From NCBI GenBank assembly GCA_017522915.1, contig JAFWXX010000007.1:1-52375 (forward strand): DNA of 52,375 nt, written 5' to 3'. The notes under the pieces were generated by a model. It saw nothing but the letters and a program-made list of their open reading frames with translations, ran no database searches and had not been told where the DNA came from. This DNA comes from Bacteroidaceae bacterium. Lineage in GTDB: Bacteria; Bacteroidota; Bacteroidia; Bacteroidales; Bacteroidaceae. Position numbers and translations under genes: made by a program. This document shows positions 1 to 52,375 of this stretch, one piece after another. Position 1 is the first letter of the stretch. The number at the start of each line of letters is the position of its first letter.

Positions 1-1388
1 GCTTCGGCACGACGTATTGCACCTTTAAGGTCGAGCAGCTTACGCGGTTCAGGCTCGCCCACCTTCTTGTTTGCGATTATCTCGCGTATCTCCTCAAAGG
101 CATCGCCGAAGCCCATCTCCTTTGCAGTATCGATATTCTGCAGAACAACATCGTCATAAACAGCCACGTCACCCGAAGTCTGATATGCCACATGCACGTC
201 GTGCCCATGCTCTATAAGACGGTTGAACGTACCGCCCATAGATATCACATCGTCATCGGGATGTGGAGAGAATATCAGCACACGTTTCGGGAACGGTGTT
301 GAGGGAACAGGACGGGTTGAGTCATCAGCATTAGGCTTGCCGCCGGGCCAGCCGGAAATAATATGCTGTATCTCGTTGAAGACACGGATATTTATAGAAT
401 CGTATGTACCGACACGCTCAAGCAGATCGGACAACGAATTCTTGATGTAATCCTGATGTGTAAGCTTCAGAATAGGTTTGCCAACAGTCTGGCAAAGCCA
501 TATTACAGCCTTGCGGACAAGTTTGTCGCTCCACTCCTGCGGCGGTGCAATGAGCCATGGCTCCTTGACACGTGTGAGTTCCTGTGCAGCAGCCTCATCA
601 ATGACAACTGCAATATCATCATGCTCTTGCAGATATGTAGCCGGAAACTCCTCGCTTACTTCACCTTCAATGAGGTCGCATGCAATACGTGCCTTATCTT
701 CTCCCCACATCATAAGCACAATCTTCTTCGCGCTCATTATAGTCTCAAGGCCCATTGTGATGGCCATCTTGGGAACTTCGTTAGGATTGGAGAAGAACTT
801 GTCCTGGTTCTTGCGTGAGTTATAGCTCAACTGCACCAGACGTGTCGTAGAGTGCGCATAGCTTCCCGGCTCGTTGAAACCGATCTGGCCGAGCTCGCCG
901 ACACCCATAATCATAAGATCAACGCAACCGTTTACCCTACGTTCATACTCCTTGCAGTAGTCGTTCACCTTGTCACGAGCCACCGTTCCGTCAGGGAAGT
1001 GCACGTTCTGCGAATTGATATCGATATACTTGAGGAAATCCTCATATACCCTATGGTTACGGCTCTGAGGCGATTCCGGTGCCATCGGGTAGAACTCGTC
1101 AAGGCTATACACCTCAACATTTGCAAAGCTCACCTCACCGGCATTGTAACGGTTCACAAGCTCTGCATACAAGCCGAGCGGAGTACGGCCGGTTGACAAG
1201 CCGAGCACAAATGGCTTATCGCCTTTATGCGATTTAATCGCATCTATCACGATATTGGCAGCCCATGCAACGCCTTCCTTTTCAGTAGCGCATATTTTTG
1301 TAGGCACTTTTTCGAACTTGCAGATGCTCTCTATTGAGGCTGATATCGGCAACTCGCCGATTTTTGGAAGTACAAATTTTGGATTCAT
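1..1388 (-). CDS. NagB-like glucosamine-6-phosphate deaminase fused to a LmbE/PIG-L domain (partial, C-terminus off the window)
   Basis: About 462 codons are visible from the ATG at 1388 to the left edge, so the C-terminus is missing. The N-terminal part is a NagB/6-phosphogluconolactonase fold: the phosphate-binding motif LGLSTGRTP lies near residue 64, SLDEFY follows, and GELGQIGFNEPGS replaces the usual DGHIAFNEP of NagB. A second domain begins near residue 370 with SPHPDDDVISMGG, the HPDD metal site of LmbE/PIG-L N-deacetylases. Such fusions (roughly 660 residues) are common in Bacteroidetes. NagB converts GlcN-6-P to fructose-6-P plus ammonia; the LmbE half could deacetylate an amino sugar. 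It lies 48 nt after the anSME gene and is probably last in the sulfatase operon. The changed active-site loop (Gln for His) leaves the exact substrate open. Confidence 0.85.
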   Translation of the reverse strand, partial: MNPKFVLPKIGELPISASIESICKFEKVPTKICATEKEGVAWAANIVIDAIKSHKGDKPFVLGLSTGRTPLGLYAELVNRYNAGEVSFANVEVYSLDEFYPMAPESPQSRNHRVYEDFLKYIDINSQNVHFPDGTVARDKVNDYCKEYERRVNGCVDLMIMGVGELGQIGFNEPGSYAHSTTRLVQLSYNSRKNQDKFFSNPNEVPKMAITMGLETIMSAKKIVLMMWGEDKARIACDLIEGEVSEEFPATYLQEHDDIAVVIDEAAAQELTRVKEPWLIAPPQEWSDKLVRKAVIWLCQTVGKPILKLTHQDYIKNSLSDLLERVGTYDSINIRVFNEIQHIISGWPGGKPNADDSTRPVPSTPFPKRVLIFSPHPDDDVISMGGTFNRLIEHGHDVHVAYQTSGDVAVYDDVVLQNIDTAKEMGFGDAFEEIREIIANKKVGEPEPRKLLDLKGAIRRAE

Positions 1389-1436
1389 AATTTTCTTTTT
1401 TTAGTCAGTTATAGTTATTCAGTAAACAGAATTATC

Positions 1437-2687
1437 TCAAATGTTTCTTTTCCAGTTCATGACTTCTGAGGCCGGTTCACCTTTTTCTATCAATGTCTTC
1501 ATGTAGCGCATATAAGGATCGGTATGACGGAAAAACATCTTATACCCCTCACACAAGGCATTCATATATGGTTCGCCGTTCCTTGCGTACGCAAATCTAT
1601 GCTTAGGACACTCGCCCCTACATAGGAAATAGTAGTTGCAACGCTTGCACTCCATGGGCAAAGCATCGCGTTTGTCGCGCCCGAAGAGCTGTTGCTCGCT
1701 GCTGCGGTACATCAACGACAGTTCCTTATCCTTTATATTGCCAAGGCGATATTCCGGATAAACGAAATGGTCGCAAGAATAGACATCACCGTTATGCTCT
1801 ACGACCAGACCATCTCCACAAACCTCTGCAAAGGCACAGAGCGAAGGAGGAACTCCGCACCAGTTGCCCAAAGTAACATCGAACAACTGGACAAACCACT
1901 TGCCGACATCATATCTCACCCATTCGTCAAACACGTCGCACATGAACTGCCCGTATCCTTTGGCCGAGACCGACCAAGGAGCCTCCACCGCATCCTCTTC
2001 GTCGGGAGATACAATAAGCGGACGCTTGCCCGGACGTTCCCTCACATACTCCACAACCGGCAGAAACTGCATATAATGGTTAAGAGAACGCAAAAACTTA
2101 TAGACCTCAGCACCACGCCCCTCACTGCGTGCATTCACTGTCGAGAGGATATTGAACTCCACTCCGCTGCGTGTCATCAACTCCACTGCACGCATAACGC
2201 GTGAGAAAGTTGCAGCACCGCCGCAATCACGTCTGAAGGCATCGTGTATATCCTCAGGGCCATCAAGCGACAAGCCTATGAGAAATCCGTTATCCTTGAA
2301 GAAACTGCACCACTCCTCATTCACAAGTATGCCGTTTGTCTGCAAGGTATTCTCAATATTTTTTCCTGCAGCATATTTCTTCTGCAATTCCATAGCCTTG
2401 CGGAAGAAAGGAAGACCGGCCATCAACGGCTCACCGCCATGCCAGCAGAAACTGATATCATTCTGCGAAGCACCTTCTATATATTGCTTTATATATAATT
2501 CGAGAAGTTCCTCGCTCATTTTAGGCATAGCACCATTATATATTTCGCTCTTGTCGCGATAGTAACAATAGTGACAATCCAGGTTACATGCCGAACCTAT
2601 GGGTTTGACCATAGTACCAAAGGCGGGCGCGCGCCTCATCTTTGCGACATCGGCAAGATGCAGATTATTTCTCTTGTTACCTTTCAT
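1437..2687 (-). CDS. Anaerobic sulfatase-maturating enzyme (anSME), radical SAM/SPASM
   Basis: This 416-residue protein has the radical SAM motif CxxxCxxC (C34, C38, C41; CNLDCHYCYY), the GGEP-type motif WHGGEPL and a C-terminal SPASM cysteine set (CGDGLVVEHNGDVYSCDHF, CKRCNYYFLCRGECPKHR). These are characteristic of anSME, which oxidises the active-site Ser or Cys of sulfatases to formylglycine in the cytoplasm before export. The gene starts 6 nt after the stop of a sulfatase whose active-site residue is serine, and serine-type sulfatases depend on anSME. A second serine-type sulfatase at 41964 is probably served by the same enzyme. The length is normal for the family. Confidence 0.95.
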   Translation of the reverse strand: MKGNKRNNLHLADVAKMRRAPAFGTMVKPIGSACNLDCHYCYYRDKSEIYNGAMPKMSEELLELYIKQYIEGASQNDISFCWHGGEPLMAGLPFFRKAMELQKKYAAGKNIENTLQTNGILVNEEWCSFFKDNGFLIGLSLDGPEDIHDAFRRDCGGAATFSRVMRAVELMTRSGVEFNILSTVNARSEGRGAEVYKFLRSLNHYMQFLPVVEYVRERPGKRPLIVSPDEEDAVEAPWSVSAKGYGQFMCDVFDEWVRYDVGKWFVQLFDVTLGNWCGVPPSLCAFAEVCGDGLVVEHNGDVYSCDHFVYPEYRLGNIKDKELSLMYRSSEQQLFGRDKRDALPMECKRCNYYFLCRGECPKHRFAYARNGEPYMNALCEGYKMFFRHTDPYMRYMKTLIEKGEPASEVMNWKRNI

Positions 2688-2693
2688 ATATGA

Positions 2694-4265
2694 TTACTGC
2701 GCTATAAATTGTTCTTCGCCGTATTGTTTCTGAAGTTTTACAAGCTTCTCTTTCAACAAAGCTGTAACCTCTTCGGTACCCGGCTTGCCATATATATTGT
2801 TCAGCTCGTGCTTGTCTGCATTGAGGTCATACAGTTCCCATACACCATCGTCATAGAAATGGATAAGTTTATGCGTTTCAGTACGCACGCCCAGATGACG
2901 CTTTACAGCATGCTCATCAGGATATTCGTAATAATGGTAATAGACACCGTCACGGTTCGGAAGCCACTCTTCGCCCTTCAATACCGGCAAGAATGAACAG
3001 CCGTGTATGTCGGAAGGAATTTCTGCACCGGCCAGTTCAAGGAATGTGGGAGCATAGTCGATATTCTGCACCATTGCCATAGATTCGCCCTTCACTCCGC
3101 CCGGCAGACGTACTATAAGCGGAGTACGGAAAGACTCCTCGTACATCCATCGTTTGTCGAACCAGCCATGCTCACCCATATAGAACCCCTGGTCCGATGT
3201 ATATACGATAAGAGTATTATCTGCAAGGCCTTTTTCTTCGAGATAGTCGAGTACACGGCCCACATTGCGGTCAACCGATGTTATCACGCGCAAGTAGTCG
3301 CGCATATACTGCTGGTATTTCCATGCATCCAAATCCTTACCTTCGAGACCTGCAGCCTTGAACTTGGCAATAACCTCGTCGTAATGTGCATCCCAAGCCT
3401 TCTTCTGCTCCGGATTCATATTGCTGTATATGCGACGGCCCCACTCTTCAAGGTCGGGACGACTATGTATTGCACTGTCCTTATCGGCCATTTTGAGGTC
3501 GTAAACAAGGTCCATATCCTTGCTTATTGACATCTTCTGCCCTGCAGCTGCAAGACGTCCTTCATAGTTGTCGTAGAAAGTTTCGGGCAACGGGAAGTTG
3601 CTGTCGGCAAACAGTCCGAGGTCGCAGGTATCAGGCATCCATGTACGGTGTGGAGCCTTGTGATGCAGAAGGAGACAGAAAGGTTTCTCTGCATTGCGCC
3701 CGCTCTCCAGCCAATCCAGTGCAAGGTCGGTCGTAACATTTGTAGCATATCCCTCACGCTGTATCTTTTCGCCATTGCAAATGAATGTAGGGTTATAATA
3801 ATCGCCCTGACCGATGAGTATATCCCAATGATTGAAGCCGGTCGGTTCCGAAGTCAAGTGCCACTTGCCTATCACAGCTGTCTCGTAACCTTGCTGCTGC
3901 AATAGTTTAGGGAAGGTCTGCTGGCTTCCATCAAATGAAGAACTGTTGTCGGTAAAACCATTGGCAAGACTGTGCTTTCCTGTAAGCATGCACGCACGTG
4001 ACGGACCGCTGATAGAGTTCGCAACAAAACTATTGTTAAAACGCAAACCGTCTGCCGCGATACGATCGATATTCGGTGTGCGTATAAATGTCGAATCATA
4101 CGCGCTTATTGTCTGGTACGAATGGTCGTCGCACATTATGAACAAGATATTCATCGGCTTTTCAACCTTCTCGGATTCACCGCACGACACCAGAAGAGGC
4201 AGCACTGCTGCACCAGCCACAGAACGGGCAATCATTTTTTTTGTCTTACTGAGCATGTTCTCCAT
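2694..4265 (-). CDS. Serine-type sulfatase lipoprotein (family S1)
   Basis: The protein has 523 residues from the ATG at 4265. A further in-frame start at 4337 would lie upstream of the probable -7 box (4351-4358) by only a few bases, so the downstream start is preferred. The N-terminus is a lipoprotein signal (LVSC, Cys28), suggesting attachment to the outer membrane or periplasm. NILFIMCDDH binds the metal, and SGPSRACMLTGKH is the sulfatase signature with Ser86 as the residue to be converted to formylglycine. The general look (DHSYQTISAYD, then NIDRIA) resembles Bacteroides GlcNAc-6-O-sulfatases of subfamily S1_11; that substrate is an inference. It is first in an apparent operon with anSME and the NagB-LmbE gene, which fits removal of 6-sulfate from GlcNAc of mucin or glycosaminoglycan. 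Confidence 0.9.
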   Translation of the reverse strand: MENMLSKTKKMIARSVAGAAVLPLLVSCGESEKVEKPMNILFIMCDDHSYQTISAYDSTFIRTPNIDRIAADGLRFNNSFVANSISGPSRACMLTGKHSLANGFTDNSSSFDGSQQTFPKLLQQQGYETAVIGKWHLTSEPTGFNHWDILIGQGDYYNPTFICNGEKIQREGYATNVTTDLALDWLESGRNAEKPFCLLLHHKAPHRTWMPDTCDLGLFADSNFPLPETFYDNYEGRLAAAGQKMSISKDMDLVYDLKMADKDSAIHSRPDLEEWGRRIYSNMNPEQKKAWDAHYDEVIAKFKAAGLEGKDLDAWKYQQYMRDYLRVITSVDRNVGRVLDYLEEKGLADNTLIVYTSDQGFYMGEHGWFDKRWMYEESFRTPLIVRLPGGVKGESMAMVQNIDYAPTFLELAGAEIPSDIHGCSFLPVLKGEEWLPNRDGVYYHYYEYPDEHAVKRHLGVRTETHKLIHFYDDGVWELYDLNADKHELNNIYGKPGTEEVTALLKEKLVKLQKQYGEEQFIAQ

Positions 4266-4350
4266 AATTATAAATAAAAATTCATTATAATGTGGCATAT
4301 CATTATGCATAGCAAAAAGCAAGCAGCCACCACACATCTTCTTGCATACG

Positions 4351-4358
4351 CGAAGATA
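4351..4358 (-). promoter_or_regulatory. Putative -7 box for the sulfatase-anSME-nagB operon
   Basis: TATCTTCG on the minus strand is one base from the Bacteroidetes -7 consensus TAnnTTTG. It lies 86 nt upstream of the sulfatase ATG. No clear TTTG -33 element is seen at 19 bp spacing. The same octamer precedes the divergent GH20 gene (5590) and the TSCPD gene (35691). Confidence 0.4.
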
Positions 4359-4441
4359 TAATAAATTACTGAATAAAAATATTATTAAGTAATTTTAGAA
4401 TTTCATTTTTAACATTTTTTGGTCATACAGATTGCAACACT

Positions 4442-4470
4442 AAAAAAGCAGGCCCCAAAATAGGACCTGC
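4442..4470 (-). terminator. Rho-independent terminator of the ROK kinase gene
   Basis: Read on the minus strand, GCAGGTCC pairs with GGGCCTGC (8 bp with one G-U) and is followed at once by six T. It lies 34 nt after the ROK stop codon, and separates that gene from the sulfatase operon. Confidence 0.75.
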
Positions 4471-4503
4471 AATATTTCAAAAGCTGTTCAACGCAGAACT
4501 TTA

Positions 4504-5469
4504 TCAATCTCTCCAACCAAGAGCCGAAGCACCGAGGACTGCCGCGTCGGCACCGGGAAGCGAAGATTTGAGGACCTTTACCTTATCTTTCCACAAAAAT
4601 ACCACATTCTCGTTCATCTGCTTGCGGATAGGTTCGAGCAACAGGTCGCCGGCATTGGCAAGACCGCCGAAAAGGATTATTGCCTCAGGAGCAGAGAATG
4701 CGATGAAGTTGCAGAATGCATCACCCAACACCTTGCCCGTAAACTCAAAAATCTCTTTTGCAAGTTTGTCGCCCTGCATAGCAGCATCAAAAAGCATCTT
4801 TGAGGTAAGTTCGTTCATGCAGATATCGCGAAGTGTACTTGGAGTATCACGCTCAACAAGCCATTTCTTTGCTGTACGCACGATACCGGTTGCCGAAGCA
4901 TATGTCTCAAGACAGTCGGTACGTCCGCATCCGCATGCACGGCCTTCGATAACCGGAGCCGTAACGTGACCCAACTCACCTGCAAAACCGTCATGGCCAT
5001 ATATAAGCTGGCCGTTTGCAACGATACCGCTGCCGACACCTGTACCGAGTGTAATATAGACAAAATCCTTCATTCCCTGAGCTACACCGTACTTCATTTC
5101 ACCGATGGCAGCTGCATTTGCATCGTTGGTAACAGCGGTAGCAAGACCTGTCTTCTTCTCGATGAGCCATCCCAGAGGCACAATACCCTTCCAAGGCAAG
5201 TTTGCCGCATTGACAATTTCACCGGTGTAGTAGTTAGCCATTGGGGCACCGACACCGACACCTTCAATCTTGCCGACACAACCGTTCTCTTCGGCAAGTT
5301 TCTTGATTACTGCCGCGATAGAGTCGGTATATTCTTCAATATCGGGATGCGCCTGAGTCTTGATTGTATCATCCTTAGCCAATATATGGCCTTTTGCATC
5401 CACTAGACCTATGACAGTGTTTGTACCGCCGAGGTCAATACCAATTACATACTTTTCGCTCATATTCAT
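4504..5469 (-). CDS. ROK-family sugar kinase (glucokinase / N-acetylhexosamine kinase type)
   Basis: The 321-residue protein opens with the ATP phosphate-binding motif IGIDLGGTNTVIGLVD. It carries the ROK zinc signature CGCGRTDCLETYAS, preceded by the substrate-binding GHDGFAGELGHV segment. ROK kinases phosphorylate glucose, N-acetylglucosamine or N-acetylmannosamine in the cytoplasm. Position between a sulfatase/NagB operon and a divergent hexosaminidase/sialidase cluster makes an amino sugar a plausible substrate, but the sequence does not settle this; Bacteroidetes proteins of this type are often annotated glucokinase. It is transcribed from the 167-bp divergent gap shared with the GH20 gene and ends in its own terminator. 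Confidence 0.9.
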   Translation of the reverse strand: MNMSEKYVIGIDLGGTNTVIGLVDAKGHILAKDDTIKTQAHPDIEEYTDSIAAVIKKLAEENGCVGKIEGVGVGAPMANYYTGEIVNAANLPWKGIVPLGWLIEKKTGLATAVTNDANAAAIGEMKYGVAQGMKDFVYITLGTGVGSGIVANGQLIYGHDGFAGELGHVTAPVIEGRACGCGRTDCLETYASATGIVRTAKKWLVERDTPSTLRDICMNELTSKMLFDAAMQGDKLAKEIFEFTGKVLGDAFCNFIAFSAPEAIILFGGLANAGDLLLEPIRKQMNENVVFLWKDKVKVLKSSLPGADAAVLGASALGWRD

Positions 5470-5589
5470 ATTATTGTTGAGTTATTGTTCTATTTTGCGA
5501 ATGTAAACAAAAAAAACCACACACAACCAAATTATTGCCGAAAATTCCATTTTTTATGCATTGTTGTTTTTTCTTCGGAAAGGTTTATA

Positions 5590-5597
5590 TATCTTCG
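5590..5597 (+). promoter_or_regulatory. Putative -7 box of the hexosaminidase/sialidase gene cluster
   Basis: TATCTTCG lies 40 nt upstream of the GH20 start codon. It is preceded by TTGTTG at 5561-5566, slightly farther than the usual 19 bp for a -33 element. The same octamer drives the opposite-facing sulfatase operon, so the two halves of the glycan locus may share basal expression features. Confidence 0.4.
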
Positions 5598-5636
5598 CAA
5601 ATAATAATAAAATAACTATATTATATAATAAAAGTC

Positions 5637-7274
5637 ATGTTGAAAAGAATTGCCATTATCGCCTTTGCTTTTATTGCATCAACCGGCGCCATAGCACAGA
5701 AGCCATCCATTCTTCCCATGCCTAAAGAACTTAAGGTCGGGAACACGAACAGCAAGTTCGAACTTAACCGCGATACAAGAATAATCTTCAGTTTCGACGA
5801 TTCAAGTTCAAAGCATGCCATAAGTGAACTGGACCGCATCACAAAAGAGATTCTGGGCACAGAGCTAAAGCGCAGTTCAAAAATAAAAGGCATAAACAAT
5901 ATCATATTCAAGCCGAACAGCAGCGTAAAGGCAGAAGGATACATTCTTGACATCAACCCCGAAAACATCATTATACACGCCAAGGACGGAGCCGGTTTCT
6001 TCTATGCGGTACAGACCTTGAAACAAATAATTCCCGTTCAGGCATTCGAGACGACAATAGACCTTGAACGTCTAAATCTGCAGACAATGAAGATTTCCGA
6101 CGCACCACATTTTCCGTACCGCGGATTCATGCTCGACTGTTCACGCCACTTCTGGGATGTAGCAACAATCAAGGAGACACTTGACATTCTCGCCATGCAC
6201 AAGATGAACCGTTTTCATTGGCATCTTACAGAGGACCAGGGATGGCGCATAGAGATAAAGAAGTATCCTCTTCTCACAAAGATAGGCAGTCTCCGCGAGC
6301 AGACCACGACCGGACACAACGAGGGACTTGACGGCATACCGTATGGCGGATACTACACTCAGGACGATATAAAGGAGATAGTAAAATACGCCGAAGAGCG
6401 TTTCATAACAATCGTTCCCGAAATAGAGATTCCGGGACACTCCCTTGGAGCATTGAGCGCATATCCATGGCTTGGCTGCGAAGGCGAGAAAGGCAATTAC
6501 AAGACATGGGCATACTGGGGCGTATCCAAACAGATTGCCTGCGCCGGCCGTGAAACGACATTCGAATTCTGGGAAAACGTACTGAAGGAAGTTATAGAGC
6601 TGTTTCCAGGCGAATACATACACATAGGAGGAGATGAAGCTCCACGCGATATGTGGAAGGAATGCCCCGATTGCCAGAAGCGCATCAAGGACAACAATCT
6701 GAAAAACGAGGCCGAGTTGCAGTCGTACGTGAACAACAGAATCGAAAAATTCCTTAATGACCATGGGCGCAAGATGATTGGCTGGGACGAGATTCTTGAG
6801 GGAGGCATAAGCCAGAACGCAACAGTAATGTCATGGCGTGGTACAGAAGGCGGCATTGCTGCTGCAAAGAAGGGCAACAACGTCATCATGACTCCGAGCA
6901 GCTACTGTTATCTCGACTACCGCCAGACAACCGACCGCAAGGACGAACTCGACAGCAACGGAAGCTATGTACCGCTCCGCAAGTCATATTCATTCAACCC
7001 ATACGACCAGCTGGCTCCGGAGGAGCACAAATACATAATGGGCGTTCAGGGCAATTTATGGACCGAATATGTGACAACGCCGATGCAGTTGCAGTACAAG
7101 GCACTCCCACGCTTAGGTGCCATCGCCGAAATCGGATGGAGCAATCCTTCTCCTGAAACAAAGGATGCAGAGGAGTTCATCGGACGCGCCAAGGAACTTG
7201 CACGATACTACAATGTATTCGGCTGGAACTTCGGACGCCACTTCTATGAAGACGGCGTACAGGTCGGCTGGTAA
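5637..7274 (+). CDS. GH20 beta-N-acetylhexosaminidase
   Basis: This 545-residue exported enzyme starts with a signal peptide (MLKRIAIIAFAFIASTGAIAQ). Residues about 22-150 form the GH20b N-terminal domain and the catalytic barrel begins at PYRGFMLDCSRHFW. The catalytic pair is D333-E334 in HIGGDEAP; RFHWHLTEDQGWR and the tryptophan-rich WRGTEGG segment complete the active site. Retaining GH20 enzymes use the substrate acetamido group to release terminal GlcNAc or GalNAc from glycoproteins. It lacks the C-terminal sorting tail of its neighbours, so it is probably periplasmic. It is the first gene of a rightward run and is followed after 88 nt by a sialidase. Confidence 0.95.
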   Translation: MLKRIAIIAFAFIASTGAIAQKPSILPMPKELKVGNTNSKFELNRDTRIIFSFDDSSSKHAISELDRITKEILGTELKRSSKIKGINNIIFKPNSSVKAEGYILDINPENIIIHAKDGAGFFYAVQTLKQIIPVQAFETTIDLERLNLQTMKISDAPHFPYRGFMLDCSRHFWDVATIKETLDILAMHKMNRFHWHLTEDQGWRIEIKKYPLLTKIGSLREQTTTGHNEGLDGIPYGGYYTQDDIKEIVKYAEERFITIVPEIEIPGHSLGALSAYPWLGCEGEKGNYKTWAYWGVSKQIACAGRETTFEFWENVLKEVIELFPGEYIHIGGDEAPRDMWKECPDCQKRIKDNNLKNEAELQSYVNNRIEKFLNDHGRKMIGWDEILEGGISQNATVMSWRGTEGGIAAAKKGNNVIMTPSSYCYLDYRQTTDRKDELDSNGSYVPLRKSYSFNPYDQLAPEEHKYIMGVQGNLWTEYVTTPMQLQYKALPRLGAIAEIGWSNPSPETKDAEEFIGRAKELARYYNVFGWNFGRHFYEDGVQVGW

Positions 7275-7362
7275 TATCAAGGCCATAAAATCTCCAGGAG
7301 CCCGGAACATGATACAGTTTTGAAGAAAAAATATTTTTAATACTAACTGAATACCAAAATTT

Positions 7363-10300
7363 ATGAAAAAGACTTTTACCTTATTGCTTTCGCTCTTTAC
7401 CGCAGCAGTAGCATGGGCACAGCTACCTTTCAAGGTAACCACCATTGAGAATGGCGAGTTCGCCGAGGGTACAACCTGGTACACCATGGGTATCGGCGAA
7501 GGCGCAAAACTAATCAAGGATAATGCAGGTGCCGACTATATTACACTTGGAATATCCACCCCAAAAGGCAATGACGACGAGCTCTGGTGCTTTGTAGGCA
7601 ATGATACCGACGGCTATGCCGTATATAACAAGCAGGCCGGCACAAGCAAGGTGCTTGCATCAAAGACAACCATGAGTGCAATTTCGGGCTACGGAGGTAC
7701 CGGCGGTTCCACCTACCCCACTATGCAGGATGCAACAAACCTTCCAAGCGGCTATGTAGGCCGTTGGGACTTTGCCGCATCTAACAAGATTGCCGATGTT
7801 AACGGCTATTTCATGAGAATCCACGGCACAAACTACGCTGTGAACAATTTCGGCGGTATCGGCAAACTCGCATTCTGGGCCGAGGGTGCTGATGCAGGCT
7901 CTACGATTGTATTCACCGCAGCCGAGACATCATTGGAGATTCTCGCCTCAGCCGGCTCATTCACTGCCAGCAACGCAAACGGCACATGGCACTCAAAGTG
8001 GGAGAGCAGCGTACTCGCAGGCTTCTCTCTATCGGCCAATGCAAACAACATGACAACATCGGGCGACTACATAGCCGGCTATTCTGGTCAGTCAGGCACA
8101 TGCACATATACCCTTACAGCACCCGAAGGCATGGTAGTTACAGGCTACAGCTTCGACTATGTGAATACGAACAACGACAGCAGCTATACATTGACACTCA
8201 ATGTAGAAGGAAAAAGCTACACTTCTTCTTCCACATCACAGCATCTTGACGTTGAGGTTGCTGAACCTGCACGTATGGTATCATTCTCACAGACAGGTGC
8301 AAACAAGGGTATCACATACTCAAACTTCATTGTTTACATGAAGCTCGACATCCGCACCCCGGAGCCATCGGTCGATGTCTTCACAACAACACCGGCAACA
8401 ATACCTTACCGTATTCCTGCAATCACTACGGCAAGAAACGGTAACATCATTGCAGTTGCCGACTACCGACATAGCCGTGCCGACATCGGTATGGCAACAA
8501 ACGGCCGTATCGATATCCGTGCCCGCATAAGCAAGGACAACGGTGAGACATGGGGCGACATATTCGATGTTATTCGAGGCAAAGGCGCAAACGGTATCGA
8601 TGCATCAAATAACGACATGTATGTTGCATTCGGCGACCCGGCTATTGTAGCCGACCGTGAAAGCGACCGCGTGCTTGTCATTACCTGTTCGGGTAACGTT
8701 TCATTCCCTAACGGAACACGCAACAACCATCAGGGTATCGCTCACTTCTACAGCGAGGACAACGGCGAGAATTGGAGTACACCGGTTGACCGTTCAGAGC
8801 ACATCTATGCACAATTCGACGAAACATCACACGGCCCTGTACGTGCCATGTTTGTAGGTTCGGGCAAAATCTCACAGAGCCAGTATATTAAGGTAGGCGA
8901 CTACTATCGTATCTATTGTGCTGTACTTGTAAAGAATGTGAACAGCACACACGTGAACTTTGTACTTTACAGCGACAACTTCGGCGAGAGCTGGACAGTA
9001 CTTGGCGGCGGCGAAGTTTCTCCGATACCAAGCGGCGGCGACGAGCCTAAGGCAGAGGAACTCCCCGACGGTTCTGTAATCATAAGTTCACGTACAAGTG
9101 GCGGCCGTATCTATAACATCTTCTCTTACACTGACAGCAAGAAAGCCGAAGGCTCTTGGGGTACAGCTCAGTACTCAAACGCATCGAACAACGGAACTAT
9201 TGCGGTAAACAACTCCACTAATGGTGAAATTCTTTTTGTTCCTGCAAAGCGCAAGGCTGATGACAAGAAGGTTTACCTTGCACTGCAGTCGGTTCCTCTC
9301 GGTTCGGGACGTGCCAATGTAGGTATCTACTACAAGGAGCTTGAGACACTTGCCGACTTTGTCTCTCCACAGGCCATTGCTGCCGACTGGGACGGCCGTC
9401 ATCAGGCAAGCTATCTCTCTGGCGCATACTCAACTATGTGCTTGCAGAAGGACAACAATATCGGTTTCCTCTATGAAGAGGACACTTATGGCGGAAACGG
9501 CGGTTACACCATCGTTTACAAGAACTACAGCATTGAATACATTACAGACAGCGCATACGTTTACGATGCCGATGTTGAAAAGAGTGCCATTGTAACTGCC
9601 GGCCTTGACTCAAAGCTTGATGCGTTCGACGCAGACGTACCTGCATATGTAGGCACTGCCGACAAGAGTTCTGTCAATGCCATCAACGAACTGATAGAGG
9701 CATACAAGACAGCCCCATCATACGAGGCTTACGAAGCCATAAATGCAGCTATTGCCAATTTGCCGAGACTCGAAGTCGAAGAAGAAAAATGGTACCGCAT
9801 ACGCAACACAGAGCGCAGCAGTGCCACACTATACCTCAATCCTGAGGCAAGCCGTGTCTCTGCAGCAGCATCGAATGTCAACAATGCCAACCAGCTGTTC
9901 TCATTCGTACCGACAGGCAACGAGAAGGAGTACTACCTTTACAACGGCAACTTCCAGTATTATCTTGGACCTCTCGGTGCAAACGAGACACAGCCAGTTG
10001 TTACAACGGACAAGACCGCAGCCGGAAAGTGGAAGATAAGCAGCACTGCCGACGGCAAGAGCTCAATTATCTGCCAGAACAAGACAGGCAGCAATACAGG
10101 ACTTCACCTTGCAGGTGACAACGTGCGCCTTGTTCCCTGGACAAACAATGCTCCTGCATCGCTCTGGTACATCGAACCGGTCAATGAGTTCGAACTCCGG
10201 ATAGACGAGTACATCGCTGTATGCATGCCATTCACAATGACCATTCCAGAGGGTGTAATCGCATATACAGCCGGCGTGGCAGAAGAGATTGACGGTGTTA

Positions 10301-10728
10301 CTGTAGCTCCATTGACAGAGTACGGCAAGGGCGTTGTTGCAGCAGGAGTACCGGTAATCCTCGCAGCCGAGAACGGTACATATATAATAGGTGTAGGCGA
10401 CACAGCAGAACCATACGAAGGCGAGAACATGCTGGGCGGTGTACTCAAGAGCAAGAGCGTAAGCGGTTCAAACGTATATATATTGAACGGCAACGTATTC
10501 GAGAAGCGCACAAGCAGCACCGGGACAATGCCTGCAAACATGGCATATTATACTGCTGACAGCGAAGCGGCTTCAATTGCATTGAAGAAAGGCGAGACCA
10601 CCTCTATCGGAAGCATTGCAACAGAGAATGCCGAGCTCAAGTTCTACGACCTGAAGGGCAACCGTGTAGAAAAGCCTGTACGCGGTATCTACGTAACTTC
10701 AGAGGGCAAAAAAGTGCTGGTCAAATAA
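7363..10728 (+). CDS. GH33 exo-sialidase with carbohydrate-binding-like N-terminus and T9SS-like tail
   Basis: This is a 1121-residue secreted protein with a signal peptide (MKKTFTLLLSLFTAAVAWAQ). Residues about 22-190 look like a beta-rich repeat module. Residues about 193-330 are a second beta-sandwich module that recurs in the next gene product. The catalytic domain begins with YRIPAI near residue 349 and continues through ADYRHSRADIG. It carries Asp boxes SKDNGETWG, SEDNGENWS and SDNFGESW near residues 390, 463 and 536. The C-terminal third holds further beta modules and ends in YDLKGNRVEKP..GIYV..GKKVLVK, a type IX secretion-like sorting tail. It should release terminal sialic acid from glycoconjugates at the cell surface. 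A strong hairpin terminator follows. Confidence 0.92.
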   Translation: MKKTFTLLLSLFTAAVAWAQLPFKVTTIENGEFAEGTTWYTMGIGEGAKLIKDNAGADYITLGISTPKGNDDELWCFVGNDTDGYAVYNKQAGTSKVLASKTTMSAISGYGGTGGSTYPTMQDATNLPSGYVGRWDFAASNKIADVNGYFMRIHGTNYAVNNFGGIGKLAFWAEGADAGSTIVFTAAETSLEILASAGSFTASNANGTWHSKWESSVLAGFSLSANANNMTTSGDYIAGYSGQSGTCTYTLTAPEGMVVTGYSFDYVNTNNDSSYTLTLNVEGKSYTSSSTSQHLDVEVAEPARMVSFSQTGANKGITYSNFIVYMKLDIRTPEPSVDVFTTTPATIPYRIPAITTARNGNIIAVADYRHSRADIGMATNGRIDIRARISKDNGETWGDIFDVIRGKGANGIDASNNDMYVAFGDPAIVADRESDRVLVITCSGNVSFPNGTRNNHQGIAHFYSEDNGENWSTPVDRSEHIYAQFDETSHGPVRAMFVGSGKISQSQYIKVGDYYRIYCAVLVKNVNSTHVNFVLYSDNFGESWTVLGGGEVSPIPSGGDEPKAEELPDGSVIISSRTSGGRIYNIFSYTDSKKAEGSWGTAQYSNASNNGTIAVNNSTNGEILFVPAKRKADDKKVYLALQSVPLGSGRANVGIYYKELETLADFVSPQAIAADWDGRHQASYLSGAYSTMCLQKDNNIGFLYEEDTYGGNGGYTIVYKNYSIEYITDSAYVYDADVEKSAIVTAGLDSKLDAFDADVPAYVGTADKSSVNAINELIEAYKTAPSYEAYEAINAAIANLPRLEVEEEKWYRIRNTERSSATLYLNPEASRVSAAASNVNNANQLFSFVPTGNEKEYYLYNGNFQYYLGPLGANETQPVVTTDKTAAGKWKISSTADGKSSIICQNKTGSNTGLHLAGDNVRLVPWTNNAPASLWYIEPVNEFELRIDEYIAVCMPFTMTIPEGVIAYTAGVAEEIDGVTVAPLTEYGKGVVAAGVPVILAAENGTYIIGVGDTAEPYEGENMLGGVLKSKSVSGSNVYILNGNVFEKRTSSTGTMPANMAYYTADSEAASIALKKGETTSIGSIATENAELKFYDLKGNRVEKPVRGIYVTSEGKKVLVK

Positions 10729-10753
10729 TTGCAGACAACATATAAATGTAGGA

Positions 10754-10788
10754 ATAGCGTGCCGGGCTTACCCGGCACGCTATATTTT
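10754..10788 (+). terminator. Hairpin terminator after the GH33 sialidase
   Basis: A 13-bp perfect stem (ATAGCGTGCCGGG with its complement, loop CTTA) is followed by an AT-rich TATTTTAT tail 26 nt after the stop codon. Confidence 0.8.
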
Positions 10789-10884
10789 ATAACAGTTTCA
10801 GGAGAAGGCATTCAAAATTCAAATTTCACAATCACATTAATTAAAATTAAGGAAATTTTTACATAAAGTATAGGAATAACATCC

Positions 10885-10892
10885 TATTTTTG
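10885..10892 (+). promoter_or_regulatory. Putative -7 box of the esterase-sialidase fusion gene
   Basis: TATTTTTG matches the TAnnTTTG consensus exactly and lies 46 nt upstream of the start codon. No convincing -33 TTTG is seen. With the terminator just upstream, it suggests the fusion gene is transcribed independently. Confidence 0.45.
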
Positions 10893-10938
10893 CGAATGTG
10901 GAGAGGTATCCACATATAACTAACCATTAAAAACACCT

Positions 10939-13900
10939 ATGAAAAAATTACTGACTTTACTTTTATTAGGAGTGTTGTCAACAACTACTCTTTTTGCCGA
11001 TGAACCGTTCCGCAACCACAGGTACGATTCATTCAAGGTACTTGCTCCCGACAGCGAGAGCATAGTATTCATCGGAAACAGCATTACCGACATGCACTGC
11101 TGGCCCGAAGCATTCAAGACTTCAGACGGCAAATACCTTCCTATCGTCAACCGTGGCAATTCAGGAACTTACTCTACAGAACAGAGCAATAACCTTGAAA
11201 GCTACATTGCAGGCAAGCCAAAGAAGGTATTCATGATGATAGGCACAAACGATATTGCCACATCAGGCGGACTCAACTTCAGCGGAGAGCAGGTTCTGCA
11301 ATATGTAAAGAGCATAGTTGAACGCATACACATGCGCTCGCCAGAGACAAAGATCTATCTCTACAGCATACTGAACAACAGCACCGGCAACCGCGTAGAA
11401 GCCACATGGCTGCACACAAACGAGATTGTAAAGGCATACGTCGAGAGCAAGAATGCAGAGTGGCTCAAGTACATCGACCTTTACGACAAGCTTACCAGCA
11501 TTGCTCAGGGGGGCGTGTGGAGCTACGACAAGCTTCACCTTACTGCTGCAGCCTACAAGGTTTGGTGCGAGACTATCTGCGAATATTTGGCTGAGGGCGA
11601 GACATACACTGTTTCAACCGTTTACCCGGAGAACACATCTTCTGTTCAGAACGACGGCGGTCTCGGCGGTGCTCACGGCATGCGCGCTACATACTTCAGC
11701 ATGATGCCTATAAGCAACGAAGATGTGCTCGTACTTGGCGACGAGTTCATAAAGAACGGCGAGTGGCAGGAGCTGCTCGGCAACCTCAACGTAAAGAACC
11801 GTGGAACCGGATGGGGTTATGGCGGTGACATTGCAACTACAGGCAAGCTTGTTGATGCAATGTATGCAAACACCGGCGTGGAGAAGAAAGATGCAAAGGC
11901 AATCTTCATCTATACAGGAACCGGCGACTGCAACGGCAGCACAAGCATCGAGACAGTGAAGAGCAATTACAAGGCTCTTGTTGACAAGGTTGCCGAAAAA
12001 TCGCCTGCATCAAAGATTTATCTCTTGGCACTCTGTCCTACAGGCAACGCAACGACAAACACATCGCGCATCAAGGTACTCAACGACTACCTTGCGACAC
12101 TTGCAACAGGGAATATCAGTTTCATTGACACATATACCCCACTGCTCAACGGAAGCATTGCTAATACAAAGTACTTCTACCCATCGAACTATCTTGGCGG
12201 CCTCGGCTATGTAAAGATGGCAAACCTTATGAAAGAGGCTCTTGCAGCAGACTTCCCGGAGGATACATATAATGTAATAAGCGAAACTGACGCGGAGGTA
12301 CGTTATGTACAGGCAACCCTGCGCAACACTTTGTCACAGGCTATTGCACGCGGATTGATAATGGAGCGCGGCACCGCAATGGGACAGTACGACCCGGAGA
12401 AAATGGCGGCATTCGATGCTGAGTTGGAGAATGCCAAAGCACTATTGGAGAAAAACAACATTACTGAGGCCGAAGTTACCGAAATGGCAAGCAGACTTAA
12501 TGCAGCCATTGAAACAGCCCTTGCAATGCCTAAGGCAAGCACTGCCGATGAAGAGTATTGGTACCAGTTCACATCTCTCCGCAGCCCGAATCTTTATGTA
12601 ACAGCCGAAGGCGAGGCTGCAGGCGTTGCCGGCAAGGAGAATACCGGTACCTCGGCAACCTCCATGTGGAAGTTCGTTGACCGTGGCGACAACACATTCG
12701 ACATCGTGAACCGCAAGTACGGTTCATACTTGAACCCTGTTGCCAATTACAACACGCAGATTACAACCACAAAGACAAAGCCCGCAAACGGCTGGACTGT
12801 AAGCTATGCAAACACTCCGGCCTACTACATCATCTCATCGGGTGAAGTACAGCTTAACCAGACCGGTTCAGGACAGAGTTTCACTATATATAACTGGAGC
12901 AACAGCGCAAGCCTTGGCAGCGACCGCGGCGATACCGGATGCCAGCTCTCTATCATGGAGGCTGCAGAGATTGAAGAGTTGCCGACCTCGTTTGAATACA
13001 TTGTTGACAAGAACAACGGAAACCTTTATCGCGGAACTGCAGTTAACCAGGCATGGAACAGTACATGGAAAAGCAATGCCACACCACAGTTGCAGTTCGG
13101 TTGCGGAACTGTCAACAACATGAACTGGGCCGACACCAACGTGCAGTTGATGACAGGAACAGCAGGAAGTGCAACATACACGCTTACAGCTCCTGCAGGC
13201 TATGCAATTACAGATTACAGCTTTACTTTTGCAAACAACGGCCACACCACAGGCCTCTCCCTGACAATGGAAGACGGCACAGAATACACCACTTCTACTA
13301 CTCCGCAGACAATCAGTGCGACAAAGAAAGCCATAAGTTCTGTATCGTTCACGCTTGCCGGGACCAATGGCAAAGGAGTTGTCCTTACCGGTTTTACCGT
13401 AAAGATAAAGGACGACTCTCCCGAAATGCCTGCCATAAGCACAGAAGGCAATGAACGTTGGTACTATATCACAAGTGCATCTGCCAAGACATACTGCGCC
13501 GGCAAGGTAATATACAGCGACGGAGAGACAGAGAAACTGCGCTTCGGAGAGAAGACATTCAGCGCCGACCGCATTTGGAGCTTCTGGGAGAAGGACGGCA
13601 AGCTGGCCATCAAGAACTACAAAGGGGAATACTTCGGAACAGCCGGAGCAGGAACCGGCGGCAGCACTTCATTCGGGACTGTCGAGGATGCCAACCATAT
13701 ATATAATATACAGAGTTCATTCGGTTTCTTCATTATCAAGGACAATGCTGTTGAGCTCCACGCTCAGGAAGCCGGTCAGGTAATTGTCCGTTGGGCTGCA
13801 GAAGACGGCGGCGCATCGCTATGGCGTTTCGACGAGGTTGACACAAGCAATGCTTTGGCCGAACTTGCATCGACAAGGGTCGTACAGGGCAAGGTGAGCA

Positions 13901-15591
13901 CAGGTATCGGCAACATCGACCAGCCTATCGTGCGCTCGACAATACGCATAAGCGGCCTTGAGGGCAACGTGGAGTTCCAGGGAGTGAAAGGCGCGTTTGT
14001 CGGAACAGACAAGAGCGACATCGCCAATGTAAAGGCGTACTTCGCGACCAACTCGCGCGAACTTTTCATCGATGGAAGCAAGAAGATGACATGGCGCGAG
14101 GAGAACGGCGAACAGTTCGGTGAGGATGTAACAATAAACGACGACGGCACATTCAGTATAACAGGCACAAAGAGCCTTGAACCGGGCGACCACTACCTAT
14201 GGATCACATACGACATTTCAGGCAATGCAAAGGAAGGCAACATTGTAGATGCAAACATCACAGCATATACAGTTGACGGCAAGGAAATAGCCGAAAGCAT
14301 GGGCAATCCGGAGCATAGCGTTACAATATTCCTTTCAGAAGGTGCAGTGCTCATGCCTATGGACAAAGGCTCGCTTTACTACCGCATACCGTCAATCACC
14401 GTAACAAAGGACGGCAAGCGTCTTGTCACACTTACCGATGACCGCAAAGGACATAATGCGGACCTTCCTTCGCACTGCTATCTGGTAGCGCAGTACTCCG
14501 AGGACAACGGCCGCACATGGAGCGACCCGGTGACAGTGGCAGGAACAGCAGAGACAGGCGGTAACTACGGACACGGCGATGCCTCTATCGTAACCAACCG
14601 CGAGAACGGAGAGATTATCGGCATCATGACAAGTGCCGGAACATACGGCCACGGATTCTTTGCCGGAACAGCAGCAGAGCCTCCACGTTGGAAGACTATC
14701 ACCAGCCGTGACGGCGGACTCACTTGGGAAGCACCGGTTGACCACACCGACGACCTTTTCGGAGCTAACTGTTCTAACCCGAACACCAACACATGGAAGA
14801 GCGGATTCTCAGGTTCGGGTGCAGCTCTCCAGAAGCGTGACGGAACACTCGTTTCAAGCTTCGTAAACCGTCAGGCCGACAACAGCCAGCACTTCTACTT
14901 CTTCATGAGCAAGGACGGAGGCCAGAACTGGTATGTGAGCGGAACAAGCGGAACAAGCGGAGCCGATGAACCAAAGACACTTGAGCGCAACAACGGTGAC
15001 CTTGCCATAAGCGTACGTTCAAGCGGCTACAACTACTACAACTACACATCGGACGACGGCGCGACATGGCACTTGCCTTCACAGACACGCTTCACAAGCG
15101 GCATATCGGGCAATGCATGCGACGGCGAGTACATGGTATGGTGTTCAACTGTAGAAGGCAACAAGTGGGACATTGCACTCCAGACATTGCCTAACAGCGG
15201 AAGCCGCCAGAATGTGAGCATAGCTCTCTCAACCGATGAGGGCGCAACATTCGGCACACCAAAGACTATTTGCCCAAGAGGTTCGGCATACAGCGCAGCT
15301 GTAGTTCTCCCCGACGGTACACTTGGCGTATATTACGAGGAGAACGGACTGTTCGGCGGATATACAATGCGCTTCGTACGCTTCTCACTCGACTGGGCAA
15401 GCAACGGCAAGTACAAGTTCACTGACGAGAACCCCTTCTACCCTATCAAATCGACAAACCCGACAGGTATTGAGGAGATAACAGACAACAGAGTACAGAG
15501 TACAGATATATACGACCTCCAGGGACGTAAGGTAGAGAACCCAAGCAAGGGCATATATATCATCAATGGCAAAAAGGTTTTTGTCCAGTAA
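10939..15591 (+). CDS. Multidomain SGNH esterase / GH33 sialidase fusion with T9SS-like tail
   Basis: This 1550-residue exported protein joins two activities. An intact SGNH hydrolase domain (residues 30-220) has S48 in GNSIT, N104 in GTND and the D197/H200 pair in DKLHL. A second SGNH domain (about 255-435) is degenerate: E269 replaces the Ser, G329 replaces the block III Asn, and the DxxH motif is absent. Residues 530-690 and 695-822 are beta modules, the latter matching one in the preceding sialidase. Residues 975-1130 resemble the BNR-neuraminidase N-terminal domain. The catalytic sialidase starts at YRIPSI near 1147 and has five Asp-box-like repeats. It ends in YDLQGRKVENPSKGIYI..GKKVFVQ. 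It probably de-O-acetylates and then cleaves sialic acids, though the esterase substrate is an inference. Confidence 0.88.
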   Translation: MKKLLTLLLLGVLSTTTLFADEPFRNHRYDSFKVLAPDSESIVFIGNSITDMHCWPEAFKTSDGKYLPIVNRGNSGTYSTEQSNNLESYIAGKPKKVFMMIGTNDIATSGGLNFSGEQVLQYVKSIVERIHMRSPETKIYLYSILNNSTGNRVEATWLHTNEIVKAYVESKNAEWLKYIDLYDKLTSIAQGGVWSYDKLHLTAAAYKVWCETICEYLAEGETYTVSTVYPENTSSVQNDGGLGGAHGMRATYFSMMPISNEDVLVLGDEFIKNGEWQELLGNLNVKNRGTGWGYGGDIATTGKLVDAMYANTGVEKKDAKAIFIYTGTGDCNGSTSIETVKSNYKALVDKVAEKSPASKIYLLALCPTGNATTNTSRIKVLNDYLATLATGNISFIDTYTPLLNGSIANTKYFYPSNYLGGLGYVKMANLMKEALAADFPEDTYNVISETDAEVRYVQATLRNTLSQAIARGLIMERGTAMGQYDPEKMAAFDAELENAKALLEKNNITEAEVTEMASRLNAAIETALAMPKASTADEEYWYQFTSLRSPNLYVTAEGEAAGVAGKENTGTSATSMWKFVDRGDNTFDIVNRKYGSYLNPVANYNTQITTTKTKPANGWTVSYANTPAYYIISSGEVQLNQTGSGQSFTIYNWSNSASLGSDRGDTGCQLSIMEAAEIEELPTSFEYIVDKNNGNLYRGTAVNQAWNSTWKSNATPQLQFGCGTVNNMNWADTNVQLMTGTAGSATYTLTAPAGYAITDYSFTFANNGHTTGLSLTMEDGTEYTTSTTPQTISATKKAISSVSFTLAGTNGKGVVLTGFTVKIKDDSPEMPAISTEGNERWYYITSASAKTYCAGKVIYSDGETEKLRFGEKTFSADRIWSFWEKDGKLAIKNYKGEYFGTAGAGTGGSTSFGTVEDANHIYNIQSSFGFFIIKDNAVELHAQEAGQVIVRWAAEDGGASLWRFDEVDTSNALAELASTRVVQGKVSTGIGNIDQPIVRSTIRISGLEGNVEFQGVKGAFVGTDKSDIANVKAYFATNSRELFIDGSKKMTWREENGEQFGEDVTINDDGTFSITGTKSLEPGDHYLWITYDISGNAKEGNIVDANITAYTVDGKEIAESMGNPEHSVTIFLSEGAVLMPMDKGSLYYRIPSITVTKDGKRLVTLTDDRKGHNADLPSHCYLVAQYSEDNGRTWSDPVTVAGTAETGGNYGHGDASIVTNRENGEIIGIMTSAGTYGHGFFAGTAAEPPRWKTITSRDGGLTWEAPVDHTDDLFGANCSNPNTNTWKSGFSGSGAALQKRDGTLVSSFVNRQADNSQHFYFFMSKDGGQNWYVSGTSGTSGADEPKTLERNNGDLAISVRSSGYNYYNYTSDDGATWHLPSQTRFTSGISGNACDGEYMVWCSTVEGNKWDIALQTLPNSGSRQNVSIALSTDEGATFGTPKTICPRGSAYSAAVVLPDGTLGVYYEENGLFGGYTMRFVRFSLDWASNGKYKFTDENPFYPIKSTNPTGIEEITDNRVQSTDIYDLQGRKVENPSKGIYIINGKKVFVQ

Positions 15592-15645
15592 ACGCCAAAA
15601 TCTCGACAATGCCATCAGCAATCATATCGGGTAAAACCGTTATAT

Positions 15646-15684
15646 AAATTTTCGGGCAACACGTCAAGTGCTGCCCGAAAATTT
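15646..15684 (+). terminator. Hairpin terminator after the esterase-sialidase gene
   Basis: AAATTTTCGGGCA at 15646 pairs perfectly with TGCCCGAAAATTT ending at 15684. The 13-bp stem sits 55 nt downstream of the stop. The start of the next gene is only 31 nt away, so read-through control is possible. Confidence 0.7.
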
Positions 15685-15714
15685 GTATATTAGCACATCA
15701 AAAAACACACAATA

Positions 15715-17811
15715 ATGAAAAGACTCTTTTGGATATTGACACTTGCGTTGCCACTGCTGGCAACAGCACAGGAGAAAATAAAGGTTGCCTGCGTGGGCAA
15801 CAGCGTAACATATGGTATGGGACATAAGAACCCGGCAGAGACTTCATACCCTACTCAGCTTCAGAAGATGCTGGGAGATGGATACGAAGTACGCAATTTC
15901 GGGCACTCCGGAGCATGCCTGCTCAGCAAAGGACACCGTCCATACATCAACCTGCCAGAATACAAGGCCGCACTTGACTTCGCACCCGACATTGTCATAA
16001 TTCACTTGGGACTGAACGATACAGACCCGCGCAACTGGCCCAACTACCGCGACGAGTTCTTTGGTGACTATACTGCCATTATGGAAAGTTTCAGGAAGGT
16101 ACATCCAAGCGGAAACCCAAAGATATACATCTGCCGCATGACCCCAATATATCATTGGCATCGCCGTTTCAAAAGCGGTACACGCGACTGGTACTGGCAG
16201 ATACAGGATGAGATTGAAAAGATAGCTGAACATGAAAATGTCGAACTGATTGACCTCAGCCGTTACCTCTACAGCCGCCCCGACCTGATGCCCGATGCAC
16301 TTCACCCGGACCCGGAGGGAGCCGGAATAATAGCAAAGCAAGTATATTCTGCAATAACCGGCGACTTCGGCGGGCTGCAGTTGCCTGCAATATACAGCGA
16401 TAACATGGTCGTTCAGCGTAATGCTCCTTTCGTCCTTTGCGGTACAGCAGATTCCGGCAAGGAGGTTGTTGCCAGTTTCGGCAGACAGAAGCAAGTTATC
16501 AAAGTGGCCGAGGACGGCAGTTGGAAAGCAATGTTCACCCCCATGGAAGCCGACGGCAAGAAATACACAATCAGTGCAGAATGCGAAAACAAGAAGATTG
16601 AATACAAGAATATTGTCATAGGTGAGGTTTGGCTATGCTCCGGACAGTCGAACATGGCATTTATGGTAAAGGAGAGTTCACATAAGGAACAGAGCCTTGC
16701 CAACATCAAAGGCAAGGATATCCGGCTCTACGACATGAAACCACGTGTTGTTACCGATAATGTGGAATGGGACTCCATTGACCTTGAAAGGCTAAACAGG
16801 CACGATTACTACATCACGACAGAGTGGCAGGAGCATAACGAGAAGAACACAAGCGATTTCTCGGCAGTTGCATACCATTTCGGCGCCATGCTTGCCGACT
16901 CGCTCAAGATGCCCATAGGCCTTATATGCAATGCTGTAGGCGGTGCCCCGGCCGAAGCCTTCATCGACCGCAAGACAATTGAGTTCAACCCCACGCTTGT
17001 CGATATCCTCTACAACTGGCGCGAGAATGACATGATACAGGATTGGTGCCGAGGACGTGCTGCAAAGAACACAGCAAAGAGCAACAACAAGCTGCAACGC
17101 CATCCATACGAGCCTTGCTACCTATATGAGAACGGCATCGCACCCATTGCATGCTACCCGATAAAGGGAGTTATCTGGTATCAGGGTGAATCGAACGCTC
17201 ACAATGTAGAATTGCATGAGGAAATTTTCCCTACACTCATCGAGAGCTGGCGCAAGACGTGGAAGAACCCCGAAATGCCGTTCTACTTCGTTCAGTTGTC
17301 AAGTATAAACCGCCCCTCATGGCCGCACTTCCGCGATTCACAACGCAGACTTGCCGGAAACATTCCGTTCTGCGACTTTGCCGTTTCAAGCGACAAGGGG
17401 CATCCTACCGATGTACACCCTAAGGAGAAAGCACCCGTAGGTGAACGCCTGGCACGCCTGGCCCTGAACCAGACATACGGTATGAGCCATGTAGCACAGC
17501 ATGGCCCGACACCCGTCAAGGCGTTCAGTTTCAGAGGGAAAACGGTCATAGAGTTCAGCGATGCCGTGGAACTGAAGACAAGCGACGGGCAAGCATTACG
17601 CGGACTGGAGGTTGCTGGAAAAAGCGGCAGTTTCACCGCTGTCAATTCAGGGAAGCAGGTAACAATAAAGGGCAACCGTTTAATCATTGATACCGAGGCG
17701 CACCGCATACGCTACGCATGGACACCATATACCGATGCCAATCTTGTGAACGAAGAGGGGCTTCCTGCAAGCACGTTTGAGATCAATATCAGTAAATTTC
17801 AACGACGCTGA
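15715..17811 (+). CDS. Two-domain sialate O-acetylesterase (EstA type)
   Basis: The 698-residue protein has a signal peptide ending at ATAQ. The N-terminal SGNH domain has S30 in GNSVTYG, a GLND motif near residue 98 and DALHPDPEG near 193. The C-terminal domain is the SIAE/SASA fold: S312 in GEVWLCSGQSNM, WYQGESNA near 487 and D566/H568 in DVHPKEKAPVG. This arrangement matches the Bacteroidetes EstA family, which removes 9-O-acetyl groups from sialic acids so that sialidases can act. It follows two sialidase genes in the same direction. It has no type IX-like tail, so it is probably periplasmic and may complete deacetylation after import. Confidence 0.92.
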   Translation: MKRLFWILTLALPLLATAQEKIKVACVGNSVTYGMGHKNPAETSYPTQLQKMLGDGYEVRNFGHSGACLLSKGHRPYINLPEYKAALDFAPDIVIIHLGLNDTDPRNWPNYRDEFFGDYTAIMESFRKVHPSGNPKIYICRMTPIYHWHRRFKSGTRDWYWQIQDEIEKIAEHENVELIDLSRYLYSRPDLMPDALHPDPEGAGIIAKQVYSAITGDFGGLQLPAIYSDNMVVQRNAPFVLCGTADSGKEVVASFGRQKQVIKVAEDGSWKAMFTPMEADGKKYTISAECENKKIEYKNIVIGEVWLCSGQSNMAFMVKESSHKEQSLANIKGKDIRLYDMKPRVVTDNVEWDSIDLERLNRHDYYITTEWQEHNEKNTSDFSAVAYHFGAMLADSLKMPIGLICNAVGGAPAEAFIDRKTIEFNPTLVDILYNWRENDMIQDWCRGRAAKNTAKSNNKLQRHPYEPCYLYENGIAPIACYPIKGVIWYQGESNAHNVELHEEIFPTLIESWRKTWKNPEMPFYFVQLSSINRPSWPHFRDSQRRLAGNIPFCDFAVSSDKGHPTDVHPKEKAPVGERLARLALNQTYGMSHVAQHGPTPVKAFSFRGKTVIEFSDAVELKTSDGQALRGLEVAGKSGSFTAVNSGKQVTIKGNRLIIDTEAHRIRYAWTPYTDANLVNEEGLPASTFEINISKFQRR

Positions 17812-17870
17812 AAACATATTTGCCTGCATAATAGTTATTTTATAACGAACTTTGCACAAATTTATTTAAC

Positions 17871-18959
17871 ATGAAGACAGCGCTTATAACAGGAATAACA
17901 GGCCAGGACGGCTCATTTCTTTCTGAACTTTTGCTAAGCAAGGGATATGATGTACACGGCACTATACGCCGTTCATCGGTTGACTACCGCGAACGTATAG
18001 CACATCTCGAAGGGCATCCGAACTTCCATTTGCATTATGCCGACCTCGGAGATTCAATGAGCCTCTTGCAGGTCATAGGGAAAGTACGCCCCGATGAGAT
18101 ATACAATCTTGCAGCACAAAGCCATGTCCAGGTAAGTTTCGATTCTCCGGAGTTCACCGCCAACGTTGACGCTACCGGTGTTCTTCGCGTACTTGAAGCC
18201 GTTCGCCTTACAGGACTTGCCGACACATGCCATATTTATCAGGCATCGACATCCGAGCTTTATGGAAAAGTAGAAGAAGTTCCTCAGAACGAGAATACCC
18301 CATTCCACCCTTACAGTCCATACGCTGTTGCAAAGCTATACGGACATTGGATTGTAAAGGAATACCGCGAAGCATACAATATGTTCTGCTGTTCGGGCAT
18401 ACTCTTCAACCACGAATCGGAACGAAGAGGAGAGACATTTGTAACACGCAAGATTACACTTGCCGCAGCACGAATATCACAAGGCAAACAGGAAAAGCTC
18501 TATTTGGGCAACCTCTCGTCACTGCGTGACTGGGGCTATGCCAAGGACTACGTTGAGTGTATGTGGCTTATGCTTCAGAACGACAAGCCCGAGGACTTCG
18601 TGATTGCCACCGGAGAGCAGCATTCGGTACGGGAGTTCTGCTATTATGCTTTCAAGCATGTCGGCATAGAACTTGAGTTCGTAGGCGAGGGTGCCGATGA
18701 AAAAGGCATAGACAAGGCTACAGGCAAGGTACTCATTGAAGTATCGCCCGACTTCTACCGCCCGACAGACGTAGTAAACCTATGGGGTGACCCTTCTAAA
18801 GCACGTAAGAGACTCGGTTGGAACCCACAAAAGACAACATTTGAACAGCTTGTAAAGATTATGGTAGATTCCGATATGGCAAAAGTCGCTATAGAAAAAG
18901 CCGGCGACAGGATACGTATGAACCTTGCCGAGTACCTTGAACGCGGTATCGTAAAATAA
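17871..18959 (+). CDS. gmd: GDP-mannose 4,6-dehydratase
   Basis: The protein has 362 residues. An extended SDR Rossmann motif opens it ([20 protein letters not shown]), followed by GTIRRSS, the catalytic TSELYGK segment and the YAVAK active-site Tyr-Lys pair. It converts GDP-D-mannose to GDP-4-keto-6-deoxymannose, first step of GDP-L-fucose synthesis in the cytoplasm. The fcl gene begins 5 nt after its stop, so the pair is co-transcribed. GDP-fucose probably feeds capsule, O-antigen or protein O-fucosylation typical of Bacteroidales. It sits 59 nt after the esterase gene but has no clear functional link to it. Confidence 0.97.
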
Positions 18960-18964
18960 AGAAC

Positions 18965-19906
18965 ATGGAAAAGGATTCAAAGATATACGTTGCCGGGCAT
19001 AGAGGCATGGTAGGCTCGGCAATAGTGCGTGAATTGCAGAAACAAGGCTATACAAACATCATTACACGCACGCATAGCCAGCTCGACCTTTGCCGTCAGG
19101 AACAGGTTGAGCAGTTCTTTGCCGCCGAGAAGCCCGAATATGTATTCCTGGCTGCAGCAAAGGTTGGCGGAATAATAGCAAACCATACAGCACTGGCAGA
19201 CTTCATGTACGACAACATGATGCTTGAGATGAATGTTATTAATGCGGCATGGAAGAACGGTTGCAAGAAACTGGAGTTTCTTGGCTCATCATGCATATAT
19301 CCTCGCATGGCACCTCAGCCCATGAAAGAGAGTTGCCTGCTCACTTCGGAGCTTGAACCTACCAACGAAGCATACGCACTTGCAAAGATTTCGGGCCTCA
19401 AATACTGTGAATATCTTAACCGTCAGTATGGAACAGACTACATAAGCGTAATGCCGACAAACCTTTATGGACCAAACGACAACTACCACCCTACAAACAG
19501 TCATGTTCTTCCGGCACTTATACGACGTTTTCATGAGGCAAAGGAGAACGGTGCGACAGAGGTTACATGCTGGGGGGACGGAACCCCAATGCGTGAGTTT
19601 CTGTATGTCGATGACCTGGCAAACCTATGCGTATTCCTCATGAACAACTACAGTGGGAACGAGACAGTAAACGCAGGCAGCGGCAAAGAGATTTCAATAA
19701 AGGAACTTACAACCCTTGTCGCCAAAGCAGTCGGCTACAATGGCAAGATAAAGTGGGACACAAGCAAGCCTAACGGCACTCCGCGCAAGTTGTTGGACGT
19801 ATCAAAAAGTGCTGCACTCGGATGGAGATACAAGACAGAACTTGAAGACGGCATACGAATGTCGTACGAAGACTTCCTTAACAATCCTATGAGGGCAGAA
19901 AGATAA
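18965..19906 (+). CDS. fcl: GDP-L-fucose synthase
   Basis: The 313-residue extended SDR protein has the NADP-binding motif YVAGHRGMVGSAIVREL, the SSCIYP active-site segment and the YALAK catalytic pair. It epimerises and reduces GDP-4-keto-6-deoxymannose to GDP-L-fucose, completing the pathway begun by gmd directly upstream. It ends at a bidirectional terminator shared with the convergent kbl gene. Confidence 0.97.
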   Translation: MEKDSKIYVAGHRGMVGSAIVRELQKQGYTNIITRTHSQLDLCRQEQVEQFFAAEKPEYVFLAAAKVGGIIANHTALADFMYDNMMLEMNVINAAWKNGCKKLEFLGSSCIYPRMAPQPMKESCLLTSELEPTNEAYALAKISGLKYCEYLNRQYGTDYISVMPTNLYGPNDNYHPTNSHVLPALIRRFHEAKENGATEVTCWGDGTPMREFLYVDDLANLCVFLMNNYSGNETVNAGSGKEISIKELTTLVAKAVGYNGKIKWDTSKPNGTPRKLLDVSKSAALGWRYKTELEDGIRMSYEDFLNNPMRAER

Positions 19907-19907
19907 T

Positions 19908-19949
19908 AAACAGAATCAAGCAGAGCCGTGGCTCTGCTTGATTCTGTTT
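19908..19949. terminator. Bidirectional terminator between fcl and kbl
   Basis: AAACAGAATCAAGCAGAGCC pairs with its perfect complement starting at 19930, giving a 20-bp stem with a two-base loop. The A-run and T-run on the flanks let it act for both convergent genes. Confidence 0.85.
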
Positions 19950-19963
19950 ATGTAACACAGTAA

Positions 19964-21154
19964 TTACTTTATCACTCCCAATTCCTTGCCTACCTTTATG
20001 AAGGCATTGATAGCCTTGTCGAGGTGTTCCTGTTCATGAGCAGCAGAGAGCTGTACACGGATACGTGCCTCGCCCTTTGGAACAACTGGATAGTAGAAAC
20101 CTGTCACAAAGATACCCTCTTCGGCCATCTTATGTGCAAACACCTGTGACAGAGGAGCATCATAAAGCATTACTGCGCAGATAGCCGACTGTGTAGGCTT
20201 GATGTCAAAACCGGCTGCAAGCATCCTGTCGCGGAAATAGTTTACATTGTTCTGCAGCTTCGTGTGGAGCGCATCACTTTCGGCAAGCATCTTGAACACC
20301 TCAATTGACGCACCTACTACTGAAGGCGGCAATGAGTTGGAGAATAGATAAGGACGTGAACGCTGACGCAACATATCTATTATCTCCTTACGGCCAGTCG
20401 TAAAGCCGCCAACAGCACCGCCGAATGCCTTGCCGAGAGTACCGGTAAATATATCGATACGTCCGTAGCAGCCGAACTGCTCTGCCACACCGTGACCGGT
20501 AGGACCTACAACACCTGCTGAGTGCGACTCATCGACCATAACAAGCGCATCGTACTTCTCTGCGAGGTCGCATATCTTGTCCATAGGAGCTACATTTCCG
20601 TCCATAGAGAAGACACCGTCGGTAACTATAATGCGGTAACGCTGGGCCTGAGCCTCCTGAAGGCAACGCTCCAGATCGGCCATGTCTGCATTCGCATACC
20701 GATAACGCTGAGCCTTGCACAGACGAACGCCGTCAATGATTGAAGCATGGTTCAAGGAGTCGGATATAATAGCATCCTCAGCTGTAAAAAGCGGTTCGAA
20801 AAGACCTCCGTTGGCATCAAAGCATGCTGCATAAAGTATTGTATCTTCTGTCTTGAAATAATCGGCAATAGCCTTCTCTAACGTCTTGTGATAATCCTGA
20901 GTACCGCAGATGAAACGCACCGAAGACATACCGTATCCGCGCTCTTCCATAGCCTCCTGAGCAGCTTTCATCAAGCGAGGATTATTCGACAGGCCAAGAT
21001 AGTTGTTGGCACAGAAGTTAAGGGCCTTTGAGCCGTCTTCGAGTGTAATCTCGGCAAACTGCTGGGACGCAATGTTACGTTCTCTCTTGTACAAGCCGGC
21101 CTCATCTATCGCAGCCAGCTCGTTCTGCAAATGTTGTTGGAACTTTCCGTACAT
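19964..21154 (-). CDS. kbl: Glycine C-acetyltransferase (2-amino-3-ketobutyrate CoA ligase)
   Basis: This 396-residue PLP enzyme of the alpha-oxoamine synthase family carries NFCANNYLGLSNNPRL near the N-terminus, the VDESHSAGVVGPTGHG aspartate/histidine segment and the cofactor lysine in FTGTLGKAFGG. It splits 2-amino-3-ketobutyrate with CoA to glycine and acetyl-CoA. The divergently transcribed neighbour is an epimerase-type threonine dehydrogenase that makes its substrate, so the two together convert threonine to glycine. The length and motifs are normal for Kbl. Confidence 0.95.
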   Translation of the reverse strand: MYGKFQQHLQNELAAIDEAGLYKRERNIASQQFAEITLEDGSKALNFCANNYLGLSNNPRLMKAAQEAMEERGYGMSSVRFICGTQDYHKTLEKAIADYFKTEDTILYAACFDANGGLFEPLFTAEDAIISDSLNHASIIDGVRLCKAQRYRYANADMADLERCLQEAQAQRYRIIVTDGVFSMDGNVAPMDKICDLAEKYDALVMVDESHSAGVVGPTGHGVAEQFGCYGRIDIFTGTLGKAFGGAVGGFTTGRKEIIDMLRQRSRPYLFSNSLPPSVVGASIEVFKMLAESDALHTKLQNNVNYFRDRMLAAGFDIKPTQSAICAVMLYDAPLSQVFAHKMAEEGIFVTGFYYPVVPKGEARIRVQLSAAHEQEHLDKAINAFIKVGKELGVIK

Positions 21155-21203
21155 AGTCTTGTATTATTAAGTTCGTGAATAATCGTAGTAAAATGCTTTG
21201 TTA

Positions 21204-21234
21204 CAAATTTACCTTTTTATTGAATAAAATCAAA
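21204..21234 (-). promoter_or_regulatory. Promoter of kbl
   Basis: On the minus strand TTTG (21231-21234) is followed after exactly 19 bp by TAAATTTG (21204-21211), the textbook Bacteroidetes -33/-7 arrangement. The -7 box ends 49 nt before the kbl start codon. Confidence 0.7.
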
Positions 21235-21306
21235 AAACCGATAAAAATATTCATCTTTTTAACTCAAAAAAACATTGAGAGAGAAGAAGATTTACAAAAA
21301 TACTTG

Positions 21307-21314
21307 TAACTTTG
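21307..21314 (+). promoter_or_regulatory. Putative -7 box of the threonine dehydrogenase gene
   Basis: TAACTTTG fits TAnnTTTG exactly and lies 40 nt upstream of the start codon, but no TTTG is found 19 bp upstream of it. Confidence 0.45.
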
Positions 21315-21354
21315 AAAAAACAATGATTGCATAAACACCAAGCTATATATAATT

Positions 21355-22311
21355 ATGAAGAATGTACTTGTTATCGGTTCTACCGGCCAAATCGGTTCGG
21401 AGCTTACAATGAAGTTACGCAACATGATACCAGACGGCAATATTGTTGCAGGTTACATTCCTGGTGCAGAACCGAAGGGAATACTCCTTGAAAGCGGCCC
21501 GGCAGAAGAGGCAAACGTAAAGAATGCCCAACAGCTTGCCGGCATTGTAGATAAATACAAGATTGACACAATATACAACCTTGCAGCCTTGCTTTCGGCT
21601 GTAGCGGAATCAAAGCCTCTGCTTGCATGGGACATCCAGATGAACGGTCTGATAAATATTCTTGAGATTGCACGCGAAAAGAAATGCGCGGTGTTCACCC
21701 CAAGCTCTATAGGCTCATTCGGCCCCAACACACCTCATGACAACACTCCGCAGGACACAATACAACGTCCGCGCACAATGTACGGTGTGACAAAGGTTGC
21801 AACCGAGCTCCTGAGCGACTACTATTTCATTAAATACGGTGTTGATACACGTTCGACACGTTTCCCCGGCCTTATATCAAACGTAACGCTCCCCGGAGGC
21901 GGAACAACAGACTACGCTGTAGAGATTTACTATGCAGCTGTCAAGGGCGAGGATTTTGCATGCCCTATCCAGGCAGGCACATTCATGGATATGATGTACA
22001 TGCCCGATGCTTTGAAAGCTGCTATTGAAATCATGAATGCCGACCCCTCAAGGCTCGTTCACCGCAACGGTTTCAATGTAGCGTCAATGAGCTTCGACCC
22101 GGAGATTATAAAGGCATCAATCCAAAAGTATATCCCCGACTTCAAGATGCACTACGAGTTCGACCCCGTGCGTCAGGCGATTGCCGACTCATGGCCTAAC
22201 AAGATGGATGACTCCTGCGCACGTGAGGAGTGGGACTGGAAGCCGAGCTACGACCTCGACAGCATGACTCAGGACATGATAAAGACTCTACGCGAAAGAT
22301 TCGGAAAGTAA
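21355..22311 (+). CDS. L-threonine 3-dehydrogenase, NAD-dependent epimerase/SDR type
   Basis: This 318-residue extended SDR has the NAD motif VIGSTGQIGSELTMKLR, a TPSSIGSFGPNTP active-site segment and the YGVTK Tyr-Lys pair. Bacteroidetes use this SDR-type enzyme, rather than the zinc alcohol-dehydrogenase type, to oxidise L-threonine to 2-amino-3-ketobutyrate. Its divergent neighbour kbl uses that product, which strongly supports the call over a generic sugar epimerase. A strong hairpin follows the stop codon. Confidence 0.9.
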   Translation: MKNVLVIGSTGQIGSELTMKLRNMIPDGNIVAGYIPGAEPKGILLESGPAEEANVKNAQQLAGIVDKYKIDTIYNLAALLSAVAESKPLLAWDIQMNGLINILEIAREKKCAVFTPSSIGSFGPNTPHDNTPQDTIQRPRTMYGVTKVATELLSDYYFIKYGVDTRSTRFPGLISNVTLPGGGTTDYAVEIYYAAVKGEDFACPIQAGTFMDMMYMPDALKAAIEIMNADPSRLVHRNGFNVASMSFDPEIIKASIQKYIPDFKMHYEFDPVRQAIADSWPNKMDDSCAREEWDWKPSYDLDSMTQDMIKTLRERFGK

Positions 22312-22318
22312 AAGAGCC

Positions 22319-22352
22319 AAATGAGGGCGACCAATTTGGTCGCCCTCATTTG
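22319..22352 (+). terminator. Terminator after the threonine dehydrogenase gene
   Basis: AAATGAGGGCGACCA pairs with TGGTCGCCCTCATTT around a short ATT loop. The stem starts 8 nt after the stop codon. It is the last host element before the island boundary at 22410. Confidence 0.8.
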
Positions 22353-22409
22353 TTATGGAAATGAATGAAAAGATAAAATTCAAGGCTTGCGAAGCTCTTA
22401 AAACCGGAG

Positions 22410-22425
22410 TTTACTGAGCGTAAAT
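22410..22425 (+). repeat. Left boundary repeat (attL-like)
   Basis: TTTACTGAGCGTAAAT is identical to 28960-28975. TTTAC and GTAAA form inverted arms around TGAGC, as in core sites of tyrosine recombinases. Confidence 0.7.
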
Positions 22426-22503
22426 TATGTCCCAATCTACCAATCTTAAATATATGCTGCCAATGTATTATATCAACATTTAAGCGTATTGCTAAATTAT
22501 TAC

Positions 22504-22534
22504 CACATACAATTTGCATACAAAATCGGATATT
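22504..22534 (+). repeat. Subterminal repeat, left copy (possible integrase arm site)
   Basis: Thirty-one bases match 28818-28848 at 27 positions in the same orientation, including the uninterrupted core ATTTGCATACAAAA. It lies 78 bp inside the left boundary repeat. Matching subterminal sites at both ends are expected of arm-type integrase binding sites. Confidence 0.6.
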
Positions 22535-22637
22535 TAAGAAAAATGGTAATGCAAAAATACCACAACAAAATTTTCTGTCGTAGTAGGCGATTGTTTCTAT
22601 TTTCTTTCACTTCCGACATCACTAAGGTATAAAAATA

Positions 22638-22684
22638 ATGCTGACGAAAAGAGAAGTAGCAATGATTTCTTTTTTCGCCAGCAT
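22638..22684. repeat. Inverted repeat in the island left end
   Basis: ATGCTGACGAAAA at 22638-22650 pairs with TTTTCGCCAGCAT at 22672-22684, with one A-C mismatch. The 21-nt loop is long for a terminator and no gene ends here, so the role is unknown. Confidence 0.5.
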
Positions 22685-22868
22685 ATTTTATGCTGTCAAT
22701 GCACAAATAAGTTTAGTCCGTTTTGGGTATATAGCCAATGGGATAAACTAAACTGATCAAAGTATATCTTAATAAGGTCAGATTTACACACATATTACAT
22801 AACTACATTATAAAATAATAATTATTATGTAATAAAATAATGAGGATAAAAGATTTTATTCTCTATAC

Positions 22869-22901
22869 TTTGCCAGATTTGATAAATAGTTCATACCTTT
22901 G
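22869..22901 (+). promoter_or_regulatory. Promoter of the ATPase-nuclease pair
   Basis: TTTG at 22869-22872 is followed after 21 bp by TACCTTTG (22894-22901), an exact TAnnTTTG -7 box. The start codon is 29 nt downstream. Confidence 0.5.
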
Positions 22902-22930
22902 CACATAAATGATAATTAATATTTTTTTCT

Positions 22931-24262
22931 ATGCAAAAGATTGTTATAAGAAATTTTAGACAGATTTCTCAAGCTGAGTTAGAAGTTAAGGATTTTCTTT
23001 TTCTGATAGGAGAACAAGCTAGCGGAAAGAGCACAATAGCAAAATTGATATATTTCTTTAAGTCTCTAAAGCAAGACTATTTTAATTTATTATATGATTC
23101 ACATAAGCAACCATTATGTGAATTACAAAAAAAACTAATAACTATTATTCAAAATAAATTTGCGATGTATTTTGGATATACCTCAAGATTGAATGATGAT
23201 TTTTATATACAATATGTATTCTCTACCGAAAAAGGATATAATTTGACTTTGTCTAAAAAGAAATCATTGCAGATTCAGTTTGACGCTGAATATTGGGATT
23301 TTATTAGCAAAAAGACTATACCCCTTCAAAAGCTTTTAAATAGAGAAGATAATAGTAGAAACAACTTTATTTTGCAGGAAAAAGCTAAGAATGCATTAGT
23401 TAGCAAAATGACTACAGAGGTGAATAAGATGTTTTTTGATGAAAGAGAGACTCTATTTTTCCCTGCTGGAAGAAATATCACTGTTTCTTACCCAGAACAA
23501 TTTCAGTTACTCTTTTTTGGAGAACTTAAATCTGCATTATATAATAATACGGAAACTAATACTATTGATATAAATCTAATAAAGGAATTTATTAGTTATT
23601 CTAAATTCTTGGCAGATTATTTTAATGGAATAGAAGAAAATATTGAGAATACACCATTTAGGAAACTTGTTTCAAGCATTATATCGCAAATCCTACATGG
23701 TGATTATAAAAATGAGAATGGCAAAGAGAGGATCTTTTACACGAAAAAAGAGTTTGTTCCATTAAACATTTCCTCTTCAGGACAGCAGGAAGTAATACGC
23801 ATTATACAAGATGCTATATATATATTGAACGAAAAACAAAAAGCCTCTCGAATAATTGAGGAGCCAGAAACACATTTATTTCCTAAAGCTCAGAAGTTAT
23901 TAATAGAACTGTTGATTTTAGTTGCGAATAAGACTAACAGCCAATTAATTATTACGACACATAGTCCATATGTCCAATCGACTTTTAATAATATGTTATA
24001 TTATACGAAAGTCGTAAGAGCCCAGCCTGACAAAATTAATGTGATTGAAGATTTCTTTTCTACAGAAAAATTAAAAATATCGGCAAAGGAATATATGAAT
24101 ATAGACCCTGATAAATTTCAAGCATATGCTTTAAAAGTAGGTTCTGAAGTATATTGCAAATCGATTCTTGATAGAGAAACTCAACTGATAGGAGATAATT
24201 CTATTGATGAAGAGACTGAAAATATCAATAATGAATTTGATTTTCTATATTCAATGATTTAA
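22931..24262 (+). CDS. ABC/OLD-like ATPase (AAA_15/AAA_21 type), candidate defence protein
   Basis: The 443-residue protein has a Walker A motif GEQASGKST at residues 27-35. A SSGQQE segment in the position of an ABC signature follows, then a Walker B IIEEPETHLFP and an H-loop IITTHSPY. This is the SMC/Rad50-like ATPase fold found in OLD nucleases and in many phage-defence pairs. No TOPRIM domain follows, so nuclease activity would come from the partner gene, which starts 2 nt after the stop. Codon use is very AT-rich compared with the host genes. I do not recognise it as a member of a named system; PARIS AriA and RloA have the same general fold but different partners. Confidence 0.8.
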   Translation: MQKIVIRNFRQISQAELEVKDFLFLIGEQASGKSTIAKLIYFFKSLKQDYFNLLYDSHKQPLCELQKKLITIIQNKFAMYFGYTSRLNDDFYIQYVFSTEKGYNLTLSKKKSLQIQFDAEYWDFISKKTIPLQKLLNREDNSRNNFILQEKAKNALVSKMTTEVNKMFFDERETLFFPAGRNITVSYPEQFQLLFFGELKSALYNNTETNTIDINLIKEFISYSKFLADYFNGIEENIENTPFRKLVSSIISQILHGDYKNENGKERIFYTKKEFVPLNISSSGQQEVIRIIQDAIYILNEKQKASRIIEEPETHLFPKAQKLLIELLILVANKTNSQLIITTHSPYVQSTFNNMLYYTKVVRAQPDKINVIEDFFSTEKLKISAKEYMNIDPDKFQAYALKVGSEVYCKSILDRETQLIGDNSIDEETENINNEFDFLYSMI

Positions 24263-24264
24263 AT

Positions 24265-24861
24265 ATGAGGAATAATTTTTGCTCAAAAATTCAAGCACTT
24301 TTTACCGCAACCACGTATAGTATAGATCGGTTAAGCGAATCTATTATATATGCTTATGATTGTAAACAATCACAATGTACTTTTTTTACAACATCTGCAG
24401 ATTTTCATGACAAAGCATTTAAGATAATAAATAACAATAATAATGAAATAGTTCATATATGTGTGGATGGAGGTTTAATAGAGTATGGACTAGAAGATTA
24501 TGTTGGAGATGGTATTGTGCGTGGACGTTGTGATTGTATTATTTTTGATGACAACAAGCTACTTCTTGTTGAATTTAAAATGGATGTAGATTCATTGACC
24601 AAAGATAAGACTTTATGGAAAAGTTTTAGTCATGCAATGAATCAAATAAAAGATTTCTATCTTTTTCTAAAAGAAAACTTTTTGCAATCAGGAGATGATT
24701 TGCAGACTTTTTATACAAGTTCTAATATTATTCCAGTAATTTGCATGAAAAATACTCCTAATATACATCCAAAAAGAAATGCACAAAGGAATAACGAAAA
24801 AGAAAAGTTTAGACTATCTACTAATTTAAAAATACAATCATTCTGCGAATATAATTTTTAA
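24265..24861 (+). CDS. Small PD-(D/E)xK-like nuclease partner of the ATPase
   Basis: This 198-residue protein of no named family has a recognisable PD-(D/E)xK-type core: D90 in GRCDCIIFDD, then a hydrophobic strand LLLVEFK with E103 and K105. That spacing and the strand pattern are typical of restriction-endonuclease-like folds. Its start lies 2 nt after the ATPase stop, so translation is probably coupled and the proteins likely form a complex. The pair, in a mobile island with strongly AT-rich codons, suggests an ATPase-gated nuclease acting in phage defence or as a toxin. Function is inferred from motif and context only. Confidence 0.6.
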   Translation: MRNNFCSKIQALFTATTYSIDRLSESIIYAYDCKQSQCTFFTTSADFHDKAFKIINNNNNEIVHICVDGGLIEYGLEDYVGDGIVRGRCDCIIFDDNKLLLVEFKMDVDSLTKDKTLWKSFSHAMNQIKDFYLFLKENFLQSGDDLQTFYTSSNIIPVICMKNTPNIHPKRNAQRNNEKEKFRLSTNLKIQSFCEYNF

Positions 24862-24877
24862 TATAAGACATAAAGAA

Positions 24878-24903
24878 ATGGGAGCAGAAAAATCTACTCC
24901 CAT
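24878..24903. terminator. Hairpin between the nuclease gene and hxsA
   Basis: ATGGGAGCAGA (24878-24888) pairs with TCTACTCCCAT (24893-24903) with one mismatch around an AAAA loop. It lies between the convergent nuclease and hxsA genes and may terminate either. Confidence 0.5.
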
Positions 24904-24922
24904 CCTAATTTTACCAAGTTCT

Positions 24923-25189
24923 TTATTTACTCGAATAGTGTGAACTATGAGAGCTGTGCGAACTGTGGCTGCTGTGTGAACTATGCGAGCTATGGCTACT
25001 GTGTGAACTATGACTGGCGAGTAACTTAAACTCGGCAGACGATTGTTCAAGTACCAATGTTTGTTCCTGTTGTTGCTCGATTTGAGTGTCGCTGTTTGTA
25101 ACCTTAGCAACAATCTTTTCGCCAACAGAGGAACAATAGCTTGCACCTGTAAGAAGTGCAGAGACAGCAAAGAACAAAAGCTTCTTCAT
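24923..25189 (-). CDS. hxsA: His-Xaa-Ser repeat peptide, HxsA-like precursor
   Basis: The 88-residue peptide has a hydrophobic export-type N-terminus (MKKLLFFAVSALLTGASYC), a Gln/Glu-rich middle and a tail in which His recurs every third residue from 60 to 84. This gives nine His-Xaa-Ser units, eight HSS and one HYS, ending in YSSK. The start at 25189 is fixed by a perfect Shine-Dalgarno sequence (AAAGGAGG) five bases upstream; an upstream in-frame start at 25231 would overlap hxsC. It is the last gene after hxsD, hxsB and hxsC, the hallmark of the HXS system, in which a repeat peptide is presumably modified by two radical SAM enzymes. Nearly every repeat uses a different codon combination, so the repeat is maintained as protein. 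The final product is unknown. Confidence 0.85.
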   Translation of the reverse strand: MKKLLFFAVSALLTGASYCSSVGEKIVAKVTNSDTQIEQQQEQTLVLEQSSAEFKLLASHSSHSSHSSHSSHSSHSSHSSHSSHYSSK

Positions 25190-25193
25190 TGAG

Positions 25194-25203
25194 ACCTCCT
25201 TTT
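25194..25203 (-). promoter_or_regulatory. Strong Shine-Dalgarno sequence of hxsA
   Basis: On the minus strand AAAAGGAGGT precedes the ATG with five bases between AGGAGG and the start codon. Bacteroidetes genes rarely have such sites, and the other genes in this operon lack one. It decides the hxsA start and suggests high translation of the precursor. Confidence 0.7.
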
Positions 25204-25224
25204 TAAGATTAAACAATAAGTGAA

Positions 25225-26364
25225 CTAACACGATATATCATTGGATATATGTTCTACTTTTTTGATATGCTTACTATGATGCTCTTTATTTGAAGCAAAG
25301 AAACCTGCACATTGACCTTTTAGCAAACAACCGTCACATTCTGAAAGATATATATCTTTCCAATCTGAGATTGATTGTTGGGCATAGCTTCGTATATCTT
25401 CGGGTAATACACATAATTGTGCATTATAAATATATGGTTTCATACCTCTGTCAGCCAAAAGAAGAACAGCTTCACGCAGTTCATTATTATAATCGTAGGG
25501 GTCAATCCATAACTCATCGAAGTTTTCTTTTGCCAACCCTGTTGTTTCCATCTGCATAAATGCTACTTGCGAGACGAAAGGGAAATTATGATATATAAAA
25601 TCCGCAAACTGAGGCAAGCGTTTATAAGTTTGCTTATGGACTACAATCCTTAAACCGATTCTTTGACGGAATAACGCTAAATTATATAATCCCTGTATAG
25701 TCTTGTAAAATGTTTTTGCTCCAACAATTCGATTATGTTCATCCGCTATATCCGAAAATAATGGGATATCTATCTGTAAATCGTGATGATGGCATTTTGC
25801 CAATTTCATAGCAAACTCCTTATCTGCAAATCTTACTCCATTTGACAAGATACTAATTGCAGTTTTAGGAAGTTCTTTCTGTATGTGCTTAATCAACACA
25901 AAAAGATTATCTCCTATGAGAGTTGGCTCACCTCCAGTTATACCAATTTCCTCAGTCCCTTTGTCAAATAATGAAATAAGTTTAAGATTGAATGGAGTTT
26001 TATCTTTTTCTTGAACAATTGGAGGTTGTGGGCACATAATACAACGATGATTACAGCGTTCTGTCGCCATTATCGCATTATGATTTGAGGAAATCTCATA
26101 CACAAATATAACTTCTCCTTGATTATTGACAACAACGACATCCCCTTCGTGGAAACTATCTGTATTGTCAACAATACAATATGGTTTACTATTGTCAACA
26201 ACTGACTTATTGGATGTTATTGTCGCAGAATAACCAAATGCAGGCTTATCTACATTATTACTTACAAGAATTTCATTTGAACGAGAGAATATATTCTTCC
26301 CAAATGTGATTCTTCCTATTATATCGTCATTGATATTATATGATGTTCCTTGAATCTGTTTCAT
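25225..26364 (-). CDS. hxsC: His-Xaa-Ser system radical SAM maturase HxsC
   Basis: The protein has 379 residues. About 100 residues of N-terminal beta-rich sequence precede the radical SAM motif C104-x3-C108-x2-C111 in TERCNHRCIMCPQPP. GITGGEPTL follows, and a short C-terminal cysteine group (CDGCLLKGQC) may hold an auxiliary cluster. The NHRCIMCPQPP signature and position between HxsB and the repeat peptide match the HxsC family. It probably modifies His or Ser in the HxsA repeat in the cytoplasm before export; the chemistry is not established. The start is 6 nt after the hxsB stop, so the two enzymes are translated together. Confidence 0.88.
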   Translation of the reverse strand: MKQIQGTSYNINDDIIGRITFGKNIFSRSNEILVSNNVDKPAFGYSATITSNKSVVDNSKPYCIVDNTDSFHEGDVVVVNNQGEVIFVYEISSNHNAIMATERCNHRCIMCPQPPIVQEKDKTPFNLKLISLFDKGTEEIGITGGEPTLIGDNLFVLIKHIQKELPKTAISILSNGVRFADKEFAMKLAKCHHHDLQIDIPLFSDIADEHNRIVGAKTFYKTIQGLYNLALFRQRIGLRIVVHKQTYKRLPQFADFIYHNFPFVSQVAFMQMETTGLAKENFDELWIDPYDYNNELREAVLLLADRGMKPYIYNAQLCVLPEDIRSYAQQSISDWKDIYLSECDGCLLKGQCAGFFASNKEHHSKHIKKVEHISNDISC

Positions 26365-26370
26365 TTCAAA

Positions 26371-27795
26371 TCAAATTATCCAAGACCAAAATATTCTATT
26401 TATCTCAGGGTCGTGCCTCTTTAATAACTCAAACAGATAGCGTATAATCGCCTTTGTTTTCTTGCACATTTCATTGGTTGGACGGAATCCTATCATATCT
26501 CCCTGCTCTGACATATTACGGACGGGGTCAGCACCACAATATGGTTGGAATATACATTCCGAGCACATAGGTAAACATTCCGTACAAGCGGATGAAATAA
26601 TATTATGAAGTAATTCACCATTGAACATTTCTTGGTAAGTATTCTCATTCACATTTCCAAGTCTGAAATAGAAATTCTTGAAACGAGCCATCATTCGGGC
26701 TTCATCAGAGACATACACATTCCCGTCATAATCATAAATTACTCCTGCGATTCCAACGCCAGCAGGTGATTGTAAGTCAACAAAACCTGTTGCAAATGGG
26801 GTCAACATTCGTTTAAGCAATAATGCGGCAAAACCCTCAATGAAAAATGTACCCTGCTTATTTAACTCAATTATATAATTAAGTCCTTCTTTATAGTTCT
26901 CAATAAATGCTTCTACGGGATAAGCAATTTTTTCTTTATACTGCTTTGCAAATCCGTATGGATTAAGAGAACGTAAGAAGATATTGTTAAATCCTAATCG
27001 AACATACTCATCAATAATTTCTTTGAAACGCCCTAAACTATGTTTTGATGTAGTCATCAAGGCGGAAACACACTCTTTATCCCCCCAAATGTCGCGTATC
27101 ATAGTTAGGTTCTTTTCAAATATAGCGTGATGGTCTAAGTCTTTATTCTGTAAAGGACGATTTGTGTCGTGCAAATCCTTTGGACCATCTAAGGATGTTG
27201 AAATCATACATTTATGCTTTTTGAGGTATTTTACCATATCCTCGTTAAGCAATGTCAGATTAGTACATATAACAAATTCAAGTACACGTTTCTTGAATAG
27301 ATTCTGCCATTCAGTCTCTTCAATAATATACTTAACCATTTCAAAATCAGTAGATGGGTCTCCACCTTGAAACTCTATCTTTATAAATGGCGAGTGCGAT
27401 TGAAATATAGTTTTAACTACATTTTTAGCTGTTTTCTTTGTCATATTTGCAGAATGGTCGTCCATATTCTTACGTGCAACTTGGCAATAAATACAACTTG
27501 AATTACAGCGTAAAGTAGGCACAACCATATGCAAAGATGTAAAATCCCTCAATATGCTTTTCTTGGTACGGAATTTAGTAGCAAGCATCGGGATTACATC
27601 CGTAACGTTATCAGTAGTTGCAATTTGTTTTGAGGCTATATCATAAAACAAATCACAATGTTCATCCATATCACCTTTTACAAGATGATAAAAGTCTTCA
27701 TTCTGTAAGAATATATATTCTCCCACTTCGTTAGTTAGGAGATATTCATTATCATTAAATCGTTCAAAGCGGAACGGCAATAGTTGATAAGCCAT
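26371..27795 (-). CDS. hxsB: His-Xaa-Ser system radical SAM/SPASM maturase HxsB
   Basis: The protein has 474 residues. The N-terminal 85 residues (LPFRFERFNDNEYLLTNEVG) could serve in peptide recognition, as is typical of SPASM maturases. The radical SAM site is C97-x3-C101-x2-C104 in TLRCNSSCIYCQ, followed by EFQGGDPS. The SPASM region near the C-terminus reads CTECLPMCSECIFQPYCGADP, giving cysteines for auxiliary iron-sulfur clusters. Family recognition rests on this layout plus the neighbours hxsD (3 nt upstream) and hxsC. It is related in general form to sulfatase maturases and peptide-modifying enzymes, but it lies next to a His-Xaa-Ser peptide rather than a sulfatase. Confidence 0.88.
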   Translation of the reverse strand: MAYQLLPFRFERFNDNEYLLTNEVGEYIFLQNEDFYHLVKGDMDEHCDLFYDIASKQIATTDNVTDVIPMLATKFRTKKSILRDFTSLHMVVPTLRCNSSCIYCQVARKNMDDHSANMTKKTAKNVVKTIFQSHSPFIKIEFQGGDPSTDFEMVKYIIEETEWQNLFKKRVLEFVICTNLTLLNEDMVKYLKKHKCMISTSLDGPKDLHDTNRPLQNKDLDHHAIFEKNLTMIRDIWGDKECVSALMTTSKHSLGRFKEIIDEYVRLGFNNIFLRSLNPYGFAKQYKEKIAYPVEAFIENYKEGLNYIIELNKQGTFFIEGFAALLLKRMLTPFATGFVDLQSPAGVGIAGVIYDYDGNVYVSDEARMMARFKNFYFRLGNVNENTYQEMFNGELLHNIISSACTECLPMCSECIFQPYCGADPVRNMSEQGDMIGFRPTNEMCKKTKAIIRYLFELLKRHDPEINRIFWSWII

Positions 27796-27798
27796 AAT

Positions 27799-28140
27799 TC
27801 ATCGTTTTACATTGACAGGTTTGAATGCTTCTTCAACTATCAAATCTCGAATATGTCCAAATTGATTATTCGTATAATGTCTAAGTTGCTGGTCTATCAA
27901 CTCATTGCAGAAGTGTTTTGGAACATCTGCATTTACTTGATTATCCTCTTTGGACTCAAAAACAATTTGAACTAAGTTGGAATTGCTACTATCAGTTACC
28001 TGATGTATGAAATAGAGATGGGTAAATTTGTATAAGGCTGCTGTAATAACCTCTTTTGCATACAAATTCAAATCTACCGAAACTTGAAATTTATTGTCTT
28101 CAAGTTCTACGACTGGGAATTTAATGTCTGCCATAACCAT
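27799..28140 (-). CDS. hxsD: His-Xaa-Ser system protein HxsD
   Basis: This small soluble protein has 113 residues from the ATG at 28140; a second ATG at 28134 is also possible. A GGAAG sequence seven bases upstream of 28140 weakly supports that start. The C-terminal segment QLRHYTNNQFGHIRDLIVEEAF corresponds to the LLNDYxLRE-type region that defines HxsD. The role is unknown; small partner proteins in such operons often bind the precursor or help the maturases. It is the first gene of the hxs operon and is preceded by a strongly structured 250-nt leader. Confidence 0.8.
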   Translation of the reverse strand: MVMADIKFPVVELEDNKFQVSVDLNLYAKEVITAALYKFTHLYFIHQVTDSSNSNLVQIVFESKEDNQVNADVPKHFCNELIDQQLRHYTNNQFGHIRDLIVEEAFKPVNVKR

Positions 28141-28176
28141 ACCAAGTCTTCCAGCCCCCAAAGACCAATCTTATTC

Positions 28177-28333
28177 AACGAAGAAGCGTGGAACTGCAAT
28201 GCCACGTTCGTTCTTGGAGGTCGTAGGAAAACCCGTATAAGTCGAGGGATGGTAATAGCAGCCCACGCTATATGCGTGAGAAACCATTACGCTTTTCTTG
28301 ACTTATACTTTGTGAATTTCCTACGTTCCCAAG
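28177..28333 (-). ncRNA. Structured leader upstream of hxsD (candidate cis-regulatory RNA)
   Basis: Two hairpins lie head to tail. Hairpin A joins AACGAA plus CGTGG (28177-28191, four-base bulge) to CCACGTTCGTT (28202-28212). Hairpin B is an extended stem. CGTAGGAAA (28222-28230) pairs with TTTCCTACG (28317-28325), GTATAAGTCGAG (28235-28246) pairs with CTTGACTTATAC (28297-28308, one G-U), and a 5-bp helix and a small apical hairpin CACGC/GCGTG cap it. An outer CTTGG/CCAAG pair adds 5 bp. No protein reading frame explains this. If the -7 box at 28400 is right, both hairpins fall in the 5' leader of the hxs operon. No known riboswitch class is recognised; a mobile-element structure is the main alternative. 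Confidence 0.5.
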
Positions 28334-28399
28334 TATCAAGATAGCATAACGCTTCTTTTTAACTCATATGTCTTGGATAGAGTTATCCCTATCCAACTG

Positions 28400-28407
28400 C
28401 AAAATTA
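28400..28407 (-). promoter_or_regulatory. Putative -7 box of the hxs operon
   Basis: On the minus strand TAATTTTG matches TAnnTTTG. It sits just downstream (in transcription order) of a 12-bp inverted repeat and would give a leader of about 250 nt before hxsD. Confidence 0.4.
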
Positions 28408-28413
28408 CAAAAA

Positions 28414-28454
28414 AGTCGTAATAATAGGCTCATATTAGGTAAATTATTACGACT
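28414..28454. repeat. Perfect 12-bp inverted repeat upstream of hxs (operator-like)
   Basis: AGTCGTAATAAT (28414-28425) and ATTATTACGACT (28443-28454) are perfect complements separated by 17 bp. The repeat begins 6 bp upstream of the putative hxs -7 box. This is where a dimeric regulator or an upstream terminator for the integrase remnant could lie. Confidence 0.5.
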
Positions 28455-28465
28455 TGATGAGTATT

Positions 28466-28769
28466 TTAGAGTTTCAGCCCTCGATTTTGTCTTCTACTTG
28501 TCGGCAATCCTAACGCTTCCATAAACTCATCTTTCTTGCGTCTGAACCAAGAGTGATGCGATACTTGAACGAATCTCCGACAATCGGCGGCTCTTGCTCT
28601 CAGCAAGGTTCGCCCAATCCTCCTTGGAGAGTTCCTGCCCCGTAGAGTAGTATTTCTGCTTGCGGTTGTAGATGACCTGTATCTTCACAGGAAATAGACC
28701 GCACTTCTTGGCTCGACGGGCATCCAGCACCGAGGGTACCGATATGCCGTCCTTTGAATACTTGAACAT
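28466..28769 (-). pseudogene. Truncated tyrosine recombinase (N-terminal arm-binding domain only)
   Basis: From the ATG at 28769, 80 codons read as an Arm-DNA-binding domain of Bacteroidetes phage-type integrases (SVLDARRAKKCGLFPVKIQV, RKQKYYSTGQELSKEDW). The frame stops at 28527. A second frame continues from about 28560 to a stop at 28466 (WFRRKKDEFMEALGLPTSRR), suggesting a frameshift or a deletion junction. The core-binding and catalytic domains with the Arg-His-Arg-Tyr residues are absent. An exact TAnnTTTG box (minus strand, 28835-28842) precedes it and overlaps the right subterminal repeat. It is a remnant of the island's integrase. Confidence 0.7.
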
Positions 28770-28802
28770 AATCTGCCGTTTTTTTAGGTTAATTACTTCT
28801 GT

Positions 28803-28835
28803 GTATGCAAATCCTTGCACATACTATTTGCATAC
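28803..28835. repeat. 10-bp inverted repeat in the integrase promoter
   Basis: GTATGCAAAT (28803-28812) pairs with ATTTGCATAC (28826-28835). The right half is part of the subterminal repeat, so integrase binding and autoregulation may be coupled here. Confidence 0.5.
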
Positions 28836-28848
28836 AAAAGTAGATATT
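28818..28848 (+). repeat. Subterminal repeat, right copy
   Basis: It matches 22504-22534 at 27 of 31 positions in the same orientation and lies 111 bp inside the right boundary repeat. Confidence 0.6.
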
Positions 28849-28959
28849 ATCGGCAAATTCCGTAAATCGCAAGAAAAGAAAATTTGCCAAAATACGCTAA
28901 AACACAATGTTTTGCATATTATTGGCAAATCTTATAAAATAGGTGAAAATACCCTATAA

Positions 28960-28975
28960 TTTACTGAGCGTAAAT
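28960..28975 (+). repeat. Right boundary repeat (attR-like)
   Basis: TTTACTGAGCGTAAAT is identical to 22410-22425. Host sequence with the more GC-rich character of the flanks resumes just beyond it. Confidence 0.7.
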
Positions 28976-29124
28976 GAGGATTTTGAAGGCAAACGTAACA
29001 CAGCAAATTTACTTTTTATATACTCCGAACATTCTTCTGCTGTAAGTGTTACATTTAACAGTACACCGGGCAGTATATGACATACAGCCCGAAAATTGTT
29101 TAACTTGAACTTAACACTTATATC

Positions 29125-29280
29125 ATGAAGAAAAGCTATCATGCTCCGGAAGCGGAGAGTATTATCATCGAGAGCAACATCATTGCTGCATCAACAGGAA
29201 GCGAAACGCGCAGCTCGGTCCCTGACACAGGTACCAGAAGCAACAACAGCGGAGGCTGGGGCAATATATGGAGCAACTGA
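29125..29280 (+). CDS. Small 51-residue peptide of the Bacteroidales YxxP type
   Basis: The peptide begins MKKSYHAPEAESIIIES and ends in a Gly/Ser/Asn/Trp-rich tail (SGGWGNIWSN). Short peptides with a lysine-rich start, an aromatic-xx-Pro motif and a hydrophobic stretch are frequent in Prevotella and Bacteroides genomes and lack assigned function. A perfect 19-bp hairpin terminator starts five bases after the stop, supporting real transcription. It lies 150 bp outside the right island boundary, in GC-richer sequence, so it is probably a host gene. No clear start signal is visible upstream. Confidence 0.55.
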   Translation: MKKSYHAPEAESIIIESNIIAASTGSETRSSVPDTGTRSNNSGGWGNIWSN

Positions 29281-29284
29281 CACC

Positions 29285-29327
29285 TATAAGCATTGAAGCC
29301 GGCTATTAGCCGGCTTCAATGCTTATA
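29285..29327. terminator. Bidirectional terminator between the small peptide gene and nadA
   Basis: A 19-bp perfect stem (29285-29303 with 29309-29327, loop TATTA) separates the two convergent genes. Confidence 0.85.
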
Positions 29328-29332
29328 ATATT

Positions 29333-30313
29333 CTACTTGGACAGTTCCAGCATTCTTACAATAGGCTTCTTGGCTGCAATGCGCAACTCCTCGTCAAGTT
29401 CTACAACCGGCCACTCATACTTGAGCGTATTATACAGTTTCTCCAGAGTATTCAGGCGCATGAAACCGCACTCGTTGCATGCACACGGGCCTGTTGACGG
29501 AGGCACAGGCAAGAATCTCTTTCCGGGACAACGCTTCATCATCTCATGCAGTATTCCGCTCTCTGTAGCCACAATGAACTCAGCAGCATCGCTCTTCTCT
29601 GCATACGTGAGTATTGCAGCTGTAGAACCGATGAAGTCGGCAAGCGCAAGCACTCCGCTCTTGCATTCGGGGTGTGCGAGTACCTTTGCATCGGGATGAG
29701 CAGCCTTCAGCTCCACAATCTTCTCTATCGAGAACTGTTCATGGACATGACAGCCGCCATTCCACAAAAGCATATTGCGGTGAGTTACTGCATTAAGATA
29801 GCCTCCGAGGTTCTTGTCGGGAGCAAATATTATCTTCTCGTCCTTGGGGAAGCTCTCCACTATGGCACGTGCATTGGTTGACGTCACCACAATATCGGTA
29901 TGTGCCTTCACGGCTGCCGAAGTGTTCACATAGGCAACCACCTTGTAACCCGGATGTTCAGCCTTGAACTTTGCAAGCTCTTCTGCAGGGCAGCTTTCGG
30001 CAAGTGAACAGCCGGCATTAAGGTCGGGAATAAGAACCTTCTTTTCGGGTGAAAGAATCTTGTTTGTCTCGGCCATGAAATGCACGCCGCACATCACAAG
30101 GATATCGGCAGTTGTCTTTTCAGCTATCTGTGCCAGAGCCAGGCTGTCACCTACGAAATCGGCAACATCCTGTATATCTCCGTCTGTATAATAATGTGCA
30201 AGCACCACAGCATTCTTCTCCTCACACAAGCGGCGGATTCCAGCCTTGAGATCCACATCCGCAGGGATAGCCTCATCGATATATCCCTTATCAATCCATT
30301 CTTGCTTAATCAT
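29333..30313 (-). CDS. nadA: Quinolinate synthase
   Basis: The protein has 326 residues from the ATG at 30313 (MIKQEWIDKGY); an upstream in-frame start at 30361 is less likely because a -7-like CTAAGATA lies between them. NadA condenses iminoaspartate with dihydroxyacetone phosphate to quinolinate, for NAD synthesis. The [4Fe-4S] ligands are the cysteines in MCGVHFMAET, HPECKSG and CNECGFM. Substrate motifs AHYYTDGDIQD and YVNTSAAVKA are intact. nadB and nadC are not in the window. Confidence 0.95.
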   Translation of the reverse strand: MIKQEWIDKGYIDEAIPADVDLKAGIRRLCEEKNAVVLAHYYTDGDIQDVADFVGDSLALAQIAEKTTADILVMCGVHFMAETNKILSPEKKVLIPDLNAGCSLAESCPAEELAKFKAEHPGYKVVAYVNTSAAVKAHTDIVVTSTNARAIVESFPKDEKIIFAPDKNLGGYLNAVTHRNMLLWNGGCHVHEQFSIEKIVELKAAHPDAKVLAHPECKSGVLALADFIGSTAAILTYAEKSDAAEFIVATESGILHEMMKRCPGKRFLPVPPSTGPCACNECGFMRLNTLEKLYNTLKYEWPVVELDEELRIAAKKPIVRMLELSK

Positions 30314-30401
30314 AATTATTACATTTATTAGACAACACTGTTTCTTCGGGCTAAGATACAAAAAAATAGCTCACGGAAGAATAATATATACAAGCTAATT
30401 A

Positions 30402-30947
30402 TTACAATTTCATGGAGAAGTATATTCCACAGGCGCCATCGGAACCTACAACCGGCGAAAGTGTAATGTCATGTTTCTTGGCATACTTTGTAGTGAACAA
30501 GAGACCGCTGCCCACACCTATTGCCGCACCGGCAAGGACATCCCATGCATCATGTTTCCTGGAATATACTCTGCCCCATGCTACATATCCGCTGACAATG
30601 TATGCCGGAACTCCCCACTTCCAGCCATAACGCTTCTGGAGGAACGTTGCTCCGGCAAACGAGAAACCGGAATGGTTTGACGGGAACGAATGACGGTCAC
30701 TGCCGTCGGGACGCTCTTTCTTTACGGTATATTTCAAGGCATAGCTTACAGCAACCGATGCAACAAGCGATTCACCCAGTTGCAACAGGCCTTTGTAATC
30801 ACCCTTTGACAAAGCGACTCCTGCACCCACAAGAGCCGGTGCAAACATCGTTATGTCGGTAGTCGTCTCAATAGTCTTGCGCGACTGCGCCATCACCTGC
30901 AGCCCAGGCAAAAGCATTGCAAGCAACAGTATCAGTATGCGGTTCAT
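30402..30947 (-). CDS. PAP2-family membrane-associated phosphatase
   Basis: This 181-residue protein has a signal peptide or first membrane segment (MNRILILLLAMLLPGLQVMA). The phosphatase triad motifs are KYTVKKERP, PSNHSG and SRKHDAWDV, the standard PAP2 KxxxxxxRP, PSxHxG and SRxxxxxHxxxD pattern. Related enzymes dephosphorylate undecaprenyl-diphosphate, lipid A or phosphatidic acid in the envelope. The precise lipid substrate is not visible. It is a single gene upstream of nadA in the same direction. Confidence 0.9.
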   Translation of the reverse strand: MNRILILLLAMLLPGLQVMAQSRKTIETTTDITMFAPALVGAGVALSKGDYKGLLQLGESLVASVAVSYALKYTVKKERPDGSDRHSFPSNHSGFSFAGATFLQKRYGWKWGVPAYIVSGYVAWGRVYSRKHDAWDVLAGAAIGVGSGLLFTTKYAKKHDITLSPVVGSDGACGIYFSMKL

Positions 30948-31077
30948 AATATCATCTTATTATGGAGCAAATATACATCTATTTCCTCTTCCATAGGCAC
31001 CCGATAATATTTTTTTAGAAGGAAGAGAGTAATTTTTCAATGCTAATCCTTATCTTAGCACGATTTTAAGAAACATA

Positions 31078-31737
31078 ATGGAACTTTTCAACAATATATT
31101 GAACTGGCTAGGCAACATCACCTTGCTGCAGATAATTGATTTTGTGGGAACATTTGCCTTTGCCATAAGCGGAATACGCCTGGCTTCGGCCAAACAGTTC
31201 GACTGGTTCGGAGCATACGTAGTGGGTGCAGCAACCGCCATCGGCGGCGGAACGTTACGCGATGTAATGCTCGACGTGCCGGTATTCTGGATGCACGACG
31301 GTTTCTATCTATCATGTACGGGCCTTGCTTTGGTATGGGTAATACTGTTCCGCCGTTACCTGATACACATGCACAACACATTCTTCATCTTCGACGCCAT
31401 AGGCCTTGCGCTGTTCACCATTGTGGGAATACAGAAGACACTCGACTGCGGACTCCCTATCTGGGTAGCAGTAGTAATGGGTACGATGACCGGTGCGGCC
31501 GGTGGTGTCATACGTGACGTGCTTATCAATGAAGAGCCGCTTATCTTCCGCAAGGAAATATATGCCATGGCATGCGTTGTCGGAGGAATTGTATTCGGAG
31601 TATGCAACTGGTTCGGCCTTGCATCAGAGATTACCTTGCCGGCATGCGGTACAGCCGTTTTCCTTACACGAGTGCTTGCCGTAAAACATCATATATGCCT
31701 GCCTACCCTCAAATCGGAGGATGAACCGGCAGCATAA
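31078..31737 (+). CDS. UPF0126 / TRIC-like membrane channel protein
   Basis: The 219-residue protein is mostly hydrophobic with about six or seven membrane helices in two repeats. Each repeat has the family glycine motif: AIGGGTLRDVMLD and GAAGGVIRDVLIN. Members of this family (YadS/YicG) are structurally TRIC-type cation channels; some have been linked to glycine transport. A TATCTTAG box at 31051-31058 lies 19 nt upstream of the start codon. It ends in a strong terminator shared with the convergent GH20 gene. Confidence 0.88.
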   Translation: MELFNNILNWLGNITLLQIIDFVGTFAFAISGIRLASAKQFDWFGAYVVGAATAIGGGTLRDVMLDVPVFWMHDGFYLSCTGLALVWVILFRRYLIHMHNTFFIFDAIGLALFTIVGIQKTLDCGLPIWVAVVMGTMTGAAGGVIRDVLINEEPLIFRKEIYAMACVVGGIVFGVCNWFGLASEITLPACGTAVFLTRVLAVKHHICLPTLKSEDEPAA

Positions 31738-31779
31738 AAACAGTATCGGCCACGGATTTTCGTGGCCGATACTGTTTTT
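31736..31779. terminator. Bidirectional terminator between the UPF0126 and GH20 genes
   Basis: A 19-bp perfect stem (31736-31754 with 31761-31779, loop GATTTT) with A-run and T-run flanks lies between convergent genes. Confidence 0.85.
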
Positions 31780-31800
31780 ATGCTTTATGCATTAAGGTAT

Positions 31801-34800
31801 TTACCTAACAAGCATTTTTTTGCCGTCAACTATATATATTCCCTTGACCGGGTTTTCCACCTTACGGCCTTGCAGGTCGTAAATACCTTTAATCTTTCCG
31901 GTTTCGCCTTTCACCTCGCTTATGCCGGTCTCGCCATTGGTATAGACAAGATTTATGTCAATATTCTTGGAGACGTATGCAAGTTCTTCATATACGGCAT
32001 CACTCTCTTTAACGCTGTAACCTTCAATAATCGGAGTGAGCAAAGTGTATTGGTCACCGCCTTTTACATAACGCGAACCGCTGTCAAGCAAGTTGCCCTC
32101 CTCATCAACACATCTGTATGATACAGTGAAATAAGGATGTGGCTTGTAGCGATAGAACACGAACGGATGTCCCCCGTCCCAGCCCGTAAATGTATTGTTT
32201 GCATTGCCGTTCCAATAGTAGCTGTTGCTTGTGCCCTGAATGCTCCAGGTCGCAGTGCTTTCATCGAAAGTAAATATGAAGGTCTCTGGCGTATTGCTGC
32301 CTGTGACAAGCGAGCCGCGCAACAGCTGAGGAATGTAGATGCCGTAATTGTTCATAACGGTGAAACGGTTGCCGTCACCCTCAAGGTTCCACACAAACGC
32401 AGGATTGGCATCACTTATGCCGTTTGTGGTTGTTATGCCGGCACCAACTGCTGAAACGCTGAGGAAACCGCTGCGCGCGGCCTCATCCTTGGCATTATAA
32501 ATGAGGTATGATGCACCGCCCTCAAGTTCTGTGACAGCTTCGCCTACAGCAGCTGCGCCCATTATGCCCTCGCAGTCGTAATATACATCGATTACGGTAT
32601 CCTCCTCCGGTACTATTATGGTACGCTCTTCCATATCGCCCCCTACACAAACAAAGAACTCCACCTTCGGATACTCGACCGAATAGCTGTCGCCTATAGT
32701 ACAAGGGACATCATATTCAGCTATCATGTTGCCGTCCATTGAGAAGCATCTTGTTATAATGCTGTATGATACACGTTTGTATGTCACTTTTATAATTTTG
32801 TTTTCACCATCGTCTGATACGGTGTGTGATACAGCTTCAAGGTTTGGCAGTTCGGGTATCTCTGCAACAAATTCACCACCGGCCTTTATTGCCTGATAGA
32901 ATTTCTTCAGCATATTGCCGTCCGGACCGTAGCATTCGTATGTTGCAAGTGCTGCAGGCTCATATAGCCACCCTGTTCCTTGCGGATATATACCACCCTT
33001 GTTAAGAGTATTGGGGTTGGTCGCAGCACGCTCGGGAATCGGATACAGAGCACCGTTACCGGCCATAATGCTGAAGTCGCCGCTCCTTGTATTATAGTTA
33101 TTGGTAAGCACAACACCGCTTTCGCCCAATGCAATAGGTGCAGTGGCACCGCTTATATATCGGCCTGTCGCCACATTGCGCAGCTTCAAATCCTGGCCAT
33201 TAGCTGTTACTGAGGCATCAACAACTTCCCACACATCGGCACCATACATCTGCTTTGCAGCTGTCACGGTTGCATCGCCATTGTCATAGAGGCTCCATCC
33301 TTTGAAACGCTCGGTATTGTTTATAATGCGATAGTATGTTCCCGAAACAGGATATTCGATTTCAGCTGACGCTGAAGCTACCGGGCGGAACTCCCATATA
33401 CCGCCATTTCCGTCAGCCGGGTCACTCCATAGATTAATGGAGTAATTCTGTCCGGGACCTGCATAGTTGAGGCACATATTACCATTAGATACCTTTTGGC
33501 TACGTATGCTGTAGTTGTAATTGTTGCCGTTCTGTGCGTATGCCTTGTCACCCAGAATAAAGTCGTAATGACGGTTGTTCTCGTCATAGTCCCAACGGCC
33601 TGTGTTGTTCTCGGCTGTCGGTGTGCCCTTTACCGACCCGTTCGGCTTTGCCTTATTCACTATAGCCCAACGTTCGGGGTTATTCGGGTCCTGCATGAAT
33701 GCCCACAACTGGTAATCGTAGCCTTCATTGCTCTCATCTTCTATTATTTCGCTGTTCCAAAGACGACCGGCTGGTGCAGTGCCTGTCTTGTCGGCAATGT
33801 TCATTCCTTCGCGCAACAACTGTATGCAACGGCCGGCACGGGCATCAGTAGCCGTAGTCACAATGCGGTACCATGTTTTCTCCACATCGGTCGATATGGT
33901 CGGCATAACCTTTCCGCCGGTGCTACCGTCGCCTTCAAGAATGTAGTGACGACCGTATTCGTAGCTGTTGTAGTTAAGCAGAAGGGTATCCTTGGTGATT
34001 CGCTCCTGGAAATCGCTGAAATTCTTTTTTGCAGCCGGCGTCCAGCCAGTCTCGGCGATAGCTGTAAGACGTGGCAGAGCCAGATATTCAAGCAAATCAT
34101 TATCCTGCACATGCTCTGTCCAGAAGGTACCCTGTACACCGACGTAGTATTTGTGCAGGTTTGTTGGAACACTTGCAGGAATGGGCACATAGTCATATAC
34201 AGCCTTTACATTGTCTGTTCCGTAGCCGGCAACCTTCGGTTCATCGGCATCGGTGCTCTGACGACGGTTGATGTAGTATGGTACCTGCGTGGTAATGATA
34301 GATTTCATACCATACTGAGCGGCCTTCAGAGCACATGGCTGAGCATTGCCAATCTCCCAACACATCATTGTACCGCCCGTGCCTTTTATGAGTTCCTCAT
34401 CAGTACCACCGGCTGTCAGGCTCTCATTCCACATTATCACAGTGCGCTTCTTGTCGCCCTCTTTTGATGTAACATAATCCGATAACTTGCGTACAAAATG
34501 CGACTGCAGCTGGCGCACATTGGTCAATCCCAGCTCCTGCATCATTGCCTGACACTCTGCGTTGCTCTGCCAAGCGTTTGTAGGCGTCTCATCGCCACCG
34601 ATGTGAATCTGGCTGTAGGGGAACACTTCTATTATCTCATCCAGCACATCCTTCGCAAATTGCAACACCAATGGGCTTGCCACATTCAGCACATCGGCGA
34701 AAACACCTCCGTTTACCTGCACGTTGTGTGCTCCGTTAGGATTGCAGCTGAATTCGGGATAGGCAGTATTGACAGCACAAGAGTGACCGGGGAACTCAAC

Positions 34801-35610
34801 TTCGGGCACAACCTCGATATGACGCTCTGCCGCGTATGCAACAATCTCGCGGCACTCCTCCTGAGTATAGAAATATGGGCCGTACGGCTCGCCTGTATAG
34901 TATCCGCCATATACGCGGTCGGTAATCCAGTTGTCGTTGCGTGTAGCTCCAACTGTTGTCAGACGAGGGTATTTCTTCACTTCAAAACGCCATCCCTGGT
35001 CATCGGTAAGATGCCAATGAAAACGGTTCATCTTGTAATATGACATTACATCGAGCATACGTTTTATCTGCTCAATGCTGAAGTAATGACGGCTTACATC
35101 AAGCATAAAACCGCGATACTCGAAGCGAGGAGCATCGACAATGCTTACAAGCGGCAAGGAGTATTCTGTTACTGCAGGGTCCTTTACTCCGGCCATAACA
35201 TTTGCCGGCAGCATCTTCTTTATACTCTGGAAAGCATAGAAGAAGCCGTTGGAGCAGTTTGCAGAGATATCAATGCCTTCGGCAGTGATATCAAGCGTAT
35301 ATCCCTCGCAGCCGAGTTCTTCATTCCCTTTATACAATGACATCCTTATCAATGCTGCTGCATCGTCATTATTAACCTTGACATCATAGCCGGTCACCTC
35401 GGTAAAAAGAGTCGCAAACTTTACAGCTTCGGTCTTGAGACTGTCGGCAAGGTTTCCTGCAGATATTGAGAAACTTTCGGGAAGAGCCATAGTTCCGGTG
35501 CCCTTCACCATACTCTTCGGCAGTGGGGTAAGATTTACACTGCTATCGGCTCTCATTGCCACCGGAATTGACAACAAGGCAATGATTGATAATAGTAGAA
35601 ATTTTTTCAT
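31801..35610 (-). CDS. Large multidomain GH20 beta-N-acetylhexosaminidase with T9SS-like tail
   Basis: This 1269-residue secreted enzyme starts at 35610 (MKKFLLLSIIALLSIPVAMRA, signal peptide). A GH20b domain is followed by the catalytic barrel (PRFEYRGFMLDVSRHYF, RFHWHLTDDQGWR), with D340-E341 in HIGGDETP. The second half is a string of beta modules. The last, near residues 1150-1220 (FTVSYRCVDEEGNLL...YSVKES), resembles a MucBP domain and suggests mucin binding. The end, YDLQGRKVENPVKGIYI..GKKMLVR, matches the sorting tail of the sialidase fusion almost word for word. It should release terminal GlcNAc/GalNAc at the cell surface, complementing the tail-less GH20 at 5637. Confidence 0.92.
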   Translation of the reverse strand: MKKFLLLSIIALLSIPVAMRADSSVNLTPLPKSMVKGTGTMALPESFSISAGNLADSLKTEAVKFATLFTEVTGYDVKVNNDDAAALIRMSLYKGNEELGCEGYTLDITAEGIDISANCSNGFFYAFQSIKKMLPANVMAGVKDPAVTEYSLPLVSIVDAPRFEYRGFMLDVSRHYFSIEQIKRMLDVMSYYKMNRFHWHLTDDQGWRFEVKKYPRLTTVGATRNDNWITDRVYGGYYTGEPYGPYFYTQEECREIVAYAAERHIEVVPEVEFPGHSCAVNTAYPEFSCNPNGAHNVQVNGGVFADVLNVASPLVLQFAKDVLDEIIEVFPYSQIHIGGDETPTNAWQSNAECQAMMQELGLTNVRQLQSHFVRKLSDYVTSKEGDKKRTVIMWNESLTAGGTDEELIKGTGGTMMCWEIGNAQPCALKAAQYGMKSIITTQVPYYINRRQSTDADEPKVAGYGTDNVKAVYDYVPIPASVPTNLHKYYVGVQGTFWTEHVQDNDLLEYLALPRLTAIAETGWTPAAKKNFSDFQERITKDTLLLNYNSYEYGRHYILEGDGSTGGKVMPTISTDVEKTWYRIVTTATDARAGRCIQLLREGMNIADKTGTAPAGRLWNSEIIEDESNEGYDYQLWAFMQDPNNPERWAIVNKAKPNGSVKGTPTAENNTGRWDYDENNRHYDFILGDKAYAQNGNNYNYSIRSQKVSNGNMCLNYAGPGQNYSINLWSDPADGNGGIWEFRPVASASAEIEYPVSGTYYRIINNTERFKGWSLYDNGDATVTAAKQMYGADVWEVVDASVTANGQDLKLRNVATGRYISGATAPIALGESGVVLTNNYNTRSGDFSIMAGNGALYPIPERAATNPNTLNKGGIYPQGTGWLYEPAALATYECYGPDGNMLKKFYQAIKAGGEFVAEIPELPNLEAVSHTVSDDGENKIIKVTYKRVSYSIITRCFSMDGNMIAEYDVPCTIGDSYSVEYPKVEFFVCVGGDMEERTIIVPEEDTVIDVYYDCEGIMGAAAVGEAVTELEGGASYLIYNAKDEAARSGFLSVSAVGAGITTTNGISDANPAFVWNLEGDGNRFTVMNNYGIYIPQLLRGSLVTGSNTPETFIFTFDESTATWSIQGTSNSYYWNGNANNTFTGWDGGHPFVFYRYKPHPYFTVSYRCVDEEGNLLDSGSRYVKGGDQYTLLTPIIEGYSVKESDAVYEELAYVSKNIDINLVYTNGETGISEVKGETGKIKGIYDLQGRKVENPVKGIYIVDGKKMLVR

Positions 35611-35638
35611 ATCGGTCATCATTTATAGTTGAATGATA

Positions 35639-35646
35639 CAAAAATA
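35639..35646 (-). promoter_or_regulatory. Putative -7 box of the large GH20 gene
   Basis: On the minus strand TATTTTTG matches TAnnTTTG and lies 28 nt upstream of the preferred ATG at 35610. No clear -33 element is seen. Confidence 0.4.
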
Positions 35647-35690
35647 AACAAATAGTTTGTTTTTATAACATATAATGTGGTTTTTTGCAC

Positions 35691-35698
35691 TATCTTCG
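35691..35698 (+). promoter_or_regulatory. Putative -7 box of the TSCPD gene
   Basis: TATCTTCG lies 20 nt upstream of the ATG at 35719 and is the same octamer seen before the sulfatase operon and the GH20 gene. Confidence 0.4.
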
Positions 35699-35718
35699 TA
35701 GATAAATTATATACAACA

Positions 35719-35982
35719 ATGAAGACTATAACCTACAAGACAACCGGCACATGCTCACGTTTCATAGAGTTGAGCGGTGACAACGGCGTAATTACGGATG
35801 TAAAGTTCTACGGAGGATGCGACGGCAACCTGCAAGGCATAAGCAGCCTTGTAAAAGGCATGAGGTACGAAGATGTCATCTCACGCCTTAAAGGAATCAG
35901 CTGCAACGGCAAGCCGACATCCTGCCCCGACCAGCTATGCCGGGCAATAGAAATACTGATGGCCGAAGAACAACTTTCATAA
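35719..35982 (+). CDS. TSCPD-domain small protein
   Basis: This 87-residue protein starts at 35719 (MKTITYKTTGTCSRFIEL). It carries four spaced cysteines and the TSCPDQLCRAI motif of the TSCPD family, a domain also found at the C-terminus of vitamin B12-dependent ribonucleotide reductases. Stand-alone versions are common in anaerobic bacteria and their role is not established; the cysteines suggest metal binding. It is followed after about 70 nt by an FKBP gene. Confidence 0.85.
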   Translation: MKTITYKTTGTCSRFIELSGDNGVITDVKFYGGCDGNLQGISSLVKGMRYEDVISRLKGISCNGKPTSCPDQLCRAIEILMAEEQLS

Positions 35983-36049
35983 TACGTCTTTCTGTCGTTC
36001 AACACTTTGGTCCCTTTTAGCCTTTTTGACCCCTTTTATCCCAACCCCT

Positions 36050-36460
36050 ATGGCAAAAATAAAGAACCCCGAATACAAGCAGAAGAACGAAGCGTTCATG
36101 GAGGCATTGCGAAACGGCGAAGAAGAGTTCCTCGAAATTTCGCAGGGCGTGCTTGTAAAGATTATCAAGAGCGGCGAGGGCGACCGTTGCCCGCGTCATG
36201 GCAATGTCATAACCGTGAACTACAAAGGGAGCCTCATCAGCGGCAAGGTCTTTGACAACAGTTGGGAACGAGGCTACCCTGAGGCGTTCTGCTTAAGCGA
36301 CCTTATCGTAGGCTGGCAGATAGCCCTCACACAAATGCACGTAGGCGACCATTGGATGGTTTACATACCCTGGGAAGCCGGTTACGGTTCACGTGCCAAC
36401 GGACCTATCCCTGCATACTCCACACTTATATTTGAAGTGGAACTTGTAGCTATCATGTAA
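36050..36460 (+). CDS. FKBP-type peptidyl-prolyl cis-trans isomerase
   Basis: The 136-residue protein starts at the ATG at 36050 (MAKIKNPEYKQ). The FKBP fold is visible from VNYKGSLISGKVFDNSW through VGWQIALTQMHVGDHWMVYIP to GYGSRANGPIPAYSTLIFEVEL. It catalyses proline isomerisation and assists protein folding. There is no signal peptide, so it is probably cytoplasmic. The start choice avoids an upstream in-frame TTG. It is followed by a MATE exporter gene after about 90 nt. Confidence 0.92.
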   Translation: MAKIKNPEYKQKNEAFMEALRNGEEEFLEISQGVLVKIIKSGEGDRCPRHGNVITVNYKGSLISGKVFDNSWERGYPEAFCLSDLIVGWQIALTQMHVGDHWMVYIPWEAGYGSRANGPIPAYSTLIFEVELVAIM

Positions 36461-36547
36461 CAGTTGTGCATAAACAAAATATGCCCAATATTGTTTCATA
36501 GGCCGATATGCCATGAGCAGAACCACCTAAATTCTGATGCACCTTCA

Positions 36548-37867
36548 ATGAAACCATACTCCGAACATTACAAGGAACTGTTCCGTTTGGGATTACCTAT
36601 AATCATAGGGCAGATAGGCATAATCCTGCTTTCCTTTGCCGACACCATAATGGTGGGACAGCATGGCACTGAAGACCTTGGTGCTGCAAGTTTCGTAAAC
36701 AACATGTTCAACCTTGCCATAATATTCTCTACAGGATTCTCATATGGACTGACACCTATCGTTGGAAGGCTCTTCGGCAGCGGAAAGAAAAGAGAAATCG
36801 GTTCAGCACTGAAGAATGCCCTATTCGCAAACGGAGCTATAGCATTCATCCTGATATGCGCCATGGGCGTTCTCTACTGCAACATAGGAAATCTGGGACA
36901 ACCGCATGAGCTCCTGGAACTGATGCGTCCCTACTACCTGGTTCTTCTCATATCATTGCCGTTCGTAATGCTCTTCAATGCCTTCAAGCAATTTTCCGAC
37001 GGCATTACCGACACAAAGACACCCATGTGGATAATGCTCGGCGGCAACCTTCTCAACATAGCCGGAAACTACATGCTCATATTCGGAAAATGCGGAATGC
37101 CAGAACTGGGACTTCTTGGTGCCGGCATAGCCACACTGGTATCGCGCATGGCCATGCTTGCTGTATTCATTGCAATATTCTTCGGCAGCAAACGCTACCG
37201 CATCTACTCCGAAGGATTCAACAACAGCCATTTGACGGGAAAACAGCTAAAGGAACTCAACATGATAGGACTTCCAGTTGCATTGCAGATGGGCATGGAG
37301 ACTGCATCGTTCAGCCTTGCTACCATAATGATCGGATGGATTGGAACGGCAGCTCTTGCCGCACATCAGATAATGTGTACCGTAGGACAGATTGGTTTCA
37401 TGATGTATTATGGCATGGCTGCGGCTGTTGCTGTAAAGGTGAGCAACTACCTCGGTGCCGAAAACACGCCCGATATTCGCCGTTCGGCAAATGCAGGATT
37501 TCATCTTATTCTTGCAATGGCTCTTATTGCTTCGTCCATGATATTCCTGCTACGCAACCAAATAGGAGCACTCTTTATAGATGACAGCGAAGTAACTGTT
37601 CTCGTTGCAAGCCTTGCCGTTCCTTTCATACTATACCAGTTCGGAGACGGCTTGCAATGCAACTTCTCGAACGCACTGCGAGGCGTAGCCGATGTAAAGC
37701 CGGTTATGATATACGCATTCATTGCATACTTTGTCATTTCATTGCCGGTAGGATATCTATTCGGTTTTGTCTTCGACTGGGGGCTGACAGGTGTATGGAT
37801 GTCATTCCCGTTCGGGCTCACCAGTGCCGGAGCAATGTTCTATCTGCGGTTCAGGTCAAAGGTTTAA
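36548..37867 (+). CDS. MATE-family efflux transporter
   Basis: This 439-residue membrane protein has about twelve hydrophobic segments and the MATE features ELFRLGLPIIIGQIG, SFADTIMVGQHG and GIATLVSRMAM. The start at 36548 (MKPYSEHYKELF) is preferred over an in-frame start at 36464, which would add a hydrophilic cysteine-containing leader. MATE proteins export drugs or metabolites using Na+ or H+ gradients. The substrate is unknown. It lies in a run of rightward housekeeping genes with prmA downstream. Confidence 0.92.
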   Translation: MKPYSEHYKELFRLGLPIIIGQIGIILLSFADTIMVGQHGTEDLGAASFVNNMFNLAIIFSTGFSYGLTPIVGRLFGSGKKREIGSALKNALFANGAIAFILICAMGVLYCNIGNLGQPHELLELMRPYYLVLLISLPFVMLFNAFKQFSDGITDTKTPMWIMLGGNLLNIAGNYMLIFGKCGMPELGLLGAGIATLVSRMAMLAVFIAIFFGSKRYRIYSEGFNNSHLTGKQLKELNMIGLPVALQMGMETASFSLATIMIGWIGTAALAAHQIMCTVGQIGFMMYYGMAAAVAVKVSNYLGAENTPDIRRSANAGFHLILAMALIASSMIFLLRNQIGALFIDDSEVTVLVASLAVPFILYQFGDGLQCNFSNALRGVADVKPVMIYAFIAYFVISLPVGYLFGFVFDWGLTGVWMSFPFGLTSAGAMFYLRFRSKV

Positions 37868-37945
37868 GGCCTGCACAATCCATTGCCGCCTCACATATTG
37901 CCAGATTCAGCAAAAAGTATTATTTTCGCACAAAACAGCAGACAA

Positions 37946-38800
37946 ATGAACGATTATACAAGAGTACGGTTCACTGTAACACCTAATGAAGAATATGCCA
38001 CAGACGTGCTTGCAGCACTGCTTGCCGAGACCGGCTTTGAAAGTTTCGTACCCGAAGAGGATGGCATATCGGCCTACGTTCCGCAGGCAATGTACGATGC
38101 AAGTTCAATTGAATCCGTCATATCGTCGTTTCCCCTTGAAGGATTCACAATAAAGCACGAAAGCGAGCTCATCGAAGGCGAAGACTGGAATGCCGAGTGG
38201 GAGAAGAACTATTTCCAGCCTATTGTGCTTGGCGACCAATGTGTCATACACAGCACCTTCCACAAGGATATACCCGAAGCGAGGTACGATATTCTAATCG
38301 ACCCTAAGATGGCATTCGGGACAGGCTATCATCAAACAACATGCCACATGCTCCGTGCTATACTTGCAAGCGACATGACCGGCAAGAGTGTTCTCGACAT
38401 GGGTTGCGGAACAGCCCTTCTCGCAATCCTCGCACGTAAACACGGAGCAACAAACGTTGTTGCTATCGATATTGACGAGTTTGCCTACGAGAATGCAAAG
38501 GAAAATATCATGCTGAATGACACAAGCGATATTGAAGTGCGCTTAGGCGGTGCCGATGCCATAAAGGAGAGCGACAGTTTCGACTTTGTAATTGCCAACA
38601 TAAACCGTAATATACTGCTTGCAGACATTCAGAACTACGTGCGTGCGATGCACCCCGGCTCACAGCTCTTTATAAGCGGATTTTACACTGACGACATGCA
38701 GGTCCTAAGAACAGAAGCTGAACGCAACGGCTTAAAGTACCTCGATTATGCAGAGGAGAACAATTGGGCTATGATGCGCTTCATAAAAGAATTGGAATAA
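37946..38800 (+). CDS. prmA: Ribosomal protein L11 methyltransferase
   Basis: The 284-residue protein starts at 37946 (MNDYTRVRFTVTPNEE). DPKMAFGTGYHQTT and the SAM-binding motif VLDMGCGTALLAILA are present, with NINRNILL in the place of the NPPY-like loop. PrmA trimethylates several residues of ribosomal protein L11 in the cytoplasm. The N-terminal segment corresponds to the L11-recognition domain. The length is near that of E. coli PrmA. A SemiSWEET gene follows after 25 nt. Confidence 0.93.
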   Translation: MNDYTRVRFTVTPNEEYATDVLAALLAETGFESFVPEEDGISAYVPQAMYDASSIESVISSFPLEGFTIKHESELIEGEDWNAEWEKNYFQPIVLGDQCVIHSTFHKDIPEARYDILIDPKMAFGTGYHQTTCHMLRAILASDMTGKSVLDMGCGTALLAILARKHGATNVVAIDIDEFAYENAKENIMLNDTSDIEVRLGGADAIKESDSFDFVIANINRNILLADIQNYVRAMHPGSQLFISGFYTDDMQVLRTEAERNGLKYLDYAEENNWAMMRFIKELE

Positions 38801-38825
38801 ACACAAACCAAACACAAATACAAAC

Positions 38826-39113
38826 ATGGAGCACGAGACAATCTACATTATCAGTGGCTACGCGGCAAGCATCTTCCTTATCTTAGGTTATCTGCCTCAA
38901 GCAATAGAGACAATACGTACACGCAACACCGACGGCATTGCTCTGCCGACCTTCCTGATGATGGCAGCCGGCTCAACAGCCTTCGTAGTGCAGTCACTAT
39001 TCCACGAATCGGGAATTATATGGTCGATGTTGGTTACAAATGCCGTTACATTTGTTTGCAGCAGTATCGTATTCGCTATAAAGATGTACAACGACTACTT
39101 CAAGAAGAAATAA
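38826..39113 (+). CDS. SemiSWEET (PQ-loop) sugar transporter
   Basis: This 95-residue protein has three membrane helices and the PQ-loop motif LGYLPQAIETIRTRNTDGI. SemiSWEETs work as dimers and carry mono- or disaccharides across the inner membrane. The size is exactly that of a bacterial SemiSWEET. It is probably co-transcribed with prmA and ends in a strong terminator. Substrate unknown. Confidence 0.9.
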   Translation: MEHETIYIISGYAASIFLILGYLPQAIETIRTRNTDGIALPTFLMMAAGSTAFVVQSLFHESGIIWSMLVTNAVTFVCSSIVFAIKMYNDYFKKK

Positions 39114-39128
39114 CCGTAAAATAGCATT

Positions 39129-39169
39129 ATACATAGGGGCACTCCAAGCGGGTGCCCCTATGTATTTTC
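39129..39169 (+). terminator. Terminator after the SemiSWEET gene
   Basis: ATACATAGGGGCAC pairs with GTGCCCCTATGTAT (14 bp) and is followed by TTTT. Confidence 0.85.
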
Positions 39170-39503
39170 ATCCCCGTACAAGATACCAGTTTAGACTTAT
39201 CAGAAACATAGAAACGACAATGAAGCGAAAATAACCATTGCTGTGAATCAGTTGTAAATAGCACATGAGCTACTCGTGCCTTGCGGATCGCCATAAGCGA
39301 GTACTGTCAGGTAAATACTCAAGAAACAAATCATAATTGTGTCATTAATATTAATGTGCAGAAGCTGGTTCATAAATGCCTGCTCCTGTTTATAAAAGCC
39401 AACATTCCCATAAAAATATTTCATGTTTTTCTTTCAATAAAAAATAGGCAAAACACAATATTTTAAAAATATATTATTATTTTTACAAAAACATTATCGT
39501 ATT
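39170..39503. other. Gene-free intergenic region
   Basis: No convincing gene is seen; a 61-codon frame at 39281 has no family features. The last 100 bases are very AT-rich and presumably hold the promoter of the secreted protein gene, although no exact TAnnTTTG box is found. Confidence 0.5.
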
Positions 39504-41942
39504 ATGAGAAAATCTTACCTTACCATCCTTGCGATGATGCTCATTGTGTCGCAACAGGCATTTGCAACATCTGCTATCGGATTAAAATTCAACCGTACAG
39601 GCACCGATACATCATCAATTGCCACTACTGTGGTTGACGAGAATGGCAATGCAATAGAAGGTGCAACTGCAACAGTAACCGCATCGCACAGTTTCAAACC
39701 GACAAGCAATGCTGTTACCGCAGCAATCCTATGCCCTAACATAAACGGCAATACAGGACCTACCATTGAGCTGACATTCACAATCAATGGCATACCTGCA
39801 GACTTCACTTTCGACAAAGTAGGCATCGATATCCATGCATTGAACGGAGGAAGCAACTATCAGGAACCGTCTGACGGAGTAACTCGCCAATGGAATGTAA
39901 CTACAACCGTGAACAACATTACATTCGGTTCGCTTAGCGACATTGATATCGCTGCCGGTGTAGGCACGAGCGGCAATGTACACAAAGTATGGGAAATTAC
40001 AGGTGCAACAGTAAATACCGACGGCACCCTAACATTAAAGCTGACAATTACCAAAGGAACAACAAATGCAGGATGCTTCTTCGGGCTCAGTGAGGTAAAA
40101 CTCAGCACAAACGGTGAAGAACCGGAGCCAGAGCCGGAACCGGAACCGGAGCCGGAGCCGGAGCCAACTCCAGACGGAGAGTATCAGGTTTACTATATAC
40201 AGTGGAAGAACACCGGTACAAACTACATTACCGAAGAGAGTGACCACCGCATGACCGTGCAGTCACAGGATAACACAAAGCCACAGTTCTGGATGTTCAT
40301 CCCGACAGAGAACGAGAACTGCTATTACATCAAGAATACCGCTACAGGCCGTTACATGGGAAGCTGCAACCTTACTCCATCATCGGCTTCAAAGATTTCA
40401 ACAAGTGCGACTCCTGTAGAGTACTATGTAGGAACCAGCAGTGTAAAGAGCGGACTCAGCTACTTCAGTTCTACCGACTGCGCCGACTACGACAACGAGA
40501 GTGCCGGCCCACGAGCATTGAACAAGGACGGAGCATCGGACTATATAATTACATGGGTAACTCGCCAGAACGGAACTTACGACGACGGTTCATATTGGAA
40601 GCTGGTAGAGACAGAGGACCTTTACGAAGTACGTCCGTTCGACGGCAGCACTGCTATCGGAAAGATTGGTGCAAGCTACAATATAGAGAGCATAAACGGA
40701 AAGAATCTCACTATCGCAGAAGGTACACTTGCACTTGTTGCTCCAGATGCTTTCGACGAGAACCAGGAGTGGTACTTTGTAGGCACAGGCAATACAACAG
40801 GCTGGCAGATAGCATCGGCAGCAGAGCCTGCAATCGTTGTTGGTATCTCCGACGGCAACATCACAACAGGCGAGGGCCTCACAACCAAATGGAAGGTCAA
40901 TGCAAGCAAGGAGAAGAACGGTTACTTCTACTTCACAAGCGAGGGCACCACACTTAAGGTAGAGGGCGACAGCCTCTTCCGTTTCAGCCGCCTACGCAGT
41001 GCATACATGCGCAAGCTGAAGGTTTACAACAACCCTTGCGGTACAGCAGGTACAAACTATGTAAAGAAATTTGAGTTGAACGGCGAAGCAGCACTCAGCA
41101 ACATCATATACGAGGCACAGAGCAAACCTGCCAAATGGCATGTCGTATATGCCCAGGACAAGGGTGAGGTTGCTCAGGGCGGAACATTCAACCTGGACAT
41201 GACCCTTTCAAGCAGTGCAGCAAGCAGCCTTGTTGTTGCAGCACACTTCGACTGGAACAGTGACGGAGTATTCGAGACTGAAGCACCGCTCACAGTAAAC
41301 GGCACAGCAGCTACAGCCGAGGTAACCGTACCCGACTGGGCTACAATGGAGCAGACACGCATGCGCTTGCGAGTGAACAGCAACGGTCTCGACCTTGCCG
41401 AAGATGAGGTAAACGGCTTCATCTACGACTTCCATATCAAGGTTGTAGAGCCACAGGATGCACGCACCGTAACAGTGGGTGTAAACTCTTGGGAGCGTGG
41501 TAAGGCAGAACTTTCAAATACAGCCGAGAGCTATGCATACGGCACAACAGTTACAGCTACAGCAACCGTCTATGGAAACGGCACATTCGTTTGCTGGAAA
41601 GAAGAAGGCGTAGTAGTTTCAACAAGTGCAGAATACACCTTCACCGTTGACCACAACGTGAAGCTTGTAGCATACTTTGCGCCAAACACAGACGAGAGCA
41701 GCTACCCGACAGGCATTCAGGAGACAACTGCCGGCAACAGCATCGGCATCTCCGTTACCGACAATACCATTATTGCGACAGGCGATGTAACCGGCATGGA
41801 GCTCTACACCGTGAATGCAGCCCTCATTGCAAAGACAAGAGGCGACGCAATAAGCACCAACGGCATAAAGGAGGGTGTGTACATCGTACGCGCAACTACA
41901 GCCAACGGTTACAAGAACGTGAAGATTTTCATCAAGAAGTAA
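39504..41942 (+). CDS. Secreted multi-module protein with Glu-Pro linker, unknown function
   Basis: This 812-residue protein has a signal peptide (MRKSYLTILAMMLIVSQQAFA). An N-terminal beta domain (residues 22-205) is followed by a Glu-Pro linker of about nine repeats. Then come ricin-like beta modules (YQVYYIQWKNTGTNYITEE...), a domain with FDWNSDGVFETE of the type attached to glycoside hydrolases, and an InlB-like repeat (GTTVTATATVYGNGTFVCWKEEG). The end (GMELYTVNAALI..GVYIVRATTANGYKNVKIFIKK) is type IX-like. No catalytic motif is recognised. A sulfatase gene starts 21 nt downstream, so it may bind a sulfated glycan at the cell surface. The function is an inference. Confidence 0.7.
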   Translation: MRKSYLTILAMMLIVSQQAFATSAIGLKFNRTGTDTSSIATTVVDENGNAIEGATATVTASHSFKPTSNAVTAAILCPNINGNTGPTIELTFTINGIPADFTFDKVGIDIHALNGGSNYQEPSDGVTRQWNVTTTVNNITFGSLSDIDIAAGVGTSGNVHKVWEITGATVNTDGTLTLKLTITKGTTNAGCFFGLSEVKLSTNGEEPEPEPEPEPEPEPEPTPDGEYQVYYIQWKNTGTNYITEESDHRMTVQSQDNTKPQFWMFIPTENENCYYIKNTATGRYMGSCNLTPSSASKISTSATPVEYYVGTSSVKSGLSYFSSTDCADYDNESAGPRALNKDGASDYIITWVTRQNGTYDDGSYWKLVETEDLYEVRPFDGSTAIGKIGASYNIESINGKNLTIAEGTLALVAPDAFDENQEWYFVGTGNTTGWQIASAAEPAIVVGISDGNITTGEGLTTKWKVNASKEKNGYFYFTSEGTTLKVEGDSLFRFSRLRSAYMRKLKVYNNPCGTAGTNYVKKFELNGEAALSNIIYEAQSKPAKWHVVYAQDKGEVAQGGTFNLDMTLSSSAASSLVVAAHFDWNSDGVFETEAPLTVNGTAATAEVTVPDWATMEQTRMRLRVNSNGLDLAEDEVNGFIYDFHIKVVEPQDARTVTVGVNSWERGKAELSNTAESYAYGTTVTATATVYGNGTFVCWKEEGVVVSTSAEYTFTVDHNVKLVAYFAPNTDESSYPTGIQETTAGNSIGISVTDNTIIATGDVTGMELYTVNAALIAKTRGDAISTNGIKEGVYIVRATTANGYKNVKIFIKK

Positions 41943-41963
41943 AACAGAAAAAACATATAGAAA

Positions 41964-43484
41964 ATGGATAACAGCAAATTGTTACTTTTCGGTTGCGGAC
42001 TGCTTGCATCGGCTGCAGTACAGGCACAGGAGGCAAAGAAGCCGAACATTATATATATTATGTGCGATGATTTGGGATATGCCGACCTCGGATGTTACGG
42101 ACAGCAGTACATAAGCACTCCTAACCTCGACCGCATGGCAGCAGAAGGCATGCGTTTCACTCAGGCATACGCAGGAAGCCCTGTAAGTGCACCGTCACGT
42201 GCCTGCTTCATGACAGGCCAGCACACAGGACACACTAAGGTTCGTGGAAACAAGGAGTACCGCATAGGTTCTATCTACTATGGCAACAACCAGGACCCGA
42301 CACAGACAGGACAGGAACCATACGACCCCAACCATATTATCCTTCCTGAGATTATGAAGGACAACGGCTACACAACCGGCATGTTCGGGAAATGGGCCGG
42401 CGGATATGAGGGCTCGGAATCAACACCCGACAAACGCGGAATCGACCGCTACTATGGTTTCATGTGCCAGTTCCAGGCGCACCTCTACTACCCCAACTTC
42501 CTGAACTCGTATGACAGGGAGGCCGGTGATACCGGGGTAAAGCGCGAGATTCTACAGAACAATATCAACTATGCTATGCATGGCGAGGACTACAAGAACC
42601 GCCGCGACTACTCGGCCGACCTCATTCACCAAGAAGCCATGAAATGGATTGACAAACAGACTGCAGACAAGCCATTCTTCGGAATTTTCACCTACACTCT
42701 TCCTCACGCAGAGCTGGCACAGCCAAATGACTCTATCTTGCAGGCCTATCAGGGTGCGTTCTGCCAGGAAAAGAGCTATGGCGGTGATGCAGGTTCACGT
42801 TACAACCCGACAAATATCGCACACCAGCAGTTTGCTGCAATGGTAACACGCCTTGACGCATACGTTGGTGAGGTACTTGCCAAACTGAAGGAGAAAGGAT
42901 TCGACAAGAACACACTGGTAATCTTCACAAGCGACAATGGCCCTCATACCGAGGCCGGAGGTGACCCCGATTACTTCAACACCGAGAAACTGTTGCAGGG
43001 AACAAAGCGTTCGACACACGAAGGCGGCATACGTGTTCCTTTCATCGCATGGTGGCCGGGAGAAGTCGAGGCTGGCAGCGTAAACGACCATCAGCTGGCA
43101 TTCTACGACCTGATGCCAACATTCTGCGATGTTGCAGGAATCGACAACTATGTAGAGCGTTATACAAACAAGAACCTTGCTGTAGATTACTTCGACGGTC
43201 TCTCATTTGCTCCTACACTCTTCGGCGAGGGCGAGCAGGAAGAACACAAGTTCCTCTACTGGGAATTCCACGAGACAAACATGATGGCTCTTCGCATGGG
43301 CAACTGGAAACTGGTTGTACAGAACGGCAACTGCCGACTATATGACCTTGTGACAGACCTTCATGAGGACAACAATCTGGCAAGCCAGTACCCCGATGTT
43401 GTGACAAAGATGAAGGAGATTCTCCTGCGCGAGCACACAGCAAGCTCAATCTCACAGTTCAACAGCATTACACTGCCACAGTAA
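41964..43484 (+). CDS. Serine-type arylsulfatase-like enzyme (family S1)
   Basis: The 506-residue exported protein has a signal peptide ending near VQAQ. NIIYIMCDDLGYADLGCYG provides metal ligands, and the formylglycine motif SAPSRACFMTGQHTGHTKVRGN has Ser75 as the residue to be modified. TSDNGPHTEAGGDPDYF lies in the metal site near residue 320. It needs the anSME encoded at 1437. Sequence style resembles Bacteroides sulfatases acting on galactose or GalNAc sulfates, but the subfamily cannot be fixed by eye. It is the second gene of a pair with the 812-residue secreted protein and is followed by a terminator. Confidence 0.92.
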   Translation: MDNSKLLLFGCGLLASAAVQAQEAKKPNIIYIMCDDLGYADLGCYGQQYISTPNLDRMAAEGMRFTQAYAGSPVSAPSRACFMTGQHTGHTKVRGNKEYRIGSIYYGNNQDPTQTGQEPYDPNHIILPEIMKDNGYTTGMFGKWAGGYEGSESTPDKRGIDRYYGFMCQFQAHLYYPNFLNSYDREAGDTGVKREILQNNINYAMHGEDYKNRRDYSADLIHQEAMKWIDKQTADKPFFGIFTYTLPHAELAQPNDSILQAYQGAFCQEKSYGGDAGSRYNPTNIAHQQFAAMVTRLDAYVGEVLAKLKEKGFDKNTLVIFTSDNGPHTEAGGDPDYFNTEKLLQGTKRSTHEGGIRVPFIAWWPGEVEAGSVNDHQLAFYDLMPTFCDVAGIDNYVERYTNKNLAVDYFDGLSFAPTLFGEGEQEEHKFLYWEFHETNMMALRMGNWKLVVQNGNCRLYDLVTDLHEDNNLASQYPDVVTKMKEILLREHTASSISQFNSITLPQ

Positions 43485-43506
43485 TTTTGTAGGAAACGAA
43501 CAAATT

Positions 43507-43539
43507 AGGCCGGGTCAAAAGTATTTTTTGATTCGGCTT
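43507..43539. terminator. Hairpin between the sulfatase and the radical SAM gene
   Basis: AGGCCGGGTCAAAA pairs with TTTTGATTCGGCTT (14 bp, two G-U pairs) between the convergent genes. Confidence 0.65.
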
Positions 43540-43541
43540 AA

Positions 43542-44381
43542 TTATTTTCTGAATCTTTTCGTCACCGACATGTATCCGCATCGCCTGCAAAGCGGCTCAA
43601 CAGCCTCATGCCGGGTAAAGCCGTCATATATGGCCCGTGCACGCGATGAGTCGAGAATCTCCTCAAGTGGCTGTTCAAAGAGATTGCCGAGCGGCACAGC
43701 TCCTGCATGGTCGAGACAACATGGAACAACCGTCCCGTCAACAAGCACTCCCACCTGATTGCGCAAAGCATAGCAGAAGGCCTCTTCCTGGGGATACTCT
43801 TCACGGTTGCTATCGGGCCACTCGAATATGTGGTCATACTCAAGATATATGTTGTCGGCAAGCCTCCAGCCGTCATAGCGTTCGGTCCACGGGCGCGGAA
43901 TATAACCCGACATCAATTCAAGCAATCTCTCGTTGCAACTGTCATATCCGCCCTGATTCCACAAGCGCAGAACCACTATTATGCCACGCGATGCCGCTCC
44001 CGTTGCAAAATGCATTACATCACCGATATACTGTTCGGGATTATCCTTGCCGTTGCCCTCATGCGAATGGAGCGATATCTGAATTTTGTGAGGTAATGCC
44101 TCTATGACAGCCTGAGCGCGCGACAGAAGAGTTCCGTTGGTCGTGAGCACCGGCACAAAGCCTCTATCCCTTGCCATGACGATGAAGTGAGGCAGATGAG
44201 CATGCAGCAACGGCTCGCCCATAAGGTGGAAATAAAGGAACTTTACCCGCCCCTGCAAACGTGCTGTGAGCCGGTCAAACTCATCGGGCGACAAGCTGCG
44301 CTTCACCCTTTCGGTCTTGGGACAGAAAAGGCAATCGAGATTGCATATATTCGTTATTTCGAGATAGCAACGGGTAATCAT
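43542..44381 (-). CDS. Small radical SAM/SPASM protein, function unknown
   Basis: This 279-residue protein has the radical SAM motif C13-x3-C17-x2-C20 (NICNLDCLFCPK), the second-motif region HLMGEPLLH and a C-terminal SPASM-like cysteine set (VVPCCLDHAGAVPLGN, CRRCGY). It is shorter than anSME and lacks the full set of SPASM cysteines. It faces a serine-type sulfatase across a terminator, but no precursor peptide is visible nearby. The family is common in Bacteroidetes without assigned role. A peptide-modifying function is possible but unproven. Confidence 0.8.
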   Translation of the reverse strand: MITRCYLEITNICNLDCLFCPKTERVKRSLSPDEFDRLTARLQGRVKFLYFHLMGEPLLHAHLPHFIVMARDRGFVPVLTTNGTLLSRAQAVIEALPHKIQISLHSHEGNGKDNPEQYIGDVMHFATGAASRGIIVVLRLWNQGGYDSCNERLLELMSGYIPRPWTERYDGWRLADNIYLEYDHIFEWPDSNREEYPQEEAFCYALRNQVGVLVDGTVVPCCLDHAGAVPLGNLFEQPLEEILDSSRARAIYDGFTRHEAVEPLCRRCGYMSVTKRFRK

Positions 44382-44424
44382 CTATGAACGGGATATTAAA
44401 GAGACTGCTCCTGCCAAAGAGGAA

Positions 44425-45243
44425 TCAATCGGCAATCGATGATACCGGATAGAGCAGACCTCGCTTGTGCGACAGCCTTGCCTTTGCCGAGCCGAAATTG
44501 AGGACCAGGTCGAGCAGGATAGGCAAATGGTTCTTGTCGTCTGTTATATGGAAATTGACTATCTCCTCTTCCTTGCCGTCCTCTTCAGTTATTAGGGACA
44601 CCCTGAAACAGTTGTAGTCATGACCGTCATCGGACTTTGTCTTTTTCTTTCCGCGATATACCAGATGCTGCGGTTCTATGACCTTGCCGGTAGCCACCGG
44701 GAAGGTAAGGCGCGTATCTTCCGGCAGAGCAGTAAAATCTATAGTCCGCGCGTATGCCAACAGGCTCATCATATCATACACACGGCCTGTAACATACTCT
44801 TCCTTGTAACGCGGCTCATTGTCGTTGCGCCTGTAGTATTGTGTAATCTTTGTCTTTGAAGGGTTAGAGTAATCGTACCACACCTGGCTGATACGGAACT
44901 TCTTTCCTTCCCTTGAAGCCTTCCTGTAGTAGAGAGGCTTGAAATCGGGGCCAAAGATTGTCAGCAATGTATCGCGCATGAAGAAGAATGAATCGGCCTT
45001 CTTGTTCGTAGAGCTGAGCAGCTTCATGCATTGGGCCTTTTCGCCATTGTATATAGTGTCTCTTATTGTGAGTGTAGCACTCCCTACCTTAACCCAGATG
45101 AACTTCCAGTTGAAATAGAAATTGCAGCTCAAGCTCTCACCCGACCTGAAGGCCTGTGAACGCTTTAGATTCTGCGCCCCTGCAGGAACTGCAAAGAAGA
45201 ACACAAGAACTATAAGAAGATACTTTACGGCTTTGTACATCAA
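44425..45243 (-). CDS. DUF3108 periplasmic protein
   Basis: The 272-residue protein has a signal peptide (YKAVKYLLIVLVFFFAVPAGAQ) and the DUF3108 pattern: SLSCNFYFNWKFIWVKVGSATLTI near the start, then repeated beta strands and a C-terminal GSAKARLSHKRG. Members are predicted periplasmic beta-rich proteins of unknown role in Bacteroidetes and Proteobacteria. It precedes the radical SAM gene in the same direction, 43 nt apart, and could be co-transcribed with it. Confidence 0.8.
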   Translation of the reverse strand: MMYKAVKYLLIVLVFFFAVPAGAQNLKRSQAFRSGESLSCNFYFNWKFIWVKVGSATLTIRDTIYNGEKAQCMKLLSSTNKKADSFFFMRDTLLTIFGPDFKPLYYRKASREGKKFRISQVWYDYSNPSKTKITQYYRRNDNEPRYKEEYVTGRVYDMMSLLAYARTIDFTALPEDTRLTFPVATGKVIEPQHLVYRGKKKTKSDDGHDYNCFRVSLITEEDGKEEEIVNFHITDDKNHLPILLDLVLNFGSAKARLSHKRGLLYPVSSIAD

Positions 45244-45434
45244 AACAATAGCTTTACCTCAATGTATTTACAAAGATACTAAAATCTGCAATAACCAGCA
45301 CCATACAGTAGCATAATTTAACGATAGCACACTTCTTTGGAGCACAACACGGAACAAACAGAGCTTTTATTGCATCTTTTTATGCAATAGAGTGAAAAAA
45401 AAGATTAAATAGCTGTGTTAATAGAAAAAAAAAC

Positions 45435-45442
45435 TAAATTTG
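45435..45442 (+). promoter_or_regulatory. Putative -7 box of the nucleotidyltransferase gene
   Basis: TAAATTTG fits TAnnTTTG exactly and lies 48 nt upstream of the start codon. The 247-bp divergent gap also contains an A-rich tract just upstream of it. Confidence 0.5.
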
Positions 45443-45490
45443 CAGATAGTATATACAACAAAACAACATTAACCTAAAAACTTATATACA

Positions 45491-46402
45491 ATGAAACCAA
45501 CACTCTTTCTCCTCGCAGCAGGAATGGGAAGCCGTTACGGCGGTTTGAAACAGCTTGACACACTCGGCCCTCACGGCGAGACAATCATGGACTACTCTAT
45601 CTACGATGCCATCAATGCAGGTTTCGGCAAATTGGTATTCGTTATCCGCAAGGACTTTGAAGAGGATTTCCGCCGCATCGTTCTTACAAAGTATGAGGGC
45701 CACATCCCATGCGAGCTCGTATTCCAGGCACTCGATGCACTGCCCGAAGGCTTCACATGCCCGGCAGACCGTACAAAGCCTTGGGGTACAAACCACGCTG
45801 TAATGATGGGCAAGAATGCCATCAAGGAGCCTTTTGCAGTTCTCAACTGCGACGACTTCTACGACCGTGATGCATTCCAGGTAATGGGCAAGTGGCTGAG
45901 CAACCTTCCCGAAGGCAGCACAGGCAAGTATGCAATGGTAGGATTCCGCGTAGGCAACACATTGTCTGAGAGCGGTACCGTAAGCCGCGGTATCTGCGAG
46001 AACGACGAGAACAACCTGCTTACAAGCGTTGTAGAGCGTACAAAGATACAGCGTTTCGACGGTGTAGTAAAATACCTCGACGACAACGACGAGTGGGTGG
46101 CAATACCTGACACAACTCCGGTATCAATGAACTTCTGGGGCTTCACACCCGACTATTTCCAGCACAGTGAGGAGTACTTCAAGACATTCTTGTCCGACCC
46201 GAAGAACATGGAGAACCTGAAGAGCGAGTTCTTTATTCCTCTTATGGTTGACAAGCTCATCAAGGACGGTACAGCAACATGCGAGGTTCTTGACACAACT
46301 TCAAAGTGGTTCGGCGTAACATATCCAGAGGATCGTCCGGAGGTTGTCGAGAAGTTCAAGAAATTAGGCGAAGAGGGCGTATATCCCGAAAAGATGTTCT
46401 AA
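45491..46402 (+). CDS. Sugar-phosphate nucleotidyltransferase family protein
   Basis: This 303-residue protein opens with the nucleotide-binding signature LFLLAAGMGSRYGGLKQL, a variant of GxGTRxxPxTK. NCDDFYDRDAF is the metal-binding aspartate segment and WGFTPDYF follows later. Such enzymes activate sugar phosphates with NTP, but this branch ends near residue 300 without an acyltransferase or hexapeptide domain and is usually annotated only as nucleotidyltransferase. The sugar is unknown. It stands alone between its own promoter and a clear terminator. Confidence 0.85.
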   Translation: MKPTLFLLAAGMGSRYGGLKQLDTLGPHGETIMDYSIYDAINAGFGKLVFVIRKDFEEDFRRIVLTKYEGHIPCELVFQALDALPEGFTCPADRTKPWGTNHAVMMGKNAIKEPFAVLNCDDFYDRDAFQVMGKWLSNLPEGSTGKYAMVGFRVGNTLSESGTVSRGICENDENNLLTSVVERTKIQRFDGVVKYLDDNDEWVAIPDTTPVSMNFWGFTPDYFQHSEEYFKTFLSDPKNMENLKSEFFIPLMVDKLIKDGTATCEVLDTTSKWFGVTYPEDRPEVVEKFKKLGEEGVYPEKMF

Positions 46403-46429
46403 TCAATAACGCCACAGCAATTCAAAGAG

Positions 46430-46457
46430 GCCGGGTCAAAAATTTGACCCGGCTTTT
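46430..46457 (+). terminator. Terminator after the nucleotidyltransferase gene
   Basis: GCCGGGTCAAA pairs with TTTGACCCGGC (11 bp, two-base loop) and is followed by TTTT. Confidence 0.85.
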
Positions 46458-46512
46458 ATTTGGCACTATACATTAAACAAAAAAGAGGAACTCTTTTGAA
46501 GTTCCTCTCCAG

Positions 46513-46585
46513 TGACTCGCTTGGGGCTCGAACCCAAGACCCCATCCTTAAAAGGGATGTGCTCTACCTGCTGAGCTAGCGAGTC
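46513..46585 (-). tRNA. tRNA-Lys (UUU)
   Basis: On the minus strand a 73-nt cloverleaf is clear. Acceptor arms GACTCGC and GCGAGTC pair perfectly; the D arm is AGCTCAGCAGGTAGAGC; the anticodon stem-loop is CATCC-CTTTTAA-GGATG with anticodon TTT; the T arm contains GGTTCGAGCC. The 3' CCA is not encoded. It lies between convergent genes. Confidence 0.95.
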
Positions 46586-46679
46586 AACCTAATCGCCGTT
46601 AAGCGAGTGCAAAGATATGCATAAATTCCGTAATGGCAAACATTTTTGCCTAATTTTATTTGCAAGAAGAAGATATATA

Positions 46680-47855
46680 CTATTTATCTTCCGGTTCTTC
46701 ATCAATCTCCTCAGCACGCTTATCCATAACATTGGCACTGTCAATAGCCTCCTTTATTGCATGACCGTCGGAATAGCCCGTACTCTCGGCTATCTCATGA
46801 TAACGGCGCAGATAGGCAAGAATGAGCGTTGTCAAAGGAAGAGCGACAATCATACCCAGCACACCCAGCAGATGCCCCCATACCGACAAGGAAAGCAGAA
46901 TTACTGCCGGGTGCAGATTCATCCTCTTGCCCATTATGCGAGGAACAAGCAAGAGGTCCTGTATCAGCTGCACTACAACAAGCACTGCAAGGGCCGATAG
47001 CAGAATGAGCCAGAAATCACCTCCGGTACTTTCGGCCTTCAGCATTGAAAGAATCACAATCGGAGCCAAAGCTATAAGCTGCAGATACGGAACAAGATTC
47101 AACGCGCCAATAAAGAGGCCGAAAACTATTGCCATAGGGAAATCCACTATAAGAAAACCTATTGCAAACAGGATTCCCACGCACAGAGCAACCAATGCCT
47201 GACCGCGGAAATACTGGTTCATTCCTGCCACAAGGTCATTCCATAGCTTTGCCACCACACCGCGCCACTTCTTCGGCACGTAAGGTTTCCACCCCTCGGA
47301 CATGCGCTCGAAATCGAGAAGTATGAAGAAGAGATAAAGAAGCACTATGAACACAGTAAACAACTGGCTTACAACATTGAGAGTACCAAGCATAAGCATC
47401 TTCAGCCTATCGACACACAAAGAGAAGAGATCGCTCTCGCCTGCACTCTGCAGGAAAGCCGTTATCCCCTCCTTGTCCGAAAGTTCCTTGAAGAACTCCA
47501 TAACCGGTTCCGGAATGGAACTGTTCCTGATGTTCTTGTTCAAAAACTCGACCGTGACGCTCTTGAAAGCCTGCACCTCATCGTGCATAGATGGCACGAC
47601 TACGACAAGAATGCCATAGAGAAGCAGCACTATGAACAACAGTGAAGCAAAGATTGAGAGAGCGCGGTATTTGAAGCGCATCCTGTACTGCACGAAGCTC
47701 ACCATCGGATGCAACAGATAGGCAAGCAGCCATGCAACAGCGAATGGCAGAAGGACGCTGCTCAGGCTATCCAGCACAAAGTAGGAGGCAGCGACCACAA
47801 GTACCACAACCAAGAATCGCAAGAAGCGGCTCAATGTCATTTCATTCTGTTTCAT
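46680..47855 (-). CDS. AI-2E family transporter (PerM/YhhT-like permease)
   Basis: This 391-residue membrane protein (start at 47855, MKQNEMTLSRFLRFL) has about eight hydrophobic segments, a central soluble region and the family motif PFAVAWLLAYLLHPMV. Later segments are FGLFIGALNLVPYL and the PRIMGKRMNLHPAVILLSL signature. Family members were linked to autoinducer-2 export, and others to Na+/H+ exchange, so the substrate is open. The start lies 7 nt after the rsmI stop, so it is downstream in the same operon. Confidence 0.9.
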   Translation of the reverse strand: MKQNEMTLSRFLRFLVVVLVVAASYFVLDSLSSVLLPFAVAWLLAYLLHPMVSFVQYRMRFKYRALSIFASLLFIVLLLYGILVVVVPSMHDEVQAFKSVTVEFLNKNIRNSSIPEPVMEFFKELSDKEGITAFLQSAGESDLFSLCVDRLKMLMLGTLNVVSQLFTVFIVLLYLFFILLDFERMSEGWKPYVPKKWRGVVAKLWNDLVAGMNQYFRGQALVALCVGILFAIGFLIVDFPMAIVFGLFIGALNLVPYLQLIALAPIVILSMLKAESTGGDFWLILLSALAVLVVVQLIQDLLLVPRIMGKRMNLHPAVILLSLSVWGHLLGVLGMIVALPLTTLILAYLRRYHEIAESTGYSDGHAIKEAIDSANVMDKRAEEIDEEPEDK

Positions 47856-47862
47856 AAGAAAA

Positions 47863-48573
47863 TCATTCTTCTTTTTCGGAATCACCGCCACGGCGCGGCT
47901 CCTCTACCCCGCCTACAAGCAAGACAAACTCGCCACGCGGCTCATTCTTCGTGAAGTGTGCAACAAGCTCGGCAAGCGTACCGCGCACACACTCCTCGTG
48001 AACCTTTGATATCTCACGCACCGCAGCACCCTGACGTTCCGGACCGAAAACCTCGACGAACTGCGTAAGGGTCTTGAGCACTCTATACGGCGACTCGTAG
48101 AAAATCATCGTACGCTGCTCGCTCTTCAGGAAGTTGAGACGTGTCTGACGACCCTTCTTCTGCGGCAGGAATCCTTCGAAAACAAACTTTTCCGACGGCA
48201 ATGCCGAACTGACAAGAGCCGGAACAAAAGCAGTTGCACCGGGCAGGCACTGCACCTCTACTCCGCTCCTTACCGACTCGCGCACAAGCAGAAAGCCGGG
48301 GTCGGATATTGCAGGCGTACCGGCATCGGAGATAAGAGCAACATGATTCACGCTGTTGCGTATGCGCTCGACCACCGAGCCTACAGTCTTATGCTCGTTG
48401 AACTTGTGGTGCGAGTACATAGGCACCTGTATATCAAGATGCTTCATAAGCTTTGCCGACGTACGGGTGTCTTCGGCCAGAATGAAATCGGCCTCCTTGA
48501 GCAGACGTACTGCACGCAAGGTAATATCTTCGAGATTGCCTACCGGAGTAGGCACAACATACAGCATTCCCAT
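47863..48573 (-). CDS. rsmI: 16S rRNA (cytidine-1402-2'-O)-methyltransferase
   Basis: The 236-residue protein belongs to the tetrapyrrole-methylase fold. LYVVPTPVGNLEDITLRAVRLLKEAD is the RsmI N-terminal signature, with AEDTRTSAKLMKH and SDAGTPAISDPG following and the FYESPYRVLKTL motif near residue 155. It methylates C1402 of 16S rRNA in the ribosomal P site. A start two codons downstream (48567) is equally possible. It is divergent from tdk. Confidence 0.95.
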   Translation of the reverse strand: MGMLYVVPTPVGNLEDITLRAVRLLKEADFILAEDTRTSAKLMKHLDIQVPMYSHHKFNEHKTVGSVVERIRNSVNHVALISDAGTPAISDPGFLLVRESVRSGVEVQCLPGATAFVPALVSSALPSEKFVFEGFLPQKKGRQTRLNFLKSEQRTMIFYESPYRVLKTLTQFVEVFGPERQGAAVREISKVHEECVRGTLAELVAHFTKNEPRGEFVLLVGGVEEPRRGGDSEKEE

Positions 48574-48704
48574 ACCATAAATATTTTTTGATTGTGCAAA
48601 TTAAGCACAAATATGCTACTTAATGAAGAAACAAAACTTTTTTTTGCTTATAAATATGTTAATAACTTGTATGTGATAATGATTTTATTTGTCCGTTATT
48701 TGGT

Positions 48705-48712
48705 TATCTTTG
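48705..48712 (+). promoter_or_regulatory. Putative -7 box of the tdk operon
   Basis: TATCTTTG matches TAnnTTTG exactly, 43 nt upstream of the tdk start codon. The T-rich GATTTTATTTG just upstream could supply the -33 contact. Confidence 0.5.
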
Positions 48713-48755
48713 CTGTTAATACAATTCAAGAAGAATAATAAAAAAGAATATACCA

Positions 48756-49364
48756 ATGAATAGATTTTCGGAATTCAACCAGATGGAGACCTCGCGCAGA
48801 GGCCGTATAGAAGTTATCTGCGGTTCAATGTTCTCAGGCAAGACCGAGGAACTCATACGTCGCTTGAAGAGAGCCAAGTTCGCACGTCAGAAAGTGGAGA
48901 TTTTCAAGCCGGCACTCGACACCAGATACTCCGATGTCGAGGTTGTGTCGCACGACAGCAACCATATAGTTTCAACACCGATAGAGTCTTCGGCAAGCAT
49001 TCTGCTGCTTACATCCGACGTAGATGTCGTAGGCATCGACGAAGCTCAGTTCTTTGACAGCGAGCTGGTAGAGGTATGCAACGAGCTTGCACGCCGCGGC
49101 ATACGCGTTATCATCGCAGGCCTCGACATGGACTTCCGTTGCCAGCCGTTCGGCCCGATGCCGGCACTGATGGCGGTTGCTGACGAGGTAACCAAGGTAC
49201 ATGCGATATGTGTGAAGTGCGGAAACCTTGCATACGTTTCGCACCGTCTTGTAAGCGGAGATAAACAGGTGCTGCTCGGCGAGAAGATGGAGTACGAGCC
49301 ACTATGCCGCGAATGTTACTACGAGGCAATGAGAGAGGCAGAAAGCAAGCAATCGGAACAATAA
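48756..49364 (+). CDS. tdk: Thymidine kinase
   Basis: This 202-residue type II thymidine kinase has the P-loop [24 protein letters not shown] and [12 protein letters not shown]. Two cysteine pairs ([15 protein letters not shown]) form the structural zinc site. It phosphorylates thymidine for salvage in the cytoplasm. Length is normal for the bacterial family. It begins a probable four-gene operon with short gaps (25, 19 and 11 nt). Confidence 0.96.
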
Positions 49365-49389
49365 AAAAGCTGTTTAAATTTTCTTGGAC

Positions 49390-50220
49390 ATGAAAAAGTT
49401 AGTATCAATACCACTATTTGCAGCAGCAATCACAATATGCAGCTGCAACGGAAACTCAAAGGCAAACATCGAGTTGCAGGAGAAAAACGACTCACTCATG
49501 GCAGCTATTGAGCAGCGTGACGCATCAATAGACGAGATGCTGGAATGCATACGCATTGTCGAGGAGGGATTCAGCAAGATAAACGAGGCGCAAGGACGTA
49601 TATCGGTAAGCGGAGAGAGCGATATGAATCGCAAGGCAAAGCTCCAGGAGGATGTGCAGTACATCATAGGGCAGCTTGACAAGAACAGCAGCTACATTGC
49701 AAGACTGAAGAAAATGGTTGCCGGGAACGAAAAGGCATCAAAAGAGCTCAAAGGCGTAATATCCAACCTTGAGAAGCAGCTGGAAGCAAAGAACAGCGAA
49801 CTGGCAGCACTTGCCGAGCAGCTCAAGCAGAAAGATATACACATAGCAGAGCTGAACAACATCATCGACGGGCTCACCCAAGAGAATACAGCACAGGAGC
49901 TGCGTATGATTGAAAAAGAGAAAGAGATGAACAAAGTGTGGTATGTCATAGGCACAAAGAAAGAGCTGAAGAACGAGAAGATCCTGTCAGGCGGAGATAT
50001 TCTGCTTGAAAAGGAGGCGAACATGGACTACTTTACAGCAACCGACAGAAACGACATAAGCGAAATTGCGACCCATGCCAAGAGAGCCAAGCTCCTGTCG
50101 GCACACCCCGAAGGAAGCTATGCCTTTGAGAAAGACGCCAACGGAATGGATGTTCTGAGAATAACAGACAAGAACGCATTCTGGAGCCTGACACGCTACC
50201 TTGTAATACAGGTAAGATAA
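49390..50220 (+). CDS. Coiled-coil lipoprotein, function unknown
   Basis: The 276-residue protein starts at the ATG at 49390 (MKKLVSIPLFAAAITICSC). It has a lipoprotein-like signal with cysteines at residues 17 and 19. Residues about 27-185 are predicted coiled coil, rich in Glu, Lys and Gln with regular Leu/Ile spacing. A compact C-terminal part begins at VWYVIGTKKELKNEKIL. Similar envelope lipoproteins occur in Bacteroidetes without assigned role. It lies between tdk and the yjjG-like gene in one operon, which gives no clear hint of function. Confidence 0.8.
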   Translation: MKKLVSIPLFAAAITICSCNGNSKANIELQEKNDSLMAAIEQRDASIDEMLECIRIVEEGFSKINEAQGRISVSGESDMNRKAKLQEDVQYIIGQLDKNSSYIARLKKMVAGNEKASKELKGVISNLEKQLEAKNSELAALAEQLKQKDIHIAELNNIIDGLTQENTAQELRMIEKEKEMNKVWYVIGTKKELKNEKILSGGDILLEKEANMDYFTATDRNDISEIATHAKRAKLLSAHPEGSYAFEKDANGMDVLRITDKNAFWSLTRYLVIQVR

Positions 50221-50239
50221 AAGCAAAGCTACAAGCACA

Positions 50240-50935
50240 ATGCAGAGATACAAGAACCTCTTCATCGACCTCGACGATACTGTATATGACTTCTCGGCAG
50301 CATCGGAAGAGTCGTTCCGCGAGACATACGAACTGCTGCAGTACGGCCGCTTCTTCGACTCATTTGAGCACTACCTTTCGATATACAAGCCCTATAACCT
50401 TGAGTTGTGGCGCATATACGGCGAGGGAAAGATAACCAAGGAGGAACTGAACAAGAGGCGTTACAGTTACCCGCTTGAGTGCGTAGGAATACACGACCAG
50501 GAGCTGGCAGACACGTTCTGCAAGGAAGCATTGAGCCGCATACCGACAAAGGGACCGCTTATGCCGGGAGCGATAGAACTGCTTGAATACCTGCGGCCCA
50601 AATACCGCATGTTCATCCTCTCGAACGGCTTCAAGGAGCTGCAGTCGCGCAAGATGCATGCAGCCGGCATAGACAAGTACTTCGACGAGCTTATACTCTC
50701 CGAAGACATAGGAGTGAACAAGCCCAACCGCGAGCTGTACGACTATGCACTGCAAAAGACCGGCTCCACACTCGAAGAGAGCCTTATGATAGGCGACATG
50801 TTCGAAACAGATATTGCAGGAGCAGCCAACATTGGAATGGAACAGATATACTACAACCCGAAAGGCAAGCAAGGACACCCCTTTGTACCAACATACGAAG
50901 TGAAACACTTGTTAGAGATAAAGGAAATACTTTAA
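50240..50935 (+). CDS. HAD-family pyrimidine nucleotidase (YjjG-like)
   Basis: This 231-residue HAD hydrolase has motif I LFIDLDDTVYDF, motif II LSNGF, the motif III lysine region EDIGVNKPNRELY and motif IV IGDMFETDIAGA. The C1 helical cap fits the YjjG/YfnB subgroup of noncanonical pyrimidine nucleotidases, which remove phosphate from modified dUMP-like nucleotides. Co-transcription with thymidine kinase supports a role in pyrimidine housekeeping. The subgroup call is moderately secure. Confidence 0.88.
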   Translation: MQRYKNLFIDLDDTVYDFSAASEESFRETYELLQYGRFFDSFEHYLSIYKPYNLELWRIYGEGKITKEELNKRRYSYPLECVGIHDQELADTFCKEALSRIPTKGPLMPGAIELLEYLRPKYRMFILSNGFKELQSRKMHAAGIDKYFDELILSEDIGVNKPNRELYDYALQKTGSTLEESLMIGDMFETDIAGAANIGMEQIYYNPKGKQGHPFVPTYEVKHLLEIKEIL

Positions 50936-50946
50936 AACAGAATATT

Positions 50947-51987
50947 ATGAGCAGGACAGAACACTCATCTATACTTATGATATACACCGGCGGCACTATC
51001 GGCATGATACACAATGCCGAGACCGGAGCATTGGAGAGTTTCAACTTCGACCACCTGCTCAAGCATGTGCCGGAGATAAAGCAGCTGAACATCAATATCG
51101 ATGCCATAACCTTTGACCCGCCTATAGACTCATCGGACATGGAACCGGAGCTATGGAGTCGCATAGTAACAATCATAGAAGAGAACTACGAGCGTTACGA
51201 CGGCTTTGTCATACTGCACGGAACAGACACCATGTCGTTCACGGCATCGGCACTCAGTTTCATGCTCGAAGACCTCATGAAACCTGTAGTGCTCACCGGC
51301 AGCCAGCTTCCTATAGGCGCACTTCGCACCGACGGCAAGGAGAACCTCATAACAGCCATAGAGATAGCCGCAGCAAAGAATGCCGAAGGCAATCCTATGG
51401 TACCCGAAGTATGCGTGTTCTTCCATGAAAAGCTCATGCGCGGCAACCGTACCACAAAGGTCAATTCCGAAAGCTTCGGAGCATTCGGCTCCAACAACTA
51501 CCCGTTGCTTGCCATGGCAGGGACAGAGATACAGTTCTACACACGCAACATAAGGAAATACGTTCCGGGGCTAAAACTCAAGGCACACCACGAATACAAC
51601 AGCAACATAGTCATCTTCTCACTCTTCCCCGGCATACAGCAGGAGGTTGTCGAAAAACTGCTGAGCGCAAAAGAACTTAAAGGAATAATATTCCGCACAT
51701 ACGGTGCAGGCAACGCACCTCAGAAGAAATGGTTAGTAGATGCCTTGTCCAAAGCCACCGCCGAAGGAAAGATAATCATCAACATCACGCAATGTGCCGG
51801 CGGAAGCGTACACATGGAACGATATGAGACCGGCCTGCAGCTGCTCGAAGCCGGAGTGATCAGCGGCAAGGACTCCACTGTAGAAGCAGCCACAACAAAG
51901 CTCATGTACCTTCTTGGCAAGAACCTTCCTGCAGAAGAAGTGCGTCTTCGCATGGGCAAGAGTTTCGCAGGAGAAATATCGGTATAA
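50947..51987 (+). CDS. ansA: Type I L-asparaginase
   Basis: The 346-residue protein has both catalytic threonine motifs, IYTGGTIGM near residue 14 and ILHGTDTMSFTASAL near residue 95, plus the TGSQLPIGALRTDGKENL segment. There is no signal peptide, so it is a cytoplasmic enzyme that hydrolyses asparagine to aspartate and ammonia. Length is typical of type I enzymes. It is last in the tdk operon. Confidence 0.95.
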   Translation: MSRTEHSSILMIYTGGTIGMIHNAETGALESFNFDHLLKHVPEIKQLNINIDAITFDPPIDSSDMEPELWSRIVTIIEENYERYDGFVILHGTDTMSFTASALSFMLEDLMKPVVLTGSQLPIGALRTDGKENLITAIEIAAAKNAEGNPMVPEVCVFFHEKLMRGNRTTKVNSESFGAFGSNNYPLLAMAGTEIQFYTRNIRKYVPGLKLKAHHEYNSNIVIFSLFPGIQQEVVEKLLSAKELKGIIFRTYGAGNAPQKKWLVDALSKATAEGKIIINITQCAGGSVHMERYETGLQLLEAGVISGKDSTVEAATTKLMYLLGKNLPAEEVRLRMGKSFAGEISV

Positions 51988-52375
51988 TATAATTTAAAAA
52001 GGAACACTAAAGGCCATTAAAGAACATTAAAGGGAACTAATGCAGCGGGCTGACGCCCGAAACAAAAGCCAATGAAGCAAGAAACGCCCAAAAGGGCTAA
52101 AAAGCCTTTAGAGCCCTTGTAAAGAAAAAAGGAAACTAAGGAAAACTAAGGAACATTAAGGAGAACCAAAGAAACCGCGACTACATTAATAGCCCTTAAT
52201 GGCCCTTAATATCCCTTAACCCCCTTACAAAACAAAAAAGACGAGTCCTTTTGGAACTCGTCTTTTCTGTAAAAGTGGCGATGGCAGTGCGATACCGCAG
52301 CACTGCTTGCGACGACGGGAGCTTTAGGCTCAGTAGAAAAAAGGTGTGGACATTCATTGATTCATTAATAGTTCA
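51988..52375. other. Gene-free region with short inverted and direct repeats
   Basis: No gene is seen. From 52000 to 52170 short units such as AACATTAAAG and ACTAAGGAA recur. From about 52186 to 52220 the sequence is the reverse complement of such units (CCCTTAAT repeated). The two halves could pair in RNA or mark a degenerate intergenic repeat family. Confidence 0.5.
52236..52266 (+). terminator. Hairpin near the end of the ansA transcript
   Basis: AAAAGACGAGT pairs with ACTCGTCTTTT (11 bp, nine-base loop). It may terminate the tdk-ansA operon or a gene beyond the window. Confidence 0.65.

Follow-up and report, generated by a model that had tools for sequence, protein, structure and literature searches.

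What might be made by two radical SAM enzymes, a small accessory protein and a precursor peptide ending in His-Xaa-Ser (HXS) units, and in what setting does such a cluster lie in a 52,375-nucleotide stretch of DNA from a gut-type bacterium of the Bacteroidaceae (hereafter the window)? The gene set, the conserved residues, the leader motif, the predicted folds and the element remnant described below are direct observations, and the locus comparison predicts a docking motif for HxsB, the cysteines needed, possible tailoring partners and the location of the product. The reading preferred here, which we hold with about even confidence, is that of an HXS system of RiPP type in the remnant of a mobilisable element, in which His and Ser would be joined in each unit by radical chemistry and the product exported to the envelope.

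The gene cluster and its family

The whole cluster, hxsD-hxsB-hxsC-hxsA, occupies positions 28134-24923 of the minus strand:

28134-27799, minus: hxsD, 111 aa (TIGR03976, 84 bits, cut-off 50)
27795-26371, minus: hxsB, 474 aa, radical SAM (TIGR03978, 640 bits, cut-off 370)
26364-25225, minus: hxsC, 379 aa, radical SAM, one four-Cys auxiliary site (TIGR03977, 390 bits, cut-off 268)
25189-24923, minus: hxsA, 88-aa precursor with a hydrophobic N-terminal segment and a C-terminal HXS tract

It had been proposed from the letters alone (the sequence-only reading) that four same-strand genes with gaps of 3, 6 and 35 nt encode an HXS system, and the coordinates bear out this arrangement, as well as the CxxxCxxC sites of HxsB (C97/101/104) and HxsC (C104/108/111) and the 88-residue HxsA with nine HXS units, the last of which is followed by SK. 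The HXS identity stands on curated models for three of the four proteins and on the repeat itself: in the profile check HxsB, HxsC and HxsD passed their cut-offs, while HxsA scored under those of all four HxsA models (29.7 bits against 121.65 for HxsA, 33.9 against 48 for HxsA2, 13.9 against 65 for HxsA3 and 33.3 against 55 for HxsA4) and is therefore filed in none of them. The L008 protein, annotated as HxsA in GenBank, likewise falls under the A, A2 and A3 cut-offs. With the HXS system as represented in NCBIfam (TIGR03976-TIGR03979) the window cluster has in common its gene products, the D-B-C order and the repeat precursor; it differs in the short HxsA that lies below all the models. The assignment as a complete HXS system, a further case of an already known kind, is thus supported at the level of sequence. 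The system was reportedly named in genome surveys by Haft and Basu in 2011, and no product or function for it was found in the open-access literature, subscription journals being outside the scope of that search.

The HxsA precursor and its leader

Two features of HxsA recur in the argument:

24932..25012, minus: HXS tract, HxsA residues 60-86, eight HSS units and one HYS unit
25043..25057, minus: leader motif LVLEQ, HxsA residues 45-49

The units start at residues 60, 63 ... 84, with a period of 3, and shuffling HxsA 20,000 times with its composition kept never gave more than four units in a row, as against the nine observed. The open frame of hxsA extends to 25231, and the ATG at 25189 is the one with AAAAAGGAGG before it. 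HxsA is accordingly an adjacent precursor with tandem units and a signal-like N-terminus, the combination by which an HXS system is recognised, and the hydrophobic N-terminal segment, found by a segment test rather than a signal-peptide predictor, is consistent with the export that had been suggested for it. A lipoprotein was considered and rejected: relatives have Ala in place of the GASYC Cys (judged by eye), and a lipobox-like pattern occurs in only 2 of 91.

The comparison set consists of the window and 90 other loci (91 in all), and its row counts are unweighted for relatedness. Across 68 reduced leaders from this comparison a motif, [LF][VIY]L[KE], lies about 11 residues ahead of the tract, with a log-likelihood ratio of 266-268, whereas 20 shuffles at equal settings averaged 81 and did not exceed 92. 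HxsA genes were recognised by at least four HXS units in 30 residues, and shorter tracts were missed because of this threshold. One of them is found in locus L030, where 9420-9857 ends in DHWSHASHYSSRL; the X of His-Xaa-Ser can therefore also be Trp. By the four-unit test HxsA is absent from 7 of the 91 loci (L020, L034, L036, L039, L044, L053 and L071), some of which lie at contig ends.

HxsB as a possible reversed SPASM enzyme

Two regions of HxsB are relevant to its mode of action:

27544..27795, minus: RRE-like region, HxsB residues 1-84, three strands and three helices, AlphaFold2 mean pLDDT 93.6
26464..26565, minus: Aux II ligand stretch, HxsB C411, C414, C420 and C444, conserved in 86-88 of 89 rows

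A RiPP recognition element (RRE) is a leader-binding winged-helix domain with three strands and three helices, and the N-terminus of HxsB is RRE-like in its model, which makes it a putative leader-binding domain; the VIA alignment of HxsB to CteB starts at residue 6, the region falling within that match, and no PqqD match was found in HxsB with Pfam at E 1. The structure models were built on alignments of 59 HxsB and 69 HxsD sequences, a subset. Towards the C-terminus, C411, C414 and C420 align with Cys of anSMEcpe (HMMER), position 424 is Pro in 84 of 89 rows, and the Aux I Cys are missing: 82 of 89 rows, one of them truncated, have no Cys anywhere from residue 341 to residue 369. Pfam SPASM scores 19.6 bits on HxsB, under its cut-off of 21.5, and HxsB lacks the full seven-Cys SPASM motif, which comprises the Aux I and Aux II ligands. 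A Twitch domain, as described in PMC5715301, has a single auxiliary cluster and no CX2CX5CX3C motif, whereas HxsB keeps CX2CX5C plus the last Cys. Judged by its aligned cysteines, HxsB is the opposite of a Twitch enzyme, with ligands for auxiliary cluster II and none for cluster I.

In predicted structure HxsB is nearest to anSME, a Ser/Cys oxidase, and an Asp aligned to that of anSME is conserved in 88 of 89 rows. These features would suit a rather unlikely alternative in which HxsB and HxsC oxidise Ser (to a formylglycine or aminomalonate type) or alter His and Ser but leave them unlinked; the tract would then be a rigid or reactive tail rather than an array of rings. On its own, however, Ser oxidation would not account for an invariant His at the second position ahead of each Ser, nor for units that recur strictly every 3 residues, and the loss of Aux I takes away the electron acceptor proposed for anSME (PMC5715301). 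HxsB also differs from anSME in its RRE-like N-terminus and in its presumed substrate, the repeat tract.

HxsC, HxsD and the proposed chemistry

The auxiliary site of HxsC consists of C318, C343, C346 and C352, each of which is Cys in 83-84 of 84 rows. The HxsD model has a mean pLDDT of 90.1, and Foldseek points, weakly, to a resemblance to the Rpb11/RpoL fold. HxsD was also considered as an RRE, a candidate that was set aside as the model and Foldseek favour the Rpb11/RpoL-like fold, with no PqqD-like chains in the lists shown.

According to the preferred reading of joined His and Ser, HxsA would be made with its hydrophobic, signal-like N-terminus, and HxsB would dock on the [LF][VIY]L[KE] motif through its RRE-like domain. 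All His-Xaa-Ser units would then be substrates for HxsB and HxsC, both of which have a single radical SAM cluster and a single auxiliary site. The reaction would most probably begin with hydrogen abstraction by HxsB at the Ser beta carbon, after which a bond would form to the His imidazole two residues earlier, producing a chain of small His-Ser rings; HxsC may complete ring formation or add a second change, and HxsD, a small protein that is perhaps a dimer, may have an accessory role. The product would be exported and retained in the cell envelope rather than released as an antibiotic. The sequence-only reading had likewise suggested that the two enzymes modify His or Ser side chains, perhaps to give a metal-binding or cross-linked surface peptide, and none of the present results speaks against this.

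This chemistry can be compared with that of the triceptide enzymes (XncB, OscB, MscB, HaaB and YhhB), which have the three-residue, i to i+2 format in common with HXS. Triceptides are defined by a C-C bond from an aromatic ring at i to the beta carbon at i+2. Examples with His and with Ser are known (PMC11002830). On the other hand, HXS differs from triceptide systems in its second radical SAM enzyme, HxsD, the long uninterrupted tract and an HxsB without Aux I Cys; the GrrM/OscB model gives HxsB only 43.8 bits, and the AmcB and YhhB models give it about 52. CteB, the SCIFF maturase, carries out Cys thioether chemistry, whereas the window tract has no Cys. TigE and TvgB are repeat-modifying radical SAM RiPP enzymes, of which TvgB forms cyclopropyl groups from Val (PMC11002830); in the HXS tract neither Val nor Ile is required.

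A more specific version, which is offered only tentatively, is that each unit becomes a three-residue ring from His to the Ser beta carbon and HxsA an envelope rod of up to nine adjoining rings, made by a reversed SPASM enzyme without the cluster proximal to the active site and decorated by lineage-specific methyltransferases and a lipid-linked-sugar transferase pair. The electron route of HxsB would in that case differ from the one suggested for anSME. Ring formation in every unit, should it occur, would make the HXS tract attractive as a rigid peptide material.

Distribution and gene neighbourhoods

On sequence evidence the HXS system is widespread. A scan of species genomes gave at least 590 stretches, of which 544 had tblastn E values of at most 1e-3 (not each checked as HxsB), and the best 80 of these at least 590 were kept, so that lineage counts are not frequencies; among these 80, HxsB is present in 80, HxsD in 78 and HxsC in 74. 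In the window, as in most rows of the clade to which it belongs, hxsA is found downstream of hxsC; in 21 of 25 Pseudomonadota rows it is found upstream of hxsD. In the tree L010, L011 and L012 have long branches and unsure placements, and the MAG contigs assigned to Roseburia (L016) and Lokiarchaeota (L053) may be misbinned.

Neighbouring genes were scanned for Bacteroidales (119 within 3 kb) and for the other loci (142 of the 186 neighbours no shorter than 100 aa), and the 25 commonest families of 109 and of 148, respectively, were compared. Excisionase-like, VirE-like and primase are labels given here to neighbours, with Pfam support from DUF5906 (one member, in L006) and Toprim_2 (two members). 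A methyltransferase adjoins the cluster in 5 loci (L061 and L062 being the same sequence) and is fused to HxsC in 2 (L027 and L038); that of L072 shows a weak resemblance to the OvoA C-terminal N-methyltransferase, scoring 29 bits with a model whose cut-off is 170. Together with the nine His per 27 residues, these methyltransferases might be taken to indicate that mature HxsA is a metal-binding envelope peptide whose His ligands are tuned by the enzymes, for instance by methylation or C-substitution, for metal capture or sensing. This is distinctly unlikely: no metal transporter, oxidase or metalloregulator was found among the 25 commonest families of either set, and the invariant Ser is left unexplained.

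Radical SAM RiPP enzymes often make antibiotics, and HxsB relatives occur on plasmids (in 399 of 72,556 plasmid records the match spans at least 80% of HxsB), both of which would agree with a released antibacterial RiPP, or bacteriocin. Such a product is nevertheless highly improbable, given that no exporter, leader peptidase or immunity family appears among the 25 commonest families of either set, nor was one recognised in the recurrent neighbour groups, which are partly identified, and that some HxsA proteins bear peptidoglycan-binding, PKD or cadherin-like domains after the tract.

A mobile-element remnant around the cluster

The insert that holds the cluster, at 22410-28975, is larger than 24923-28140 and sits between a TDH-like gene and nadA:

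22410..22425, plus: left copy of the 16-bp direct repeat TTTACTGAGCGTAAAT, exact copy at 28960, probable attachment site
22504..22534, plus: left copy of a subterminal 31-nt direct repeat, 87% identical to 28818-28848
22931..24262, plus: AAA_15 ATPase, co-cargo, AriA/PDC-M29A-like (Pfam PF13175, 103 bits; PADLOC)
24265..24861, plus: small co-cargo protein, weakly matched (SduA_C 22.4 bits, Pfam cut-off 27; PDC-M29B 28.4 bits)
28469..28564, minus: 3' remnant of a mobilisation gene, last 31 residues (matched by tblastn to 405-435 in the L005 relative with 78% identity and E 3.7e-13)
28527..28820, minus: frame containing the 5' remnant of an integrase (Pfam PF17293, Arm-DNA-bind_5, at residues 17-78 when the frame is read from 28775; E 6e-7)
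28818..28848, plus: right copy of the 31-nt repeat
28960..28975, plus: right copy of the 16-bp repeat, probable attachment site

For the 16-bp repeat, 0.02 matches with up to two mismatches are expected in the window, and in L106, of the same genus, one copy with one mismatch lies beside nadA. Between the probable attachment sites the window has only remnants of the integrase and mobilisation genes, both of which are full-length in the L004 relative; the L005 integrase itself has no match at the window integrase remnant. The linkage to a small integrated element suggested by the sequence-only reading has therefore held, with the element a decayed remnant, and the comparison supports the view that the window copy rides in what was an integrative mobilisable element. 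Three further candidates were rejected: a circular form of L004, which showed no terminal repeat; a structured RNA upstream of hxsD, for which there was no Rfam match; and HXS itself as a defence system, for which PADLOC gave no more than weak matches of the radical SAM cores to viperin (22-32 bits).

A broken integrase and mobilisation gene, the finding of HxsD in none of 60 relatives searched and a dN/dS of 0.33 for HxsB against L014 (with few changes) could suggest that the window copy has no activity and is simply carried along by a dead element. That the cluster is inactive is nonetheless very improbable, as each of the four hxs genes has an open frame, the DNA shares 98.6% identity with that of L014 over 3,694 nt, identity to L005 is 77% in DNA but 90% in HxsB protein, and dN/dS against L014, again from few changes, is 0.10 for HxsC and 0.25 for HxsA.

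Family assignment and distribution of the cluster

The four genes that the sequence-only reading had taken for a complete His-Xaa-Ser (HXS) peptide-modification cluster were re-read from the window DNA, and their positions, shared strand and intergenic gaps (3, 6 and 35 nt in the order hxsD-hxsB-hxsC-hxsA) were as first noted.

HXS genes of the window and their scores with curated NCBIfam models
28134-27799, minus strand: hxsD, small protein; TIGR family model, 84 bits (cut-off 50)
27795-26371, minus strand: hxsB, radical SAM enzyme; 640 bits (cut-off 370)
26364-25225, minus strand: hxsC, radical SAM enzyme; 390 bits (cut-off 268)
25189-24923, minus strand: hxsA, precursor of 88 residues with nine HXS units; under all four HxsA models

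The search with the HXS families bore out HxsB, HxsC and HxsD, each over its curated cut-off, whereas HxsA fell under all four curated HxsA models, as did the three other Bacteroidales precursors scanned (those of comparison loci L014, L021 and L033). The described tail of nine HXS units is present at residues 60-86; runs reached four units at most in 20,000 composition shuffles of HxsA. It is near certain that the window cluster belongs to the HXS system.

HxsD was found in one of 61 genomes, the window's own (0 of 60 relatives), and again in the window's own genome only among 395 sampled from the phylum. Scanning 84,980 species genomes with the HxsB alignment gave at least 544 related stretches, and the best 80 of these carried HxsB (80/80), HxsD (78), HxsC (74) and an HXS-rich gene (73). 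In the tree, the window HxsB groups with three viral-contig rows, 21 Bacteroidota, one Succinivibrionaceae and one Roseburia-labelled row, 27 rows in all (support 100/99). HxsB matches occurred in 491 of 72,556 plasmid records (399 over at least 80% of HxsB), 321 of the 491 being from Klebsiella, and in 17 of 50,697 phage records (two over at least 80%).

In the literature searched, mainly open-access, HXS genes appear only in passing, and a product may have been published elsewhere. PMC9062424 names HxsB as an annotated cluster and also describes a peptide from Mucilaginibacter that has a His-Xaa-Ser motif but unrelated enzymes; PMC8446631 lists HXS genes for Pseudomonas aeruginosa. Passages of PMC10352776, which surveys RiPP clusters in Bacteroidales, contain no HXS term, and passages of PMC12710340, on RiPP recognition elements, contain no HxsB term.

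Architecture of the HxsA precursor

With the window counted in, 84 of 91 loci gave 91 distinct HxsA-like proteins, which hold 633 HXS units, spaced by exactly three residues in 525 of 542 intervals. The middle residue is free (S 286, Y 122, R 71, A 51, G 29 and twelve others), and Tyr takes the last such position in 64 of the 91 proteins. Ser or Gly directly follows the last unit in 85, the C-terminus lies within five residues of the tract end in 74, and 16 continue for at least 20 residues; in ten long forms scanned, PG_binding_1 was found in six, PKD domains in one, Big_9/cadherin-like domains in one and nothing in two. Ahead of the tract, 88 of the 91 have a hydrophobic stretch. Expectation-maximisation search of 68 leaders (reduced from 90) returned the motif [LF][VIY]L[KE][HRKQ][AS], a median of 11 residues ahead of the tract, with a log-likelihood ratio of 266, where 20 shuffles run with identical settings averaged 81 and reached 92 at most; in the window it reads LVLEQ (residues 45-49). 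Both AGY and TCN codons encode Ser in the window tract, so the tract is not a recent duplication of a single codon triplet, and such a mixture at the invariant Ser is seen in 31 of 94 HxsA genes.

Auxiliary-cluster cysteines of HxsB and HxsC

Across 89 HxsB rows, C97/101/104 are conserved in all, C411/414/420 in 88 and C444 in 86; every remaining column has Cys in at most 62. C411/414/420 fall on the CX2CX5C of anSMEcpe in the HMMER alignment, and in the ligand numbering for the anaerobic sulfatase-maturating enzyme (anSME) the Cys of this motif together with the last Cys are ligands of the second auxiliary cluster, Aux II (PMC5715301). Nearly all 89 rows have other residues at the Aux I positions: Ala, Ser or Thr at 345, Ser, Ala or Thr at 363, and Pro at 424. 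With the Aux II Cys kept and the Aux I Cys lost, HxsB is in this respect the opposite of a Twitch enzyme.

Residues 341-369 lack Cys in 82 of the 89 rows, including the truncated row L047. Of the others, L011 comes near a full Aux I set, with Cys at positions 345, 363 and 423; L012 and L044 have a single Aux I-position Cys each, and L053, L058, L064 and L069 have Cys elsewhere in the stretch. The loss of Aux I may therefore be derived, although L011 forms a long branch in the tree. The L011 variant (3637-5037) stands in an operon of order D ... C-B-A whose precursor is of the HxsA3 type (113 bits, cut-off 65).

For anSME, Aux I has been proposed to accept the electron, and 26.7 A separate Aux II from the radical SAM cluster (PMC5715301), so HxsB probably works without that electron route. 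In HxsC, C104/108/111 and C318 are conserved in 84 of 84 rows and C343, C346 and C352 in 83, and this pattern predicts one auxiliary site (C318, C343, C346, C352).

Proposed chemistry

Known three-residue cyclophanes include C2(His)-C-beta(Ala), C2(His)-C-beta(Arg) and C4(Phe)-C-beta(Ser) (PMC11002830), and the strict His-X-Ser register with free X has the same i to i+2 format. HxsB also resembles anSME-type Ser/Cys oxidases in predicted fold, with the aligned Asp retained. Because of this register, fold and Asp, we favour a scheme in which the Ser beta carbon would be attacked and then bonded to His. The main rival is Ser oxidation alone, with which the oxidase-like fold and Asp would also agree; the i to i+2 register speaks for the bond to His. 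Radical modification directed at Ser or His of the tract is regarded as likely, and ring formation as such is put forward tentatively, at somewhat less than even chances.

Neighbouring genes and possible tailoring

Mobilisation genes form the largest related group among 119 Bacteroidales neighbour proteins (seven proteins, seven loci), where the commonest Pfam families are Mob_Pre (5), AAA_14 (4), Glycos_transf_2 (4) and integrase domains (3); at other loci, Phage_integrase (4) heads the families of 142 neighbours. Methyltransferases of about 180-200 residues stand directly after hxsC in L042, L054 and L072 and upstream of hxsA in L061 and L062, the last two sharing a single sequence. With a profile built from HXS-linked methyltransferases, a fused C-terminal methyltransferase domain was detected in HxsC of L027 (3160-4818, 79 bits) and L038 (2887-4590, 127 bits). 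A GT2 enzyme (polyprenyl-phosphate sugar synthase-like) and a membrane protein of 7-11 predicted helices adjoin the cluster at three loci, and the membrane protein occurs without GT2 at a fourth.

GT2 and membrane-protein genes at comparison loci
L018, 10937-13170: GT2 enzyme and membrane protein
L026, 10927-13161: GT2 enzyme and membrane protein
L053, 269-3072: GT2 enzyme and membrane protein
L048, 11166-12824: membrane protein

These four polytopic proteins, from distant lineages, share a GLEYED motif and have no match in Pfam or NCBIfam. Gene proximity suggests that the methyltransferases and the GT2/membrane pair are lineage-specific tailoring functions, putatively acting on HxsA; neither stands beside the window cluster. 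Extra proteins lie between the hxs genes of four Bacteroidales operons (L033 7237-7986, L030 9420-9857, L024 2338-3171, L021 1862-2695): one holds some 18 HXS units, another ends in a short HWS-HAS-HYS, and two appear Sel1-type-repeat-like by eye.

The mobile element and adjoining features

At 19 of 29 other same-genus nadA loci, 52-471 bp (measured between match ends) separate nadA from the TDH-like gene, which is outside the 1.5-kb nadA flank at the remaining 10; in the window the distance is 7,021 bp. The suggested link of the hxs copy to an integrated element is supported, with direct repeats flanking the insert (22410-28975) and mobilisation and integrase remnants inside it. The repeats are an exact 16-bp pair at 22410 and 28960 (0.02 matches expected) and an imperfect 31-nt pair at 22504 and 28818. 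L106 has a single 16-bp copy with one mismatch adjoining nadA, its other neighbour not being the TDH-like gene. Three further one-mismatch copies lie between open frames elsewhere in the window's genome (contigs C45, C48 and C51 of G000; L126-L128), so a dispersed intergenic repeat may have been where the insert entered. By eye, the sequence after the C48 copy resembles the insert's left end, perhaps another element.

The mobilisation remnant (28469-28564) matches the last 31 residues of such a protein at 78% identity and adjoins an integrase frame with Arm-DNA-bind_5. In L004 and L005 an integrase, a small second gene, a DUF5906-like gene, a primase-like gene and a mobilisation gene precede hxsD; L006 has the same set with a fragmented integrase, and L047 a split integrase, the small gene and the mobilisation gene. 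The L005 integrase, which begins at the locus edge, has no match to the window integrase frame, so this frame derives from a different integrase. Over 24872-28564 the window shares 98.6% DNA identity with L014, a locus in a MAG from dairy-cattle colon.

The insert also carries a plus-strand pair (22931-24861), an AAA_15 ATPase and a small nuclease-like protein. The pair matches both halves of PDC-M29, a candidate defence system in PADLOC, at 58.5 and 28.4 bits; the ATPase scores better with AriA (126 bits). Just beyond the right end of the insert, beside the nadA 3' end, lies a 51-residue open frame (29125-29280, plus strand) starting MKKSYHAPEAESIIIES. With the HxsB model (cut-off 370), a second radical SAM stretch of the window at 2127-2765 (minus strand) reaches 68 bits; it has one stop within the alignment.
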